Under the pieces are notes generated by a model. The model made no database searches, was not told where the DNA came from, and saw nothing but the letters and a program-made list of their open reading frames with translations. From an uncultured Ignisphaera sp. (GTDB lineage: Archaea > Thermoproteota > Thermoprotei_A > Sulfolobales > Ignisphaeraceae), in the NCBI GenBank assembly GCA_938074605.1, contig CALJEI010000002.1, positions 1 to 64,000 of the forward strand: a stretch of 64,000 bases of DNA, read 5' to 3'. The stretch's first letter is position 1. Each line of letters starts with the position of its first letter. Shown piece after piece: positions 1-64,000 of the stretch. The translations under genes and the position numbers were made by a program.

Positions 1-79
1 ATGGACAACAACAACAATAATAGCAATAATACTACTAATAGCAGGAATAGCAATAGGATGGATAATAAAAAGAAGATAA
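1..79 (+). CDS. C-terminal membrane anchor of a solute-binding protein (5' part outside window)
   Basis: The window opens inside a coding region read from base 2 and stopping with TAA at 77-79. The visible 25 residues are a Thr run, a hydrophobic helix (IIAIILLIAGIAIGW) and a basic tail (IIKRR). This is the C-terminal anchor type used by archaeal family 5 (peptide/oligosaccharide) ABC binding proteins to stay on the outer face of the cell membrane. It is almost the same, base for base, as the last codons of the binding protein that ends at 10447. In the overlap I count one difference (AGA versus AAA in the last sense codon). The rest of the gene lies to the left of the window, so the family is inferred from this match. 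Confidence 0.8.
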   Translation, partial: WTTTTIIAIILLIAGIAIGWIIKRR

Positions 80-256
80 AAATCCCTAAATCTAAAAACT
101 AGTTTTTAAATATTTTACCGTGAAAATATTTTTAATCCTAATTTTCTAAAAAATAATTGTTCTAATGCTAATTTCTCAATGAATGTTTTAGCTAGAGTTC
201 TTACTATTGTGTAGTGCTACTATTGTTGGAAATATATTGTTAGTTTCTACAATGTG

Positions 257-1387
257 TTATATACTTTTGATTTTTACCGCTATTCTTAGTGCTTGCTCTA
301 AAAATCTCTTTGTATAATCTAGCTTTTTTCTAGATATTTTGTTACTAATTTCTATAGCTATTTCATTTCTAGATACTGTGATTCTCCTAGATTTTATGTT
401 TATATACTCTAGAAATTCGGCAATGTCGTTTTCACTAATATTTTCAATTCTATATATATTGCCACAGGGGCCTTTGCTACACATATTGCAAAATTCTCTA
501 TGGGCATCTATATTTGCTTGACATGCTGAGGTGTATACCTTTAGTTGATGTTCTCTAGCTTTTGCAATAATCATTTTCTTTATATCATCTACTCTTATAG
601 TGATTTGCTCTCTACTTCTTGGTTCTCTAGGTAGTCTACTAGTGATTTCTCTATAGAGTGGTTGGCTAATACTCTTTATTTTAGCTAGAATTCCTCTAGT
701 TACTCGAAGGGCTCCTATAACAATATATTTAACACCATATTCTACTGCTAGCTTAAGTATCTTATCAATTTCATTATTTGTTACACCTGGTATTACAGGT
801 CTAATGAATAGAGATGTGTGAAGGTATTTAGATGCATATCCTGCATATATAATTCTTTCAATTGGATCTGGAGCATAAGGCTCTAAAATTTTTACACGAT
901 CTATTGTAACAATAGTTACAAGTATACTACACATAGAATCAGAATTCATAATACGACTAACTATTTCCCCATCTATGATACTCTTCGTTGATATTTGACT
1001 TGGTAATTTAAGATACCTATATACAAGCTCTATAAGCTTTAAGGAGAAGTCTTTTGTAATTGGGTTAAATGGCTCTGTAACAGAACCATATGCAGCTAAA
1101 GTTTTTGTTGGTACTACATATGGATTTAGAGAAAGTGCATAAACAAGACCCTCTACAGGTAGAGGATACATCTCTACACTACTTGGAAACCCCATATCAT
1201 AGATATAACAATATATACATCTATTGCTACAGCCAATACCTGTATGTATAGTCATTCCACAAGCTCTAGGAACTCTAAAGCTATGAGAATCCCTTTTCGC
1301 TTTTTCAATAACATCTACTGGTAGAAGACTCTTTAACTCTCTCCTAGCTTTCTCCCTATGCTCAATAAGACTAAGTATTTTCCCCAA
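257..1387 (-). CDS. Radical SAM protein, spore photoproduct lyase-like
   Basis: This 376-residue protein has the radical SAM cluster C53-x3-C57-x2-C60 (GCSNRCIYCYIYD), which binds a 4Fe-4S centre and S-adenosylmethionine. The surrounding sequence resembles the SplB/COG1533 group of archaeal radical SAM proteins, including the downstream GSVTEPFNP stretch. A second cysteine group near residues 290-312 (CQANIDAHREFCNMCSKGPC) could hold an extra Fe-S cluster. The TTG start at 1387 is preceded by GGTG eight bases upstream. The substrate cannot be read from the sequence. A more distant relative with the same CxxxCxxC core lies at 37737. It stands alone between the partial binding-protein gene and a small membrane protein. 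Confidence 0.8.
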   Translation of the reverse strand: MGKILSLIEHREKARRELKSLLPVDVIEKAKRDSHSFRVPRACGMTIHTGIGCSNRCIYCYIYDMGFPSSVEMYPLPVEGLVYALSLNPYVVPTKTLAAYGSVTEPFNPITKDFSLKLIELVYRYLKLPSQISTKSIIDGEIVSRIMNSDSMCSILVTIVTIDRVKILEPYAPDPIERIIYAGYASKYLHTSLFIRPVIPGVTNNEIDKILKLAVEYGVKYIVIGALRVTRGILAKIKSISQPLYREITSRLPREPRSREQITIRVDDIKKMIIAKAREHQLKVYTSACQANIDAHREFCNMCSKGPCGNIYRIENISENDIAEFLEYINIKSRRITVSRNEIAIEISNKISRKKLDYTKRFLEQALRIAVKIKSI

Positions 1388-1495
1388 AACTAAAGCACCA
1401 ATAAAAATAACAGCTTTCTAAACACCATACTACTTTAAAGCTAAAAATACAACTCTAGATTATAAACAAATATAGTTAGAGAGCTACTATTCCAG

Positions 1496-1783
1496 CTACT
1501 GAGAAGCAGTTGTCTCCTTCTCTAATTTTTTAAGCTCCTCCTCAATCTCCTTCTCAATCTCCTCTATAGGTTTTGGCGGTGGTGTTGTAGCAAGTGTATA
1601 GCCTATCCACCCCAGAATTCCAAAAATGGCAACTATTGCTATAGCAGCAGTAATTTTTAATAAAATAATATCTAAGCCAGCCATTGGTGGAATAAATAGT
1701 AGCCAGAGGTATAAAGCTATAGCTATAATTGAAACAACTATTATAAGTATACCTATTAACTGATCTCTCTGCATAGCTATCAC
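1496..1783 (-). CDS. Small two-helix membrane protein with acidic coiled-coil tail
   Basis: I do not recognise a named family. The 95-residue protein has two hydrophobic helices (about residues 9-33 and 40-62), a proline-rich joint (PPPKP) and a strongly charged tail (EEIEKEIEEELKKLEK) that should form a cytoplasmic coiled coil. The start is GTG at 1783 with GGGAG just upstream; an ATG three codons further in is possible. It is divergent from the UppP-like gene with under 100 bases between them. A membrane-tethered adaptor is a reasonable guess but is inference only. Confidence 0.65.
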   Translation of the reverse strand: MIAMQRDQLIGILIIVVSIIAIALYLWLLFIPPMAGLDIILLKITAAIAIVAIFGILGWIGYTLATTPPPKPIEEIEKEIEEELKKLEKETTASQ

Positions 1784-1882
1784 ATACTCCCTTATGTATG
1801 ATTTGAAAGTTATATATAAGTATTGATGGTTTATTAGGTAGATAGATATAGCTACTACTATATACTCTGTGGGTGCTTGGAT

Positions 1883-2665
1883 ATGATATGGGATGCTATA
1901 GTTTTAGGGATTGTACAAGGGTTTTTTGAGTGGCTTCCAGTATCAAGTAAATCTATATTAATGCTTCTCTCAACGCTATTTCTTAGCTACACAATTCAGC
2001 AGTCCTATGTAATAGCTATAGCGCTTCATGGAGGTGTTGTAGCTTCAGCAATACTCTACTTCCATAGATATCTTAAAAATATTTTAAAACATAGGAATGT
2101 GTTTTACTTTCTAGTGGTGGCAACAATTATAACAAGCGTTATAGGCATTCCCCTCTACCTGGTTGTAAACAAATATCTAATTCAACAGCTAGATCTTGGG
2201 AGTTCTGCCCTATTGATAGGTTTGCTTCTACTGATACAAATACTTATTAGGGGATTCACTAAAGGAAAGAGGTCTAGAGGTATAGAAGGTGTAACTCTAT
2301 TAGATGCAGCAATATTTGGAGTAGTACAGGGGCTATCTGTTCTACCAGGGGTTAGTAGATCAGGTGTAACAGTCTTAGCCCTACTCTACCTAGGATATAG
2401 TATAGAAGAATCACTAAAGCTTAGCTTTCTATCATCCATACCCGTAAATATGGGGGCAGTAGTAGTACCACTACTATTTTCTAGAGGTGAACTCTCCATG
2501 ATATCTATAGAATACTTTATACTAGCATTGATAGCCTCAGCAGCTACAGGGCTTGCTACAATTAGATTTTTAATAAAAATAGCATCAAAACATGGTATAT
2601 CTACACAGTTATTAATGGCCTGTATAACACTATTGATTGGAGCTACATATATATTCACAAAATAG
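1883..2665 (+). CDS. uppP: Undecaprenyl/polyprenyl-diphosphatase, UppP (BacA) family
   Basis: This multi-pass membrane phosphatase of about 260 residues has both UppP signatures. One is the N-terminal acidic motif GIVQGFFEWLPVSS; the other is the second-half motif LPGVSRSGVT, which supplies the catalytic Arg/Ser region. Family members dephosphorylate C55 or archaeal polyprenyl diphosphate so that the lipid carrier can be reused for glycan assembly. In an archaeon the substrate would be dolichyl or similar polyprenyl diphosphate for N-glycan or surface polysaccharide. I place the start at ATG 1883, seven bases after GGGTG (1871-1875). A TTG start at 1877 would sit on top of that ribosome site. 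Length and internal repeat fit the family. Confidence 0.88.
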   Translation: MIWDAIVLGIVQGFFEWLPVSSKSILMLLSTLFLSYTIQQSYVIAIALHGGVVASAILYFHRYLKNILKHRNVFYFLVVATIITSVIGIPLYLVVNKYLIQQLDLGSSALLIGLLLLIQILIRGFTKGKRSRGIEGVTLLDAAIFGVVQGLSVLPGVSRSGVTVLALLYLGYSIEESLKLSFLSSIPVNMGAVVVPLLFSRGELSMISIEYFILALIASAATGLATIRFLIKIASKHGISTQLLMACITLLIGATYIFTK

Positions 2666-2838
2666 TGTAACACATGCCTGTAGCTCCATAAAACATGAGG
2701 TATACAGCAATCCTATAATTAAATTAGTTAAAACTAGAATTGCACAATTCTATATAGTAAAGTTCTATATACCAAATTTAAAATTAGTTAAATGGTATAG
2801 CTAGCCATAGTGCTACTAATACGTATTATTGTTATTCT

Positions 2839-3165
2839 TCACTTGCTGCTTCTAGAATTCTCCATAAGTTTAGTAATATACTCTATAATTTCATTTTCAC
2901 TCCTTGTAGTTTCTATCAATTGATTCTTAGCATAGCCAATCTTTCTTTCACTAATAGAAGTCTGTATTAATTCAACTGCTCTTCTAGTTGGATGTGTAAC
3001 AATATCTATATAGGCTCTTACTATTGCTGCAACTGTTGCTTCATGTAGTACTACTATCTGATCCCTAAACTCTATAGCTAATCTAATATGTTGATGGCCA
3101 GGTGGTATAAAAGCTACTATTTTCTGTACATCCTCATTTCTATATATTTTAATCTCTCTAGCCAT
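2839..3165 (-). CDS. Conserved-looking hypothetical protein, 108 aa
   Basis: I do not recognise this protein. It has no membrane segment or cysteine motif. The sequence alternates short beta-like runs (KIVAFIPPG, QIVVLHEATVAAIVRAYIDIV) with helical, charged segments, and it ends in a Ser/Arg/Lys tail. It is bounded by clear gaps and begins with ATG. The composition matches neighbouring genes, so it is probably expressed. A cytosolic role is inferred only from the lack of signal or membrane features. Confidence 0.55.
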   Translation of the reverse strand: MAREIKIYRNEDVQKIVAFIPPGHQHIRLAIEFRDQIVVLHEATVAAIVRAYIDIVTHPTRRAVELIQTSISERKIGYAKNQLIETTRSENEIIEYITKLMENSRSSK

Positions 3166-3355
3166 CGATCATCAAAGTCTGTATGTGTAGAGTAAGCTAA
3201 AAAGGTATAATTTAATTATTTAAAAGCTAAGCCTTTAACAATTCTGGGAATTTCCAAGCTATAGCCATTAATATGCTTTAAATATGTTTAGATATGGTGG
3301 CTAGAGGTGTTGAAATTTATAAGCTGAATTGTAATTAAATGTATGGATAACTACC

Positions 3356-3739
3356 ATGTGCTTCATAGCCATATTAATGCTTAGAAGAATAATTAATGTA
3401 GATACCTTTGTAGATATTCTAAGAAATCTTGGCTATAGTGTTTTGGTTAGAGAAGCTGGTGGTAGATATGTTCTTGAGGCTAGAAGGAATAAGGTTAAAA
3501 TGAAGACTCTTTTAAATAGAGATATACTTAAGATAGAAACAGAAGATTATGGTCCAAATTGTATAAGAGATTTAGATGAGCTATATAAAGCCCTCTATGA
3601 GGATGATCTACAGCCGGAGGTTATAGAAATCATCAGCCCATATATTTTTGCATATGAAAAGAAAAGAATGAAGACAAAAAAATTGTTCGACAGACTCGGT
3701 ATAGAGACTGAAGAAGTGTATAGCGGTTACTGCGGCTAG
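3356..3739 (+). CDS. Hypothetical protein, 127 aa
   Basis: This soluble alpha/beta-like protein of 127 residues has no recognised domain. It opens with a short hydrophobic stretch (MCFIAILM) that may be upstream of the real start. The ATG at 3377 (MLRRIINVDTF) is the better-folded beginning, but neither start has a clear GGTG element. The middle is rich in Lys/Arg and Asp/Glu and looks like a small globular domain. The C-terminus ends in YSGYCG with a single cysteine. It could bind nucleic acid or a partner protein, but the sequence gives no proof. Confidence 0.55.
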   Translation: MCFIAILMLRRIINVDTFVDILRNLGYSVLVREAGGRYVLEARRNKVKMKTLLNRDILKIETEDYGPNCIRDLDELYKALYEDDLQPEVIEIISPYIFAYEKKRMKTKKLFDRLGIETEEVYSGYCG

Positions 3740-4035
3740 ACAACGCCTTACAAATCATCCTTTAAACAAAAATATATTAAAGAACGCTACCTCCAAGTTT
3801 AGAGAAATTTTTAAATGCCCTCAACCCCTTATAACCGAAATTGTCTTACCTTGACAGCTATTCTCATCTCATTACCAATCACTATGGAGTACTGCCAATA
3901 TTTTTTACCATTTTACATATAAGCTGAATTTCGTTGGTATTCATTTCAGTCATACATTCCACTTTCATGAAAATTTATTAGAGTTCTCTATAAAATTATA
4001 CATAATATTCCTCTATGTATTGATGGTGTGTCTGT

Positions 4036-4674
4036 TTGAAGTTAAATGAAATAGTTATACTTCTTATAAAAGCTATAACTAATCAAGTTGACAATTGTTT
4101 GAAGTATAACCTAAACTGTTTAGACCCACCATGTATTACCTCCGGCCAGCTTAATGTCTATGGTCTGAAGAACTATTCAACTAAGGCAAGTTTTTGGAGA
4201 AATATAGATTCAATTGCCTCTAGATATAATGGCATTACTATTTTTAAGGGGAGGTTTGGTGTATTTAAGCTCTTTCTTGTCCATAGTATTGAGGAGGTGT
4301 ATAGAGTTGAGAATACACTAATATATGTTGATCCCCTTGACTGTGAGTATGTCAACTGTATAGCTGTTCCAAGAACTCATAGCCTTAGGATATACTTAGA
4401 GGGTTCCTATAGTAGTAGAGTTATCCTTAAAGTAAATATAGTTACACTACTTAAACTTGCCATAACTGAAAATCCATATTTTAAGGAATGTCTAGAGAGA
4501 TTTGCTGAAGAACCATTTAGTAAAGAGAGGGTAATTCATATTGCTAGCTGTAGCTTGAGTGTACTTTCTAAGCACCGTAGCATATATGACGTTGTATTTA
4601 ATAGATATCCAAAGAACATTTCAGAGGTTCTAAGACATATACCAATCCTCAAAAATCTTTATAAAGAGTTATAG
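4036..4674 (+). CDS. Hypothetical cysteine-containing protein, 212 aa
   Basis: No family is recognised. The protein starts at TTG 4036, eight bases after GGTG, and has no clear membrane segment. It carries several cysteines in its first part (NCLKYNLNCLDPPC) and two in a DCEYVNC stretch near residue 115. That pattern is compatible with disulfides or metal binding, but it does not match a known finger or Fe-S signature. The rest is mixed alpha/beta. It precedes the alpha-glucan phosphorylase-like gene by about 190 bases, so it is probably transcribed separately. Confidence 0.5.
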   Translation: MKLNEIVILLIKAITNQVDNCLKYNLNCLDPPCITSGQLNVYGLKNYSTKASFWRNIDSIASRYNGITIFKGRFGVFKLFLVHSIEEVYRVENTLIYVDPLDCEYVNCIAVPRTHSLRIYLEGSYSSRVILKVNIVTLLKLAITENPYFKECLERFAEEPFSKERVIHIASCSLSVLSKHRSIYDVVFNRYPKNISEVLRHIPILKNLYKEL

Positions 4675-4860
4675 GAAGTACAAAAAATCTAACCTTCAAC
4701 AGCCTAATTTTTAGAGCAACTTTCAATAATGTCAGATTCTCAAACTATAAGAGGAGGTGTCATAGTAAGGCTGTAGCGTTATGTTCATTACCGTATTTAA
4801 GCTAGGTAGATGTATTACTATCTCTATCAAGTAGTTGAGTTGAGTCTCTAGGTGTTCATA

Positions 4861-6414
4861 GTGTCAGACGATCAATATGCTATTAGCATAACACCTGATC
4901 TTGCACTAGATACTGGATATACATATGCTGGAGGCCTAGGCGTCCTTGAGGGAGATAAATTCTATGCTGCTGCAAAAATAGGGATAAAATATATCGTGAT
5001 GACACTATTCTATAAAAGTGGCTATGTAGAATATGAGTTTGACTCTAGTGGCATCCCAAGGCCAAAGCCACAGCAACAACCTGAAGAATTCATAAAGAGC
5101 CTAACCCACGAGGATGTATTTAAGATAAGTTTAAGTGGATTCGATATTGAGATTGAGCCTCTCGTCTATAGAAATAATTCTGCAAAAGCTATATTCTTTA
5201 ATGTTATCTCGCCTGAGTGGGCCTCTAAACTCTGTGAAAGAATATATATTGAGAATGGTGTTGAAGAGAAGTTCTATAAGTATACAATTCTCGCTAAGGC
5301 TGTAGCTGAATATATAAGGAGGTCTATAAGGCTAGAGGATATAGCCTATATAGATCTTCAAGAGGCATATACAGCACTTTTACCACTACAGCTAAAGATA
5401 CCTGGCAAGTATAGGCTTATAATTCATACTGCTGGCATCTGGGGTCATCCATCTTTCCCTAGAGAGCTTCTTACTAAAGAATATGGCTATAAATTTATAG
5501 AGCCAGAGGTATTCCTTACAGAAATAGGACTTGCTACAGCACAACAAGCATTTGCAGTTTCAGCAAAACACTATGATGTCATTCTTAAAATATTTCCACA
5601 TTTTAGTGGTAAGATATGCTATATAACAAATGGTGTAAATGTTGAGCGATGGATGAAAGAAAATATTAGAAATGCATATGAATCACTAGGTCTAACAATA
5701 GACAGTCTCGTCAAACTTAAGGAAAAGAATAAAGAAGAGCTTGAGAAATTCCTTCAAAACTATAAAAAGGATGTCACGTTAGAGGGAAAGTTAGTTGTGG
5801 TATGGGCTAGAAGAATAACAGAATACAAAAGACCGTGGATGGCAATAAGGCTTGCCAGGGAGCTAAAAGACATGCCAATAGTGTTTATCCTTGGAGGCAA
5901 GGCCCATCCAAATGATCATATAGGGCTGGAGTATATGAAGCTATTTAGAAAACTTCATAATGAATTAAACAACGTTGTTTTCATCCATGACTACGATGTT
6001 GCAAAGGCAAGAATAATACTATCATCATCAGATCTATTACTATTCACCCCCTTCTCAGGGCTAGAGTCCTGTGGTACAAGCTATATGAAGGCCGCTATAA
6101 ATGCCATACCATCCATAGCCTCTAGAGATGGTGCTGCACTTGAATTTATAGTCCATAATGTTAATGGATGGCTTTTTGGTGAAGATATTCGTGAGCCTAT
6201 AGAGATATATAGTCAAAGGGCTAGTGAAATAAATGAAAGAGAGTATGCTGAGCTAAAGGAAATTCTAGTAAGGGTGTATAGAATTTTTAGTGAAGAGCCT
6301 GAGAGATACTATGCAGTCTCACTATCAGCACTAAGATCATTTATAGCTAGAGCAAGTATGTATAGAATGTTAAGAGAGTATTATCCAGAGCTAATAAAAC
6401 TCCCCATAATATAG
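4861..6414 (+). CDS. Short-form alpha-glucan phosphorylase-like enzyme (GT35)
   Basis: The enzyme would release glucose-1-phosphate from glycogen or maltodextrin by phosphorolysis. Numbering from the upstream GTG at 4852, the N-terminal YAGGLGVLEGDKFYAAAKIG motif matches the GGLGVLAGD region of GT35. The C-terminal half has WARRITEYKR, GGKAHPNDHIG and GLESCGTSYMKAA; the last contains the lysine (about residue 413) that binds pyridoxal phosphate in phosphorylases. At about 520 residues it is shorter than bacterial or Thermococcus phosphorylases (over 700), as in other crenarchaeal forms. I prefer GTG 4861, six bases after GGTG at 4851, to the GTG at 4852. A glycosyltransferase of the glycogen synthase type is the main alternative. 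Confidence 0.78.
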   Translation: MSDDQYAISITPDLALDTGYTYAGGLGVLEGDKFYAAAKIGIKYIVMTLFYKSGYVEYEFDSSGIPRPKPQQQPEEFIKSLTHEDVFKISLSGFDIEIEPLVYRNNSAKAIFFNVISPEWASKLCERIYIENGVEEKFYKYTILAKAVAEYIRRSIRLEDIAYIDLQEAYTALLPLQLKIPGKYRLIIHTAGIWGHPSFPRELLTKEYGYKFIEPEVFLTEIGLATAQQAFAVSAKHYDVILKIFPHFSGKICYITNGVNVERWMKENIRNAYESLGLTIDSLVKLKEKNKEELEKFLQNYKKDVTLEGKLVVVWARRITEYKRPWMAIRLARELKDMPIVFILGGKAHPNDHIGLEYMKLFRKLHNELNNVVFIHDYDVAKARIILSSSDLLLFTPFSGLESCGTSYMKAAINAIPSIASRDGAALEFIVHNVNGWLFGEDIREPIEIYSQRASEINEREYAELKEILVRVYRIFSEEPERYYAVSLSALRSFIARASMYRMLREYYPELIKLPII

Positions 6415-6451
6415 AGCTATTAATAAAAAATACTCTCCATATAAATTTATT

Positions 6452-7909
6452 TTATCTAATTTCTACTAGATGTAGTAGTTCATCAATAATCTCCTTACTC
6501 TTTGCAATTTCTCTAAAGAGCAAAGCACTTGGTCTAAAGTATCTTTTTTTCGTGTTTAGATCCACGTAACAAAGACCAAATTTCATTCTAAAGCCTTGTG
6601 CCCACTCATAGTTATCTACAAGCGCCCAGTGTAGATATCCCCTCACATCTATACCCTTCTCAATAGCTTTATGAATATATGCTAGATGTGATACTATATA
6701 CATTGATCTATATCTATCCATAGCATCTGCAATACCATTTTCAGTTACTATCATTGGTAGTTTGTATCTTTCCCAGAATCTCTCAAGAGCTACTAACATA
6801 CCCTCTGGATATATTTCCCATCCAAACTCGCTACACGGCCTCCCAATAGCAGAGGTGCCACCAGGCTGGCACGCAAATCCATAGCCAGGTACTATACTCC
6901 ACCCAAGTAGTGTCTTTGATGAAACTACAACCTGTCTAGTATAGTAGTTAACACCTATGCAGTCAAGGTGTTTCTCAAGATCCTTTCTCTCACCAATAAA
7001 GCTAGACTTACCAAACGTTATTGAATCTAGAAACTCAAAATTCTGTATTCTATATGCTTTTTCAGCAGCATCTCTATGCTCTAGAGTAAAAGGTTCAACA
7101 ACAGGAGTTGCATATATTACTCCAACAGGTTTTCCTGTATATTTCTTCAGCATATCATAGGCTCTTGCATGAGCTTCCACAAGATGTTTAGCAGCTTTTA
7201 AACTAGCTTCAAAGCTTAGATACCCTGGTGGAAATCCTGACTTGATATTTGTATAGCCTAGGCTATAGACTACACTTGGCTCATTCATTGTACTCCATAG
7301 ATTTGGGAGATCACCAAGTTTCCAAGCTATATATGCAGCATATTTGGTAAACTCTACAACAGTCCTATTATCAAGCCATCCAGATGGTGCTCTATCAGGG
7401 CCAAACCTTCTAACCTTTATAGGGTCATGGATCCATAGCGGTAGTGGCCAGTGGTATAGATTTACTATAAGGAACTTACCTCTATTCTTCCAATTGCTAA
7501 GCATCTCCCTATAATGATTAACAGCCTCCTTATTTGCAATTCTATCCAGTTCCTCTAAAGCCTTTTCATCAACATCTACATAAAGTATATTTCCATCTCT
7601 ATCAATTTCTGTAGAAACCCTTACATCAAATGTTGGTTTTGGAAATATCCTACTCCATTCAATGCCAATCCTAGCACCATCCATACCAAGTCTATCAGCA
7701 ATATTATGATCCTCTCTAAACAGATTCCAGTAACCCGGTCCATTTTCAGGAAGATCACCACTTACAATACCTACTGCAATATTCTCTGGATCATGTACCC
7801 AAACCCACCAATCTGTATTTGGATCTTCTGAGTTTGGTACACCCATTTCGAATTGAAAACCAGCTTCTGAAAAACCAAATATAAACTCCTTGGGAAACTT
7901 TAGACCCAT
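6452..7909 (-). CDS. lacS: GH1 beta-glycosidase, Sulfolobus LacS type
   Basis: This is a cytosolic retaining beta-galactosidase/beta-glucosidase of about 485 residues. The acid/base glutamate lies in STMNEPSVVYS and the nucleophile in MIVTENGIAD, about 180 residues apart as in LacS. The long N-terminal region (DWWVWVHDPENIAVGIVSGD) and GARIGIEWSRIFP are diagnostic of the crenarchaeal LacS branch. I start it at ATG 7909, six bases after GGTG, rather than four codons upstream. It follows the GH36-type gene by 43 bases on the same strand. A TATA-like ATAAATTATA in that gap suggests it also has its own promoter. Confidence 0.93.
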   Translation of the reverse strand: MGLKFPKEFIFGFSEAGFQFEMGVPNSEDPNTDWWVWVHDPENIAVGIVSGDLPENGPGYWNLFREDHNIADRLGMDGARIGIEWSRIFPKPTFDVRVSTEIDRDGNILYVDVDEKALEELDRIANKEAVNHYREMLSNWKNRGKFLIVNLYHWPLPLWIHDPIKVRRFGPDRAPSGWLDNRTVVEFTKYAAYIAWKLGDLPNLWSTMNEPSVVYSLGYTNIKSGFPPGYLSFEASLKAAKHLVEAHARAYDMLKKYTGKPVGVIYATPVVEPFTLEHRDAAEKAYRIQNFEFLDSITFGKSSFIGERKDLEKHLDCIGVNYYTRQVVVSSKTLLGWSIVPGYGFACQPGGTSAIGRPCSEFGWEIYPEGMLVALERFWERYKLPMIVTENGIADAMDRYRSMYIVSHLAYIHKAIEKGIDVRGYLHWALVDNYEWAQGFRMKFGLCYVDLNTKKRYFRPSALLFREIAKSKEIIDELLHLVEIR

Positions 7910-7952
7910 TTTATTCACCATAATACCAATACACTCTGTATAATTTATAGGG

Positions 7953-10046
7953 TTATAGCTCTATAATTTGGTTTCTCTCAATAGCAGTTTCTCTAAATTC
8001 ACCATCTATATAGTATATAAGTGTTCCAAGTGCTTTTGATTTAACATATACCTTATCCTTATACCACATGCTCTCTATCGGATATGGTGGGAGTATATAT
8101 TCTTTTAGCCCTATAACAGCTCTTCCACTCTTTATAGGGGTGATTACCACTACTTCTGTCTCTAACTCCTTTAGACTTACATTAATACTCTCTCCTCTAC
8201 CTATAGTCCCTCTTCTACCACTAAACACCATATAATATGTATATCTATCATGCTCAACTTTATAGGGGAGTATGTTGAGAGATATATCCTCTGCTATCTC
8301 AATACCCTCTCTATATACATTAAATAATGCTAATACATAAGCGTCTCCCACCCTTGATGCAATTTTTAGTAGTATAGGCTCATTGTAGGGATCTCTAAAT
8401 AGTATATCTCTTGTTGGTAGACCTGGTTCACTAACCCTTATAGCCTCCCCATTATCTAGCACAATTCTCTTAATTAACTCAACATTTGTCTTCTCCGGAT
8501 GTCTATCCGTTATATATATTGGTCCACCGCTAAACACTCTAGCAACAGCATGTATTTTTGCATATGGGTCGTAGGAGATCCACATATCATAGTCTGGATA
8601 GGCTATATTACTAAATAGAAGGGAGTTGTATACGCTAAATAATGTATGGAGCTTTGCATCCCCTTTCCAAAACGGTATATAGTCCATGGATACTCTCATG
8701 ACGTTACTCATAAAGTAATTACTATAATCCTCTGGAGCCATAGACATACAGTTTAGAATCTCAAGACCATTTATAGCTGCACCAACTTGTAATGCTATCT
8801 GTATATTTCTAGATGCCTCTCCAACTGTAGCTTCACCCCAGTATAGTGCATGTATTGACCATTGGTTGTCGACTTTAACAAGGCTAAAACCATTTTCTTT
8901 AACCCATCTATAGAACTTGCTGTAAAACTCCATAGCTTTTTCAATCTGTGGAGGAGGCACATAGCTATCCGCTAGGGGAAATCTATGGCATTCAATGCCA
9001 AGCTTTCTAGCAACTATTTCTTCAAAGCCTCCCCAGTGAATATTTATCGTATGCCAAAGACCTACTTTTTCAACTCCTAGGCTTATAACCTCATCTACAA
9101 GCCCTTTTAATCCCTTTGGAAATCTTTCATTTGCCGATAGATCTTTCAGTACTCTAACATTGAATTCCTCACCTTTTTTAACCTCATTCTGCCAACCATC
9201 GTCAACAATAATCCATTTTAGCGGAACACCTCTATTTAGTAAACCCTTCACAATTTTAACAATATTTTCGTGCGACATATCTTCCGTTAATAGTGCATTC
9301 CATGAACACCAGCCAAACCAATTTATAAATTCTGGCGCTTTTTTATTAACCCTCAGCTTAAGCACGCCAACCCTTGATGCATTATATATACACTTATCTA
9401 CAGCTTCATATGGATCGTTTGATACTCCTATCGATAGTATCCAGGACCTCTTAATTCTAAACTTCTCCCTCCCTAGAAATAGCCTAACCCTAAATCCAGG
9501 GCCAATGTATGTTGTTGCATCACCGTTGCTAAGGGTTAGTATGGCTATATAGCTACTACCAGCTACAGCTAATACAAATACCGTATAGTCTGGTATAGAC
9601 TCTACAGCTTTAACTACAGGGTATGTCCAGCACGGAAAGCGTCTAACATAATCGTAGTGGCCTATGGCACCAAATTTTGGTGGATAAACTGGGTTATCCT
9701 CAGGTCTTGGAGATATCGGCTGTCTATCGATAGCTAACGGATTAAAGTATCTAAAGGCCGGAATGTAAATAGATGCAGCCTCTGGATGAAGAGTTAAAGC
9801 CAGAGTCCTATCACTAACATCTACATTAAGGATCAACTCAGCAAAAAACATAGGATTCAATAGCTTAACAGAGTTAATCTCAACACCAATCAAACCATCA
9901 TCAACATGTATAGTAATAGAACCACTACCACATCTATATACATAGTCACCAGTTGATGTACAGCTCTCCCTAGACCCATCAGCAAAAACTAACTCAACAC
10001 CTACTATCCTTAGGCTAACACCATCAATAGATATAATCCCCGCCAA
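7953..10046 (-). CDS. GH36-type alpha-galactosidase (raffinose synthase/Sip1-like)
   Basis: About 700 residues, with an N-terminal beta-rich domain and a central barrel. FGWCSWNALL, PLKWIIVDDGWQN and SLVKVDNQWSI are the signatures of GH36 and its raffinose synthase-like branch; the Asp of KVDNQ is the expected nucleophile. RVSMDYIPFWKGD would carry the acid/base Asp. The crenarchaeal enzyme GalS of Sulfolobus belongs to this branch and cleaves alpha-galactosides such as raffinose and melibiose. The start is probably TTG 10046, six bases after GTGGTGG; the GTG at 10073 has no ribosome site. No clear signal peptide is left after that correction, so it should act in the cytosol. It is transcribed with or just ahead of the GH1 gene. 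Confidence 0.82.
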   Translation of the reverse strand: MAGIISIDGVSLRIVGVELVFADGSRESCTSTGDYVYRCGSGSITIHVDDGLIGVEINSVKLLNPMFFAELILNVDVSDRTLALTLHPEAASIYIPAFRYFNPLAIDRQPISPRPEDNPVYPPKFGAIGHYDYVRRFPCWTYPVVKAVESIPDYTVFVLAVAGSSYIAILTLSNGDATTYIGPGFRVRLFLGREKFRIKRSWILSIGVSNDPYEAVDKCIYNASRVGVLKLRVNKKAPEFINWFGWCSWNALLTEDMSHENIVKIVKGLLNRGVPLKWIIVDDGWQNEVKKGEEFNVRVLKDLSANERFPKGLKGLVDEVISLGVEKVGLWHTINIHWGGFEEIVARKLGIECHRFPLADSYVPPPQIEKAMEFYSKFYRWVKENGFSLVKVDNQWSIHALYWGEATVGEASRNIQIALQVGAAINGLEILNCMSMAPEDYSNYFMSNVMRVSMDYIPFWKGDAKLHTLFSVYNSLLFSNIAYPDYDMWISYDPYAKIHAVARVFSGGPIYITDRHPEKTNVELIKRIVLDNGEAIRVSEPGLPTRDILFRDPYNEPILLKIASRVGDAYVLALFNVYREGIEIAEDISLNILPYKVEHDRYTYYMVFSGRRGTIGRGESINVSLKELETEVVVITPIKSGRAVIGLKEYILPPYPIESMWYKDKVYVKSKALGTLIYYIDGEFRETAIERNQIIEL

Positions 10047-10080
10047 CAAATACCACCACAATAATACAAACACTGAATAA

Positions 10081-10090
10081 AATATAAAAA
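10081..10090 (+). promoter_or_regulatory. TATA-like box of tRNA-Gly
   Basis: AATATAAAAA lies about 30 bases before the first base of the tRNA. That is the normal distance from an archaeal TATA box to the start of a tRNA transcript with a short leader. It sits directly behind the start of the divergent GH36-type gene. Confidence 0.45.
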
Positions 10091-10118
10091 CCTTACCACC
10101 AACAAAACAACACAGAAA

Positions 10119-10197
10119 GCGGCGGTCGTCTAGCCTGGTCTAGGACGCCGGCCTCCCAAGCCGGAGATCCCGGGTTCAAATCCCGGCCGCCGCACCA
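10119..10197 (+). tRNA. tRNA-Gly (CCC anticodon), CCA encoded
   Basis: The cloverleaf can be folded by eye. The 7-bp acceptor stem is GCGGCGG (10119-10125) with CCGCCGC (10187-10193). The anticodon stem is CCGGC/GCCGG with loop CTCCCAA and anticodon CCC at 10155-10157. The T arm is CCGGG-TTCAAAT-CCCGG. Discriminator A and the CCA end are present in DNA at 10194-10197. No intron is seen. It decodes GGG glycine codons. The high G+C content contrasts with the A+T-rich surroundings, as expected for a hyperthermophile tRNA. Confidence 0.96.
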
Positions 10198-10417
10198 AAA
10201 TTCCCTAAAATTTGGTAGTACGCTATGACTGTTTATGCAAACTCAGTGACATAGCCCTTTGCCACTGGCTAAACAAGCTATCTAAAAGTCCCATGTGGAT
10301 GGTGCGTTAGATTTGTGTATAAGGATGGTTATATAGCTACTATAAATTTAAGCGGCAAATAATTTTAAGACAACAACTACATAAGAATAACTATTTAATG
10401 GTGGGTCAGGGATTGTT

Positions 10418-10430
10418 AAAAAAAAATAAA
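10418..10430 (-). terminator. T-run terminator of the binding-protein gene
   Basis: On the minus strand, just after the stop of the solute-binding protein, there is a run of nine T preceded by TTTA. Archaeal RNA polymerase ends transcription at such T-tracts without needing a hairpin. Confidence 0.5.
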
Positions 10431-10446
10431 TGTGTATATTAACTTT

Positions 10447-12834
10447 TTATTTTCTTTTTATTATCCATCCTATTGCTATTCCTGCTATTAGTAGTATTAT
10501 TGCTATTATTGTTGTTGTTGTCCATTCCGTTACTGTTTCTTTTAATGTAGTTGTTTCAATTATTGTTGATGTTATTGATGTTGTTGATGTTGTTGTTAGT
10601 GTAGTTATTGCTGTAATAGTAATAGTTACAACACCAGGTATTGGTGTTGGAGTTGGTGTTGGTGTGGGGGTAGGAGTAGGTGTTGGAGTTGGAGTAGGCG
10701 TTGGGGTGGGTGTTGGTCTTGGAGTTGGTGTTGGAGTAGGCGTTGGAGTTGGAGTAGGTGTTGGAGGTGCTAGTGCTGCTATTAGTTTCCTCATTGCTTC
10801 TTCAGGAAGTGTTGGGAATGTTATTGTTCCTGGTGGGGGTTCATTTATTGGTCTACTTGTTGGAGTGTCTATAGTTGATTTAACTGGTATTAAATTCCCT
10901 ATTACCTGCTGCGCCATTTGATTGCCCCATGGCTTAATACCAGTATAGAAGTTGTAGGCTGATGGCCAATTGGTCCAATAGTCTGTTAAAATTGGTAGTA
11001 GCTTCTTACAATTTCCAGCCCATGCAACTGGCATATCTTTAATCATTGTTAATATAGCTTCTTTTAATGCAGCTATTGCTTCAGAACTTCCAGGCGGGCT
11101 ACTCAAAGCCTTTAGTAAAGCTTCATCAAATTTAGGATTACAGTATCTTACACCATTTGGTGAATAGTTCCCTATAGGCTTTACATAAGCACATCTCCAT
11201 CCCTCAAGATGTATCGGTACAGCCTTAGGGTCATTTCCAGACGTACCCCAATATGAACCAGTCTCAAATGCTCCGTAGTTAAGCTGGGGAACCCAAAATG
11301 CTGCTGCCTCCAGTGGTATTACCTCTATATCTATTCCAAACTTTCTCCACTGTTCTGCAACAGCCAACCCTAGATCTATAGCATCAAACTCAAAACCGGC
11401 TGGGATATTAAACTTAATTTTCCATGGGGTACCATCTGGAAGCCTCCACTTACCATCTGGGCCTCTAGAGAATTTTAGATTCTTCAATATTTGTTCTGCT
11501 GCATCTGGTGCATATCTCCACCATCCAGCACCCCATGTCCACATAATTTCTGGTTCAGTTAACTCTCTTGTTAATAACCCTGTAGCTCTAGCCCATTTAT
11601 ATACTCTAAATGGTATTGATGGGTCAAAGACTTTAATTTTTGTTTTATTTGGTAGTGTTAATTCCATATTTAGTAGATCGTCTAGTAGAAGGGTGTATGT
11701 TAGAAATGCTTCTGTTGGCCAAGCAGCAGCACTTGGTACTACAGTCATTCTCTGAACACCCTTATAACCTATCGTCATAACCTCTGTCATGTTTATAGCT
11801 AGTGTAAGTGCCCATCTAACCTCTGTTATGTTATATGGATACCTCATGTTGTTAAAGTATATACCTCTAACTGTTGTGTCATAGCCCCAGAAATATGGAT
11901 AATATGGTAGCCATGCTATAACTCTATCGCCAAGCATTCTCTTTAGAGATTCCCATGCCTGCCAAGTTGCATCAAAGATCCAATCAAGCTCCCCTCTAGC
12001 CATTGCAACAACTTTATCAGTTTCAGTCTTAAACACTCTAAACATAACGTATTTGGGGCCAGGCCATAGAACAATTTTTTTATCATATAGTGGTTTAATT
12101 GATGATCTATCCCAATCATCCCTTCTCTTCCACAAGAACCATGTACCACCAGGATCATATGAATGAAGTACATAGGGACCTATACAAAGCGGTGGATTAT
12201 ATAGAAATGTATGGACATTTGTTTCATCAATACCATTAGCATCAAAATGATGTTTTGGCATCATATAATTATATATACCAGGCCCTATTAGCGTAAATAA
12301 CATATAGTGGATATATGGATTTGGAGATTTAAGTCTTATGGTAAGCGTATAGTCGTCTACAACCCGTGTAGATTCTATCCATGTGTTTAGCACTGCATAT
12401 GGACCTAGTTTACTATTTGCTTTAGAAACATTTATAGCATATACAATATCGCGTGCTGTAAATGGTGTTCCATCACTCCAATATATACCCTTTACAATTC
12501 TTATTGTTAACTCCCTAAAGTCAGGGCTATAGGTAGGTAGATCTTCTGCAACCCACGGCTTTGTTACACCATCCTTGTAATCAGTATAGTATAGTGGAGA
12601 TAAACATACCTGGTTTATACCTATTACCGTAGCCTGTGTACCTATAACCCATGGATTCCAATTATCTGGATTAGCAACACTGCTTATCTGAACATCAAAT
12701 ATAACTGTTTCTTCTCTTTTAACGCCTGGTGGTAGAGGGAGTTGTGCATTTAGGTTCTCTATGGATAGTGTTGATAGAAGTGTTAATACCATTATTATGG
12801 TTATAAGTATTGATGCAAAAGTTTTGCCTTTCAT
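10447..12834 (-). CDS. ABC transporter solute-binding protein, family 5, Pro/Thr linker and membrane anchor
   Basis: This extracellular binding protein of about 795 residues belongs to the peptide/oligosaccharide (SBP_bac_5) family. In crenarchaea these often bind sugars. It has an N-terminal signal (MKGKTFASILITIIMVLTLL), a bilobed binding domain with family features such as ADLPTYSPDFRELTIRI and IYWSDGTPFTARDIVYAI, then a Pro-Thr repeat linker of about 40 residues, a Thr/Ser stretch and a C-terminal helix with a basic tail. I start it at ATG 12834, behind a GGTG, not at the TTG seven codons upstream. No permease or ATPase gene adjoins it. The anchor is nearly identical at DNA level to bases 1-79, so it is one of at least two paralogues. 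Confidence 0.9.
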   Translation of the reverse strand: MKGKTFASILITIIMVLTLLSTLSIENLNAQLPLPPGVKREETVIFDVQISSVANPDNWNPWVIGTQATVIGINQVCLSPLYYTDYKDGVTKPWVAEDLPTYSPDFRELTIRIVKGIYWSDGTPFTARDIVYAINVSKANSKLGPYAVLNTWIESTRVVDDYTLTIRLKSPNPYIHYMLFTLIGPGIYNYMMPKHHFDANGIDETNVHTFLYNPPLCIGPYVLHSYDPGGTWFLWKRRDDWDRSSIKPLYDKKIVLWPGPKYVMFRVFKTETDKVVAMARGELDWIFDATWQAWESLKRMLGDRVIAWLPYYPYFWGYDTTVRGIYFNNMRYPYNITEVRWALTLAINMTEVMTIGYKGVQRMTVVPSAAAWPTEAFLTYTLLLDDLLNMELTLPNKTKIKVFDPSIPFRVYKWARATGLLTRELTEPEIMWTWGAGWWRYAPDAAEQILKNLKFSRGPDGKWRLPDGTPWKIKFNIPAGFEFDAIDLGLAVAEQWRKFGIDIEVIPLEAAAFWVPQLNYGAFETGSYWGTSGNDPKAVPIHLEGWRCAYVKPIGNYSPNGVRYCNPKFDEALLKALSSPPGSSEAIAALKEAILTMIKDMPVAWAGNCKKLLPILTDYWTNWPSAYNFYTGIKPWGNQMAQQVIGNLIPVKSTIDTPTSRPINEPPPGTITFPTLPEEAMRKLIAALAPPTPTPTPTPTPTPTPRPTPTPTPTPTPTPTPTPTPTPTPTPIPGVVTITITAITTLTTTSTTSITSTIIETTTLKETVTEWTTTTIIAIILLIAGIAIGWIIKRK
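10637..10765. repeat. Hexanucleotide tandem repeat encoding the Pro-Thr linker
   Basis: The plus strand reads as an array of GGNGTN units, about twenty copies, which on the minus strand codes for alternating Pro and Thr with one Arg and one Ile interruption. Third bases vary (GTT, GTA, GTG), so the array is partly diverged. Such a simple repeat should be prone to gain or loss of units by slippage. The product is an extended, probably O-glycosylated spacer between the binding domain and the membrane helix. Confidence 0.85.
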
Positions 12835-13604
12835 AACTCTACAACACCTATTCAAAAAACTAAATAAAAGACTGGTTAATATGCCTTTATGCTCTTAGAC
12901 TAAATCCTTAGATTAGAATGGATATGCTATGTGGTGAAAGTCTAAATATAGACAAAAACTACTTTATTTTTGATACTATTAATACTAATAGTTTTTATTG
13001 TCTATCTCTACTATAAAAACCTTTCTATTTAATACCGTTCTCAGTGGATTTTGTGGCGTTCTAAAATCTGCAAATTGGAGTATACATTGCAAGATCGCTC
13101 CTTAAAAATGTGTTTTCTACTAAAATTAAATTTTCGATACTAAAAATAGAATTCTAAGAACAAAACAGTAAAAATAGCAAAAAATTAAAAAGAATAGTTC
13201 TTCGTAACGAATCATGTTGAACCCTCTATTAACAACAGTATTTTCAACTACTTTAAGAACTTCCCATCCAGCCAAGTCTATAGCCCCTAATGGCGAGAAC
13301 AAAAACCTTGAAGTTAGTTCTCCCTACTATACTCCAAACAGATTTGCCATACTATTACTGATTGAAACAATTATAAAAATTTTTGTATTTGATTATGAGC
13401 TACTCATCGAATATCAATTTTTTAAAAGAACTATGTTCAGACATTCTAAGCTTTTAGGGGGTAGGAAGAAGTTCCAAGGACAGTAAATCTATTGGTTTTT
13501 TAAGTAGGCAAGAGATCTCTACATTGTTTAGCTCGGTATTTATTTCTAATGATGTAGAGTATCCATAGATGTATTACTGTATGGGTTAAGAAAATAGTGT
13601 ATTG
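12835..13604. other. 770-base gap with no convincing gene
   Basis: This gap lies upstream of the binding-protein gene and downstream of purB. An ORF of 90 codons on the plus strand (13214-13486) has no recognisable motif and uneven composition, so I do not call it. Short coding-like stretches occur in different frames. One is a hydrophobic run on the plus strand near 12950-13032 (FLILLILIVFIVYLYYK) that resembles a membrane anchor. These may be remnants of a decayed gene. The promoter of the binding-protein gene must lie near 12850-12900. Confidence 0.4.
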
Positions 13605-15002
13605 CTATGGTGTGAAGTTCCTGGCTTGAATAGAAGGGCTATCCAATGTATTCTCTTTGTTTTTGCAATTCTGTAGAATGTTGTTGGCATAGTTTATGGC
13701 TCTATCAATTAGCTCTTTATAGCATCCCAGATAGTTTCTATAGTCTAGAAGTTCTTCAATTTCCTTTTCACTAAGCATATTCCTTATTAGCTGGTTCTTT
13801 ATTAATGCTTCTTTAAATGCTTCATCTTTACCTAGACTACCTGTTATTTCTCTTAGTAGTTTATGTGCTTCATGTCTATACATACCTTTTTCAACAAGTT
13901 TAACCATTATTGCTTCAGCCATGATTGCTCCTTTTGATTTTTCAAGGTTTCTTCTCATAGCCTCTTCATCAATGCCTAGACTATTTAGAAGTTTCTCCAT
14001 ATCTATTAGCATTTGATCTAGTGTTAAAAGTATGTGTGGTATTAAAATTCTCTCACTACTACTATTTGTAAGATCTCTTTCATGCATAAGCGGTATGTTT
14101 TCTAGAGCTGTAACTACTAGTGCTCGTACAATTTTAGCTAAACCTGATATTCGTTCAGCTATTACAGGATTTCTTTTTTGGGGCATTGTACTACTACCAA
14201 TCCTCTCCCCAACTTCGAAAAGCTCTCCAATTTCAGTTCTTGAAAGTTCTCTAACCTCTAATGCAAATCTATCTAATTGGCTAGCCAAAATAGCGAAAAT
14301 AGCAGTAAGTTCTGCAAATCCATCTCTAGGTGCAACTTGTGTAGATATTATATAAGGTTTTAAATCAAGCTCTCTACAAGTAGTTGTTTCAACAACAAGT
14401 CCTCTATCTCCCCATGCAGCCATAGTTCCAACAGCACCTGAAATTTTACACAAAACAATTCTTTTCTCAGCTTCACAAATTCTTTCAAAACTTCTCGAAA
14501 ATTCATAAACGTAGTTTGCAAATTTAAATCCAAGTGTTATTGGAATAGCGTGTTGCCCATGGGTGCGTCCAGCCATTAAAGTATCTCTATAGCTTTGAGA
14601 AAGTTTAGCAAGTTTAATAATTATTTTACTAAGCCTATCTTTAACTATGGCTAGAGCTTTTTTAATTAGTAAACCCCATGCTGTATCAACAATATCGTAG
14701 CTCGTAGCCCCTAGATGCACATACCTCCCACAACTACCACACCTTTCACCAGCTAAATATGCTAGTGAAGCTATATCATGGCCTAAAACAGCCTCCCTCC
14801 CATAAACCTCATTAGCTGCAATACTATACATACACTCTATAAGCTTTTCACTACAGCCTTTTTCAGCCAGGCCAGCCTCCTCCAAACCCCTAACTATAGC
14901 AATCTCTACATCGATATAGTGCTTCACTATTGAGTCTACTGAAAATAGTTCTCTCATCTCCTTAGAACCATACCTCCAATCAAAAACACATATACCATCC
15001 AT
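13605..15002 (-). CDS. purB: Adenylosuccinate lyase
   Basis: This is a member of the fumarase/aspartase superfamily that acts twice in purine synthesis: it splits SAICAR to AICAR and adenylosuccinate to AMP. The superfamily signature GSSTMPQKRNPVIAERI is present near residue 270, along with the AGRTHGQHAIPITLGFKFA segment carrying the catalytic histidine. Length (about 465) is normal. I start it at ATG 15002 (MDGICVFDWRYGS), three codons inside the longest frame. The purP stop is only ten bases upstream, so the two genes form an operon. The C-terminal tail beyond about residue 445 is polar and may be disordered. Confidence 0.94.
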   Translation of the reverse strand: MDGICVFDWRYGSKEMRELFSVDSIVKHYIDVEIAIVRGLEEAGLAEKGCSEKLIECMYSIAANEVYGREAVLGHDIASLAYLAGERCGSCGRYVHLGATSYDIVDTAWGLLIKKALAIVKDRLSKIIIKLAKLSQSYRDTLMAGRTHGQHAIPITLGFKFANYVYEFSRSFERICEAEKRIVLCKISGAVGTMAAWGDRGLVVETTTCRELDLKPYIISTQVAPRDGFAELTAIFAILASQLDRFALEVRELSRTEIGELFEVGERIGSSTMPQKRNPVIAERISGLAKIVRALVVTALENIPLMHERDLTNSSSERILIPHILLTLDQMLIDMEKLLNSLGIDEEAMRRNLEKSKGAIMAEAIMVKLVEKGMYRHEAHKLLREITGSLGKDEAFKEALIKNQLIRNMLSEKEIEELLDYRNYLGCYKELIDRAINYANNILQNCKNKENTLDSPSIQARNFTP

Positions 15003-15012
15003 AGAAGACAAC

Positions 15013-16122
15013 CTATGTCACAATATCCTCTAGACAACCACCCTCAATACACTCTCGAAGCTCTATAGCAACCCTCCTACCCATACTCACAGGCCTTCCA
15101 AAATATAGTTTGCTATACTGACTCCCAATACCCATATATATGTTAGTTCCACCACCAATTCTAAAAGCTACATCAAATACAACTACATCTAGATCTGAGG
15201 TAACAAAGAGCTGTAGTGTAAAAGGCCCTATAATGCCTGGAGGCTCTAGCTTTTTTGATGCATCTACAAATCTATCTCCAACATCAAAAAGTTTTTCAAG
15301 CATACTTTCTCTTATTGTAGCAGCCTCATGACCTATTTCAATCATCTCAACATCTATATAGTTAGTCAACTCATTTTGTATTGGTGCTGGAAGCCTAAGA
15401 AAACCATCCAAATTTGTTTGAAGCCTTCTATCAATACTTATTATTTCAACATCCTTTCGAGCTATACTAACAAAGTAATTTACATTAAAGTGTGCTCCTA
15501 TAATAAGCTCCTCTATAGATGCTCTACCCAGCTCATTCTCTCTAACAACACCATCTGCTACTAACCTCCTAAATTTCTTCCAAAAATCATCTCTATCTAT
15601 TGCTACAAAAAAGCCTCTCTCCACCCTCTTTTTAGCATGAGGCATTTTAACCATAACAGGCCTATCTATTTCATCTGGATGGGTAAATGTCTTTGGCCTT
15701 TTAATCCCAGCCTCATCAAGAATACTATAATATGTTTTCTCCCCTACACGCTCTTCATACCTAAGGAGATATCTGTTACCCAGTATTGGAACTGGAAATC
15801 TCTGTTCAATATTTTCATAACCTACATAGACAGAAAAGCTTCTATTTGGAATAAAAACAGTGTTTAAACTCCTCAAAATATTCACAATACTATCTTCAAC
15901 TATATTCCCAAATCGATCCAACACTATAAGCTGATCTACAACTCTCTTAAATCTTACATAGGGCTTCTCCCTACCCTTTTGACAAACAGCAATAGTTTTA
16001 AACCCCTCATCTTTTGCACCATCAAATACATCAAGAGCAGAATGACTAGCAATAGTAGCTACTGCTATAGAGCTTTTGTTATAGCCCTCTAAAAGCTTTT
16101 TAGGACTGTATCTAGAGCTCAA
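15013..16122 (-). CDS. purP: FAICAR synthetase (formate-dependent, PurP)
   Basis: PurP is the archaeal ATP-grasp ligase that makes FAICAR from AICAR, formate and ATP, in place of the folate-dependent PurH step. At 369 residues it has family features: an N-terminal [18 protein letters not shown] motif, [12 protein letters not shown], a central [14 protein letters not shown] and the C-terminal metal-binding [12 protein letters not shown]. The TTG start at 16122 follows GAGGTG by six bases. It is the first gene of a purP-purB pair whose products catalyse successive steps, PurB making AICAR and PurP using it. The enzyme is a strong archaeal marker. Confidence 0.93.
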
Positions 16123-16378
16123 TTACAACACCTCTATATTGCAGCTTTTCTAATACATTCAACAATTCCTGAAAATATGTATTTCTAACCATTTCTATCA
16201 CTTACAATTAGCTTCATACTTTAAACCCATATTAATACATCAATGTAAGACAGTTAAAAACCTTACCTTAGCTAAAACCTTTAAAAATATACATAAGTAA
16301 TACATATACAGTTAGCTATAGACATTACATAGTTAAGTTATCTATAGGGTGTGGCTATAGTCTAGTCCTCTCTATTTT

Positions 16379-16942
16379 CTAATATCTGGAATGATGTTTT
16401 TCAATCAACTTTTCTCTAAGTTTATCAAGAATATCATCAAGGGCTTCAAGTGTTGTGTTAAGCGAATTTCTATCGCCTATAGCTATAGCCTGAAGAGCCA
16501 TTTTAATGATGTCAAGTGTTTCTATAATAGTGGGTAGAAGATTTAGCTTTAGTGAATTTTCTATTCCACTAGCTCTACCCATAGATTTAAGCTCATTCAA
16601 TATATTCTCAATGTTACTAATTCTTTTCTCAAGTGTAGAAAGTTTATTGCTAAGCTCTAAAACTCTTAACTCAAACTCCCTAGCATCTACCCCCATGGAA
16701 TTCTTAGCTGTATCCACCTCTATCGACAGCCTCTCGTCAACGCTATTAATATTAGCATCAACTTTAAGTGTATAGCCTCTATCAGTCTTAACAACAATAC
16801 CTTTTTCCCTAAGCCTAAACAAAATAACTCTAACAAGCTTTACACTTACCCCAAGATAATTTGCAATTTCAGAAGGTTTAGCAGTGTGATGCAACTTTAG
16901 ATACTCTATTACTCTCTTAGTAATGCTAGACATACATAACAC
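16379..16942 (-). CDS. Winged-helix DNA-binding protein with C-terminal coiled coil
   Basis: Residues 5-60 form a winged helix-turn-helix (VIEYLKLHHTAKPSEIANYLG, then SVKLVRVILFRLREKGIVV) followed by a wing (TDRGYTLKV). Residues 85-120 are heptad-like (LELSNKLSTLEKRISNIENIL) and should dimerise. The rest is helical. It is probably a transcription regulator, but no ligand domain is visible and the targets are unknown. The gene stands alone between purP and the flippase. The MLCMSS start has two ATG choices three codons apart. Confidence 0.75.
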   Translation of the reverse strand: MLCMSSITKRVIEYLKLHHTAKPSEIANYLGVSVKLVRVILFRLREKGIVVKTDRGYTLKVDANINSVDERLSIEVDTAKNSMGVDAREFELRVLELSNKLSTLEKRISNIENILNELKSMGRASGIENSLKLNLLPTIIETLDIIKMALQAIAIGDRNSLNTTLEALDDILDKLREKLIEKHHSRY

Positions 16943-17078
16943 ATATACTAGATATGGCTAAGGGTATAATATTTGTGGTTGCTTCTATGGATGACAAGTA
17001 TAATCATCCTTTGAAATGTGTTATAGAAGGGTATTATGGATTTCCGTGATAGGATAGATGTATTTTGCTATATTAGGA

Positions 17079-18710
17079 TTATCGGTTAATAGGTTTAGAG
17101 TGATATATAATGCTATTCACCATTTTTACTAGTCTTATTATGGCTATAGCTAGAGGTTTTATAAAAATCCCTATTATGGGCATCTCTGTAAATATCTTGG
17201 TAAAGAATTCTATATCATGTTCGTTAATGGCTTTAAGTACTGTAGATAGTATGATGTATAGAGTTGTATAGAGGGTGCCTCCAGCTACTACCCTTAGTAG
17301 TGTTACTGGTCTTGGTAGTGGTATGTAGAGAAGTGCAAGGAGTACTGGTAGTGCTGCTAGTGATGATATGTAGATTGGTATAGCCCCCTTAATATTAATG
17401 TTACATCTAGAGCTTTTAGCCAGCAGTATATTGTAGAGAATAACTGTGATTATAGTAGCTACAATATTTGCTATAAGAAAGCCCCAGAGCCTATAGCCTA
17501 TCACAACAGTTAGTATATATGACATGGGGATAAATATAGCTATAGAAGCTATTGCTACATACATATTAAGTTTTGTCCTACCTAGAGCATTAAACAGCTG
17601 TGGAATTGTTATAGAGCCTAGCCCTACTAAAAGAAAAGGTGCAAATATTAGAGGTAGATACTCTGAAACAAAAAGATAGCCAGCACCATAGAAAAGATAG
17701 ACAATTTCACGTGAATAGACCATAGATAGTAGAGTTAATGGGACTATTATAGCCGCTATATACCTATTACTCTTAGCTAGAATAACAGCAAGTCTCTCCA
17801 TATTCCCCTCAACATTTATCCTTGTATACATAGGTAGAAGAGATGTTGTAATAGGTCCAAGAACAACAAGTACTAGAGTTTGAAGAGTTACAAGAGCTCT
17901 ATAGCCACCTATTTCAGCTTCTGTCAATGTATATGCCAAAAGTATATTTTGATAGGCAGCTGTAATGCTATTGGCAAGCGATGCTGCATAGAGTGGTAGG
18001 CTATAGAGAATTAGCTCTCTAGCTATAGTAAAACTCTTGACACTCGCTATATCACCTTCATAAAAACGATTTATACTTCTTACAACTGAAGCCAAAAATG
18101 TAAATCCTATTAATATAGATAGCATAAGACCAGCTATATAGGCAGCTATAACCCCCATTACCTGAAGCCCTATAAGCAGCAAGGCTATAGCCATTGCTGT
18201 TCTAGAGACACTATACACTACTTTTATAATAGTATTTCTCCAAACCTCCTCAAACCCTATAAATGTAGATAGAAGAAAGGTATAGAGACTATCTAGGAGT
18301 ACAGCTATAGATGTAAACACCACATAACGATCTAAATCAGGTCTATTAAGTATCAACATTGATAGAGATCTAGCATAGAAAAAACATATAGCTGAGCCAA
18401 CAATACCTATCAAAACCTTTAGAAGAAGCGATACCCTAACAACCCCTATAGCTACATCAAATCTCTTTTCAGCTAAATAAAACTTAACATACCTAGTGAT
18501 AGCAGTATCTAGACCAAGACTTATAAAGGTATAGAGGGTTAGAGGAACAGTCAATGCCAAACTATATACACCATAGCCTTCAGAACCAAGAATTCTAGCA
18601 ATAGCTATAGCTCCTATAGCAAGAATAGCATTATAGAGAAGATCACCTATAGACAGTATAAAAGCATTTCTAGCAGCAGCACCCAAAGCCTCTACATCAC
18701 TACTATTCAC
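17079..18710 (-). CDS. Polysaccharide flippase, MOP superfamily (Wzx-like)
   Basis: This integral membrane protein of 543 residues has about 12-14 hydrophobic helices. The opening (NAFILSIGDLLYNAILAIGA, ARILGSEGYGVYSLALTVPL) is typical of the oligosaccharide flippases RfbX/Wzx. Such proteins move lipid-linked glycans across the cytoplasmic membrane for N-glycosylation or surface polysaccharide. The GTG start at 18710 follows GGTG by six bases. Together with the UppP-like phosphatase and the membrane GT2 elsewhere in the window it points to polyprenol-linked glycan work, although the genes are not adjacent. Confidence 0.85.
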   Translation of the reverse strand: MNSSDVEALGAAARNAFILSIGDLLYNAILAIGAIAIARILGSEGYGVYSLALTVPLTLYTFISLGLDTAITRYVKFYLAEKRFDVAIGVVRVSLLLKVLIGIVGSAICFFYARSLSMLILNRPDLDRYVVFTSIAVLLDSLYTFLLSTFIGFEEVWRNTIIKVVYSVSRTAMAIALLLIGLQVMGVIAAYIAGLMLSILIGFTFLASVVRSINRFYEGDIASVKSFTIARELILYSLPLYAASLANSITAAYQNILLAYTLTEAEIGGYRALVTLQTLVLVVLGPITTSLLPMYTRINVEGNMERLAVILAKSNRYIAAIIVPLTLLSMVYSREIVYLFYGAGYLFVSEYLPLIFAPFLLVGLGSITIPQLFNALGRTKLNMYVAIASIAIFIPMSYILTVVIGYRLWGFLIANIVATIITVILYNILLAKSSRCNINIKGAIPIYISSLAALPVLLALLYIPLPRPVTLLRVVAGGTLYTTLYIILSTVLKAINEHDIEFFTKIFTEMPIIGIFIKPLAIAIIRLVKMVNSIIYHSKPINR

Positions 18711-18885
18711 ATACTACACCTTACATAAAAATCCATATATACAATAAATAAAAATAAATATATGTGTGTCTAATAGACATTAATGGATAGTACTGATAAA
18801 TACCATATGATATTAAGAAAACAATGGTACTATAATCTATTTAAGATCTCTTACCCATATTAAAGATTTCTGTGGTGTTTAGATA

Positions 18886-20046
18886 ATGTTTTTCACAGAT
18901 AGATTTATCCTAACCCCAGGCCCTACTGAGATACCAAGTAGAGTTAGAAGAGCTTTATTGAGAGAAACATCAAATCCTGATCTAGATCCCAGTTTTCTAG
19001 AGGTGTATAACCGTGTTAGAGATATGTTGAAGAAGCTTATAGGCGCTAGAACATCTTCATTATATGTTATTCCAGGAGAGGCTATATTGGGTCTAGAGGC
19101 GGCTATAGCAAATATTGTTAAGCCTAGTAGTAAAGTTGTGGTTATTGCAAATGGTGTATATGGTGAAGGTTTTGGCGATTTTGTTAAATCCTATGGTGGT
19201 ATACCTATATATGTTGGTAATGGTGAGTGGAGAAAGAGTGTAGATTTATATGAGCTAGATAGAGTTCTTGAAAAGAATAGAGATGTTGTTGCTGTAACCC
19301 TTGTGCATTGCGATACACCATCTGCCTTGTTAAATGATCTTTCTGGTGTTGCTAAAGTTGTTAAAGAGCATGGACCTCTTCTAATAGTAGATGCTGTCTC
19401 TAGTATTGGGGGAGTGCCAATAGATTTTGATGGCAATGGAATTGATGTAATGATTGGTGGTTCTCAAAAAGTTCTAAATGTACCAGCAGGACTTACAGTA
19501 ATAGCCATAAGTAAGGCTGCCTGGGATAAAATTGATGAGGTTAAATACCATGGCTATTATCTAAACCTTAGACTCTGGAGAGATATGCTTGACGACCAAG
19601 GCATATTTCCATATACAATGAGCGATGTACTTATCTATGCTCTTGAAGAATCTCTAAACATGATATTTGAAGAGGGGCTAGAAGCTGTATTTAAGAGACA
19701 TGAAATTGCTAAAAAAGCTTCATGGAATGCTCTAGAGGCTATGAATCTAGAACCCTATCCAATAGCTATAGAATATTCCTCACCAACAGTAACAGCATTT
19801 ATTGTACCCAATAACATTAATGAAGAAAAACTAAGGGATATTACATGGAGAAAGTACGGTGTTATGATAGCTGGAAGCTGGGGTAGACTAAAGGGTAAGG
19901 TACTTAGAATAGGCCACATGGGAGTACAAGCTTCTAGAACACATCTACTAATAGCATATACAGTATTAGCAAAAGCATTAAGGGATCTAGGACTTAACAC
20001 CAATATTGGTAGAGTAGTAGAAGCAATTGAGGAGACATATAAATAG
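18886..20046 (+). CDS. Class V aminotransferase (serine/alanine-glyoxylate type)
   Basis: This PLP enzyme of 386 residues has the start motif FILTPGPTEIPSRVRRAL of the alanine-glyoxylate/serine-pyruvate aminotransferases. It also has DAVSSIGGVPIDFDGNGIDV and GGSQKVLNVPAGL, whose Lys is the Schiff-base residue. It could transfer an amino group from serine or alanine to glyoxylate or pyruvate, making glycine. The true substrate pair cannot be decided here; a role in serine synthesis from phosphohydroxypyruvate is possible for archaeal relatives. ATG at 18886 lies eight bases after GGTG. It stands alone. Confidence 0.87.
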   Translation: MFFTDRFILTPGPTEIPSRVRRALLRETSNPDLDPSFLEVYNRVRDMLKKLIGARTSSLYVIPGEAILGLEAAIANIVKPSSKVVVIANGVYGEGFGDFVKSYGGIPIYVGNGEWRKSVDLYELDRVLEKNRDVVAVTLVHCDTPSALLNDLSGVAKVVKEHGPLLIVDAVSSIGGVPIDFDGNGIDVMIGGSQKVLNVPAGLTVIAISKAAWDKIDEVKYHGYYLNLRLWRDMLDDQGIFPYTMSDVLIYALEESLNMIFEEGLEAVFKRHEIAKKASWNALEAMNLEPYPIAIEYSSPTVTAFIVPNNINEEKLRDITWRKYGVMIAGSWGRLKGKVLRIGHMGVQASRTHLLIAYTVLAKALRDLGLNTNIGRVVEAIEETYK

Positions 20047-20378
20047 GAAATAAAGTCTATTCACATCCCAAACCTAATGAGTAAAACCTTAAGCTATCGT
20101 TTTTGAGTTTCATACTAGTAACAAGTGATGTTATATGTGATGCATAAAGGCTATAGCTCTTTCCTCTAGTTAGTAAGACAAAACAGTTACTCAAAATGTT
20201 ATGATCTAGGGTGCCCCTAAAACCTTCTAAGCCTAGTAAAGCTTTGAGTGGAGTAGAGGGGGAACTGAAGTGGAACAATGACATCAACCACTATAAACCT
20301 AATATAAGAGCTGAATCCCTTTGTAATCGAATTCTATTATTAGCTAAAACTTCAACCCTAGCGCTATATAAATAACTT
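20047..20378. other. Gap of 330 bases with a coding-like remnant
   Basis: The gap lies between the ends of the aminotransferase and DUF58 genes. On the plus strand bases 20205-20375 are open and read like real protein (GTG at 20211; PLKPSKPSKALSGVEGELKW, then NNDINHYKPN), ending at TAA just before the opposing DUF58 stop. The 76-codon antisense ORF over the same bases looks like a shadow. It may be the tail of a lost gene; a transposase C-terminus is possible but unproven. Confidence 0.3.
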
Positions 20379-21692
20379 TTATTTGTGGAGTAGTTCAACT
20401 ATTTCAACAATTTTCTGTGGTATATCGCTAGGCTTTGTTGCTATAACCCTAACACCACATCCCTTGATTGTATTTATACCATCTAGCTCCTGCTTTAATG
20501 TACCATATAGCTTTACATAGTAGAGTTTTTGTGCAAGTGGTGGTAAATCTATCGCTTCATAGCTTACTATAATTGGGGTTATAATATATGGTATATGACC
20601 CATTGCTTCAAACATCTTTAACCATTTTATAAGTGTCTGTATTCTATCCTCATCTGCTACTCTAGTAAATATAAATATCAATGTTCGTTCTCTAGGCAGT
20701 TTAAGGGCTATAGATCTAAGAATATCATGCAGTTGCTGAATCTGTGTCTCATCCTCTACATAGCTAATAGATGATAGTATCTCATAAACTCTTCTAAAAC
20801 CTATAGCTCCTGCTAATGGTTTACCTGAGAAGATAAGACCACTTTCATTTAATATAGCTACTGAAAGTAGATACCCCCTTCTAGCTAGATAACTTGCTAT
20901 AGCAGCTACAATTCTTGCACAATGTTCAGCTGGGGTCTGTCTGGATGGACCAAACCACATACCTCTTGATGAGTCTACTACAAATAGTATGTGTTGATAT
21001 GATTCTCTTTCAGACTCTTTAACCACAAGCCTATTTTGAGAGGCTAGAAATCTCCATACAACTTTTCTAAGCTCATCCCCAGGCATATACTCCCTCACGT
21101 CATAGAATTCAATCCCTTCACCAGAAACCCTACTCTTTGCAATACCAGCCATTCGTGTATAGATCCATAGCCTTCTAACAATAGCAGCTTCAATAGCTGG
21201 TGGTACAGCTATTCTAAAGCGACCATAGATCTCTATAATAGAACTTTTAAAGAGTCCAAGAATATCTCTAGAAACTGTGTAGAGGGGTCCAATTCTATAT
21301 GTACCCACCCTTCCACTAAATACAAATTTAAGTTTGATTGAACTTCGCGGTGGTATAATAGCTATACCCGTTCTACTTCCACCAATAAGTTTTAGAAGAG
21401 GGCTATAGTGAAGACCGTATTCAGCAATAACTATAGGTACTATGGTGGGATTGTAGATAGTGTATATAATCTCTATTGGTGTTCTATCATCTCCTATAGT
21501 CTTAAAGACGTTTACTACTAGTTTTGGAAATATATGGAGGGAAAGCTCTACATAGAATCTTAAGAATATTACAATGGCTAGTAGAGTTAGTGCCATATAT
21601 AGTAGGGAGGGATCTATAGCTATAGATAACGCTATAAAAAATGCTACCATCAATAATATAGCCAATAGCCTATTGGTAGCTGAAACAGTCAC
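20379..21692 (-). CDS. DUF58 protein (VWA-like, MoxR-associated)
   Basis: Two N-terminal helices (about 8-45) are followed by a beta-rich domain and then the DUF58 core (GEGIEFYDVREYMPGDELRKV, then VWRFLA). After that comes a von Willebrand A-like region (FVVDSSRGMWFG), which in this family carries a metal-ion adhesion-type site. DUF58 proteins pair with MoxR AAA+ ATPases; some function in assembly or maturation of protein complexes at the membrane. This is the last gene of the six-gene operon that begins with MoxR at 26473. It follows the previous gene by 59 bases. The start is GTG. Confidence 0.87.
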   Translation of the reverse strand: MTVSATNRLLAILLMVAFFIALSIAIDPSLLYMALTLLAIVIFLRFYVELSLHIFPKLVVNVFKTIGDDRTPIEIIYTIYNPTIVPIVIAEYGLHYSPLLKLIGGSRTGIAIIPPRSSIKLKFVFSGRVGTYRIGPLYTVSRDILGLFKSSIIEIYGRFRIAVPPAIEAAIVRRLWIYTRMAGIAKSRVSGEGIEFYDVREYMPGDELRKVVWRFLASQNRLVVKESERESYQHILFVVDSSRGMWFGPSRQTPAEHCARIVAAIASYLARRGYLLSVAILNESGLIFSGKPLAGAIGFRRVYEILSSISYVEDETQIQQLHDILRSIALKLPRERTLIFIFTRVADEDRIQTLIKWLKMFEAMGHIPYIITPIIVSYEAIDLPPLAQKLYYVKLYGTLKQELDGINTIKGCGVRVIATKPSDIPQKIVEIVELLHK

Positions 21693-21751
21693 ACCACTAC
21701 ACCCCAGCCCATCTACATTAGTCTAAACACCATGGATTTAAACTACATAAG

Positions 21752-23182
21752 CTAAAATGGGGATGTATACTGCAGTATTGATGAACCAATAGAATTCAAT
21801 ATAGACTCACTTTCCTCAACAGCCCTCCTTACCACATATCTCCATAGTACTAACGGTGGCCATATACTTTTCCTTAGAGCTCTTCTATAGTATTTATTCA
21901 TAAACCTCCAGTATCTAAAGCTCTTTTCAACACCAGCATACCTCCCAACAACCTCTGAAAATCTATTATCATCTAAACCCATACCTATAAGGTTCTTAAA
22001 TACCGTATCGACCATTGTATATAGGTTTATAAAATCATTTGATGTTAGCCTCACCCTTTCCTCAATAACAGCCTTTCTTAGCTCTGGAGCTATATATAGC
22101 TCCAACTCCCTCTGGCTAGTAAGAGGTTCATCCCTCAAGATTGTCTCTCCCCTTCTAAGAATATATAGTAGAATAAGTGTTAGTAGAGGTAGTGAGAAAT
22201 AGAGTATAGGTTCTCTAAATAGATATATGAATTGTTTATTAATGGTTGCTAGAGCTGGTGGAAGCCATATAGATGGATGTAGAAATGTTAGAATGTATAT
22301 AGTGAATATATAGAGGAGGTCCTGTGGAGATAGGGTAGCGATAAATTTATCTAGTTCCCTAATATTGGCAGTACTGCTATGCATAGCATCAAATATAATT
22401 GTACATGTTCTAAAGCCACTACATAGAAAATCTAAAAGACTATTTGCAAACTTGATATAAATAGTCTCATTTGAGTTTAGAACCTGATTTAGAAATATAG
22501 AGCCATCACCAATTACAACAACATCTATACTCTCACTAATCCTCTCAACAGACGCTACATAAGCTCTTAATTTATAGGTTAAAGGCCCTTGTATAGAGGA
22601 GGCATTATCTATGACCACAACATTATGTACTACACCAATTGGCATACCTCCTACAACCTCAGATGCAAGATCTAGTACAACGATATAGGCATTACTATTT
22701 AATACTATAAATGCCTTAGGATATGGACTAAAGTCTGCTGAAAAATTCACTATCCTATTGCCAAGAACTCTTATTGATGAATTTATATATTGAAGGAGAG
22801 CATTAGAGGTAGGCTCCTCATCAGCAATAAATATAGCTATACTACCACATCTCTGGAGGAGTCTAGATACTATAGCTTTTGATTCATCCCATGTTATAGG
22901 ATATGAAGGCGATATAACTATATATACACATCGATCGCCTGCAACAGTATTAAGTTCATCTATATCTAGAGCTACTATAGTATTGTATCTAGATCTTGCA
23001 ATCTGGTACAGTACTGAAGTTCCATAGCTGAGAGGACTAAGTGGTGAAGTTCCAACAGGTATCTGTGGTCTTGGAATACCTTTTTCAGTAAGGGCTATAA
23101 GCCCTATTGTAATTAGAATCAGCACTAATGTTATTGATACTAGCCTACTGCTTTTCTCTTTCAACATCAACTCCATAGACAT
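21752..23182 (-). CDS. DUF4350-like membrane protein of the MoxR operon
   Basis: The 476-residue product has an N-terminal helix (residues 14-30) and an external domain that starts with TSPLSYGTSVLYQIAR and contains YIVISPSYPITWDESKA. This is the layout of the DUF4350 domain, a GATase-like fold found in MoxR/DUF58 operons. One or two further helices lie near residues 285-340, then a cytosolic helical tail. The start is ATG 23182 or, with a closer GGAG, ATG 23167; either overlaps the preceding gene by 20-40 bases, so translation is probably coupled. The exact function of the family is unknown. Confidence 0.68.
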   Translation of the reverse strand: MSMELMLKEKSSRLVSITLVLILITIGLIALTEKGIPRPQIPVGTSPLSPLSYGTSVLYQIARSRYNTIVALDIDELNTVAGDRCVYIVISPSYPITWDESKAIVSRLLQRCGSIAIFIADEEPTSNALLQYINSSIRVLGNRIVNFSADFSPYPKAFIVLNSNAYIVVLDLASEVVGGMPIGVVHNVVVIDNASSIQGPLTYKLRAYVASVERISESIDVVVIGDGSIFLNQVLNSNETIYIKFANSLLDFLCSGFRTCTIIFDAMHSSTANIRELDKFIATLSPQDLLYIFTIYILTFLHPSIWLPPALATINKQFIYLFREPILYFSLPLLTLILLYILRRGETILRDEPLTSQRELELYIAPELRKAVIEERVRLTSNDFINLYTMVDTVFKNLIGMGLDDNRFSEVVGRYAGVEKSFRYWRFMNKYYRRALRKSIWPPLVLWRYVVRRAVEESESILNSIGSSILQYTSPF

Positions 23183-23387
23183 ATGCAGCCAGCCTTAAGA
23201 GATATAGACTTGCAGAAAGGAGTGAAAAGCCAATAAGTCCAGCTAAAAGTGATGTAGCTACCATAGCTCTCTCCATATAGGAGATAGACCATAAAAGCAC
23301 ATATATAGAGAATATTAGAAGTGTTAAACCTGCTATAAGTAGTGGTATAAAACCCTTTAGCCTTCTAACCCCCAACCTAATACTCAT
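23145..23387 (-). CDS. Small two-helix membrane protein of the MoxR operon
   Basis: Eighty residues with a basic N-terminus (MSIRLGVRRLKG) and two hydrophobic helices (about 12-33 and 40-67). The ATG at 23387 overlaps the previous stop as ATGA and is preceded by GGTG seven bases away. No family is recognised. Its place between two larger membrane proteins suggests a small structural subunit of the same complex. Confidence 0.7.
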   Translation of the reverse strand: MSIRLGVRRLKGFIPLLIAGLTLLIFSIYVLLWSISYMERAMVATSLLAGLIGFSLLSASLYLLRLAAYVYGVDVEREKQ

Positions 23388-24475
23388 GGAGCTACACCCA
23401 ATAGCCTAGATAACAACTCTATAAAACTTAGCATATAGTATGCATAGTCTATATAAGATGCAACTAACACACTAGCTAGAGAATTGAAGTTAGGCGCTAT
23501 AACTGCTGTAGTAAGAGGTGTTCCATTATCTACAGCAAGTTTAACTGTTGCTATATAGACTAGCAGCAATATAGCTATAGCATATATAGCCCTCTTTTTA
23601 GTTAATCTAAAAGGCATTTCAAGCCTTATCACATTTGAAAGTATATGCATTGTAAGTAAAAAGATTGCTACACCAAATACCATATCTATAAATGGCGATT
23701 GTTGTAAAAGACCCCTTAGCCTAGCCATAGGAGCCGTTAAAATAATGTTGAAGAGAATCCCCCATAACACAGGGTAGAAAGCTAGAGATGATAACACTAG
23801 TATGGTGTGTGTAAAGTAGGGTTTGAATACCACATTAAGCTCTGCTAAATCCTTTAGAAATACCAGCGATATTTTTCTTGATGGAAGTATAAACGGTATT
23901 ATAACTGAGCCCATCCCCCTTACAAAACTGATTGTTATAGCTATAGAGACTACAATTAAAATTGCTCTAATAATATATTGAGCCTCAATCCAATTAATTC
24001 GATGGATAAGGCTAGCACTAAATAAGTTGATAAGGTTTAAAAAGTAGTATCCAATATAGTAAAAGAACACCATAAATGGTATCATAAGGCCTACTACTAT
24101 AGTAAAACTCTTCAATATATCAACACCTTTAATATAGATATTGCGTCCCTCTACCACACTAAACGATGTTAAAATATTATCTAGCACCAACATTATGGGT
24201 AGCCCTATGAGGCTAGCCCATGGTAGTGAAACTGTAGATTCTGTTAATGTGGATAGCACTAGTATGACTATAGTTATTGAATAGAGTAACGGACTTCCTA
24301 TCACTACTGTTAAAAGGGCAGCCATACCCCCTGCAACAGTAGCTATAATTCTAATATTTAGATGAAGAGTGTGGGGGCTAATCAAAAGCAGCACAACACT
24401 TCTAATTAAATCCCAGAATACTGCTAGTGGTACAAGGTGTACTGCTAAATTTAAAATCCTTTTAATGTCCACCAT
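23384..24475 (-). CDS. Multi-pass membrane protein of the MoxR operon
   Basis: The protein is about 363 residues long from ATG 24475 ([20 protein letters not shown]), which follows GGTGG by six bases and overlaps the upstream stop by 14 bases. A longer frame back to 24559 would run 98 bases into the upstream gene and has no ribosome site. It has about eight hydrophobic helices and no catalytic motif that I can see. The general layout resembles the polytopic membrane proteins often found in archaeal MoxR/DUF58 clusters. The role is probably a membrane scaffold. Confidence 0.75.
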   Translation of the reverse strand: MVDIKRILNLAVHLVPLAVFWDLIRSVVLLLISPHTLHLNIRIIATVAGGMAALLTVVIGSPLLYSITIVILVLSTLTESTVSLPWASLIGLPIMLVLDNILTSFSVVEGRNIYIKGVDILKSFTIVVGLMIPFMVFFYYIGYYFLNLINLFSASLIHRINWIEAQYIIRAILIVVSIAITISFVRGMGSVIIPFILPSRKISLVFLKDLAELNVVFKPYFTHTILVLSSLAFYPVLWGILFNIILTAPMARLRGLLQQSPFIDMVFGVAIFLLTMHILSNVIRLEMPFRLTKKRAIYAIAILLLVYIATVKLAVDNGTPLTTAVIAPNFNSLASVLVASYIDYAYYMLSFIELLSRLLGVAP

Positions 24476-25541
24476 ATCTTTCCACCATACTGTTATACAC
24501 TTTAATAGCCTCATCAACAATACTGCGATCTTTTCTAAAACCAAATCTATAGAGTTCATAGAGCTGTGTTAGTCTTACAAACATACTATATACCATCTTA
24601 TCCTCTATCCTATTCACCATATCTAGATATTCTCTATGTGTGGTATACCAATTTCTCTTAATTTTTGAAAGACGCTCCATAATTCTAACAGCTGACCAAT
24701 ACACTGCTATAGGATCTAGTTTATCTCCCTTTAAACCTCTGGAACTAGCTTTATACACACTGCCACTAATAGCCCTATACAACCTATTTAATAGTATAGC
24801 TATTCTATCCCTAAATACTATCGCAAGCACTATAGAGAGTATTGCTATGGTGATTACAACCATAGCATTAAGCGATATAAAGATGTTCGTAGATGGTAGT
24901 AGGGGGACCTGGGGAATATTCAAAAATGCTGAGGGTATCGCTACCCCAGCTTTAGAGATATTGGCTACAGATTGTGATGTCTCTCTGGCTAGAGGGTTAT
25001 TAGTAGTAAGAAGTTTATTAAAAGCTCTATACACTTTGCTGCTTATATCTATTGGTATATCTACCCCTCTTTCGCTATATAGATTAGATATCATGTTTAG
25101 CAATGCTATGTAGTCTATTGTATCTAGAACTCCTAAACCATATATGTGGTCTATATACTGTATTATACTCTTTAGCTCATCTATACTGAGATTTCCTTCT
25201 TTAAATCTCTCAATCAATTCACTTAGCTGTTCATTCCCAATCATATTCAGTATTTCACTATCTGTAGCATTATATATTGCGGCTAGCCTATGGGCTGTTT
25301 CACGATCTAGCGCCCCTATTCTTTCAAGAGCCTCTATAGCCTCACTATAATCTATAGATCTATTTGCCAGTCTGTTTAAAATTGATAGAATGCCCATGTT
25401 ATTCATTAGGTCGTCGATAGATATTCCTTCACTATATGGGAAGTTTGGTGTATGTCTCATAATCTCCTGTGAATATATGTGTGGCACTGTTGTGAGTAGA
25501 GCAATAGCAACCATAATCCCTATGACTGTACCGCCCTTCAA
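24462..25541 (-). CDS. Secreted/membrane protein with DUF4129-like C-terminus
   Basis: The protein starts with a signal-like helix ([18 protein letters not shown]) and has an external helical domain of about 180 residues. A second helix (about 220-245) is followed by a basic cytosolic part. The last 75 residues ([20 protein letters not shown] and [13 protein letters not shown]) resemble DUF4129, a domain linked to MoxR/DUF58 systems and to transglutaminase-like proteins. The TTG start overlaps the MoxR stop by four bases (TTGA) and follows GGTG by eight. The assignment to DUF4129 rests on motif memory and could be tested by a profile search. Confidence 0.65.
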
Positions 25542-26473
25542 GGTGTAGGCACCTTAATCTTTGCTAGTACATCTTCTACTACCCTCTCACTTGATATCTG
25601 CTGTATCTCATACTCAGGCTTCATTATAATTCTGTGAATTAAAGCAGGTTTTGCAACAGCTTTAACATCATCTGGAATAACATAGTATCTACCCTCTATA
25701 TATGCCCAAGCTTTTGAAAGTTTAAGAATTGCTATACCTGCTCTTGGAGAACCACCAAGCCTTACAGCTGGATGACGCCTAGTTTCTTCAACAATACTAG
25801 CTATATAGTCTAGAATAGAGTCATCCATTTTAACATCTTCAACTCTAGCCATTTCCTCCAAAAGCTGCTGCCTACTAATAACCGGTTTCAAAGATTCAAC
25901 AGCATTCTCAATCTCTCTAACACTCTTTAACATCTTCACAAAACCAATATGAGTCACATATCCTGTAACCAGCTTTATAAGAAATCTATCTACCTGAGCC
26001 TCTGGAAGTGGAAAAACTCCCTCCATCTCAATAGGATTTTGTGTAGCCAAGACAATGAAGGGTTCCTCAAGTCTATAAGTAACACCCTCTATAGTTACCT
26101 GCCTCTCCTGCATAGCCTCTAGAAGAGCTGATTGAGTCCTTGGAGAAGCCCTATTAATTTCATCAACAAGAAGAACATTTGTAAATATAGGGCCCTTCCT
26201 AAGCCTAAACTCACCACTCTTCTGATCATATACATAAAAACCTATTATATCTGTAGGTAGAAGATCTGGCGTCATTTGAATTCTTCTAAAATTAAGATCA
26301 AGAAGTCTGGCAATAGACTTAGCCATATAGGTTTTAGCAACACCTGGAACACCCTCAATGAGAGCATGCCCACGCACAAGAAGACATGCAAGAATCATCC
26401 TAATTTCATATTCCTTCTCAATAAGAATCCCACCATCAACAAGAATCCTAAGAACATCTTTAATAAAAGACAT
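25538..26473 (-). CDS. moxR: MoxR-type AAA+ ATPase
   Basis: This AAA+ ATPase of 311 residues has Walker A GVPGVAKT (41-48), Walker [15 protein letters not shown] with D104 and E105, and sensor 1 [29 protein letters not shown] carries the sensor 2 arginine. MoxR ATPases act as chaperones that drive assembly or activation of protein complexes, with DUF58/VWA proteins as adaptors. It is the first gene of an operon of six overlapping or tightly spaced genes. A 14-base palindromic TATA-like element lies 34-47 bases upstream of its ATG. Confidence 0.94.
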
Positions 26474-26506
26474 AACCTTCTACACCTTTACATTTCTAAT
26501 TCTAAA

Positions 26507-26520
26507 CTCTATATATAGAG
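26507..26520 (-). promoter_or_regulatory. Palindromic TATA-like element upstream of moxR
   Basis: CTCTATATATAGAG is a perfect 14-base palindrome placed 34-47 bases before the MoxR start. That fits a TATA box with a leader of about 10-15 bases holding the AGGTT ribosome site. Its symmetry would let TBP bind in either orientation or allow an operator function. Confidence 0.45.
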
Positions 26521-26758
26521 CAAGGTATATAAAGATATATAGAACATTAAACTTGCTACATATTCATTTCATTACCATTATGATGAAAATCAACCTTGTA
26601 GCTAATCTATCTAAAAATATCGATGTGGAGTTTGGGTGAATAGCAACAATAAATATGAGTGGAAGATTGGGATAATAATTCTTATTCTTACTTACAGTAG
26701 CTAAAAAATGTTGTATGGATAGGCTTATTTTACTATATTTGAAAAGGGGAGTATTAAT

Positions 26759-29752
26759 TTACTGTGTCTTTCTATATAGCTCTATCTCAATATTTCTAAA
26801 TCCTAATGGTCTTAAAATATATTCGTCTCTCCATGTACTGTCGACTATATAGAATGTCTCTGGTGAAGTCCAGAGTGCATCTTTTTTGTGTAGTGGCCCA
26901 AGGACATTCCTTAGTGTAGTAATAAGTACTATTTTAATCTCATTTTCTCCTCTCCTAACATGCTGTGTTACATCAATTGTGGATAAGGTATGTATTATCT
27001 TACCCACTTCAGTACCATTTATATAGACTATAGCTAAAGCTGCATTAAGTCCCTCTATCAATAGATAAACTTTATCATAGTTTTCTAGCTCCATATAGAT
27101 CTTTTTAACAAGCTCTATCTCACCTGCATAGAATGGATAGCCATATCTACCTAGGTTTAGTTCTTCATCAAATGAAACACTACTTAATTCAGATACTATT
27201 CTAGAAACGCCTTTTACACCTTCTCTCACACCAAATTCTCCCAACAAGTATATAGGCTCTATTTCTGGTTCAAGTCCTGATACTCCTTCTAACTCAATAT
27301 AATTTAAACCTACTCTAATTGCTCCAGTAATATTATATTTTCTAAAGCTCCAATCAATCCACTCACCACAATCTTTCAGTAGATCTATTGGTAGCCCATT
27401 TACTTTAGCACCATTAAACATTTTTGGATTTTCGATAACTAGATAGACATCTCCCTTCGGTAGAAACTCTACAATAAACTCAAACCTAATTCTATAGCCT
27501 ACACCAATACCTTTTGAGATAATAGTTTCTTTCACTTTTGGCAGCGGCTGAAGATCACTCCATTCACTACCCTCTATAGACACTCTAGCATAATCCATTA
27601 CAAGAATGTTTGGATTTCTCCTACGGATTGTCCATAGACCATCTAGTTTTATCCTTCCTACATTTCTGTATTCTATCTCTTGTTTGGGTATAGGCTCACC
27701 AGGACTAAGTATAAATATTCTTGATTCAACTGGTCTAAGATTTAATTTAATCCATGTCCTACCATCTTTAATCACACCAAAACCCTGGGCTATCCCACCT
27801 GAAAATGGATCCCATTCTTCTATACTATATCTTCCCTTAACCCCTATTCTAACACTATAGCTCTTTAACCTATCAACATTAACAACAAATACAACTCTAT
27901 TGTCACCTACAGCTCTATAATGCACCAAAACATTTCCATCAACATCATCACTCTCAACAACAACATCTAGATCTGTATTCCTTAGCAGTTCAGCTAGCTC
28001 ATCAAGGGATTTAACAATCTTAGCCCTACTAAGCAGTTTAACTAACTCAGAATTCTCAAAACCATCAACAAACTTTGGTGTTGGTTCTATAGCAACTATA
28101 GTTCCTCCTGCATCAATAAATCTATTTAGTAATGCCAATGTTGAAGAAGCAATATTTATAGATGGTGGCACTATAACGAGTTTGTATCTAGTTCTACCAA
28201 TAACAAGTCTATCATCCTCAACCCTACCATATCTATTCATTATTATTTCATCTCCAAGTTCAAAATCTATATGTAGCTTTACCATAAACTTTAGTAAATC
28301 CATGAATAGGTTATCAAATTCTTTAGCCTTAGACTCATTAATAGGTGTATAAACACTCCATACACTAGAGATAGGATGTAGAATCAATACATCTACAACT
28401 CTAACCCCCTGTGACAATAGGTAGCTTAATCTAGTAAAGTAGTCTTCTATTAACCTATTATATTTCCACCAAGGCTGGCTCCAATGGAAATTTAATCCAT
28501 AGTCAGCCTTCCTTCTACCCCTCATAGAATAGGGAACTAAATGATGATTTAGTAGATTTACCCCTAATGCATATAGGAAGTCGCCAATCCACTTTCTATC
28601 CTCAAATGTTGGATAATTACCTAAAACCCCATAGGTTTCACAAAGAACTCTCTCCCTACCAAGCTGATTAGCAACACTAGCAACCTGCTTTACTGTTAAA
28701 AGAGATCCCCATATCTGATACCCCAGATGATCTATACCGGGTATATGCATATACTCGTAGTGTGGCATTGTAGCGCCTACAACTAGTTGTGAAACTAAAC
28801 TGTCTTCAGCTAGATAATGTCCTGTAAACTTAAGCCCATGTCTTTCACACCATTCAAATATATTCTTTGAAAATGACTCTACAAAGAGTAGGGTAATAGT
28901 TCTCCAATAGTCATATCTAGTTTTTATGTAGCTACCAATATCAAAGAATAGCTCTGGAAGCCTATCCAATATACTATAGCCATTCATTTTTTCAAAGTAT
29001 TCCGGAAACCTATCAGTCCATGGAAGTGCAAATATTGGAAATAGCATTCCTCTTGGAGGTACCATAAACACTCTTCTAGATGGTGGAGTCTTAAATTGGT
29101 ATATATTTGGCTCATCTGTAAATACACCAGGTACTACACCCCCTATATACTTTGTAAATCTATCGACATAAGGTCTATAGGCAATTTCTAAAAATTTTTC
29201 CACCGCTTCATTATCAAGAAGATCAACATATGAAAAGCCAGAGTACCAGACATCACCAACTGGAGCAATATATCTCACAAAGGTTAAGTATAGATATCTG
29301 CTATTAACCTCAGGCTTATAGATTCTCTCACATTTTAAAGGCATCCACCTTTCATCATATACACATCTAAACATAGCTATAGTGTCTGAACCTTGAAAAC
29401 TCTTGGTATCAGCAATCATTATAAGAGACTTATATCTATACCTAGCATCTAGTGCAGAAACATACCCTCCTGCAAACCCAGATGGCCATCTATCTTCATC
29501 ATAGATCCAAACAGTAAAATCTCTTTTACTAGCCTCTTCAACAACAGCCTCAAATACTCTAAACCACTCTTCACTTAAATAGGGTGTCACAAGACCTTCT
29601 CTAGCATGGAAAAACACACCACCAAATCCTGCATCATCCAATAGCCTAAGCTGTCTAGTAGCCTCTAAAACATTTAGTAAATCATTTAGTGACCAAAATG
29701 GTACACCCCTAAAACTCTTTGGGGGGCTTCTAAACAGCTCTCTACTCAACAT
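26759..29752 (-). CDS. Large glycoside hydrolase, GH106 (alpha-L-rhamnosidase)-like
   Basis: The 997-residue protein opens with FRGVPFWSLNDLL, GFGGVFFHAREGLVTPYLSE and VWIYDEDRWPSGFAGGYV. These are the hallmarks of the large glycosidases annotated as GH106 or GH106-like, which include bacterial alpha-L-rhamnosidases. PGVFTDEPNIY and HYLAEDSLVSQ supply candidate acidic catalytic residues. The C-terminal 300 residues are beta-sandwich-like, with a GH2-type carbohydrate-binding flavour. No signal peptide is visible, so it probably acts in the cytosol on imported glycosides. ATG 29752 follows GGTGG by seven bases. A rhamnulokinase-type gene elsewhere in the window supports but does not prove rhamnose as the released sugar. 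Confidence 0.7.
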   Translation of the reverse strand: MLSRELFRSPPKSFRGVPFWSLNDLLNVLEATRQLRLLDDAGFGGVFFHAREGLVTPYLSEEWFRVFEAVVEEASKRDFTVWIYDEDRWPSGFAGGYVSALDARYRYKSLIMIADTKSFQGSDTIAMFRCVYDERWMPLKCERIYKPEVNSRYLYLTFVRYIAPVGDVWYSGFSYVDLLDNEAVEKFLEIAYRPYVDRFTKYIGGVVPGVFTDEPNIYQFKTPPSRRVFMVPPRGMLFPIFALPWTDRFPEYFEKMNGYSILDRLPELFFDIGSYIKTRYDYWRTITLLFVESFSKNIFEWCERHGLKFTGHYLAEDSLVSQLVVGATMPHYEYMHIPGIDHLGYQIWGSLLTVKQVASVANQLGRERVLCETYGVLGNYPTFEDRKWIGDFLYALGVNLLNHHLVPYSMRGRRKADYGLNFHWSQPWWKYNRLIEDYFTRLSYLLSQGVRVVDVLILHPISSVWSVYTPINESKAKEFDNLFMDLLKFMVKLHIDFELGDEIIMNRYGRVEDDRLVIGRTRYKLVIVPPSINIASSTLALLNRFIDAGGTIVAIEPTPKFVDGFENSELVKLLSRAKIVKSLDELAELLRNTDLDVVVESDDVDGNVLVHYRAVGDNRVVFVVNVDRLKSYSVRIGVKGRYSIEEWDPFSGGIAQGFGVIKDGRTWIKLNLRPVESRIFILSPGEPIPKQEIEYRNVGRIKLDGLWTIRRRNPNILVMDYARVSIEGSEWSDLQPLPKVKETIISKGIGVGYRIRFEFIVEFLPKGDVYLVIENPKMFNGAKVNGLPIDLLKDCGEWIDWSFRKYNITGAIRVGLNYIELEGVSGLEPEIEPIYLLGEFGVREGVKGVSRIVSELSSVSFDEELNLGRYGYPFYAGEIELVKKIYMELENYDKVYLLIEGLNAALAIVYINGTEVGKIIHTLSTIDVTQHVRRGENEIKIVLITTLRNVLGPLHKKDALWTSPETFYIVDSTWRDEYILRPLGFRNIEIELYRKTQ

Positions 29753-29800
29753 TTTAAAGCCACCATAACTATTAGTGGAACTCCCTACATAAATGCTTAC

Positions 29801-31213
29801 TTGAAATCTTTTAAACTAATGCAATATAAATTTAAAGGCTTGTCTTTACAAACATCTTTGGGAAGCTCTTTGCTAGCAACAGTCTCCCTCATAACGATTA
29901 CAGCATCACTACTTATAGCAAGTCTCTACCACATCTATCTCACAATCAATATACAGAAATCTGCTAATCAAAGAGATGAGGAGCTATATGAAGATAGATT
30001 ATCAATTATTACACCTATAAAGAATGAGCCTATAGAAATTGTTGAAAAATACATTAAGCATTTTAGCCAGCTAACCAACATGGTTAAAACACCCATTGAA
30101 TGTATTATAGTAGCTGATTATACAGATAATAGTATGTTTAACTCTATATTAGGACTACTATCAAGTGCCAATCCAGGAATAGTTATTGTTAGAAGATTTA
30201 ATGGTGTTGGTGGAAGAAATGGTGCTATAAATGATGGTGTAAAGCTAGCTCTAGGTAGTGTAATTGCTTTTATAGATATAGATGCAGAGCCCCCACAAAA
30301 TGTTATAGCGTCTATGGCTAAATGTAAAAATGTCTGTATCTCATGGTGGAGGATATGTGATAAGGGTGTATCTAAGGTTTCAAAAACTATAGCATTTATT
30401 ACTGAGTATGGCAGCTGGCTATACTATTGGTGTAAATCATTAAAGAACCTTTTCCTCTACCCACTTGGAAGTGGAACTGCATTAAAGAAAAATCTACTTA
30501 CCTCTATAGGTGGCTTAAGAATAGATGTTATACAGGACGATATATGGCTTGGAACACAGCTAATATATAGAGGTATTTATCCAAGGATTATTGAATCAAT
30601 GTGTGTAGATGCTCCAAAAACCCTAGATGCATTTCTAATACAGCAGAGGCGATGGGGATATGGCGCTACAGATATTCTTAAAAGATTTGGCATATATATC
30701 CTAAGATCATCAACTCCAGTAAGTGCTAGAGTTGAAGCTCTAACCTATGTACTTCAGCCACTAATAGCTGCTTTAGGCGGCTTTGGACTACTACTCTCAA
30801 TAATTTCAGCATTTACTGAAGTAGTAAAATTTGATATGCTACACACCATATTTATAGCGTTACTCGTTCTCTCAATGATATTAGAAAGCATCACTGTAAA
30901 TAAATTCTTGAAGTGGTCTAGAGACCCCTTGTATGATACCCCCTATATAGTTGGTAGAGCTTCAGCCATTTTAGCAATTCTATCTATAGCTACTCTACCA
31001 TATGTACTAGCTGCATTAATTGGGATAAAAATACCATACAAAGTAACGCCAAAAGAGAAGCGAAAAAGAGGAATGCCAACAACTATAAAGATTATTGCCG
31101 TTGTATTTACAACATCGCTATTAGCATCAATAGTAAGAGGAAATACTATAGCTACTATATTAACATCACTTGGTACATTAGCCTCACTATATACATTAGC
31201 CAGACTGAGATAA
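29801..31213 (+). CDS. Membrane glycosyltransferase family 2
   Basis: A first helix (about 25-50) is followed by a GT2 domain with SIITPIKNEP, GGRNGAINDGVKLALGSV and the metal-binding IDIDAEPP. Then come QDDIWLGTQL and QQRRWGYGA, the D and Q-x-x-R-W motifs of processive GT2 enzymes. The C-terminal 170 residues hold four or more helices. It should polymerise or extend a glycan on the cytosolic membrane face using a nucleotide sugar. It is divergent from the GH106-like gene with only 48 bases between their starts, so the two promoters overlap. The start is TTG. Confidence 0.85.
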   Translation: MKSFKLMQYKFKGLSLQTSLGSSLLATVSLITITASLLIASLYHIYLTINIQKSANQRDEELYEDRLSIITPIKNEPIEIVEKYIKHFSQLTNMVKTPIECIIVADYTDNSMFNSILGLLSSANPGIVIVRRFNGVGGRNGAINDGVKLALGSVIAFIDIDAEPPQNVIASMAKCKNVCISWWRICDKGVSKVSKTIAFITEYGSWLYYWCKSLKNLFLYPLGSGTALKKNLLTSIGGLRIDVIQDDIWLGTQLIYRGIYPRIIESMCVDAPKTLDAFLIQQRRWGYGATDILKRFGIYILRSSTPVSARVEALTYVLQPLIAALGGFGLLLSIISAFTEVVKFDMLHTIFIALLVLSMILESITVNKFLKWSRDPLYDTPYIVGRASAILAILSIATLPYVLAALIGIKIPYKVTPKEKRKRGMPTTIKIIAVVFTTSLLASIVRGNTIATILTSLGTLASLYTLARLR

Positions 31214-31331
31214 CATGACCTGAATTCAATAGATAGATTTAATATAAGATGTATAGAAGCTTAAGGGCTACGTTTAATCTTTAGATAATAAAGAGATGCC
31301 CTAGCTCTAACTATAGATGGTGTAAAGAGCT

Positions 31332-32225
31332 GTGAAGAATAGATTTGCTGCAATAACCCTACTAATGCTCTTTGCTACTATTCTTATTATCTACTATAAC
31401 ATGCATTCTATACACCCCACAAGAGTGAGGATTTCAACAACAACTTCCCTCTATGCAACTGGTCTCCTAGACTATATAGCTGTAAAATTTAGAGAGCTAT
31501 ATCCAGATGTAGAAATACAGTTTATACCCGTTGGCTCTTCTGCCGCCCTTAGATATGCTGAGCGTGGTGATGTCTGTGCTGTTTTTGTCCATGAACCTAA
31601 TTTTGAGAAGAAGTATCTTGATATGGGGGTTATTGAGGAGCAGAAGATATTTGCATTTAATTACTTTATTATTGTTGGTCCAAGAGAGGATCCAGCCAAT
31701 ATTTCAATGGCTATAGATGTTGTAGATGCTTTTAGAAGAATATATAGTGCTGAAAGAGAATCTACATACTTTATTAGTAGAGGTGATGGCTCTGGCACAC
31801 ACACTAGAGAAATCTATATATGGAAGCTTGCTGGAATCTCTCCAACAGATAGGCCATGGTATAAAGAGTGTGGATGTGGTATGGATCAAGCGCTTATTAT
31901 AGCTAATGAACTTAAAGGATATACGCTCTCCGACGTGGGGACATATATGGTTCTTAAAATAAGGGGTAGGATACCAAACATAGAAGCACTATATAATAGC
32001 TCCACAGATATTGTATTGCTAAATATATACAGTGGTTATTTGGCTAAAGGTTGTAGGGGTATTGAGAGAAGATATGCTGAACTATTTCTAAATTTCATCT
32101 ATAGCAATCCAGATATTGTTGATAACTTTGGAGTAAATGAATATGGAGTAAGACTTTTCTACTCAGCAAGGCATTTTGATGGTGATATTAGAGATTTATG
32201 GAGTAAACTAGCAGGTATTGGGTGA
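31332..32225 (+). CDS. tupA: Tungstate/molybdate ABC transporter binding protein, TupA-like
   Basis: A signal or anchor helix (residues 5-24) precedes a PBP-like domain that begins with VRISTTTSLYATGLLDYI. The TTTSLYDTGL-type opening, IPVGSSAALRYAERGD and ISRGDGSGTHTREIYIWKLAG are typical of TupA, the high-affinity tungstate binder. The GTG start follows GGTG by nine bases. The stop lies five bases before the permease start, so it heads a three-gene transporter operon. The presence of a tungsten aldehyde oxidoreductase in the same window supports tungstate over molybdate, but the two cannot be separated by sequence reading alone. Confidence 0.88.
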   Translation: MKNRFAAITLLMLFATILIIYYNMHSIHPTRVRISTTTSLYATGLLDYIAVKFRELYPDVEIQFIPVGSSAALRYAERGDVCAVFVHEPNFEKKYLDMGVIEEQKIFAFNYFIIVGPREDPANISMAIDVVDAFRRIYSAERESTYFISRGDGSGTHTREIYIWKLAGISPTDRPWYKECGCGMDQALIIANELKGYTLSDVGTYMVLKIRGRIPNIEALYNSSTDIVLLNIYSGYLAKGCRGIERRYAELFLNFIYSNPDIVDNFGVNEYGVRLFYSARHFDGDIRDLWSKLAGIG

Positions 32226-32230
32226 AGGCT

Positions 32231-32869
32231 ATGGCGGAAATTATCGACACTATACTAAGGTCTATTATGGTATCTGGGGTAGCTACCTTGATGGCCTCTC
32301 TATGGAGTATTCCACTTGCATATCTATTTGTGTTTAGAAATAGAGGATCGGTATTTATTGAAGCTGTTATTGAGACTTTAGTTGGTATACCAACAGTTCT
32401 TTTAGGCCTTCTACTCTATATATTGTTTAGTTCATCAGGACTCCTTGGATTTTTAGGCCTTCTTTATACGCCACAAGCTATAATTATTGGCGAATCTATT
32501 CTTGTAACACCACTTATTATTTCCATAAGCTATAGATCAATTAGAGGAATAGCCCATCTATACTATGAATTTGCTCTATCCATTGGTGCTAATAGAGTTC
32601 AGAGAATGAGGCTTATTGTTAGCCAATCTCTACCAGGGGTTGTAGCAGCTTGCATCACTGGCTTTTCGAGAGCTATAGGTGAGCTAGGAATAGCTATGAT
32701 GATTGGAGGAAATATTAAAGGCTATACAAGGGTAATGACAACGGCAATAGCATTAGAGGTTGCAAAAGGTAATTTTGAAGAGGCTATAATTCTAGGTATA
32801 GTTCTGTTACTTATAACCATAGCTATCTCTATAGCTATAAAACTTATATCTAGGGTCTATGTAGCATGA
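32231..32869 (+). CDS. tupB: Tungstate/molybdate ABC transporter permease, TupB-like
   Basis: This is an integral membrane permease of about 212 residues with five to six helices. The EAA-type loop (EFALSIGANRVQRMRLIVSQ) docks onto the ATPase. GIPTVLLGLLLYILF and GFSRAIGELGIAMMIGGNI are typical of TupB/WtpB permeases. I start it at ATG 32231, six bases after GGTG. Its last codons overlap the ATPase start as ATGA, so the three transporter genes are translationally coupled. Confidence 0.88.
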   Translation: MAEIIDTILRSIMVSGVATLMASLWSIPLAYLFVFRNRGSVFIEAVIETLVGIPTVLLGLLLYILFSSSGLLGFLGLLYTPQAIIIGESILVTPLIISISYRSIRGIAHLYYEFALSIGANRVQRMRLIVSQSLPGVVAACITGFSRAIGELGIAMMIGGNIKGYTRVMTTAIALEVAKGNFEEAIILGIVLLLITIAISIAIKLISRVYVA

Positions 32870-33531
32870 ACATAGAGTTGATAAACGTTTGGTATAGATA
32901 TAGCAAATCTAAAGATTGGGCATTAAAGGAAATATCAATAACATTTAGAAGCAGTGAAATAGTTTATATTGATGGTCATAATGGAAGCGGTAAAACAACA
33001 CTCCTTAAAATAGCCTCACTAATGTATAGACCAACAAAAGGTTTTATCACTATAAATAATAAAAACTTTTGGAGTTTAAATGAAGAGAAAAAAACTTTAT
33101 TTAGAAGAAGAGTAGTTTACGTTCATGAAAAGCCAATATTATTAAGGGGTACTGTTCTAGACAACATTTTGTATGGGCTACGCATTAGAGGGATTGATAT
33201 AGAGGAGGCTCTAGATATTTCATTAAATATTCTATCCATGTTTGGTATAGACGATTTGATTAATAAGCCTATTCAAAAGCTCTCTACAGGACAAGCACAA
33301 TTAGTTGCAATAGCTAGAGCACTAGCTGTTAAGCCAGACATACTCTTTCTAGATGAACCCTTTTCAAATCTTGATAAAGAAAAAAGAAAAGCTGTTATTA
33401 ATATATTAAATGAATTTCAAACCAAAGGTATGGGCATAGTCTTCTCCTCACATAACATAGACATAGATGGACTAAGTAGATATAGAAGAATTGTTTTAGA
33501 GAATGGTGTTATAGCTAGCATCTATGAATAA
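32866..33531 (+). CDS. tupC: Tungstate/molybdate ABC transporter ATPase, TupC-like
   Basis: This ABC ATPase of 221 residues has Walker A GHNGSGKTT (about 39-47), Q-loop region YVHEKPILLRGTV, signature LSTGQAQLVAIARALA, Walker B ILFLDEPFSNLD and the switch histidine in SSHN. Note LSTGQ in place of LSGGQ, a mild variant seen in other importers. It is the third gene of the tungstate transporter operon. Confidence 0.9.
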   Translation: MNIELINVWYRYSKSKDWALKEISITFRSSEIVYIDGHNGSGKTTLLKIASLMYRPTKGFITINNKNFWSLNEEKKTLFRRRVVYVHEKPILLRGTVLDNILYGLRIRGIDIEEALDISLNILSMFGIDDLINKPIQKLSTGQAQLVAIARALAVKPDILFLDEPFSNLDKEKRKAVINILNEFQTKGMGIVFSSHNIDIDGLSRYRRIVLENGVIASIYE

Positions 33532-33578
33532 TTTATTAAAAAAGAAATTAATTTAGTGAACTCCACCATCTTAGAACA

Positions 33579-34784
33579 TTACTTTGCCGGAGGTTTTAGT
33601 AATACAAATAGAATCAATGCTGCCACTAAATATGCTGGCGGTATCATTAGCCACACATGGGTCCAGCCAATACTTTCCAGTATTACTCCGGCAAGTGGTA
33701 CTATGAATATCCATGTAATATGCCCTACAGCTGTTACAAATCCTGCCGCAGTTCCTACAACCTCCCTTGGGAAGTATTCTGCAACCAATGCAGAGATAAG
33801 CGCTACAAATTGACCGAAGATCGATATTGCTGCAAGCAATATGGCAAGTTGTATAGCGGACATTCCTTTAGAGTATAGCGCCATTATTAACCATAGTATT
33901 GTTGCTACAAGAAATGTTAGTGCTACATAATTCTTTCTAAACATAATTCCCTTTGCTGATAGGAGATCTGCTAAAGGTACAAAGGTATAGAGCGCTATAA
34001 TTCCTGCTATTTGATATATACTCCATAGCCAGCCTGCTGTCACTGGATCGTAGCCAAGGCCTTGTCTAAGATACATAACCATGTAGCTTACAAGTAGTGA
34101 GGCTCCTACTACAAATAGAGCAAATGCTGTAAATAGTATCCACAGCTCTCTATATTTAAATAACTCCACTATGCGTACGCTTCTAGCAGTAGTACCTAGC
34201 GTCGCCCCCTCTTTTCTATCTCTTGTCAACACAAATGCTACTACACCTAAAATGATACATGCAATACCAGCGTATATCCATGCATATCTCCAACCAATTG
34301 ATACAACTATAGCGCCTATGGCAGGTCCTAGGACTAAGGCAGCTATTCTAAACCCTGTATTCATATATGTTGTAGCAGTAGCGTATAGTTTTGGTGGAAA
34401 CCATTCCCGAGCAACTCTAGGTATTGCAATATTGATCCATGAAAATAATCCAGCAATACCAAAGAATGTTATAGCAGCATATATAGATGACGAATAGCCT
34501 ACAAGTACTGTAAATATACCTACAATAATTGCGCCAAGAGATACTGTAAGTCTAACGCCAATTTTATCACATAGTAAACCCAGAAGGAAGCCGCCAACAA
34601 TAAGCCCAATGGTATTTGCCGATGGCATTAGCGCTGCAATAGCTACCGGAACGCCAAACTCCTTAACTATCTCAGGAGCTGTAAATGGATATATATAGTG
34701 AAGCCATCTAACTGTGAATGCTGCCAAAACACCTGTTGCCACCATCCATGGATACCATTTTGGGTATTCAATAGATTCACCCAT
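33579..34784 (-). CDS. MFS transporter
   Basis: A 12-helix major facilitator protein of 401 residues. The loop 2-3 motif (GFLLGLLCDKIGVRLTVSLG) is present, and a comparable loop follows helix 8. The first helices carry RWLHYIYPFTAPEIVKEFG, as in MFS carriers of organic acids or sugars related to the oxalate/nitrate-nitrite groups. The substrate cannot be read. It stands convergent with the tungstate transporter operon, so it is expressed separately. Confidence 0.85.
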   Translation of the reverse strand: MGESIEYPKWYPWMVATGVLAAFTVRWLHYIYPFTAPEIVKEFGVPVAIAALMPSANTIGLIVGGFLLGLLCDKIGVRLTVSLGAIIVGIFTVLVGYSSSIYAAITFFGIAGLFSWINIAIPRVAREWFPPKLYATATTYMNTGFRIAALVLGPAIGAIVVSIGWRYAWIYAGIACIILGVVAFVLTRDRKEGATLGTTARSVRIVELFKYRELWILFTAFALFVVGASLLVSYMVMYLRQGLGYDPVTAGWLWSIYQIAGIIALYTFVPLADLLSAKGIMFRKNYVALTFLVATILWLIMALYSKGMSAIQLAILLAAISIFGQFVALISALVAEYFPREVVGTAAGFVTAVGHITWIFIVPLAGVILESIGWTHVWLMIPPAYLVAALILFVLLKPPAK

Positions 34785-35205
34785 TATTAATTCCCTAAAC
34801 TTTTTATTTTAGGAGGCCGTTTTTAATTTTTAGTAGACATTGTATCTCACTACTAAACTAATATACGCCTTTATATCTTTCATCAAGATTGGGAAACCAT
34901 TTTAGAAATGCCAGAATGTATTATAAGCCTTTCTTTTAGCCTTATCTTGCTAAGAAGATTCCCAATATATTTTTGATTTAACATTTTTCCTGAAAGTAGA
35001 TAAAATCTAGCCTAATCATACTATCCTTAGCCGCTATAAAGTGTTTGAAAACATCCATAGAATCCTCATCCTCTTATTTTATCTATTCCCCTTTGTGTTA
35101 ATGTAGCGTCCTATAATCTACTGATTTGTCAAAAGTTTATTAATGGGTTTATTGGATATAGGCTTAGAGCGATATGAAGTAAATCAATCCATTGAATAAA
35201 ATGGT
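34785..35205. other. Gap of 420 bases upstream of radical SAM gene
   Basis: The gap separates the MFS gene (leftward) from the radical SAM gene (rightward) and must hold both promoters. A reading on the minus strand between 35058 and 34883 looks protein-coding in two frames joined at a run of five A (see the separate entry). The remaining sequence shows no RNA gene or repeat that I can identify. Confidence 0.4.
34883..35058 (-). pseudogene. Possible frameshifted small gene
   Basis: From ATG 35058, preceded by GAGGATGAGG, the minus strand reads 25 protein-like codons (MDVFKHFIAAKDSMIRLDFI...) up to TAA. Shifting frame by one base at the AAAAA run near 34983-34987 gives a further ATG-led frame of 35 codons (MLNQKYIGNLLSKIRLKERL...) ending at TGA 34883. 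Joined, they would be about 58 residues and rich in Lys, Ile and Leu. Both frames could be chance. If real, it is either a broken gene or one needing a frameshift. I do not recognise the product. Confidence 0.25.
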
Positions 35206-35997
35206 ATGGGTCTCTACATGTTAGGCTATAATCCATTTGAATTAGGTGACTACGTTAAGGGAGCAGTCACTAGAGATGTTAGTGGCATTGAAATGAGGAG
35301 ATACTATAGGTTCAGGGGCGGTAGGTGGTATGGGGGTGTGGCAACGGGCGATGTGGTTGGCTGTAATCTTAGATGCAAATTCTGTTGGAGCTGGAGATAT
35401 AGCCACTATACTGATAAAGGATTTTTCTACACCCCCCAGCAGGTATTTGAAACTCTTACTGATATAGCTTCTTCAAAAGGCTATAGATATGTTAGGCTTA
35501 GTGGTGGTGAACCTACGATTAGCTGGAACCACTTAATACAGCTTCTAAAACTATTCAGCCAAACCAACTATAAATTTATTTTAGAGACGAATGGATTATT
35601 GATAGGAAGATACAATGAATACGCAAAGCAGTTAACAAACTACAACAATATTATTATCAGAATTTCGTTTAAGGGAACCTCTGCAGAAGAGTTTACTACA
35701 CTAACTGGCGCAAAGTCTGAGTACTTTGAATATCAGTTTAAAGCACTTGAAAATCTTTTAGCATATGGTATGAGGCCTGGGGAAGACTTCTATCCAGCTA
35801 TAATGCTAAGCTTTACAACAGATGAAAACTACGCCATGTTTAGAAAGAGATTAGCGAAAATACACCCAATATTGACTCAAACTATAGATGAGGAGTATGT
35901 AATTCTCTACCCACATGTAGTTGAAATTCTAAATAAAAATAAAATAAAACCTAGAGTAGCATTTACCCCCAATAATATCCCACAATATATGATCTAA
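35206..35997 (+). CDS. Uncharacterised radical SAM protein
   Basis: This 263-residue protein has the radical SAM cluster C53-x3-C57-x2-C60 in GCNLRCKFCWSWRYS, the SGGEPT motif and the FILETNGLLIG strand. These give a compact partial TIM barrel without an extra Fe-S domain. The CxFCW form and the YYRFRGGRWYGGVAT lead are shared, as I recall, by a small archaeal group of unknown function. No partner gene adjoins it: 420 bases are open upstream and 670 downstream. The substrate is unknown. Activating enzymes of glycyl radical proteins and peptide-modifying enzymes share the size, but neither partner is visible. Confidence 0.78.
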   Translation: MGLYMLGYNPFELGDYVKGAVTRDVSGIEMRRYYRFRGGRWYGGVATGDVVGCNLRCKFCWSWRYSHYTDKGFFYTPQQVFETLTDIASSKGYRYVRLSGGEPTISWNHLIQLLKLFSQTNYKFILETNGLLIGRYNEYAKQLTNYNNIIIRISFKGTSAEEFTTLTGAKSEYFEYQFKALENLLAYGMRPGEDFYPAIMLSFTTDENYAMFRKRLAKIHPILTQTIDEEYVILYPHVVEILNKNKIKPRVAFTPNNIPQYMI

Positions 35998-36666
35998 ATC
36001 TTATTATCAACTACATCGACTTGATATACACTCTAGAATATAATGTAGCAAATTTAATAGCATGTTACTGTATTTAAGTTACTATTTCCTATATCTAAGG
36101 ACTTTCACCTTATTCCATAGAAGTTTTAATATTTCTACGTTTGTGGTAGCTATTAAGCCTCAGTAGAGCAAAAACTATTTTAGTTAAACTTTAGCAATTT
36201 AGAGCATAACCCTCCCCATTACAGACCCTAGAACTCTAAATAGTAACTATAAGACATATAGATCTCTTCATCAAGTCATTAAAAGAAAATAGAATATATT
36301 CTATAACTGTTAAGAACATTTCTATTACTGGTAATGTTATAGTTTAACTAAAGGAGATCTGCAATGGGTTTAAGGAAGAAGTATAGATGTGTATATAAAA
36401 CTCTTCAATAATATTATTAGCTTTAGAAACTCTAATAAAGAATTTATTAATGATGCTAGAGTTAAATGCAAAATAAAGTATATGAAATAGCTGCTAAGCT
36501 AACAGTTAAAACTCTTGAATCTATTGAATATCTATTAAGAGGAGGACTGGGGATAGACTTTAGATATATCTGCGATTGCATTCTTTTTTAAGATTGGTAA
36601 TAGACTAGTTGTATTATAAAAATATTTATCGATAAATATCGTTTATTATATAGATGACATCATTTT
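35998..36666. other. Gap of 670 bases with short coding-like frames
   Basis: No gene over 60 codons is seen. The most protein-like part is 36380-36591, where two overlapping plus-strand frames read like protein. One ends at TAG near 36490 (LFNNIISFRNSNKEFINDAR); the next starts with ATG 36466 and runs 41 codons (MQNKVYEIAAKLTVKTLESI...). A GGAG-preceded ATG at 36363 leads only 15 codons. The rest is A+T-rich with many stops. This may be a decayed gene or a pair of very small genes. Confidence 0.35.
36466..36591 (+). CDS. Possible 41-residue small protein
   Basis: ATG 36466 opens a frame of 41 codons ending TAA 36589-36591. The first 25 residues look helical and charged (YEIAAKLTVKTLESIEYLLR), and the end has two cysteines (ICDCILF). 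No Shine-Dalgarno element is clear and no family is known to me. The start lies inside a preceding overlapping open frame, an arrangement seen in small two-gene modules but also in decayed genes. I give it low weight. Confidence 0.22.
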   Translation: MQNKVYEIAAKLTVKTLESIEYLLRGGLGIDFRYICDCILF

Positions 36667-37548
36667 TCAATCCATTGTTTTTATACCTACGATCCTTCCT
36701 AAGGTTAAGCCTAATATGTAGAGTATAAAAGATACTCCTAGGATTAGTGTTATAGATTCTAAGAATTCTTTTAGAAATTTTTTATTGTAAAGCACTGCAG
36801 TATAGAATGTCATGTATGCTACAACGATCATAGCTAATAAAATCATTGTTGTAAATGCTATAGCTATAGAGCTTAGCATAAAATATGGGAGTGCTAATAA
36901 AAGGACAACCACTATATAAGCTGTAGATGTATATAGCGCTGACATCCTTGGATTTTTAAGAGCTTCATGCTTAGCTTGAGAATATGATGCTATACCCATT
37001 GATATAGAGGCTGCTATACCTGCTAAAAGCCCTGTTAAACCTGCATTTACTGTGTTTTCAAAAGCTCCTAGCGATCCTGTATATATTCCTGTAAGCTCTA
37101 TAAGAGCATCAGATATGCCTAGTGTTATAGAACCTAAATATCTAACCCTTCCTTCATCAAGACTTGAAACAAACCTCTCCTCATGCCTCTCCTCATCCTC
37201 TCTAATTCTAGCTATATCATCTTTAAGCTCGGGTCTAATTGTAGCTATACTGCTATAGATTTTCAATGCATCTACCTCCATAGATTCTATAATCTTAAGA
37301 ATAATAGTTACTCCAAAGAGTAATAAAAGAATTCTATAGAGAAAAACCTTAGCAATAGATAGCCTAGATCTACAGTCACCCACAATCCCACTCCAAAATC
37401 TATAGTGTCTAAACTCATCATCAGCTGCCTTCTTTAGCGCCTCTTTAAGACGTTGATTAATTATGGGTGTTTTAGCCAATGCTCTATAGAGATGATATGC
37501 CTCATATTCATCAACACAAACTCTATATAAAACTTCCTTGTATTTCAC
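36667..37548 (-). CDS. Ferritin-like domain fused to VIT1/CCC1 iron/manganese transporter
   Basis: Residues 1-130 form a ferritin-like (rubrerythrin-type) diiron domain. It has two E-x-x-H-type pairs in DEYEAYHLYRALAKTP and DDEFRHYRFW, and EDEERHEERF near residue 125. From about residue 140 the protein follows the VIT1/CCC1 family with LGSITLGISDALIELTGIYT and GIAASISMGIASYSQAKHEA, and about five helices. Such fusions are known in bacteria as MbfA-type membrane ferritins that export or store iron. A helix near residue 75-90 separates the halves. The start is probably GTG 37548, six bases after GGTGGG, not GTG 37557. It would protect against iron and peroxide stress. Confidence 0.85.
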   Translation of the reverse strand: MKYKEVLYRVCVDEYEAYHLYRALAKTPIINQRLKEALKKAADDEFRHYRFWSGIVGDCRSRLSIAKVFLYRILLLLFGVTIILKIIESMEVDALKIYSSIATIRPELKDDIARIREDEERHEERFVSSLDEGRVRYLGSITLGISDALIELTGIYTGSLGAFENTVNAGLTGLLAGIAASISMGIASYSQAKHEALKNPRMSALYTSTAYIVVVLLLALPYFMLSSIAIAFTTMILLAMIVVAYMTFYTAVLYNKKFLKEFLESITLILGVSFILYILGLTLGRIVGIKTMD

Positions 37549-37736
37549 ATAACCCACCAGATATAGTTGCTATATCATAGAGTTAAAAATATTTAGGCTA
37601 TTAAAAATGTACTCCCTACCTATACCACCAACAATAAGATAACGAATAGAATAATTATACTTGACTTGCTTCAAAATGCTAAGATTTATTATATGCCTAC
37701 TACATATATGCATTTAGATAGATATAGTGGTGTAGA

Positions 37737-38579
37737 TTGAGATTTAGAGTGATAGAGATAAAGATTAAACAAGCCCTAACAAAATCTGGACTACCTGATA
37801 TAGATTATGCACTAAATCCCTACCTAGGCTGTAGCCATAGCTGTCTCTATTGCTATGCTAAAATGTATACAAGGCTAAATGATGTTACTACCAACTGGGG
37901 TAGCATTATAGCAGTAAAGAAAAATCTTCTTGATGTTCTTATAAAAGAGGTTGAAAAGTTGAAGAAAGGTGTAGTTGGTATAGGAACTATAACAGATCCC
38001 TACCAACCTGTTGAAGCCATCTATAGACTTACGAGAAGCTCTATAGAGATTTTGGCTAGAGGCGGATTTAGGGTGAGTATTCAAACAAAAAGCTCCTTAG
38101 TGCTAAGAGATATAGATATTTTAAAGAGGTATAGAGATTGTGTAGATGTTGGTCTAACGATAACCTCAACAGTAGATAGTTCACCAATGAGAATTTTTGA
38201 ACCATATTCAACACCTCCTTCTGCACGCATTAAAGCCTTAGAGAAGCTTTTTGAATCTGGTATAAAAACATGGATTTTCTATGGTCCTGTTATCCCTGGC
38301 TATAATGACAGTATAGAGGAGGTAACAAAAATTGTTAAATTAGCTAAGGAGACAGAAAGCTTATTGTATATAGATAGACTAAGGATTAAGAGATTTATGC
38401 AGTTTGATCCATTTCTAAAATCTATAGCTAGCAAAAGCGCTAGATATGATTGGCGCGAATTCTATAGCAATATATATAGATTGTGTAGAGATATGAAAGT
38501 TGTGTGTAGATCTGGATTTGAATCAGCTGATGAACAACAGCACAATAAGAAGCTCAATAATTATCTAACCTATAAATAG
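37737..38579 (+). CDS. Radical SAM protein, SplB/COG1533 type
   Basis: A 280-residue protein with C32-x3-C36-x2-C39 in YLGCSHSCLYCYAKMY, preceded by the NPYLGCSH lead and followed by GTITDPYQPVE. Both are typical of the archaeal COG1533 DNA-repair-photolyase-like group. There is no extra cysteine cluster, unlike the relative at 257-1387. The TTG start follows GGTG by four bases. The function of this group in archaea is not known; the name spore photoproduct lyase-like says only that the core domain is shared. Confidence 0.82.
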   Translation: MRFRVIEIKIKQALTKSGLPDIDYALNPYLGCSHSCLYCYAKMYTRLNDVTTNWGSIIAVKKNLLDVLIKEVEKLKKGVVGIGTITDPYQPVEAIYRLTRSSIEILARGGFRVSIQTKSSLVLRDIDILKRYRDCVDVGLTITSTVDSSPMRIFEPYSTPPSARIKALEKLFESGIKTWIFYGPVIPGYNDSIEEVTKIVKLAKETESLLYIDRLRIKRFMQFDPFLKSIASKSARYDWREFYSNIYRLCRDMKVVCRSGFESADEQQHNKKLNNYLTYK

Positions 38580-38701
38580 ATCATGTATATACTACTTTAA
38601 CAACATCTACATAATATAAAAGGATATAGAAACAACGTCAAATCCTATAGTCATAGAGTTCTACCCTTCTTAGGAAATAGGTAAACTCAATTATACCATT
38701 A

Positions 38702-39607
38702 TTATAGTATGAACACTATGGGTGATAGAGCTATTGAAACTGGTGTTAGTATTGATATAGATACTGCTGCTAAATCTTCGTTTAATTTAAATATTTTAGC
38801 TATAATTATGTTATTGATGGCTGGCGGCATAATGCTCTGTAACATGAATCCATAAACAAATTCGCTAGGTGCTACTATAAAATACAGTATAGCTTTAGCC
38901 ATTAGTAGGGAATAAGGTATCTTTATTAATGTAATCATTATAAATGGTTTTATTAAAGGTTTTAATGCTGAATATTTTAGATTTGCTAAGCTATATCCTA
39001 TTACCAGAAATGAAGTTCTAACAGCATATGATGTAAATATTGATAGATTACCCGCCATATCCCCAATATCTAGATTATATATCTTTAGTATAGTTGTTGC
39101 AATAATTGCTAGTATGGGTGGAAGTAGTTTTACTATATCTAGCAAATCTCCCTTAGATTTTCTTAAAAATGCTATAAGTAGTGTAGAGAGTGAGAAAAGT
39201 ATGTTGAAGGCTATAGTATAAGGTGTAACATAGTTTTCTGTTCCTAGAAGCAGTTGTGCTAGAGGTATTGCTAGATATCCTGCATTTGGGAGGGAGGATA
39301 ATATGGTTATACTTATTCTATTCTTAGAATCTTTAAATATGGTGCTTGACAAAAGAAATGATGATACCATTAAGATGCATATATGTAGTACTGATAATAT
39401 AGTAAAAAATATATAAAGGCCTACTGAGGGCGCATTAAAAATGCTGAGAAATATCACCATAGGTATAACAACATAGTATAGAAAATAGTTTAATAGACTG
39501 GCAATATATGCTATAAAATTAGTATTTCTTTTACCTACCATAAATCCAATAGCAGCTAGACTTATATCCATAATAAATGCTGCCTCCAATGAAATCCACC
39601 ACGCCAT
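38702..39607 (-). CDS. AEC family permease (auxin efflux carrier type)
   Basis: A membrane protein of 301 residues with about ten helices. The central ILSSLPNAGYLAIPLAQLLLG is the typical first discontinuous-helix region of AEC carriers, and LQSIMPPAINNIIIA is its C-terminal counterpart. Bacterial members export malate, malonate or other organic acids. The substrate is unknown. It starts at ATG 39607 just after GGGTG, and is divergent from the flavodiiron gene with about 130 bases between them. Confidence 0.82.
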   Translation of the reverse strand: MAWWISLEAAFIMDISLAAIGFMVGKRNTNFIAYIASLLNYFLYYVVIPMVIFLSIFNAPSVGLYIFFTILSVLHICILMVSSFLLSSTIFKDSKNRISITILSSLPNAGYLAIPLAQLLLGTENYVTPYTIAFNILFSLSTLLIAFLRKSKGDLLDIVKLLPPILAIIATTILKIYNLDIGDMAGNLSIFTSYAVRTSFLVIGYSLANLKYSALKPLIKPFIMITLIKIPYSLLMAKAILYFIVAPSEFVYGFMLQSIMPPAINNIIIAKIFKLNEDLAAVSISILTPVSIALSPIVFIL

Positions 39608-39748
39608 AGCACCCTAAACATTTTTAAATAGTGATCCTAATCATTAGTATGTGTATCGTCTATGAATATAACCCTTTTTCTTTTAACCGAGTTCACTATG
39701 TTAAAACTTTTTAATTATTAGACCCAGTAAATAGTGTGGTGCATTAGA

Positions 39749-40948
39749 TTGAATTTAAGGCCTAGACCTATAGCTAAGGATGTTTATTGGATTGGCGTAA
39801 ATGATGATATTAAGGAGCTTTTTGAGTCTCTTTGGCCTTTGCCCTTTGGGATATCGTATAACGCCTATGTAGTTATTGGCAATGATGCTATCGCTCTTAT
39901 AGATGCTGTTGATGAAAGGTTTGCCTATGACTATATTGGTAGAGTTAGAGAGGTTGTAGGCGATTTTAATAAGATTTACTATATTGTTGTAAATCATTTA
40001 GAGCCTGATCACCATGGTGCTACACCCTATATTCTCGAAGCTATGCCAAAGGCTAAGCTTATAACAAGTCAAATGGGTAGCAGAATTCTATCTTCAATAT
40101 ATAGAGTTTCTAGCAATAGAATTCTTGCTGTTAAGGATGGTGATAAAATTGAATTGGGCGGCAAAACGCTTAGATTTATATATACGCCATGGCTCCATTG
40201 GCCTGAGACCATGGTTACATACCTTGAGGAGGATGAGATACTCTTTTCATGTGATGCTTTTGGTAGTTATGGCTCTTTACAGAAGGGGATTTTTGACGAT
40301 GAACTAGATATGGATTTCTATATAGATGAAGCTAGAAGGTATTTTTCCAACATAGTGATTAAGTATGCAAGAAATGTTTTAGAGGCTTTTGAAAAACTAA
40401 AGAATATTGAGATAAAGATTTTAGCGCCATCACATGGACCTATATATAGATCGAATTCCAATAGAATAATTGAACTCTATAAAAAATGGTCTCAGCCTAT
40501 ACCTGAAAAAGATAGAGTTTTACTCATCTACGGCTCTATGTATGGTAGAGGAGAGTTAATTATCGAACATATTATTGAAAGGCTTAGCCAAGAGGGACTT
40601 AAAATTACATCTCATAATGTCTCTACATCACATCCATCATATATACTATCTGATTTAGTTGAGTCATATATAGTAGTGTTTATATATCCATCATATGATG
40701 CAGGTATATTTCCATATATGGAGGATATAATGAGACTCTTCCAACTTAAACAAGCTGGACGTGGAAGATATGCTGCGACTATAAATGTATATGCATGGGC
40801 TTCAACAGCTAAACAAGCTACAGAGCTTCTTACAAAAGCAGGATTTAAAATCATAGAGCCTATAGTTGAAACTAAAGCAATGCCTAATGAAGAGGAGTTA
40901 AAGAAGATGGAAACTCTTATAAATAATATAATAAAAACAATAAAATAA
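39749..40948 (+). CDS. Flavodiiron protein (A-type flavoprotein)
   Basis: A metallo-beta-lactamase-like domain carries the diiron ligands of VVNHLEPDHHGATPYI (H-x-E-x-D-H) and later histidines in TPWLHWPETM and APSHGPIYRS. From about residue 255 a flavodoxin domain begins (VLLIYGSMYGRGELIIEHII), binding FMN. Flavodiiron proteins reduce O2 to water or NO to N2O and so protect anaerobes from oxygen. Electrons would come from a rubredoxin or F420-type donor not seen here. I start it at TTG 39749, seven bases after GGTG; the GTG at 39734 lies before that site. Confidence 0.93.
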   Translation: MNLRPRPIAKDVYWIGVNDDIKELFESLWPLPFGISYNAYVVIGNDAIALIDAVDERFAYDYIGRVREVVGDFNKIYYIVVNHLEPDHHGATPYILEAMPKAKLITSQMGSRILSSIYRVSSNRILAVKDGDKIELGGKTLRFIYTPWLHWPETMVTYLEEDEILFSCDAFGSYGSLQKGIFDDELDMDFYIDEARRYFSNIVIKYARNVLEAFEKLKNIEIKILAPSHGPIYRSNSNRIIELYKKWSQPIPEKDRVLLIYGSMYGRGELIIEHIIERLSQEGLKITSHNVSTSHPSYILSDLVESYIVVFIYPSYDAGIFPYMEDIMRLFQLKQAGRGRYAATINVYAWASTAKQATELLTKAGFKIIEPIVETKAMPNEEELKKMETLINNIIKTIK

Positions 40949-41122
40949 AATAGATCATTCATCCAAATAGTGATGATGTTCTAGTATGCTTACTTCTATT
41001 GCATAGGCTAAAACCTTAATTACAAGAAATTAATTGTTATAATTTTTTATTTAGGTGCTACCGGGAGTTTTAAATAGCCCTCCACAAACATATTTTGCCG
41101 TAGCTTTTTATAGGTGCTATTT

Positions 41123-41818
41123 ATGGTTATTGGATATGGTATTTCCTTTGATGCTATTGTTCAGGATGCTTTGATAGCCATTGTATTGTTTATTTACATT
41201 ATTATACTTGTTTTTATTATTACAAAAAAGCTTTACAGTTTTATGGTTTCTAGAGGTACTAGACATAATGTGGCAGTATATTTTAATAGAAAGTTTATCC
41301 ATATACTTACAGGTGGTCTTGTAGCTATTCTTACACCACTACTTTTCAAAGAACCCTTTATTCCCATGTTATTTGCATATATATTAGCTGTCTTTACATA
41401 TCTTCCCCATAAATCTAGAAGAATTCTTACATGGTTTCAAACAAGTGATAATATGTATGAAGTTAATTTTTGTATAGCTTGGGGAAGCTCTATAGTCATT
41501 CTATGGCTTTTGACGGGCAGCCCATGGATATCAATACTTCCAGCTCTAGCCATATCATTTGGAGATGCAATTACCGGGATAGTTAGAAATATTGTTTTTG
41601 GATATAGAACAAAACATTGGTTAGGAAATATTGCAATGGCTGTAGTAATGATTCCAATAGGATACATATTCTCAGGATCAATAGGCGCAATAGCAATGGC
41701 TGTAGCATCAGTCATAGAAAGAATAGAGTTCAATCCAATAGATGATAACATATTGATAGCCTTTACAGTAACGGTCATCATAGCCGTAAAGCATCTAGTA
41801 ATAACGCTTCCCAATTAG
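41123..41818 (+). CDS. Polyprenol/dolichol kinase-like membrane protein (CTP-transferase fold)
   Basis: This membrane protein of about 231 residues has six to seven helices. NRKFIHILTGGLVAI and SFGDAITGIVRN are the two signatures of the dolichol kinase/phytol kinase family, and ERIEFNPIDDNILIAF near the C-terminus corresponds to the conserved acidic DDN segment. Members phosphorylate polyprenols with CTP or act as CDP-lipid synthases. In an archaeon the substrate could be dolichol for glycan carrier supply or geranylgeraniol salvage. The start ATG 41123 follows AGGTG by six bases. Confidence 0.75.
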   Translation: MVIGYGISFDAIVQDALIAIVLFIYIIILVFIITKKLYSFMVSRGTRHNVAVYFNRKFIHILTGGLVAILTPLLFKEPFIPMLFAYILAVFTYLPHKSRRILTWFQTSDNMYEVNFCIAWGSSIVILWLLTGSPWISILPALAISFGDAITGIVRNIVFGYRTKHWLGNIAMAVVMIPIGYIFSGSIGAIAMAVASVIERIEFNPIDDNILIAFTVTVIIAVKHLVITLPN

Positions 41819-41854
41819 GACTTTCTTTCCAACACTAGGAAAGAATGGTTGAGA

Positions 41855-41980
41855 ATGATGACTACTATAATGTTGTCAACACTAACACCAAAACATTGTC
41901 TTAGCCATGATAAAGTAGTACGACCTAGAGATACTGCTATTAAAAAGCTTTATCCACTTCTTGATTCTAACAATCTATAA
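41855..41980 (+). CDS. Possible 41-residue small protein
   Basis: Plus-strand ATGs at 41855 and 41858 open a frame of 41 codons to TAA 41978-41980. It reads MMTTIMLSTLTPKHCLSHDK and continues with a basic, helical tail ending LYPLLDSNNL. It lies in the 300-base gap between the polyprenol kinase-like gene and the ABC transporter operon. There is no strong ribosome site and no known family. The codon choice fits the surroundings, but a chance frame is not excluded. Confidence 0.25.
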   Translation: MMTTIMLSTLTPKHCLSHDKVVRPRDTAIKKLYPLLDSNNL

Positions 41981-42117
41981 TCTTATACGTGCATTATATT
42001 ATCCATACTGATATTTTGGGAATAATTATTTTTAAGTTTGTTCCCTAATATATGATATTCAAGGGCATTAAGCTCGAGAATGAATGTGCATTAAGTTGCA
42101 TAATTGAGGTGTGGCAC

Positions 42118-43110
42118 TTGAATGATGCTGTTATTGTTAGAAACCTTGTTAAAAAGTATAGAACAAAGAAGAGGACAGGCTTATTTAGATCATATACTGA
42201 GATTATTGAGGCTCTAAGGGGTATAAGCTTTACTGTTAACTATGGAGAGATTGTAGGTCTTTTGGGACCTAATGGCGCTGGAAAGACCACAACTATAAAG
42301 ATTTTAGCAACATTACTGCTTCCTGATTCTGGCGAGGCTTACGTTGCTGGACACAATGTTGTTAAGGAGGCTAGCAAGGTAAGAAAAAAGATAGGTATTA
42401 TGTTAACTGTTGAAAAGGGTTTTTATGGAAAGCTAACTGGTCGTGAGAATCTTGAGTATTTTGCTGCACTTTATGGGCTTGATAGAAGGAAGTCTAGGGA
42501 GAGAATAGATTATATTATTAAACTACTTGAACTTGACAAACTTGGAGCTGACTATAAGCTCTTTGAAGAGTTTAGCCTTGGGATGAAGGCTAGACTCAGT
42601 TTAGCTAGAGCCCTTTTAAGTAATGCACCAATACTTCTTTTAGACGAACCTACACTTGGTCTTGATCCACCTAGTGCTCGTAAAATAAGAGAGCTGGTTA
42701 AAGATTTAGCCCATAGGGAGGGGAAGGCAATACTCTATACAACCCATAATATGTTTGAAGCTGAGCTTATATGTGATAGAATTCTACTGATAAACAGAGG
42801 CATTATTGTTGCTGAGGGAACACCGCACGAACTTAAAATGAAAATACCTAAGCTTAGAGTAGTTACAATTAGCATTAGAGGAGAAGGGAATGGTATACAT
42901 CAGATTCTACATACGCTAGACGCAAAATATGAGATAAAGGCTGAAGAGAATGGTATTTATAGTGTTAGAATTCATGCAGAAAAGCCAGAGGACATATTTA
43001 ATGATATTATGAAGAAGCTTATAGCAAATAAGTTTGAAATAATATCAGCTAGAATTGAGGAGCCAACACTTGAAGATGTATTTATATATTTTAGTGAGGG
43101 ATCCCTATGA
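42118..43110 (+). CDS. ABC-2 exporter ATPase
   Basis: An ABC ATPase of about 330 residues with Walker A GPNGAGKTT, a Q-loop region (MLTVEKGFYGKLTGRENLEY), signature EFSLGMKARLSLARALL, Walker B ILLLDEPTLGLDP and the switch histidine of YTTHNMFEAE. The C-terminal 80 residues form the extra domain common in drug/polysaccharide/sodium export ATPases (CcmA/DrrA/NatA type). I start it at TTG 42118, six bases after GAGGTG; the ATG at 42052 adds 22 residues that do not fit the family. It is the first gene of a three-gene exporter operon. Confidence 0.9.
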   Translation: MNDAVIVRNLVKKYRTKKRTGLFRSYTEIIEALRGISFTVNYGEIVGLLGPNGAGKTTTIKILATLLLPDSGEAYVAGHNVVKEASKVRKKIGIMLTVEKGFYGKLTGRENLEYFAALYGLDRRKSRERIDYIIKLLELDKLGADYKLFEEFSLGMKARLSLARALLSNAPILLLDEPTLGLDPPSARKIRELVKDLAHREGKAILYTTHNMFEAELICDRILLINRGIIVAEGTPHELKMKIPKLRVVTISIRGEGNGIHQILHTLDAKYEIKAEENGIYSVRIHAEKPEDIFNDIMKKLIANKFEIISARIEEPTLEDVFIYFSEGSL

Positions 43111-43907
43111 AATTCTATACAATATTGAAAGCTGAATTCAAACTTATATACGGTGAAATATTGAGAAGAAAATCAGCACTTATAGCAACAATTATATACC
43201 CTTACCTCTTTGCAGGTTTTACGCTATTCTTTGGGTATTCTATAGGCTCTCCACAGCTATTTATAGAAAGGGTTGGCGTAGAACCTATAATATTTATGAT
43301 TACAGCAAGCAATATAGTTATGTCTATAATTACTATTGTGGATGATGTTCTTTGGAGACCCTTGCATAATATGTATATAGGAACACTGCCATATATTATT
43401 GCATCGCCTATCAATAGGCTTGAACTATTTATAGCTATACCAATACCGAGACTATCACTACTATTAATAACGGGATTTACAAGCATAGCTCCAATATACA
43501 TACTATACTATGGTCTGAATGGAATTGTGTTAGTGCTAACCATAATATCGCTAATAGCTTTTGGAGCACTCACCATGTCTACCCTAGGTATAGTTATTGC
43601 TGGGCTTATTCATACTATTAGTGACAGTTGGAGGGTACTCAATATAGTTAGGCCATTGATAATGGTCCTATTGGGCGCTTACTACCCAAGAATATTTATG
43701 CCTTTTGCGGCATATATTGTAAGCCTCCTTATACCATCTTCACACGTTGTTGAAGCTATTCATGGGATACTCTTGGGTAGTACGGATAACCTGTATCTAC
43801 TTCTTGCACTAGCTATCGTCTTGGCCCTCATCTATACACCTGGCAGTAGTAAAAGTCTATTGTATTGGGAGAAAAGGAAGGTGAGTGAAGGTGTTAAAAC
43901 TTATTAG
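43107..43907 (+). CDS. ABC-2 type permease subunit
   Basis: A membrane protein of 266 residues with six hydrophobic helices and an amphipathic N-terminus (MKFYTILKAEFKLIYGEILR), the layout of ABC-2 permeases. Its ATG overlaps the ATPase stop (ATGA). It is the first of two permease-type proteins, which suggests a heterodimeric exporter. The substrate is unknown; drugs, lipids and polysaccharide are all handled by this class. Confidence 0.85.
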   Translation: MKFYTILKAEFKLIYGEILRRKSALIATIIYPYLFAGFTLFFGYSIGSPQLFIERVGVEPIIFMITASNIVMSIITIVDDVLWRPLHNMYIGTLPYIIASPINRLELFIAIPIPRLSLLLITGFTSIAPIYILYYGLNGIVLVLTIISLIAFGALTMSTLGIVIAGLIHTISDSWRVLNIVRPLIMVLLGAYYPRIFMPFAAYIVSLLIPSSHVVEAIHGILLGSTDNLYLLLALAIVLALIYTPGSSKSLLYWEKRKVSEGVKTY

Positions 43908-44700
43908 AAGAGCCTATGCTGTATTTAAAGCATACGCGCTTTCAGATTTAGTAAGGAATAAAGGGTTTATGTATGGCCTTATAAGCTTTTCAATATGGAT
44001 AATACTTTTCATGAGTCCTCTCACCCTTTTTATAGATAAAACAGTAAATCCACAGATAATGGCAGCACATGGGTTTACAGCCATACTCATATTTATGTTC
44101 TATGGAGTTGCTACATGGGATTGGGCTGCAGAGCTTCGCTGGATGATTAACGACGGTAGGCTTGAGTATTATGTAGCTAGTGGAAGTGGCTTTCTACCAC
44201 ATTACTTAGGCATTCTACCGATATCTCTAATCTGGCTGACGATGGCTATGCTATTCAACTATGTAGTTCTATCTGTAATATGGGGACCACCACTATTAAT
44301 CATTACAGATATATACATACTTATATGCAGCTTTATATTACTGCTCATTAATTTAATGGCCTATGCTCTAATACTTGGAGGTACTGTTATATCTAGCGGT
44401 GTTTCCGGCTTTATTATAGAGATACTAGGTTTTATATTACCGGTAGCAACGGGAGGTCTAACACCACTTTCAAAATTACCGAAAGCTCTACAAGCGTTTG
44501 CACTACTAACACCATTTAGTTATCCAGCTGAAATGATAAGATATTCTATACTTGGGTGGAATCCAATTATGGGTATACAGCAACTCGTAGCTAGAGGCAT
44601 ACTTTCGGCTATAGTATTTCTACTAATATCATTAATATACTTTAGATATCAGTTAAAGAAAATTATGAAGGAAGGAGTACGCGCAACTGCTCTATGGTAG
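43885..44700 (+). CDS. ABC-2 type permease subunit, second
   Basis: A second ABC-2 permease of 271 residues with six helices. IEILGFILPVATGGLTPLSKLPKAL is the conserved segment before the last helices, and FALLTPFSYPAEMIRYSILG follows. The frame overlaps the preceding permease by 23 bases. GTG 43885 is the first start; GTG 43891 sits seven bases after GGTG and may be the true one. With the two preceding genes it makes a complete exporter. Confidence 0.85.
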   Translation: MKVLKLIRRAYAVFKAYALSDLVRNKGFMYGLISFSIWIILFMSPLTLFIDKTVNPQIMAAHGFTAILIFMFYGVATWDWAAELRWMINDGRLEYYVASGSGFLPHYLGILPISLIWLTMAMLFNYVVLSVIWGPPLLIITDIYILICSFILLLINLMAYALILGGTVISSGVSGFIIEILGFILPVATGGLTPLSKLPKALQAFALLTPFSYPAEMIRYSILGWNPIMGIQQLVARGILSAIVFLLISLIYFRYQLKKIMKEGVRATALW

Positions 44701-44706
44701 TATCCG

Positions 44707-46668
44707 CTATGCAGAATGGCTGATTATAGCTATTACTGCTCCCTTTTTAGGCATGCTAAGCCCTATGGAGTTAGTACTAATGTGTATTTCTACATCCCCT
44801 CCAATTTTCTTAACATCCTTAATAGGCTTTGCTGAATATATTTGAACCTTCTTCTCATACCCATGATTAACCGCAATAACAATATTGCTTTCTCCTCCAT
44901 AGTACGTAATTACCTCAACCTCAGGGTTGTCGCATCTATAGGGCCTCTCGATGTTAGATTCAATAGCTATGGATTCATAGAGTCTATGGTAGCCTCTACC
45001 CCAATCAATAACCTCCTGCCTAGCTAATACCATATCTATTGGTATTAATGATAGATATGCCATTCCCATGCCTCTTCTAGCTCTAAATATAACTGGGTTT
45101 CCACTCCCATCAACAGCTATAGCATTAGCATCTACAGGTCTTGCAAGATATGTATATATAGGCTCAGGAATTTCTATCGTAATTCTGTCACCCTTTCTAA
45201 ATACGCCAAAGTTTCTTACAAATTCTATTGTCACTACACCAAAGAGTTTATATCCTACAGAGCCTGCCTCAAGAATATTCTCTACACCAAATATTTCCGT
45301 CCAGAGATGTGTTGGCGCTTCATGAAGTGCTCTAAGATTTGCAATCCCTCTTATAACTGATGTATAGACGTTTCCGCCACCTTCTATATAATTATAAATC
45401 TTTCTCCAAGTAGATGATAGTGCTACTATTGTTGAAGGCATTATAAGAAGCTTTTTACTCTTTACAGCTCTCTCTATGTCAAGCTCAAATACCATGGATG
45501 TTTGAAGGCCAGCTGCTGAAGATAGAATATATGCTCCTAATAATGGTTGTAGCAAAAGTTGAAAGTCGACAACGTTTTTATATCTTACAAATTCATAGTC
45601 TCTAAATATATAGAATGGCACTATAATCGAGGCGTCTGTAACTCTCTTAAACCGTATATGGAGGCCTATATCCTCAATCTCTTTAAGTTCTTCGGAAAAT
45701 CTCTTTACTATACTTGCTGCTGGCTTTAGCGAACCGTCTTTTCTAACTATACCAAATGCAAGTTCTAATGGTCTCCACTCATATGGAGGATCGCTTTCGT
45801 GTGGAAAATCTGAGAAACACCAAATAAATGCACCTGATGCTCCATGAGCTAAAGCCGTATATAATATCTCATTTATAAATCTTGCCTGGGACTCCTCTGA
45901 GAATTGATGGGTGCTAAAACCAAACTCTTCTAAAATGATAGGTACGTCACCGTCATTTGAAAACATTTCTAGTGCTGCACTATACATATATCCATGCCTT
46001 ATAATGTTGCTGTCATAGAGATATAGATGTGGGCCTACATAGTCAATAATGTCTCTAACATTTGGTGTCTCCTGCATATACTCATTTGGGATGTCGCCAG
46101 ACGATATTATATGATTTGGATCTATGCTCTTAACGGTCTTAGCAAAAGCCCTTAGAAGTGCTAGAGCCTCCTCTCTACACCCAGCTCTCTTAACAAGACT
46201 AATCTCATTACTTAAAATCCATCCACCGACGCCACCATGATCCTTAAATCTCTTTACAATAGCTTCAGCAAATCTACATGTTTTCTCAATACTAGATGGT
46301 GAATAGAGATCCTCGAACCTAGTCCATGGAATTCTCCAGTTTTTACCACTCATATGACCAACAATGAGACTTGCAAAACCTATAATGCCATTCATTTCTA
46401 AAATTTTCAGAAATTTATCAAGCTTTCCAAGAGAGGATTCACATACATTAGCATTTTCATCAGCAAAATCCTCATTCTTAATAAAAAATCTTACAGCTCT
46501 AATACCAAGTTCTCTCATAAGCTTAACATCATCAGCAATATCATTTTCATTCCAATCTCTCCACATTCTAATATTTGTTTTTCTCGGCCAGTAGTTTACA
46601 CCAAGTAGAAATCTAAACTTGTTATCAACTAATATAATATTTTCTCTTCTCTCCGTTCTCAAACACAT
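44707..46668 (-). CDS. GH5-like glycoside hydrolase (clan A, beta-mannanase type)
   Basis: This 653-residue protein has an N-terminal (beta/alpha)8 barrel like GH5 mannanases. It starts with FLLGVNYWPRKTNIRMW and contains LMRELGIRAVRFFI. The acid/base Glu is in GGWILSNEISLV (E155) and the nucleophile in VPIILEEFGFST (E247 or E248). The C-terminal 300 residues include a class-I-glutamine-amidotransferase-like region (LDIERAVKSKKLLIMPSTIV) often fused in such enzymes, then a beta domain. No signal peptide is seen. It would trim mannosides or glucosides inside the cell. It converges on the ABC-2 operon with six bases between stops. Confidence 0.75.
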   Translation of the reverse strand: MCLRTERRENIILVDNKFRFLLGVNYWPRKTNIRMWRDWNENDIADDVKLMRELGIRAVRFFIKNEDFADENANVCESSLGKLDKFLKILEMNGIIGFASLIVGHMSGKNWRIPWTRFEDLYSPSSIEKTCRFAEAIVKRFKDHGGVGGWILSNEISLVKRAGCREEALALLRAFAKTVKSIDPNHIISSGDIPNEYMQETPNVRDIIDYVGPHLYLYDSNIIRHGYMYSAALEMFSNDGDVPIILEEFGFSTHQFSEESQARFINEILYTALAHGASGAFIWCFSDFPHESDPPYEWRPLELAFGIVRKDGSLKPAASIVKRFSEELKEIEDIGLHIRFKRVTDASIIVPFYIFRDYEFVRYKNVVDFQLLLQPLLGAYILSSAAGLQTSMVFELDIERAVKSKKLLIMPSTIVALSSTWRKIYNYIEGGGNVYTSVIRGIANLRALHEAPTHLWTEIFGVENILEAGSVGYKLFGVVTIEFVRNFGVFRKGDRITIEIPEPIYTYLARPVDANAIAVDGSGNPVIFRARRGMGMAYLSLIPIDMVLARQEVIDWGRGYHRLYESIAIESNIERPYRCDNPEVEVITYYGGESNIVIAVNHGYEKKVQIYSAKPIKDVKKIGGDVEIHISTNSIGLSMPKKGAVIAIISHSA

Positions 46669-46813
46669 ATCACCTATATGCTATACAGAGCTTCAAAATA
46701 TAAATTTTTTTATTTGATGTTAAGCCAAAGAAAATCGCTTGATACATAACAGAGGTTAAAGATGGTAGTACGTATATTTGTTTTTTCTATAGTGCTAAAG
46801 CCGTTCACTTATC

Positions 46814-46829
46814 AATAAATATATTTATT
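46814..46829 (+). promoter_or_regulatory. Palindromic TATA box of the rhaB operon
   Basis: AATAAATATATTTATT is a perfect 16-base palindrome centred about 32 bases before the rhaB ATG. That spacing puts the transcript start only a few bases before the ATG, so the first gene of this operon may be translated from a leaderless or nearly leaderless mRNA. This fits the absence of a GGTG element in front of it. Confidence 0.5.
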
Positions 46830-46853
46830 CACTGACTATATAGTTGTTTTGGG

Positions 46854-48356
46854 ATGCATATGTTGGACGAATATGTTATACTTGGATTTGACATTGGTGC
46901 TAGTAGCTGTAGAGCTATGGTTGGTTTTATTAATGAAAAGGAGAAGAGGGTTGTTATTGAAGAGCTGTATAGATTTCCTAACTATATGGTTAGAGTAGGG
47001 GATAGTCTTTATTGGGATGTTTTAAGGATTTGGCATGAAATGAAACAAGCTATAAAGCTTGCGTATAGAAGGTATAGAGATAGTCTTGTCTCTATAGGTG
47101 TTGACACATGGGGTATAGATTTTGCTCTTCTTGATGAACGGGGGGAGCTGCTAGGTAATCCACATACATATAGAGATCCAAGAACTGAGGGTATGATGGA
47201 AGAAGTTCTTAGGATTATACCTAGGGAGAGACTATATGAGAGAACAGGAATACAGTTCATAAGAATAAATACGCTTTTCCAAATATACTCTATGGTTAAA
47301 GTTGGGGATCCTAAGCTTAAGATAGCAAAAACCTTTCTCATGATACCTGACCTCTTTAACTACTGGCTATCCGGAGTTGCCGTAGCCGAATATACAGAGG
47401 CAACCACATCCCAATTCTTAGATCCAGGTGCTAAAAAGTGGTGTTTTGATATTTTAGAAATTCTTGGTATTCCCATACACATATTTCCAGAGGTTGTAGA
47501 GCCTGGTACAAAGCTTGGAAAGATTGAACCTAGACTTGCTTCAGAGCTAGGCGTCTCTAGGGAGATAGAGATAGTTGCACCAGCAACTCACGATACAGCA
47601 TCAGCTATCGCAGCTGGGCCTATGATTGATGAAAATGCTGGTTACATAAGCTCTGGCACATGGTCTCTTGTAGGTGTTGAGCTTCCAGGACCGCTAATAA
47701 ATAGAAAGGCCATGGTATATAATTTCACTAATGAGGGTGGTGCATTCAATACTATTACATTTCTCAGAAATATACAGGGCATGTGGATTATAGAAGAAAT
47801 TAGAAGAGTATTAGCTGATAGAGGCCAAGACCTTTCATATGATGATATTCTTAGAATGGCTAGAGAAGCCAAAGCATTTAAAGCCTTCATAGACCCGGAC
47901 AGCGAAAGCTTTGTAGCACCAGAAGATATGATTAGCGCTATTACTAGATACCTCGAAGAGAGTGGGCAAGAAAAACCATCTAATTTAGGAGAACTCTTTA
48001 GAATTATATTCGAAAGTCTAGCACTAAAGTATAGGCTTGTATTTGAGCAGGCTGAGGACTTACTTGGGAGAAAACTAACACATATAAACATCTTTGGTGG
48101 TGGATCAAGAAACTGGCTTTTAAATCAATTAACAGCTAACTTTACAAATAAGATTGTCTATGCTGGTCCTGAGGAGGCAACTTCTATAGGCAATATACTT
48201 ATTCAAGCAGCTGGCTTAGGGATTATAGGTTCTTTAAAGGAGCTTAGAGAATATGTAAAGAATTCGTATCAAATAAAAGTATTTGAACCACAATACACGA
48301 GGGAGTATGAAGACGCCTATACAAGATTCTTAGACGTTATAAAGTATGGGTGGTAA
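46854..48356 (+). CDS. rhaB: Rhamnulokinase-type FGGY kinase
   Basis: The FGGY-family enzyme would phosphorylate L-rhamnulose, or a close ketose, at C1 using ATP. The phosphate-binding start is LGFDIGASSCRAMVG. SIGVDTWGIDFALLDERGEL and GNPHTYRDPRTEGMMEE are the hallmarks of RhaB rather than of xylulokinase. The C-terminal adenosine site includes INIFGGGSRNWLLNQLTA. Length (500) is normal. It is the first gene of an operon with a second FGGY kinase and a LarA-family protein. No rhamnose isomerase is recognised in the window. L-fuculose is an alternative substrate. Confidence 0.85.
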   Translation: MHMLDEYVILGFDIGASSCRAMVGFINEKEKRVVIEELYRFPNYMVRVGDSLYWDVLRIWHEMKQAIKLAYRRYRDSLVSIGVDTWGIDFALLDERGELLGNPHTYRDPRTEGMMEEVLRIIPRERLYERTGIQFIRINTLFQIYSMVKVGDPKLKIAKTFLMIPDLFNYWLSGVAVAEYTEATTSQFLDPGAKKWCFDILEILGIPIHIFPEVVEPGTKLGKIEPRLASELGVSREIEIVAPATHDTASAIAAGPMIDENAGYISSGTWSLVGVELPGPLINRKAMVYNFTNEGGAFNTITFLRNIQGMWIIEEIRRVLADRGQDLSYDDILRMAREAKAFKAFIDPDSESFVAPEDMISAITRYLEESGQEKPSNLGELFRIIFESLALKYRLVFEQAEDLLGRKLTHINIFGGGSRNWLLNQLTANFTNKIVYAGPEEATSIGNILIQAAGLGIIGSLKELREYVKNSYQIKVFEPQYTREYEDAYTRFLDVIKYGW

Positions 48357-48361
48357 AGCAC

Positions 48362-49828
48362 TTGAACAACTCCATACTGTTAATTGGTATAGATGTTGGT
48401 AGTAGTGGTATTAGGATAGAAATCTATAGTCCCGACGGTTTGTTAATAGCTATTGGTAGGGAGTCTATAGCTAGTCAGGATGCTGGCGAGTGGTTAAGAG
48501 CTATAGAGGTTGCAATGCCTTCTATAGTTAAGGAGTGTCGAAACTGTGAAAAATATGTTTCGGTGGACAGTACATCTGGCACATACATACCTACCGACAT
48601 GTATGGTAACCCCTTAACAAAACCCGTTATGTATTATGAAAAACTGCCAGAGACGTACAATAAAATCAAGTCTTTACCATCAATAGAAGCCCTCTCTAAA
48701 AAGGGTGTTATTGTAGATCCTGCTTCACCACTTGTAAAACTCTATCACATGAAGCTACATAGTCCTAATCTCTATAACAAAACCAGGTGGATAGTTCCAG
48801 CAGCAACGTGGATTCTCTATAAATTATGTTTAAAGGAAGGTGAAGTATGGAGCGACATAGAAACAGACTATACAAATGCTTTAAAATTTGGTCTAGATAT
48901 ACTATCAGAGTCGCCAAAATGGTTTATAGAAGTCTTTCAAGAGCTTGGCCTAGATGTAGCTAAAATGCCTAGACCTACGGCATGTGGAGAACATATATGT
49001 GAGGCTTCAGGTAAATATGCTGAGAGACTTGGTCTATTGCAAGCTAAAGTATTTCACGGTATGACAGATGGAAATGCTTCTGCACTAGCTGGAGGAGCGC
49101 TTAAGGTAGGCGACGTAAATATCTATAGCGGTACCACCACCGTACCTAAAATCGTCACGGACAAACTTATTCTACATCCAGCTATATACTACCATATACA
49201 TCCCATAAAGGGTTATTTAGCAGGAGCTGCTACAGGTTTTACAGGAGCGTTTCTAACATGGTTTACCGAAAAAATTTTTGGAATACCTATAGAAGAGGCA
49301 TTTAGGTATATGGAAAATATAGCGGCTGGAACAGAATACCTATTTCTTCCACCAGGCGACAGAAGCCCTTTCTATAATCCTCTAATGAATGCTGCATTAA
49401 TAAATCTTAAGATTGTTGATGAACCAAGAACATCACTTATTGGAAGAATTTTAAGAAGTATAGTACTAGGGATTACACTTATGGAAAATAGCTATGTTGA
49501 GTTATTTGAAAATCTATTCAATGTTGAGATTGACCGCATAAGATTAACAGGTGGTGGAACAAAATCAAGACTATGGAATTTAATAAGGGCATCAATATAT
49601 GGTAGAAGGGTTGAGATATATGGGGATTTAGTTGGTTTAGGAACGCTAATCCCTATGATGATTCGATCAAAACTCTATTCCAGCATAGAAGAGGTTGAGA
49701 AGAGATTTTTAAGACCTTTAGATATTGTAGAACCTGACGAATCTCTGGCTAACGCCTATAAAAACCTTAAGAACATATTTACACGTATCTGGGGAGATCT
49801 CCAGATAGTATACCAGCACTTAGGGTAG
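48362..49828 (+). CDS. FGGY-family carbohydrate kinase, substrate unknown
   Basis: This FGGY kinase of about 488 residues has the start motif LLIGIDVGSSGIRIEIYSPD, VSVDSTSGTYIPTD as the active-site loop, and RIRLTGGGTKSRLWNLIRA near the adenosine site. It is clearly divergent from rhamnulokinase and xylulokinase. The start is probably TTG 48362, seven bases after GGGTGGT; a GTG at 48350 would overlap rhaB. It is the second gene of the operon. Two different kinases together suggest two ketose substrates, or one acting on a different carbon. Confidence 0.8.
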   Translation: MNNSILLIGIDVGSSGIRIEIYSPDGLLIAIGRESIASQDAGEWLRAIEVAMPSIVKECRNCEKYVSVDSTSGTYIPTDMYGNPLTKPVMYYEKLPETYNKIKSLPSIEALSKKGVIVDPASPLVKLYHMKLHSPNLYNKTRWIVPAATWILYKLCLKEGEVWSDIETDYTNALKFGLDILSESPKWFIEVFQELGLDVAKMPRPTACGEHICEASGKYAERLGLLQAKVFHGMTDGNASALAGGALKVGDVNIYSGTTTVPKIVTDKLILHPAIYYHIHPIKGYLAGAATGFTGAFLTWFTEKIFGIPIEEAFRYMENIAAGTEYLFLPPGDRSPFYNPLMNAALINLKIVDEPRTSLIGRILRSIVLGITLMENSYVELFENLFNVEIDRIRLTGGGTKSRLWNLIRASIYGRRVEIYGDLVGLGTLIPMMIRSKLYSSIEEVEKRFLRPLDIVEPDESLANAYKNLKNIFTRIWGDLQIVYQHLG

Positions 49829-49856
49829 AGATAGCTATATATTGTAGGTAATTATC

Positions 49857-51131
49857 ATGACAACCATTACGTTTCCCTATGGTAAAAAATATTTAGAGAT
49901 TGATTTAGTAGGTGGTAAAATATTTACTGTATATTCAAGAGTTGTTAGAGGGGTGTCTGATACAGAGGCATTTAAACTAATTGATAATTCTCTAGATAAA
50001 CCCATAGCATCTAAAAGAATTGAAGAAACTATAGATGTTAGTTCAAGGATTGCAATACTTATAACTGATAAAACTAGGGCTACACCAAATAAGATTCTAT
50101 TAGAGAGAATATTATTTAGGCTTAGAGGAGTAGGCGTTCCAAGAGATAACATTAGAATCATTATTGCAACTGGTCTTCACAAATCCCATACATATAACGA
50201 TATTGTAGAACTTATTGGTAGTGATATAGCAAGTGAATATAATGTTGAAAGCCATGACGCAGATAATGATAAAAATCTTGTATATCTTGGTATGACATCT
50301 TATGGAACAAAAGTCTATGTAAATAGGGTGGTTGTAGACTCTCACGTAGTTATTGGTATAGGTCTTCTAGAACCTCACTTTTTTGCTGGATATAGTGGTG
50401 GTAGAAAGCTTATTTTACCAGGTGTAGCTGGCGCCAATACTATTTACCAAAATCATGGGTATAAAATGCTTAGTAGTCCTAGGGCTGACTATGGATTTTT
50501 GGAGGGGAATCCTGTTCATGAGGATATGGTTGAAGCTTCAAAACTTGTTAAAAGCTATAGATACATACTACATGTTATTCTAGATAAAAATAAGAGAATA
50601 GTGAATGCATTTGCTGGTGATGTATATGAGGCGCATAGAGCTGGCGCTGAAGTTTTAGATAGATATGTAAGAATTGAAGTACCCTATGAAGGAGATGTAG
50701 TTATAGTATCGAATGGCGGTTATCCATTGGATAGAGATTTATATCAAGCCGTAAAGGGTATGGTAACTGCCTCCAGAGTTACAAAAAGAGGTGGCGTGAT
50801 AGTGATGCTCTCTGAATGTATAGATGGTGTAGGGCATGAACATTTTAGAGAACTAGCATCAATCAGTAGTAATCCAATGGAGATTCTCAGACATATTGAG
50901 TTAAATGAGCCTTTAAGAGATCAGTGGCAGGTTCAAAAACTGATGCAAGTTCTTTTAAAGAATAAAGTTATAGTTGTAACAAAAAATATTAGTCATAGCG
51001 TTTTAGAAGAAATGAATTTTATTCCAGCATCAGATACTAGAGAGGCTATTGAATTAGCGTGTAGGGAAACATCATGTGATAAAATTATAGCAATACCTGA
51101 AGGCCCCTATGTAATTCCATCACTAAAATAG
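49857..51131 (+). CDS. larA: LarA-family nickel-pincer racemase
   Basis: LarA racemises lactate using a nickel-pincer nucleotide bound to lysine. This protein is 424 residues long, the length I recall for Lactobacillus LarA. The key residues fall at the same numbers: H108 in ATGLHKSHT, H174 in GLLEPHFFAG, K184 in SGGRKLILPG and H200 in IYQNHGYKM. The nickel-binding and hydride-relay positions are therefore complete, and the enzyme should be active. It lies 28 bases after the second kinase in the same operon. LarB, LarC and LarE, needed to make the cofactor, are not in the window. Other hydroxyacid racemases of the family are an alternative. Confidence 0.85.
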   Translation: MTTITFPYGKKYLEIDLVGGKIFTVYSRVVRGVSDTEAFKLIDNSLDKPIASKRIEETIDVSSRIAILITDKTRATPNKILLERILFRLRGVGVPRDNIRIIIATGLHKSHTYNDIVELIGSDIASEYNVESHDADNDKNLVYLGMTSYGTKVYVNRVVVDSHVVIGIGLLEPHFFAGYSGGRKLILPGVAGANTIYQNHGYKMLSSPRADYGFLEGNPVHEDMVEASKLVKSYRYILHVILDKNKRIVNAFAGDVYEAHRAGAEVLDRYVRIEVPYEGDVVIVSNGGYPLDRDLYQAVKGMVTASRVTKRGGVIVMLSECIDGVGHEHFRELASISSNPMEILRHIELNEPLRDQWQVQKLMQVLLKNKVIVVTKNISHSVLEEMNFIPASDTREAIELACRETSCDKIIAIPEGPYVIPSLK

Positions 51132-51316
51132 TGAATTAGCTACAAATAGTCTTTAGATACCAACTTTACCTATTGATATTCTCTATACCTATAAGCCTTA
51201 ACCTCTACTAAAAATCCTCATTAATCTACGATGTTTCTTTAATAAAAATTGTAAAATGAGGTTAGAAAAGTTAACCTAATAAATCTATTATAATTTTCCT
51301 CTTTTTAGGTATCTAT

Positions 51317-52855
51317 CTAGTACCTATATAGGTAGTTAATTTCTTTAAATATATCATTTAATGCTAAATAGCTTCTTCTAAATATGTCTAGCATTTTTCT
51401 ATAGATGTTTACTTCAGTGGGTGTTGGGCGGTATAGCTGTTGAGGTGTATTAATATATTTAGATTCCCTTAGGCTGCTATATATTTTAATTGCATATGCT
51501 GCTGTTATGCATGCTCCTAAAGCTGCTACCTCCTCCCTATACTTTAATACTGCAATCTCTTTGTTATATACATTAGAGAACACCTCTGGCCATAGACTGC
51601 TTTTAGCACCTCCACCAGCTAGAGCTATTGGCTCCTTAATAACTATACCATTCTCTATAAAACTTAGCATAATTAGTCCTAGATTAAATGCTACGCCCTC
51701 TAGAATAGCTCTAGCTATATCGCTACGGCTATGACTAAGTGTAAGACCTATTAAAACTCCACGAGCATATGGAGACCACCAGGGCGATCTCTCGCCCATG
51801 AGGTAGGGTAGGAAGAGAAGCCCGTTTGCTCCTGGCGGTGATCTTCTAGCCTCACGATCAATTAATTCATACTCTGAGATGCCTAAGAGATTTGCTGTTA
51901 GTTTTTCTAAAAGAAATATATTATCACGAAACCACCTAAGAGCTGCACCAGCTGTCTGCATTGTTCCTGTAGGTGTATAGAGTGTTGGCTCTATATAGAC
52001 CATGTTAAAGAATCTCATAGATTTATCTAGAATAGGTTCGCTGGTTAATGTTGAAAGCCATGAAGATGCTCCAAGGTAGATGTAAGTATCATATGGATCT
52101 GTAGCAGTTGCACCTACTGCTGTACATATTCCATCGCCACACCCTATAACTACAGGCAATCTATGGTGAAGCCCAAGACCGTGAGCAATATTACTGTCAA
52201 TCTCACCAACGACTGCCGTTGAAGGTTTTATTATAGGAAGTTTATCTACATCAACGCCAATTTCTTGTAACATTTGTAATGCCCAGCCTTTCTTTCTAAT
52301 ATCAAGCATTCCTGTAAGTGAAGCATCAGAATAATCTGTTTGAAATGTACCTGTAAGTCTAGCTACTATATAGTCCTTAGGCTGTAGAAATAGGTATACC
52401 CCATTATAAAGGGCAGGTCTATTTCTCTTCAACCACAGGATTTTTGCCACAGGATATGTTGGGCTTAATCTATTGCCTGTTATACTATAGAAGTCATATT
52501 CGCCAAATTTATTTCTAATATATTCTACTTCTTCAGTACTCCTCTGATCCATCCAAATGATTGCATTATCTAAGGCATTACCATTTCTATCAATTGGTAA
52601 GCATGCCATCATCTGCCCACTAAAGCTTATAGCCTCAATATCATCTGGTTTTACCTTTTTCAATAACCTCTTTGTAGATTCTATAAAAGCATTCCACCAG
52701 TCATCAGGTTTCTGTTCAGCCCAAAGCAGTTTAGGATGATATGTTGGGTATTCAACTATAGTGGAATCCACTATACTCTGATTCTCTACATTGAATAGAA
52801 CTGCCTTATCACCTGTAGTACCAATATCGTGCACAAGAATATATCTACCACACAT
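51317..52855 (-). CDS. FGGY carbohydrate kinase, xylulokinase-like
   Basis: A third FGGY kinase of about 512 residues. VHDIGTTGDKAVLFNVENQS is the start motif, SFSGQMMACLPIDRNGN and IIWMDQRSTEEVEYI the xylulokinase-type substrate loop, and ALAGGGAKSSLWPEVFSNVY the adenosine region. Its closest class is XylB (D-xylulose to xylulose-5-phosphate). The ATG at 52855 begins two bases after the stop of the transaldolase-like gene. A longer frame from TTG 52882 overlaps that gene by 25 bases. It is the third gene of a binding protein-transaldolase-kinase operon, which supports a pentose or related sugar. Confidence 0.83.
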   Translation of the reverse strand: MCGRYILVHDIGTTGDKAVLFNVENQSIVDSTIVEYPTYHPKLLWAEQKPDDWWNAFIESTKRLLKKVKPDDIEAISFSGQMMACLPIDRNGNALDNAIIWMDQRSTEEVEYIRNKFGEYDFYSITGNRLSPTYPVAKILWLKRNRPALYNGVYLFLQPKDYIVARLTGTFQTDYSDASLTGMLDIRKKGWALQMLQEIGVDVDKLPIIKPSTAVVGEIDSNIAHGLGLHHRLPVVIGCGDGICTAVGATATDPYDTYIYLGASSWLSTLTSEPILDKSMRFFNMVYIEPTLYTPTGTMQTAGAALRWFRDNIFLLEKLTANLLGISEYELIDREARRSPPGANGLLFLPYLMGERSPWWSPYARGVLIGLTLSHSRSDIARAILEGVAFNLGLIMLSFIENGIVIKEPIALAGGGAKSSLWPEVFSNVYNKEIAVLKYREEVAALGACITAAYAIKIYSSLRESKYINTPQQLYRPTPTEVNIYRKMLDIFRRSYLALNDIFKEINYLYRY

Positions 52856-52857
52856 AG

Positions 52858-53511
52858 TTATTCTACCGTAATATCTTTCCAAATTTCATTCATCTGATTA
52901 ATTACCCTATTTGATACTACAGAGTCTACAATACTTTTAAGGAGGGAATATTTAACTGTAACACAGTCGGCGCCTACCATAAATGCATTAACAAGCTGTA
53001 TAGGAGTTCTAATACTTGCTGCTAATACCAATGTTTTAACTTTATGAACTCTATATACCTCTACAATCGCCCTAACAACATCTATACCACTATAACCAGA
53101 TTCATCAACTCTCGCTACAAATGGTGCTACATAATCAACGCCGAGTAGTGCTGCCACAATAGCTTGTTCAACGTTTGTTATAGCTGTAGCCGTTATTTTT
53201 ACGCCCATCTCCTTCAATACCTTCATAGCCTTGACACCCTCACTATGCATTGGTATTTTAATTACAATTTTCTTAGGATCAATATCATAGATTATAGTAG
53301 CATTCTTTACATACTCATCACAGTTTCTTCCAGGAACTTGTACATGAAATTCATTACCTATATATGGAAGAAGCTCCGTAACAAGTTTCTTTAACGAAGT
53401 TTTCAAGCCATTACTAAATATAAACGGATTTGATGTAACACCATATACAAAACCACTTCCTATGGCTTCAATAATTTCGTTTTTTACGATACTATCTACA
53501 TAAAGTCTCAC
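52858..53511 (-). CDS. Transaldolase-like protein, FSA/TalC type
   Basis: This Schiff-base aldolase of 217 residues belongs to the fructose-6-phosphate aldolase/short transaldolase family. LYVDSIVKNEIIEAIGSGFV and GVTSNPFIFSNG are the N-terminal signatures. The catalytic lysine is K85 in IVIKIPMHSEG, the same number as in Escherichia coli FSA. AASIRTPIQLVNAFMVGADC follows the family. It moves dihydroxyacetone or cleaves ketose phosphates, so it fits downstream of a sugar kinase. The GTG start follows GGTG by six bases. It lies between the sugar-binding protein and the xylulokinase-like gene. Confidence 0.87.
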   Translation of the reverse strand: MRLYVDSIVKNEIIEAIGSGFVYGVTSNPFIFSNGLKTSLKKLVTELLPYIGNEFHVQVPGRNCDEYVKNATIIYDIDPKKIVIKIPMHSEGVKAMKVLKEMGVKITATAITNVEQAIVAALLGVDYVAPFVARVDESGYSGIDVVRAIVEVYRVHKVKTLVLAASIRTPIQLVNAFMVGADCVTVKYSLLKSIVDSVVSNRVINQMNEIWKDITVE

Positions 53512-53614
53512 AAATTACACCAATCATATTTCATATGATGCTGTTATTTAATAATTTATGAAAAGAAGCAAATTTAAGTTATGGGTTTAAAAAATATTTT
53601 TAATTTTAAGCTAT

Positions 53615-54769
53615 TTAGCTAAGACATGCATAACCATAGTATCCTGGTGCATGGAATTGCGGGTTATCTGGTGTAAGCCGTTTTGCTATTGCCACAAGTT
53701 CTGTTGGCGGTATCTTAAAGTAGTCAACAGCAAGTGAATGTGTAGCATTACATGTAAAGACCTTATATGTTGGCGTATTTATTACAGCTTTTTCAGGTAA
53801 TTTCACTATGCCTGTAACCATGTAATATCCCGCCCATACTGCCCAGTATCCCATTGTATATGGATGTTGTTGAATAGATAGAGCTACTTGACCCTTTGCA
53901 ATCATATCAACCCATTCAGGTACCTGTGCATCGAATCCAAGGACATATATGTCTACACCAGGTATAATTTTATTGTCTTGAAGTGCTCTCACTATTGCCA
54001 TAGCCTGAAGTAGATTTGTAGCGAAATAGGCTGTTACTGTTTTGCCGTATTTTGGCACAATTGCGCTTGCCTTAGCATAGCATTCAGGTAGTAGATCAGG
54101 ATCCACCTGCACCTCTTCAAGAACCTTTGCATCACCACGATCTATATAGGGTCTTAGAGCCTCCATAAAACCTTCATATCTAAGATATGATGTGGGAATG
54201 CCTGGTAGTCCTCTAAATATAATTATACTCCATGGTTTTGGAACACCTTTACCCTCTAACCACTTTAGAAACGCTTCAGCCTCTATACGTGCTGCCCACT
54301 TATTATCAGTGCCCAAATAGAGGTCTCTTGCAGTCTGGTCTGGAAAGTCTCTATCAACTAGAATTACCTTGGCTCCTGCCTCTCTAATCTGTTTTGTAAC
54401 ATCCTGTACCGCATCTGAAACCGGTCCTACAACAGCTATGTCAGGTTTTAATGCAATTGCTTGCTGAAGCTGAGAAATCTGAACATCTAAAGTTGTTGCA
54501 TCAAATCTCCTATAATCGACGTCCACGCCAAGCATTCTCAAGTCATTTACGGCATCCTCAACACCTTGAGCAAGTATATCCCACCATGGATTAGCTGGTG
54601 CAGGGTCGAAGAAGAATACCGTTAGCTTTCTACCTGGAGCACCAACACCAGCAACAGGAGCTGGTGCTGTTACCGACCTTATGGCAAAGTAGCCTGTCAG
54701 ACCAGCTAGTATAATTATTATGACCACTAGTATAATCATCAACTGCTTCATTCTAGCTGGTGCTGACAT
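53615..54769 (-). CDS. Sugar ABC transporter binding protein, ribose-binding type
   Basis: This 384-residue protein starts with a hydrophobic helix (LMIILVVIIIILAGLTGYFA) that serves as signal or anchor. A periplasmic-binding-protein type 1 domain follows (KLTVFFFDPAPANPWWDILA, AIALKPDIAVVGPVSDAVQD, AKVILVDRDFPDQ). This is the RbsB/XylF family that takes pentoses and hexoses. It is the first gene of a leftward operon with a transaldolase-like protein and a kinase, and is divergent from the matching ATPase and permease. The sugar is unknown; the transaldolase partner suggests a pentose or ketose. Confidence 0.88.
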   Translation of the reverse strand: MSAPARMKQLMIILVVIIIILAGLTGYFAIRSVTAPAPVAGVGAPGRKLTVFFFDPAPANPWWDILAQGVEDAVNDLRMLGVDVDYRRFDATTLDVQISQLQQAIALKPDIAVVGPVSDAVQDVTKQIREAGAKVILVDRDFPDQTARDLYLGTDNKWAARIEAEAFLKWLEGKGVPKPWSIIIFRGLPGIPTSYLRYEGFMEALRPYIDRGDAKVLEEVQVDPDLLPECYAKASAIVPKYGKTVTAYFATNLLQAMAIVRALQDNKIIPGVDIYVLGFDAQVPEWVDMIAKGQVALSIQQHPYTMGYWAVWAGYYMVTGIVKLPEKAVINTPTYKVFTCNATHSLAVDYFKIPPTELVAIAKRLTPDNPQFHAPGYYGYACLS

Positions 54770-54865
54770 GTATACTTACCCCTATATATACTGTTTTTTA
54801 TACATTACTATATAAATTTTTATGCTCTGGTCTAAACATTCTAATAATTATGAGGGGAACTCCAG

Positions 54866-56407
54866 GTGATAAATAGAGAAGCAGTACTTGCTGAAAGAAT
54901 TGTAAAAAAATTTCCAGGCGTTATTGCTGTAAATGATGTTACATTTGAGTTAAGATATGGTGAAATCCATGGCTTACTAGGTCAGAATGGCGCAGGTAAA
55001 TCAACTCTTCTTAGGGTTATATATGGTGTCTACAAGCCCGACCAGGGCAGCATATACATTAATGGAAAGAGAGTATTTTTAAAAAATCCAAGGGATGCTC
55101 GTAGCCATGGTATAGCACTAGTACATCAAGAAATTACAGTAATACCGAGTTTAACTGTTTTGGAAAATATTGCCCTTTTGGGATTTTCATGGAACTCGCT
55201 AGCCTCAAAATTTGACTATGCTAGCTTTGGAGAATACATAGATAGAATTATGGCTAGATTTGGTATAGAGTTGAAGCTAAATGAAAAAGTGAGACATCTT
55301 AGTGCTGCCGAGAGGATGCTTCTTCAAGTCATAGCTGCATTAAGTGTTAATGCAAAAATATTGTTATTAGATGAACCTACAAGTCCGCTATCTCTACACG
55401 AAATTGAAAGACTATTTGATGTTTTGAATCAACTGAGAAAAGAAGGTTTTGCTATAGCTTTTGTAACCCATAGAGTAAATGAAGCTATTGATATATGTGA
55501 TAGAATAACTATTCTTAGAAATGGTGAGAAAATAGACACTGTTGAAAGTAAATCTATAGATATTCATAGCTTAATAAAATTGATGTTAGGTAGAGAGCCT
55601 GAAGAGCTATATAAGGTTAGAGATGAAAAAAGTATTGATCTACTGCTAAATAAATATACAGCTGAAGAACCATTAATTGAATTAAGAGCCATATATACAC
55701 AGCCTCAGATAGCCGCTGAAATTCCACTAAAAAATATCAATATTAAGGTATATCAAGGTGAGGTTGTTGCAGTATTTGGCTTTGTTGGTGCAGGTAAGAC
55801 AGAAATAGGAAAGACCTTAATGGGATTAACAAAGATTGTTAGAGGGGACATCTTATATAGAGGTAGAAGTATTAAGATAAAAAGTCCTGTAGATGCAATA
55901 AACCATGGCATCTTTTACCTTCCTGAGGATAGAAAGATTGAGGGCCTAATACCCCATTTTACAGTTGCTTCAAATATGGATATATCATCATTGGACATCA
56001 TAAAGAGATTTTCAATATTTATTGATGAAAAAAGAGAACTACAAATAACCTCTGATATGGTTAAAAAGCTAAGCATTGTAACACCGTCACCCTATGCTAA
56101 GATAATTCAATTAAGTGGTGGCAATCAACAAAAGGTTCTCGTTGCAAGAGCTATGCTTACAAATGCAAAACTCGTAATCTTTGATGAGCCAACCGTAGGT
56201 ATAGATGTTGCTGCTAAGGCGGAGATTAGAAGACTTATATATAGATATTCTAGAGAGAGGGGAACCTCATCCCTTGTACTGACAAGTGATGTTGATGAAG
56301 CTATAGGTTTGGCCGATAGAATATATGTTATGAGGGATGGCGAAATTATTCGTGAGTACTATAACAAAAAATTAGATAGGGACGAAATACTTAAAAATCT
56401 GGCATAG
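54866..56407 (+). CDS. Sugar ABC transporter ATPase, two ABC domains (RbsA type)
   Basis: The 513-residue protein has two ABC domains, as in RbsA/XylG/MglA. The first has GQNGAGKSTLLRVIYG, LSAAERMLLQVIAALS and LLDEPTSPLS. The second has FGFVGAGKTEIGKTLMG, LSGGNQQKVLVARAML and DEPTVGIDVAAK. Degenerate signature sequences in the first half are typical of the class. GTG 54866 follows GAGGGG by eight bases. It is divergent from the binding-protein gene by about 100 bases and lies 24 bases ahead of the interrupted permease. Together these make one importer. Confidence 0.93.
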   Translation: MINREAVLAERIVKKFPGVIAVNDVTFELRYGEIHGLLGQNGAGKSTLLRVIYGVYKPDQGSIYINGKRVFLKNPRDARSHGIALVHQEITVIPSLTVLENIALLGFSWNSLASKFDYASFGEYIDRIMARFGIELKLNEKVRHLSAAERMLLQVIAALSVNAKILLLDEPTSPLSLHEIERLFDVLNQLRKEGFAIAFVTHRVNEAIDICDRITILRNGEKIDTVESKSIDIHSLIKLMLGREPEELYKVRDEKSIDLLLNKYTAEEPLIELRAIYTQPQIAAEIPLKNINIKVYQGEVVAVFGFVGAGKTEIGKTLMGLTKIVRGDILYRGRSIKIKSPVDAINHGIFYLPEDRKIEGLIPHFTVASNMDISSLDIIKRFSIFIDEKRELQITSDMVKKLSIVTPSPYAKIIQLSGGNQQKVLVARAMLTNAKLVIFDEPTVGIDVAAKAEIRRLIYRYSRERGTSSLVLTSDVDEAIGLADRIYVMRDGEIIREYYNKKLDRDEILKNLA

Positions 56408-56431
56408 CATGAAAAGGCATGGTGGAATATC

Positions 56432-57412
56432 ATGGTATCAAGAGAACTTAATAACATGATCGTGCGATTTAAACACCTTTATTCATCCTATGAATTATCT
56501 AGAGCTCTCATACCATTAATTCTTCTACTTATAGCTTCTATATTTATGTCACCTCAGTATTTTCTAAACCCCATGAATATTAAGGTTGTATTAATGCAGA
56601 TAACACCATTAGCTCTTATAGCAACAGGCGAAATGCTGATTATTTTAATGGGAAGTATTGATTTGAGCCCTGGCTCAACATAAGCTGCAACTGCAATGAT
56701 TGCTGCCATAATAACGAGAACTACTGGTAATATCTTACTAGCAATATTAGTTGCAATTGCGCTTGGTACTACAATTGGTGCCATTAATGGTGTTCTAGTC
56801 GCCAAGCTAAAGATATACTCATTCGTTGCAACGCTTGCTGCATTAGTTATTTGGAGGTCATTTGTTATAGTAGTATCAGGAGGCAAGCTCATCTATGGTC
56901 TTACACAATATGCAGTATTTACTCAGGACTTTGGAATATATGTACCAGTAGGATTCCTCCTTGCAGTATTTATCATACTACTGATCTATGTATTATTGGT
57001 AAAGACAGTATTTGGTAGATATATCTATGGTTTAGGAAGCAATGAGGAGGCTGTAAGATTAGCAGGTGTAAGAGCTGATTTAGCAAAATTTTTCGCCTTT
57101 ACAATAGCAGGTACACTCTATGGTTTGGGAGGCGTAATGCTTATAGCTATGGGAGGATTTGCCGTGGATCCATGGAGTGCAAGAGGAAATGAACTTAATG
57201 CTATAGCATCATGTGTCTTGGGAGGAATTATGTTAACTGGTGGAAGCGGTCATCCACTTGGAAGCTTACTTGGAGCATCTATGCTAACAATACTTACAAA
57301 CATTCTAGTATTATTGGGTGTTACTGAGATTGCCGTTCAGCAAACTGTAGTAGGAATAGTGCTTATAGATGCTGCAACAGCATTAACAAGAGGTTTAAGA
57401 TACGTCAAGTAA
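56432..57412 (+). pseudogene. Sugar ABC transporter permease interrupted by in-frame TAA
   Basis: The reading frame is continuous from ATG 56432 to 57412 except for one TAA at 56681-56683. The two halves (83 and about 243 residues) stay in frame and join into a normal RbsC/XylH permease of about 326 residues. IILMGSIDLSPGST precedes the stop and AATAMIAAIITRTTG follows; this is the conserved GGIDLSVGS region before helix 3. KTVFGRYIYGLGSNEEAVRL and ASCVLGGIMLTGGSGHPLGS are intact. There is an internal ATG at 56696. A Tyr codon TAT or TAC changed to TAA by one base would explain it. It could be a recent mutation, a sequencing error, readthrough or a two-part protein. Confidence 0.85.
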
Positions 57413-57572
57413 TTAGTAATACTATTGCTATATCCTCTAAATTTTTTAGAGAAATGCGTAGGGTAGTAATATTTATCCTAACTTTCAAGAGTCTGCTATT
57501 TGTTTAATAAAGCTTATATTATTTGCTTAAGCTTAGCCATTCTATAAATCTATACTGGGTGTTGAAGGTACT

Positions 57573-58769
57573 TTGTCTTATAAAAATATTATTACTATTG
57601 TATTTGCAATTAATATACTACTTATGGCCATTAGTGGAATAACCTATCCTGTTATTCCACTGTATATTGTTGGTAGTGGTCTTGGTGTATTAATGGCTGG
57701 TATAGTAACGTCTATTGCAAGTATTGCTAGCTTTTGTTCCCAAATTATATGGGGTTATGTAAGTGATAGAATTAGAAGACGATCAAGGGTTATGCTCTAT
57801 GGCTCTATTATAATGTTAATATTCTATACAGCTGCTATTTTCTTATCCAATAATATTATAGCTATACAGCTTTCATATATATTTTCTACAATTGGCATTG
57901 CTGGTGTAAATATAGCATCCTATGCCTTGGTAGCTGATGTTGATTCTCGTAACCTAGGTAGGAATATGAGTTTATATTGGGCTGGAGGTTCGCTTGGTTG
58001 GGCTACATCACTTCTATTTGCTGGATGGCTTCTTAAAATATATGGTATAGTTAGCATATTTGTAGTCTCCCTTCTACTTTCAATAACAATTCTAGTTCTC
58101 ACAATAATATTGACATCCATCGATAGAGTTATTACTATGATAAGTACTAAAAAGAATATATGGTCCTTGAAACCTATTGTGAAATTGTTAAGAAATGGTG
58201 TATTTTTAATTCTATACATATCATCATTTATGTTTATGGTTGGCGACGTTATTAAAAACATCTATATACCACAATATCAGGCATATAAAATTGGTTTAGG
58301 GGAATCCCTAGCTACATATATATTAAGCCTTGCAAGCTGGTTCGAAATCCCGGCTATACTATTATTTGGCCATATGCTATATTCAATTGGCGTAACTACT
58401 ATATACATCATAAGCTTAATATCAATGTCCTTTTACCTCTATCTCAATTCAATTGTTGGAAATCTTATCGTGGCATCTATTGTGATGGCTAGCTACAGTA
58501 TTGTGTGGGCAAGCTATATTACATCAATTTCGGTTTTAGTACCACTATGTGTAGATGAAGAAAACAAAGGATTAGCACTAGGCTTAGTAAACTCTAATTT
58601 TGCATTAGCTAACATATCCTCTAACATTATACTAAGCTATATGGTGAGCATCTATGGATATAGCCAGACCTTTATATTTATAGCAATAATAATGCTACTA
58701 CTCACAATAACTATAGCTATAACCATTCTATCCAAGAGATTCTCTAAAAATATTATGACTATCTCTTAA
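57573..58769 (+). CDS. MFS transporter
   Basis: A 398-residue protein with 12 helices. The start (IITIVFAINILLMAISGITYPVIPLYI) and the loop motif WGYVSDRIRRRSRVMLYGSI are typical of MFS drug or sugar carriers. NLGRNMSLYWAGGSLGWATS is the second-half entry. It follows the interrupted sugar permease by 160 bases in the same direction. It could provide another import route for sugar, but a drug exporter is equally possible. TTG is the start. Confidence 0.83.
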   Translation: MSYKNIITIVFAINILLMAISGITYPVIPLYIVGSGLGVLMAGIVTSIASIASFCSQIIWGYVSDRIRRRSRVMLYGSIIMLIFYTAAIFLSNNIIAIQLSYIFSTIGIAGVNIASYALVADVDSRNLGRNMSLYWAGGSLGWATSLLFAGWLLKIYGIVSIFVVSLLLSITILVLTIILTSIDRVITMISTKKNIWSLKPIVKLLRNGVFLILYISSFMFMVGDVIKNIYIPQYQAYKIGLGESLATYILSLASWFEIPAILLFGHMLYSIGVTTIYIISLISMSFYLYLNSIVGNLIVASIVMASYSIVWASYITSISVLVPLCVDEENKGLALGLVNSNFALANISSNIILSYMVSIYGYSQTFIFIAIIMLLLTITIAITILSKRFSKNIMTIS

Positions 58770-59103
58770 CCATTTTCTGTAATTTGTGACCAAGAAAATT
58801 CTAACAGCTTTTATCCCCTTGATCTACCTAGGAGACACATATAGATTATTTTATAATAGCTACATCATGTTTCGTATATGTAAAGCCCAAATAATATTAG
58901 GTAATATACTCATAATTCTATTAATAGTTTAAAGAACTATACTACTATCTATAATGGTAGTCATCATAGCCATTCTCTTGCCAAAACAATTTTCTTTCAA
59001 GAGCAACCCTTCCTATAAATATTTATTATACAATGATATCTGGGTATGGTATAGCATAGTGGTATTTATTTGCATAAAGGAATATAGGTGGGAAAGTATA
59101 GCC
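58770..59103. other. Gap of 330 bases, nothing recognised
   Basis: This interval separates the stops of the MFS gene and the leftward aldehyde oxidoreductase gene. It is A+T-rich with scattered T-tracts that could terminate both transcripts. A 64-codon plus-strand ORF crossing into the oxidoreductase gene is antisense to it and has no motif, so I do not call it. Confidence 0.5.
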
Positions 59104-60975
59104 TTAAATATTTATCCTAAGCTTTGCTATGTATTTCCCCAGCCCTAGTTCTTCTATAACCTCTTTTTTAGGAATACCATTTTCATCCCAGCCCATATAT
59201 TCATAGTATTCTTTTAGCATAGGTTCTAGTTCAACTACTTGATTTTTTGACCCTCCTTCTTTAAGAAATTCTTTTAGAAATCTTTTTGGAAGTATATCGT
59301 CTGTCCTTGTTATTCCATTTGCTATATTGAATAGTCTCTTTAGTGTAAATATTCTTTTTCCAATTTTTAGTAGATCTGGCACTGTTTTCCTAATCCCTGT
59401 AACATAGGTGTATAGCCCTGCTATATGTGCTGGCGGTATGTCTATAAATTTACATGTAACCATAGACTCCTGTATTTCGCTCCACATCTCCATCGTTGCA
59501 ACCATCCATCCCTTGCCTTTATACTCAAATCTATCGACCCTCTCATAGATTTTTAGATCATGTACCCTCTGACCCTGTTCCACCCTAAAGAAAAGTCCAT
59601 AGAGATGATCAGCACCCCTATTAGAAGTTGCATACTGAAGACCCATACCCTTAAATGCCCTTGAGTCATGCATAGGCATTTCAGTCCCCTTTACATGCAT
59701 ACAAAACTCCTCCGTGCCTCTACCAATAATTCTCGATGCCTGTCTACAGCCTTCAGCAAGTATATTACCAAAGCCTACCCTCTTTCCAATCATTTCAATA
59801 AGTTTTACTACAACCTCCTTATCACCCCACTTAAGCTCCATGCCACCTGTATCTCTAGCTGTAATCAACCCCCTCTCAAAACATTCAATAGCCCATGCAA
59901 TTGTAACACCTACAGAAATTGTATCAATACCATACCTATAACACAAATAATTAACCTTTGCAAGATAATTGGGGTCGTCTATCATGAGGAGAGTTCCAAG
60001 AGATGCTATTGTTTCATACTCTGGAGCCCTAATCCTCCTTCCATCTACTTCAACAACTTTCCAACACTTTACGGGGCATGCCCAACAGCCATATACATCA
60101 ACAACTATTCCCTTCTCCCTGAAGCTCTGTCCTGTAATATTTCTATAGCCATCGAATTCCCCTAGTGTGAAATTTTTAATAGGCATATCCCCATATTCAT
60201 AGAATTCCTCAACCTCACCTGCAGTACCAAATGATGCTAGAATTTGTGCTGTTGGCGATGACATTATAAGTGGAAGTAGTCTTGAAAGTATACTTGAAAC
60301 TCTTGAGACATCCTTAATCTTTATTTTTCCGCTACCTTTAACGGCTATAGCCTTTAGATTCTTAGAACCCATGACAGCGCCCATTCCAGTTCTACCACCT
60401 GTTCTAGGGCCATTTGGCTGAATATCTGAGGCTATGCATGCAATTCTAGATAAATTCTCGCCTGCAGGACCTATAGCAGCAACCCTTATACTTTCATCAC
60501 CAACATCCTTTTTAATTGCTTCATCAGTTTTAAATACATCTAGCCCCCAGAGCTTAGAGGCGTCTCTAAACTCTATAACCCCATCACGAATGAATAGATA
60601 TACTGGTGTAGTTGCTTTACCTCGAATAACTATACCATCAAATCCAGCCTTTTTAAGTTCTGGTCCCCAATAGCCAGATATATGAGACTCTCCCCAAGCC
60701 ATAGTTAGAGGAGACTTAGAGGCAACAACATATCTAGCTGCTCCATATACTGGTGAACCTGTGAGAGGTCCTGTCATAAATACAAGAATGTTGTCTGGAC
60801 TAAATGGATCTATTCTAGGGTCGGGTATTTCTTCAACAATAATTTTCGTTGCTAGCCCTATACCGCCAAGAAAGTTATCTATATCATCGTATTCTAGCCT
60901 TCTTTGTTCAACCTTCTCTTTAGATAAATCAACATATAAAATACTACCGACATAACCATAGTACTCCTGCGCCAT
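59104..60975 (-). CDS. aor: Tungsten aldehyde:ferredoxin oxidoreductase
   Basis: AOR oxidises aldehydes to carboxylic acids and passes electrons to ferredoxin, using a tungsten bis-pterin and one 4Fe-4S cluster. At about 620 residues the protein has normal length. Numbered from the upstream GTG at 60987, the cluster ligands are C301-x2-C304-x3-C308 in GCWACPVKCWK and C512 in VTCKFIDIPP. Pterin-binding stretches include YVVASKSPLTMAWGESHISG and GGRTGMGAVMGSKNLKAIAV. I use ATG 60975, six bases after GGTG. Its start lies 22 bases after the aldolase stop, so the two genes are co-transcribed. That suggests the aldehyde made by the aldolase is its substrate. Confidence 0.95.
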   Translation of the reverse strand: MAQEYYGYVGSILYVDLSKEKVEQRRLEYDDIDNFLGGIGLATKIIVEEIPDPRIDPFSPDNILVFMTGPLTGSPVYGAARYVVASKSPLTMAWGESHISGYWGPELKKAGFDGIVIRGKATTPVYLFIRDGVIEFRDASKLWGLDVFKTDEAIKKDVGDESIRVAAIGPAGENLSRIACIASDIQPNGPRTGGRTGMGAVMGSKNLKAIAVKGSGKIKIKDVSRVSSILSRLLPLIMSSPTAQILASFGTAGEVEEFYEYGDMPIKNFTLGEFDGYRNITGQSFREKGIVVDVYGCWACPVKCWKVVEVDGRRIRAPEYETIASLGTLLMIDDPNYLAKVNYLCYRYGIDTISVGVTIAWAIECFERGLITARDTGGMELKWGDKEVVVKLIEMIGKRVGFGNILAEGCRQASRIIGRGTEEFCMHVKGTEMPMHDSRAFKGMGLQYATSNRGADHLYGLFFRVEQGQRVHDLKIYERVDRFEYKGKGWMVATMEMWSEIQESMVTCKFIDIPPAHIAGLYTYVTGIRKTVPDLLKIGKRIFTLKRLFNIANGITRTDDILPKRFLKEFLKEGGSKNQVVELEPMLKEYYEYMGWDENGIPKKEVIEELGLGKYIAKLRINI

Positions 60976-60997
60976 TACTTGCACCACTCAATCCATA

Positions 60998-61663
60998 TTA
61001 GCCAAGCCTATAGAGCTTATAGTAGAGCTCAACTTCTCTTTCTGGTATAACTGGAGGCTCTTTACCAAGAGCCGTAGAAACAAATTGTGCTATGGCTACC
61101 TCCTCAAGTACTTCAGCAACTGCTTCAGCTTCATATAAATTAGCTCCCATAGCAATAATGCCATGGTTTTGAAGAATGAGAGCTCTCGTTCCAAGCGCAG
61201 CTTTTTCTGCTACAAGTTTTGCAAGTTGATCAGTTCCTGGAAATGCAAATGGAACAACTTCAACTCTTCTTAAAACCATAACAGCTTCTACCGTAATAGG
61301 CTTTAGACTAATACCTGCTAATGCAAGCCCTAGTGTAACAGGATTATGGGCATGTACTACAGCATTAACGTCTGGTCTAACTCTATATATTGCTGCATGA
61401 AAGGGCCATTCAATCGATGGTCTACCAAAACCATCAACTATATTACCATCTAGATCAAGCTTAATCAAGTCATCAGGTGTAAGTTCACCCTTAAATATTC
61501 CACTTGGTGTTATCCAAAAATCTTTTGAGTTAGGAATTCTAGCACTAACATTTCCACCTAGAGCAGAAACCAGCCCTCTATTAAATAGATTTCTCATAAC
61601 CTTGCAGATGTCATTCTTTATCTGCTCCTCTGGAATCTCAAGACCTTCACTCACATTAAACAC
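60998..61663 (-). CDS. fucA: Class II sugar-phosphate aldolase (fuculose/rhamnulose-1-phosphate type)
   Basis: A zinc aldolase of 221 residues. The zinc ligands fit the FucA pattern with the same spacing as in Escherichia coli FucA: E85 in SIEWPFHAA, H104 and H106 in VVHAHNPVTLG, and H167 in LILQNHGII. Such enzymes split L-fuculose-1-phosphate or L-rhamnulose-1-phosphate into dihydroxyacetone phosphate and L-lactaldehyde. Relatives act on ribulose-5-phosphate epimerisation or methylthioribulose-phosphate dehydration, so the name is provisional. It heads an operon with AOR. Confidence 0.85.
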   Translation of the reverse strand: MFNVSEGLEIPEEQIKNDICKVMRNLFNRGLVSALGGNVSARIPNSKDFWITPSGIFKGELTPDDLIKLDLDGNIVDGFGRPSIEWPFHAAIYRVRPDVNAVVHAHNPVTLGLALAGISLKPITVEAVMVLRRVEVVPFAFPGTDQLAKLVAEKAALGTRALILQNHGIIAMGANLYEAEAVAEVLEEVAIAQFVSTALGKEPPVIPEREVELYYKLYRLG

Positions 61664-61735
61664 CTACATACAGCATATAATGAACGGTGTTTAAGTTTTT
61701 AAGGCTTGCTATTAAGACTATGTATAGGGTTGGTT

Positions 61736-62017
61736 ATGGAGAGCATGATATCTATTACAATAAAGATACTACCACCATTTACACCCAACTCAAAGAGTAT
61801 TGAAAAAGTATTTTATTTCGAGAAGAGTCCATCCATTATAGATCTCTTAATTGAAGCTTCTAACAATGGTATTCTTAAACTAGATAGTGTTATAGATTCT
61901 GGCGAAATTAAAAATGGTGTTGTGCTACTAGTTAATGGTAAGACGGTATTTGATGTAAAACAGAAACTTAATAAAGGTGATAGAGTAGTGGTAATGCCTC
62001 TAGTACCAGGGGGTTAA
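61736..62017 (+). CDS. MoaD-like ubiquitin-fold sulfur carrier
   Basis: A small protein of about 93 residues with a beta-grasp pattern (ISITIKILPPF, IIDLLIEASNN, VVLLVNGKTVFDVKQKLNKG) and a C-terminal VVVMPLVPGG ending in Gly-Gly. The free Gly-Gly end is what MoaD and ThiS need for adenylation and thiocarboxylation. It probably supplies sulfur for the pterin of molybdenum/tungsten enzymes or for tRNA modification. I use ATG 61736; the TTG at 61706 is too far upstream. It is divergent from the aldolase-AOR operon by 72 bases, which suits tungstopterin supply to AOR. Confidence 0.78.
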   Translation: MESMISITIKILPPFTPNSKSIEKVFYFEKSPSIIDLLIEASNNGILKLDSVIDSGEIKNGVVLLVNGKTVFDVKQKLNKGDRVVVMPLVPGG

Positions 62018-62119
62018 TATCGTTACTTACTATAAATAGAAGCTAATATATACATTCAACTCTAAAATAATGTATTATATACACCTGCTATATGCAATGC
62101 ATCTATGGTGTGCTATAAA

Positions 62120-62902
62120 ATGCATCAAATAGAAATTGAAATTATTGATAGATTAGATAAAGTGTTACATAGGAGTAAGCCTCAAATGATTTTTATGGAT
62201 ATAGATGGTGTATTAACACTTTCTAGAGGTAGCTATATCCTAGACCTTGAGGTAGTTGATTTAATGAGAAGAATTGAGGGGCTAGGGATACCAATATGTC
62301 TTACCTCAGGTAATAGCTATCCAACAGTATTAACTCTTCAAAGATATTTAGGGTTATCACCTATATTTATAGCTGAAAATGGGTGTATAATTCAAATTGA
62401 AAAAAGGCTTATTAAGCTATGTAAAGAGTCTCTAAATGGTATAGTCAATAGTATTTCAGAGATATTTAAACTTCAACCATCTGACAGCAACTTATATAGA
62501 TTGTGTGATCGAGCTTTTAGAATTCCACAGGAATTAAAGGCTGATATACTGAAGATTAGAGAGTTGGAAAAGAGTATTACTACTCTTTTTCCAGAGATTC
62601 ACGCCCTATATACAGGCTATGTTTTACATATATATTCTAGGGAGTGTGGCAAGGGGAAAGCTATGGAGATACTTGCTAGGGAGATGGATATAGATCTCTT
62701 GAATTCTATAGCTATAGGTGATAGTGTTATAGATGTAGATATGCTAAAGTCTGCTGGTCTAGCTATAGTTGTTGGCGATGCTGATAATGAGGCTAAGGAG
62801 GCTGCAGATATAGTTCTACCATATAGCGCTTCAGAATCAACAAAAATCTTCTTAAAAACACTAATTAAATACATTAATAAAAATTGTATTAAAAAGAGTT
62901 GA
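62120..62902 (+). CDS. HAD phosphatase, archaeal phosphoglycolate phosphatase type
   Basis: A HAD type IIB hydrolase of about 260 residues. MIFMDIDGVLTLSRG is motif I with nucleophile Asp, ICLTSGNSYPTV motif II, the GKGKAMEIL lysine motif III and IAIGDSVIDVDMLKSAGLAI motif IV. The cap domain and length match the archaeal phosphoglycolate phosphatase/sucrose-phosphatase-like class. I use ATG 62120, about eight bases behind a GGTG; ATG 62105 adds five residues. Its stop lies two bases from the stop of the RuBisCO gene, which comes from the other strand. A clean-up role for 2-phosphoglycolate made by RuBisCO is a plausible inference. Confidence 0.8.
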   Translation: MHQIEIEIIDRLDKVLHRSKPQMIFMDIDGVLTLSRGSYILDLEVVDLMRRIEGLGIPICLTSGNSYPTVLTLQRYLGLSPIFIAENGCIIQIEKRLIKLCKESLNGIVNSISEIFKLQPSDSNLYRLCDRAFRIPQELKADILKIRELEKSITTLFPEIHALYTGYVLHIYSRECGKGKAMEILAREMDIDLLNSIAIGDSVIDVDMLKSAGLAIVVGDADNEAKEAADIVLPYSASESTKIFLKTLIKYINKNCIKKS

Positions 62903-62904
62903 AC

Positions 62905-64000
62905 TTAAATTGGCTTAACATATCCCCATTTTTCAAGAGCTTTTCTAAGCTCTATATGTCTTTCAGCATATTCATCTAGTGGAATATTCTTTGCTATAGC
63001 CTCTAGTGCTTGTCTAACTGCTGCTGCACCTGCTCTAGGGCCATCTGGATGTCCAACAACCCCTCCACCAACCTGTATAACAATATCTTTACCCATAACT
63101 CTTACAACCTCTGGTAAAGTACCTGGGTGAAGACCTCCTGAAGATACAGGTACAGCTGGCTTTATGTGATAGAATGGCTGTTCAATGTGGAAGATGTCAT
63201 TTTCATCTGGTTTAAACTTCTCCTCTCTAAGCACTTTACAATGCCTTATTACATCAATGGTTTTTGCCTCTAGTTTCCCAACCTCTGGTGTCCCTACATG
63301 AAGCTGGTCAACCCCTATTATTCTAAACAGTTTTGCTAGTGTAAACATGGAGATGCCATGGTAAGGATTTCTTGTTATGGCAGCATGCATAGCCCTATGT
63401 GCATGTATTGCTAGTTTATATTCTTCAGCAAGGTCTCTTATATATGTAAGAGCAGACCATCCACATATAACAACATCAACCATGATATATGGATTTCCAT
63501 AGTCTGCCACAAGTTTTAGTCTTTTCTCCATTTCTCTAACATCAGCAGTTATATTTGCAAACCAGACCTTTCTCTCACCCGTCTCTTTTTCAACTCTATC
63601 AATAACCCTCATTATAGCCTTTGCCCTTGCCTCAAATCTACAGTAACTAGGGCTAGCAAGATTTTCATCATCCTTTATATAGTCTAGCCCCCCACTAAGA
63701 ATATCATATGCAAGCTTCTCAACCTCATCAGGGCTATAGCCAACTTTTGGCTTAGGAACTGTTCCAACGATAGGTCTATCATATACTTTAAATATATCTT
63801 TAACACCTTGAAGTCCTCTATAGGGCCCCTTAAAATACTTTATAAAGCTATAAGGAAGATATATATCCTCAACTCTAAGCCACTTAGCTCTCCTCATACC
63901 AAATATATTTCCAGCAACACTAGCTAGAAAACCAGGTATATTATTTTCCTCAAATAGCTCTACTGGATAGCCAATCTTCACTAGATAAGACCCATCACCA
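62905..64000 (-). CDS. rbcL: RuBisCO large chain, form III (5' end outside window)
   Basis: The enzyme carboxylates ribulose-1,5-bisphosphate; archaeal form III acts in the AMP/nucleoside salvage route. The frame is open to the window edge (GDGSYLVKIGYPVELFEE), so the apparent GTG start near 63981 is internal and about 80 N-terminal residues are missing. Catalytic features are present: TVPKPKVGY, the carbamylated Lys with metal ligands in GGLDYIKDDEN, HAHRAMHAA, GKLEA and SSGGLHPGTLP. All point to an active enzyme, not a RuBisCO-like protein. AMP phosphorylase and ribose-1,5-bisphosphate isomerase are not in the window. Confidence 0.95.
   Translation of the reverse strand, partial: GDGSYLVKIGYPVELFEENNIPGFLASVAGNIFGMRRAKWLRVEDIYLPYSFIKYFKGPYRGLQGVKDIFKVYDRPIVGTVPKPKVGYSPDEVEKLAYDILSGGLDYIKDDENLASPSYCRFEARAKAIMRVIDRVEKETGERKVWFANITADVREMEKRLKLVADYGNPYIMVDVVICGWSALTYIRDLAEEYKLAIHAHRAMHAAITRNPYHGISMFTLAKLFRIIGVDQLHVGTPEVGKLEAKTIDVIRHCKVLREEKFKPDENDIFHIEQPFYHIKPAVPVSSGGLHPGTLPEVVRVMGKDIVIQVGGGVVGHPDGPRAGAAAVRQALEAIAKNIPLDEYAERHIELRKALEKWGYVKPI

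Follow-up and report, generated by a model that had tools for sequence, protein, structure and literature searches.

The aldolase and aldehyde oxidoreductase genes

The window analysed here is a stretch of 64,000 nucleotides at the start of one contig of an uncultured Ignisphaera sp. (genome G000, contig G000:C2; other genomes and loci are cited by G and L numbers). Near its far end, on the minus strand, lie a class II (zinc) sugar-phosphate aldolase of 221 aa (60998..61663), recognized by Pfam PF00596, zinc-ligand alignment and orthologues, and a tungsten-type aldehyde:ferredoxin oxidoreductase (AOR) of 623 aa (59104..60975), recognized by PF02730/PF01314, motifs and solved relatives. The AOR open reading frame (59104-60987) opens at GTG 60987, with ATG 60975 inside it; because orthologue alignments start at residues 5-8 of this frame and a GGTG lies 6 bases before the ATG, we place the start at ATG 60975, which leaves a gap of 22 bases after the aldolase stop (60976..60997). 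The first-pass annotation had given the same strand, the same spacing and the same GGTG-set start. The aldolase itself starts at GTG 61663 or, likelier, at GTG 61654, which has a GGTG 6 bases upstream.

The earlier identification of the AOR holds: the protein carries the domains AFOR_N (255 bits) and AFOR_C (438 bits), a CxxCxxxC motif at residue 301, a later cluster cysteine within TCKF, and GRTGMGAVMGSKN as its pterin motif, that is, every feature that defines the family (both domains, the Fe4S4 cysteines and the pterin motif). Its best solved relatives are AORs, including that of P. furiosus (1aor, 393 bits), and the GAPOR equivalog NF040818 is missed by far (50.6 bits against a cut-off of 1300). 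AORs oxidise aldehydes with ferredoxin; tungsten, not molybdenum, and ferredoxin are the predicted partners of this enzyme.

The aldolase scores 176 bits against PF00596 (cut-off 22), and its Glu85, His104, His106 and His167 align with Glu73, His92, His94 and His155 of E. coli FucA, so that the zinc ligands are intact, as the first-pass annotation had stated, and the superfamily features (PF00596, three zinc-binding histidines, catalytic glutamate) are all present. The equivalog cut-offs for FucA are missed (TIGR01086, 89 of 400 bits; PRK06833, 118 of 264; FucA_Meth, 115 of 250), and at the acid/base position of FucA, Tyr113, the protein has no tyrosine and carries Glu126. All AOR-linked orthologues have this glutamate in the Tyr113 stretch, as read by eye (the aligner moves FucA by one column here). 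Glu126 followed by PGTD corresponds in sequence to Glu171 with PGTD in E. coli RhaD, a residue which we take to serve at the acid/base position. Overall likeness to RhaD is lacking (221 aa against about 274 aa; 30 bits for E. coli RhaD, 86 for FucA), and in size and general similarity the aldolase is nearer FucA; it is about 32% identical to its E. coli counterpart. These residues and scores, with an acid/base position like that of RhaD, set the aldolase apart from a textbook FucA. Since the FucA cut-offs are missed and this position resembles RhaD, fuculose 1-phosphate and rhamnulose 1-phosphate are both candidate substrates, and Glu126 alone does not settle the substrate, because most archaeal paralogues outside AOR linkage carry the same glutamate.

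The exchange at Tyr113 also bears on whether the protein is an aldolase at all. It could instead be an MtnB-like dehydratase or an AraD-like epimerase, in which case the link to AOR would mean something else; in MtnB a glutamate likewise lies near the FucA Tyr113 position, and the best NCBIfam subfamily name is that of an epimerase (PRK06557, 125 of 251 bits). We give this very little credence: the catalytic residue is Glu85 where AraD has aspartate, Glu126 with PGTD matches RhaD, which is an aldolase, the MtnB model reaches 84 of 137 bits, and aldolases lead the fold matches of a low-confidence AlphaFold model. That model, built from 10 sequences, has a mean pLDDT of 68, and because it is weak, with the active-site stretches 84-90 and 119-130 below 50, its fold ranking is good for the statement "aldolase fold" only.

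Conservation of the pair

The first-pass annotation had named a lack of conservation in relatives as grounds for rejecting its reading; the pair proved to be conserved across several orders. Among named genomes, those closest to the window's own are Ignisphaera MAGs. Among 197 genomes of the host's order, orthologous aldolase and AOR genes lie side by side in 10 genomes from three families (11 loci); the 11 best AOR matches in the order (65-100% identity) all adjoin the aldolase; identity falls to 45% or less with the AOR ranked next. Scanning 84,980 species genomes showed the pair also in Caldivirga (including the isolate MU80), in another Thermoproteales MAG and in many Bathyarchaeota. Altogether 27 of 65 distinct class II aldolases, all orthologues (62-100% identity) from Ignisphaera, other Desulfurococcales, Caldivirga, the other Thermoproteales MAG and Bathyarchaeota and thus from several orders, have this AOR as the next gene downstream, on their own strand and with 4-85 bases between the aligned segments. 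The linked aldolases cluster in the tree of the 65 sequences, where 5 label changes compare with about 21 after shuffling, and every aldolase in this set that is at least 61% identical and has enough contig is followed by an AOR. A broken copy from Bathyarchaeota (L131, 66%), left out of the tree for its shortness, lacks an AOR within the next 1.6 kb. Because the linkage is conserved and the linked aldolases cluster, the aldolase-AOR pair is an old conserved functional unit, its linkage far beyond chance.

Genes around the pair

The window also holds, on the plus strand, a RhaB/FucK-type 6-deoxy-ketohexose kinase (46854..48356), assigned from TIGR02627 and solved relatives, and a second FGGY kinase (48350..49828) that overlaps it by 7 bases. 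The first kinase misses both equivalog cut-offs (TIGR02627, 448.5 bits against 528; TIGR02628, 156 against 471). Among solved relatives S. pneumoniae FucK scores best (352 bits), with E. coli RhaB at 281 bits; set against the E. coli sequences, the kinase is nearer RhaB (291 bits) than FucK (112 bits, from a partial FucK sequence). In G110 (two copies), G031, G010 and three Caldivirga a kinase of this type is the next gene after the pair, and in G103 one precedes the pair; the second kinase clusters with those of L049 and L053, which in G103 and G010 lie close to the pair.

In G010 and G031 the pair has a FucI-type isomerase and a sugar ABC transporter as neighbours. The FucI gene of the window's own genome lies on another contig, and the kinase and a LarA gene of the window lie 8-12 kb from the pair. 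The FucI-type isomerase, about 25% identical to its E. coli counterpart, has the N1, N2 and C domains of Fucose_iso, all above the Pfam cut-offs, and its TE and FADVR metal-ligand stretches align with solved isomerases; the NCBIfam equivalog cut-off for FucI is not reached. Across the 197 genomes, FucI is present in nine of the ten that carry the pair and in 2 of the 187 others (Fisher, 5e-13, kinship ignored); the exception is G044, which has the pair and lacks FucI. The isomerase that neighbours the pair in Caldivirga was considered as an L-rhamnose isomerase and rejected (RhaI, 40 of 531 bits for one copy, no match for the other); it is a xylose-isomerase-like TIM-barrel enzyme that perhaps replaces FucI.

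Transport is represented in the window by an ABC transporter (53615-57412) whose orthologues lie beside FucI in G024, G034, G103 and G110. It comprises a sugar-binding protein (53615..54769, minus strand; PF13407), with orthologues adjoining FucI in G024 and G110; an ATPase of the AraG/RbsA type, by domain and family matches (54866..56407, plus strand), with genes 56-80% identical to it adjoining FucI in G024, G034 and G103; and a permease (56432..57412, plus strand), broken in the assembly by an in-frame TAA at 56681-56683. The permease orthologue in G024 is intact, and the TAA is either a recent lesion or an assembly error.

The deoxysugar suggested by these family matches would be fucose and/or rhamnose, both of which yield L-lactaldehyde; both are candidates because the kinase is nearer E. 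coli RhaB, yet its best solved relative is the S. pneumoniae fuculose kinase. The first-pass reading, in which lactaldehyde is released as FucA/RhaD aldolases do, is supported by the neighbours, with the corrections that the FucA equivalogs are missed and that the acid/base position resembles RhaD. In Bathyarchaeota, the flanks seen around the pair hold no isomerase, kinase, transporter or lactate genes.

Several other genes lie close by. A divergent MoaD/ThiS-like ubiquitin-fold protein ending in GG (61706..62017, plus strand; ThiS, 20.8 bits against a cut-off of 22.5; moaD_arch, 26.8 bits), whose gene adjoins the pair also in the other Ignisphaera loci L044-L048, may be a sulfur carrier for the tungsten-pterin cofactor. 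A type III RuBisCO gene and a HAD gene that resembles phosphoglycolate phosphatase (62105-63999) adjoin the pair in G000 and G061; in G024, G034 and G044 the same two genes travel with the RhaB-type and second FGGY kinases (L090, L092 and L096), which suggests a link between RuBisCO and ketose kinases. Having stayed with the kinase genes in those three genomes, RuBisCO and the phosphatase were set aside as pathway members. Just past the window, a sulfoquinovose-isomerase-like protein (175 of 700 bits; L054:6335-7738, G000:C2:64335-65738) adjoins RuBisCO, and its homologues lie beside second RhaB copies in G034 and G044. A second RhaB-type kinase occurs with a 32%-identical aldolase and no AOR in G044 and G024 (L097:8528-10750 and L099:8281-10487), and this kinase and unlinked aldolase probably serve another sugar. 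At 51317-53511 of the window two genes overlap, one for an FGGY kinase (xylulokinase/gluconokinase-like), the other transaldolase/fructose-6-phosphate-aldolase-like. On its own contig, the FucI gene of this genome is divergent from an HdrA/HdrB/HdrC/FlpD-like cluster (L086:3941-7717, G000:C7; L098), likewise in G061, so that electron bifurcation beside a FucI sugar gene is possible.

On the product side, a probable LarA-type nickel-pincer lactate racemase (49857..51131, plus strand) follows the kinases. It has Lar_N (197 bits) and LarA_C (126 bits), its closest curated family is NF033504 (424 bits, below the cut-off of 460; malate racemase, 379 of 500), and its best solved match is the lactate racemase 2yjg. 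Relatives of this gene adjoin the pair in L104 and L110, in the latter after the AOR, and LarA is present in 6 of the 10 genomes with the pair and in 3 of the 187 others of the order (Fisher, 2e-7, kinship ignored). In the isolate B17_G15 (L104) a single strand reads etfB-etfA-lctD-larA-aldolase-AOR, and the best solved relative of this LctD is the ferredoxin/NAD lactate dehydrogenase subunit LctD 7qh2 (291 bits; glycolate oxidase, 214). EtfB, EtfA and an LctD-type FAD subunit share an operon in L104, L184 and L186, which by their gene content would encode an LctBCD-like lactate dehydrogenase with predicted electron confurcation. Other Ignisphaera carry etfB-etfA-lctD-larA elsewhere in the genome, LutA-LutB follows the AOR in G103, and the window's own genome and G061 have LutAB; within the genus, LctD or LutB occurs in all six genomes with the pair and in one of five that lack it. 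Since racemase and lactate dehydrogenase genes join the pair, lactate is most likely the AOR product. No enzyme of the Aldedh superfamily (PF00171) was found in the window's own genome, in G061 or in G110 (70% complete), in keeping with the earlier proposal that AOR acts in place of an NAD-dependent dehydrogenase.

Three other fates or sources of the aldehyde were weighed against lactate formation. Lactaldehyde might mainly be reduced to 1,2-propanediol, with AOR clearing stray aldehyde: a GldA-like Fe-ADH lies about 4 kb from the own-genome FucI (glycerol dehydrogenase, 396 bits; propanediol/glycerol dehydrogenase, 326 of 700), and on rhamnose, lactaldehyde is reduced by Caldicellulosiruptor (PMC4187192). 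Against this, linkage between the Fe-ADH and the pair is lacking, AOR adjoins the aldolase in every order seen and genes for lactate oxidation join the two, and we regard this reading as very unlikely.

The main rival, and a serious one because FucI-type isomerases also act on D-arabinose and a RuBisCO III lies nearby, is that the aldolase would split ribulose 1-phosphate into DHAP and glycolaldehyde, which AOR would oxidise to glycolate. Ribulose 1-phosphate could come from D-arabinose, through the FucI-type isomerase and kinase, or from RuBP, as in the non-carboxylating pentose bisphosphate pathway of halophiles. The own-genome FucI indeed has a D-arabinose isomerase as its best solved match, RuBisCO III and the HAD phosphatase adjoin the pair in two genomes, LctD is a member of the GlcD family, and the halophile ribulose-1-phosphate aldolase is a FucA homologue beside a HAD phosphatase (PMC9700705). 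Yet a LarA adjoining the pair would be pointless, because glycolate has no stereocentre; LutAB is lactate-type, LctD is closer to that of A. woodii than to glycolate oxidase, the halophile model RU1PAldHalo (NF053831) is missed at 106 of 300 bits, and in G024, G034 and G044 it is the kinase pair that RuBisCO and the phosphatase accompany, and not the aldolase-AOR pair. On balance we judge a glycolaldehyde route improbable, though it deserves to be kept in view.

Acetaldehyde, a classical AOR substrate, would be released if the pair served the disposal of 5-deoxyribose or methylthioribose, by cleavage of 5-deoxyribulose 1-phosphate into DHAP and acetaldehyde for oxidation by AOR. A 5-deoxyribulose-phosphate aldolase from B. 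thuringiensis is among the closest solved relatives, and such a bacterial pathway exists (PMC6079011). This is scarcely credible here, as the partners are FucI, the RhaB-type kinase, the sugar ABC transporter, LarA and lactate dehydrogenases, and in the annotated loci no MTA phosphorylase or aIF2B-like isomerase lies beside the pair.

The proposed pathway and known systems

We consider it likely, from gene content and context, that the pair lies at the heart of a pathway by which anaerobic thermophilic archaea use 6-deoxy-L-sugars (L-fucose and/or L-rhamnose) through phosphorylated intermediates, with AOR oxidising lactaldehyde. Gene identities rest on family, active-site residues, conservation, linkage and co-occurrence, from which we infer substrates, electron carrier and direction of flux. 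The sugar would be imported by the ABC transporter and isomerised by the FucI-type enzyme (in Caldivirga perhaps by the xylose-isomerase-like TIM-barrel enzyme); the RhaB/FucK-type kinase would add a phosphate at C1, and the class II aldolase would then cleave the 6-deoxy-L-ketose 1-phosphate (fuculose and/or rhamnulose) into DHAP and L-lactaldehyde. The tungsten AOR would oxidise L-lactaldehyde to L-lactate and reduce ferredoxin, standing in for the NAD-dependent lactaldehyde dehydrogenase; this step, which the first-pass annotation had put forward, fits both the isomerase, kinase and transporter that would act before it and the LarA and LctBCD-like or LutAB enzymes that would act after it. 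Lactate would be converted to pyruvate by LutAB in the window's own genome, G061 and G103, and by LarA with the LctBCD-like flavin-based lactate dehydrogenase in other Ignisphaera and in B17_G15.

More speculatively, carriers of etfB-etfA-lctD-larA-aldolase-AOR may possess a closed ferredoxin loop, an idea we hold tentatively, at somewhat less than even chances. Ferredoxin reduced by AOR would be consumed by LctBCD, the confurcating lactate dehydrogenase spending ferredoxin and lactate to reduce 2 NAD+, with the outcome that lactaldehyde would reach pyruvate with every electron delivered as NADH. If this is true, archaea would have a deoxysugar pathway that depends on tungsten and employs flavin-based confurcation.

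For most of the many AOR paralogues in archaeal genomes no natural substrate has been assigned, and one AOR group tied to a single aldolase across several orders offers a directly testable physiological substrate. If the proposal is right, electrons leave lactaldehyde at the level of ferredoxin and not NADH, an NAD-dependent lactaldehyde dehydrogenase is unneeded, and in hot anaerobic habitats the breakdown of fucose and rhamnose has a different redox and energy balance. The first-pass annotation was aware of no described tungsten route of this kind, and the open-access literature (subscription papers lay outside the search) yielded no description of AOR acting on lactaldehyde or of a ferredoxin-linked sugar pathway like this one. 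The proposed pathway would place known kinds of enzyme in a new arrangement.

Among described systems, Caldicellulosiruptor likewise is a thermophilic anaerobe that catabolises rhamnose without the usual lactaldehyde enzymes; there the lactaldehyde step is listed as missing and a three-subunit acetoin-dehydrogenase-like enzyme, not AOR, was proposed for it (PMC8579813). The non-carboxylating pentose bisphosphate pathway of halophiles is also archaeal and uses a FucA-type aldolase that gives DHAP and a small hydroxyaldehyde, but there an NADH enzyme reduces the glycolaldehyde, and the operon comprises kinase, isomerase, HAD phosphatase and aldolase, with no AOR (PMC9700705). The bacterial L-fucose and L-rhamnose pathways (FucI-FucK-FucA and RhaA-RhaB-RhaD) share the isomerase, kinase and class II aldolase steps and the products lactaldehyde and DHAP, although the E. 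coli isomerase and aldolase are distant from the archaeal ones; bacteria then employ the NAD-dependent AldA or the reductase FucO, where we propose a tungsten, ferredoxin-linked AOR. The AOR of P. furiosus, a broad oxidiser of amino-acid-derived aldehydes, belongs to the same family and has the same cluster and pterin motifs, whereas the AORs described here make up a conserved group of their own that goes with a single aldolase. In the LctBCD system of Acetobacterium woodii, whose operon includes the lactate racemase, EtfB, EtfA, LctD and LarA stand in the same order as in the archaeal stretch, but in the isolate B17_G15 the stretch continues with the aldolase and AOR genes, whose products would be the source of both lactate and reduced ferredoxin.
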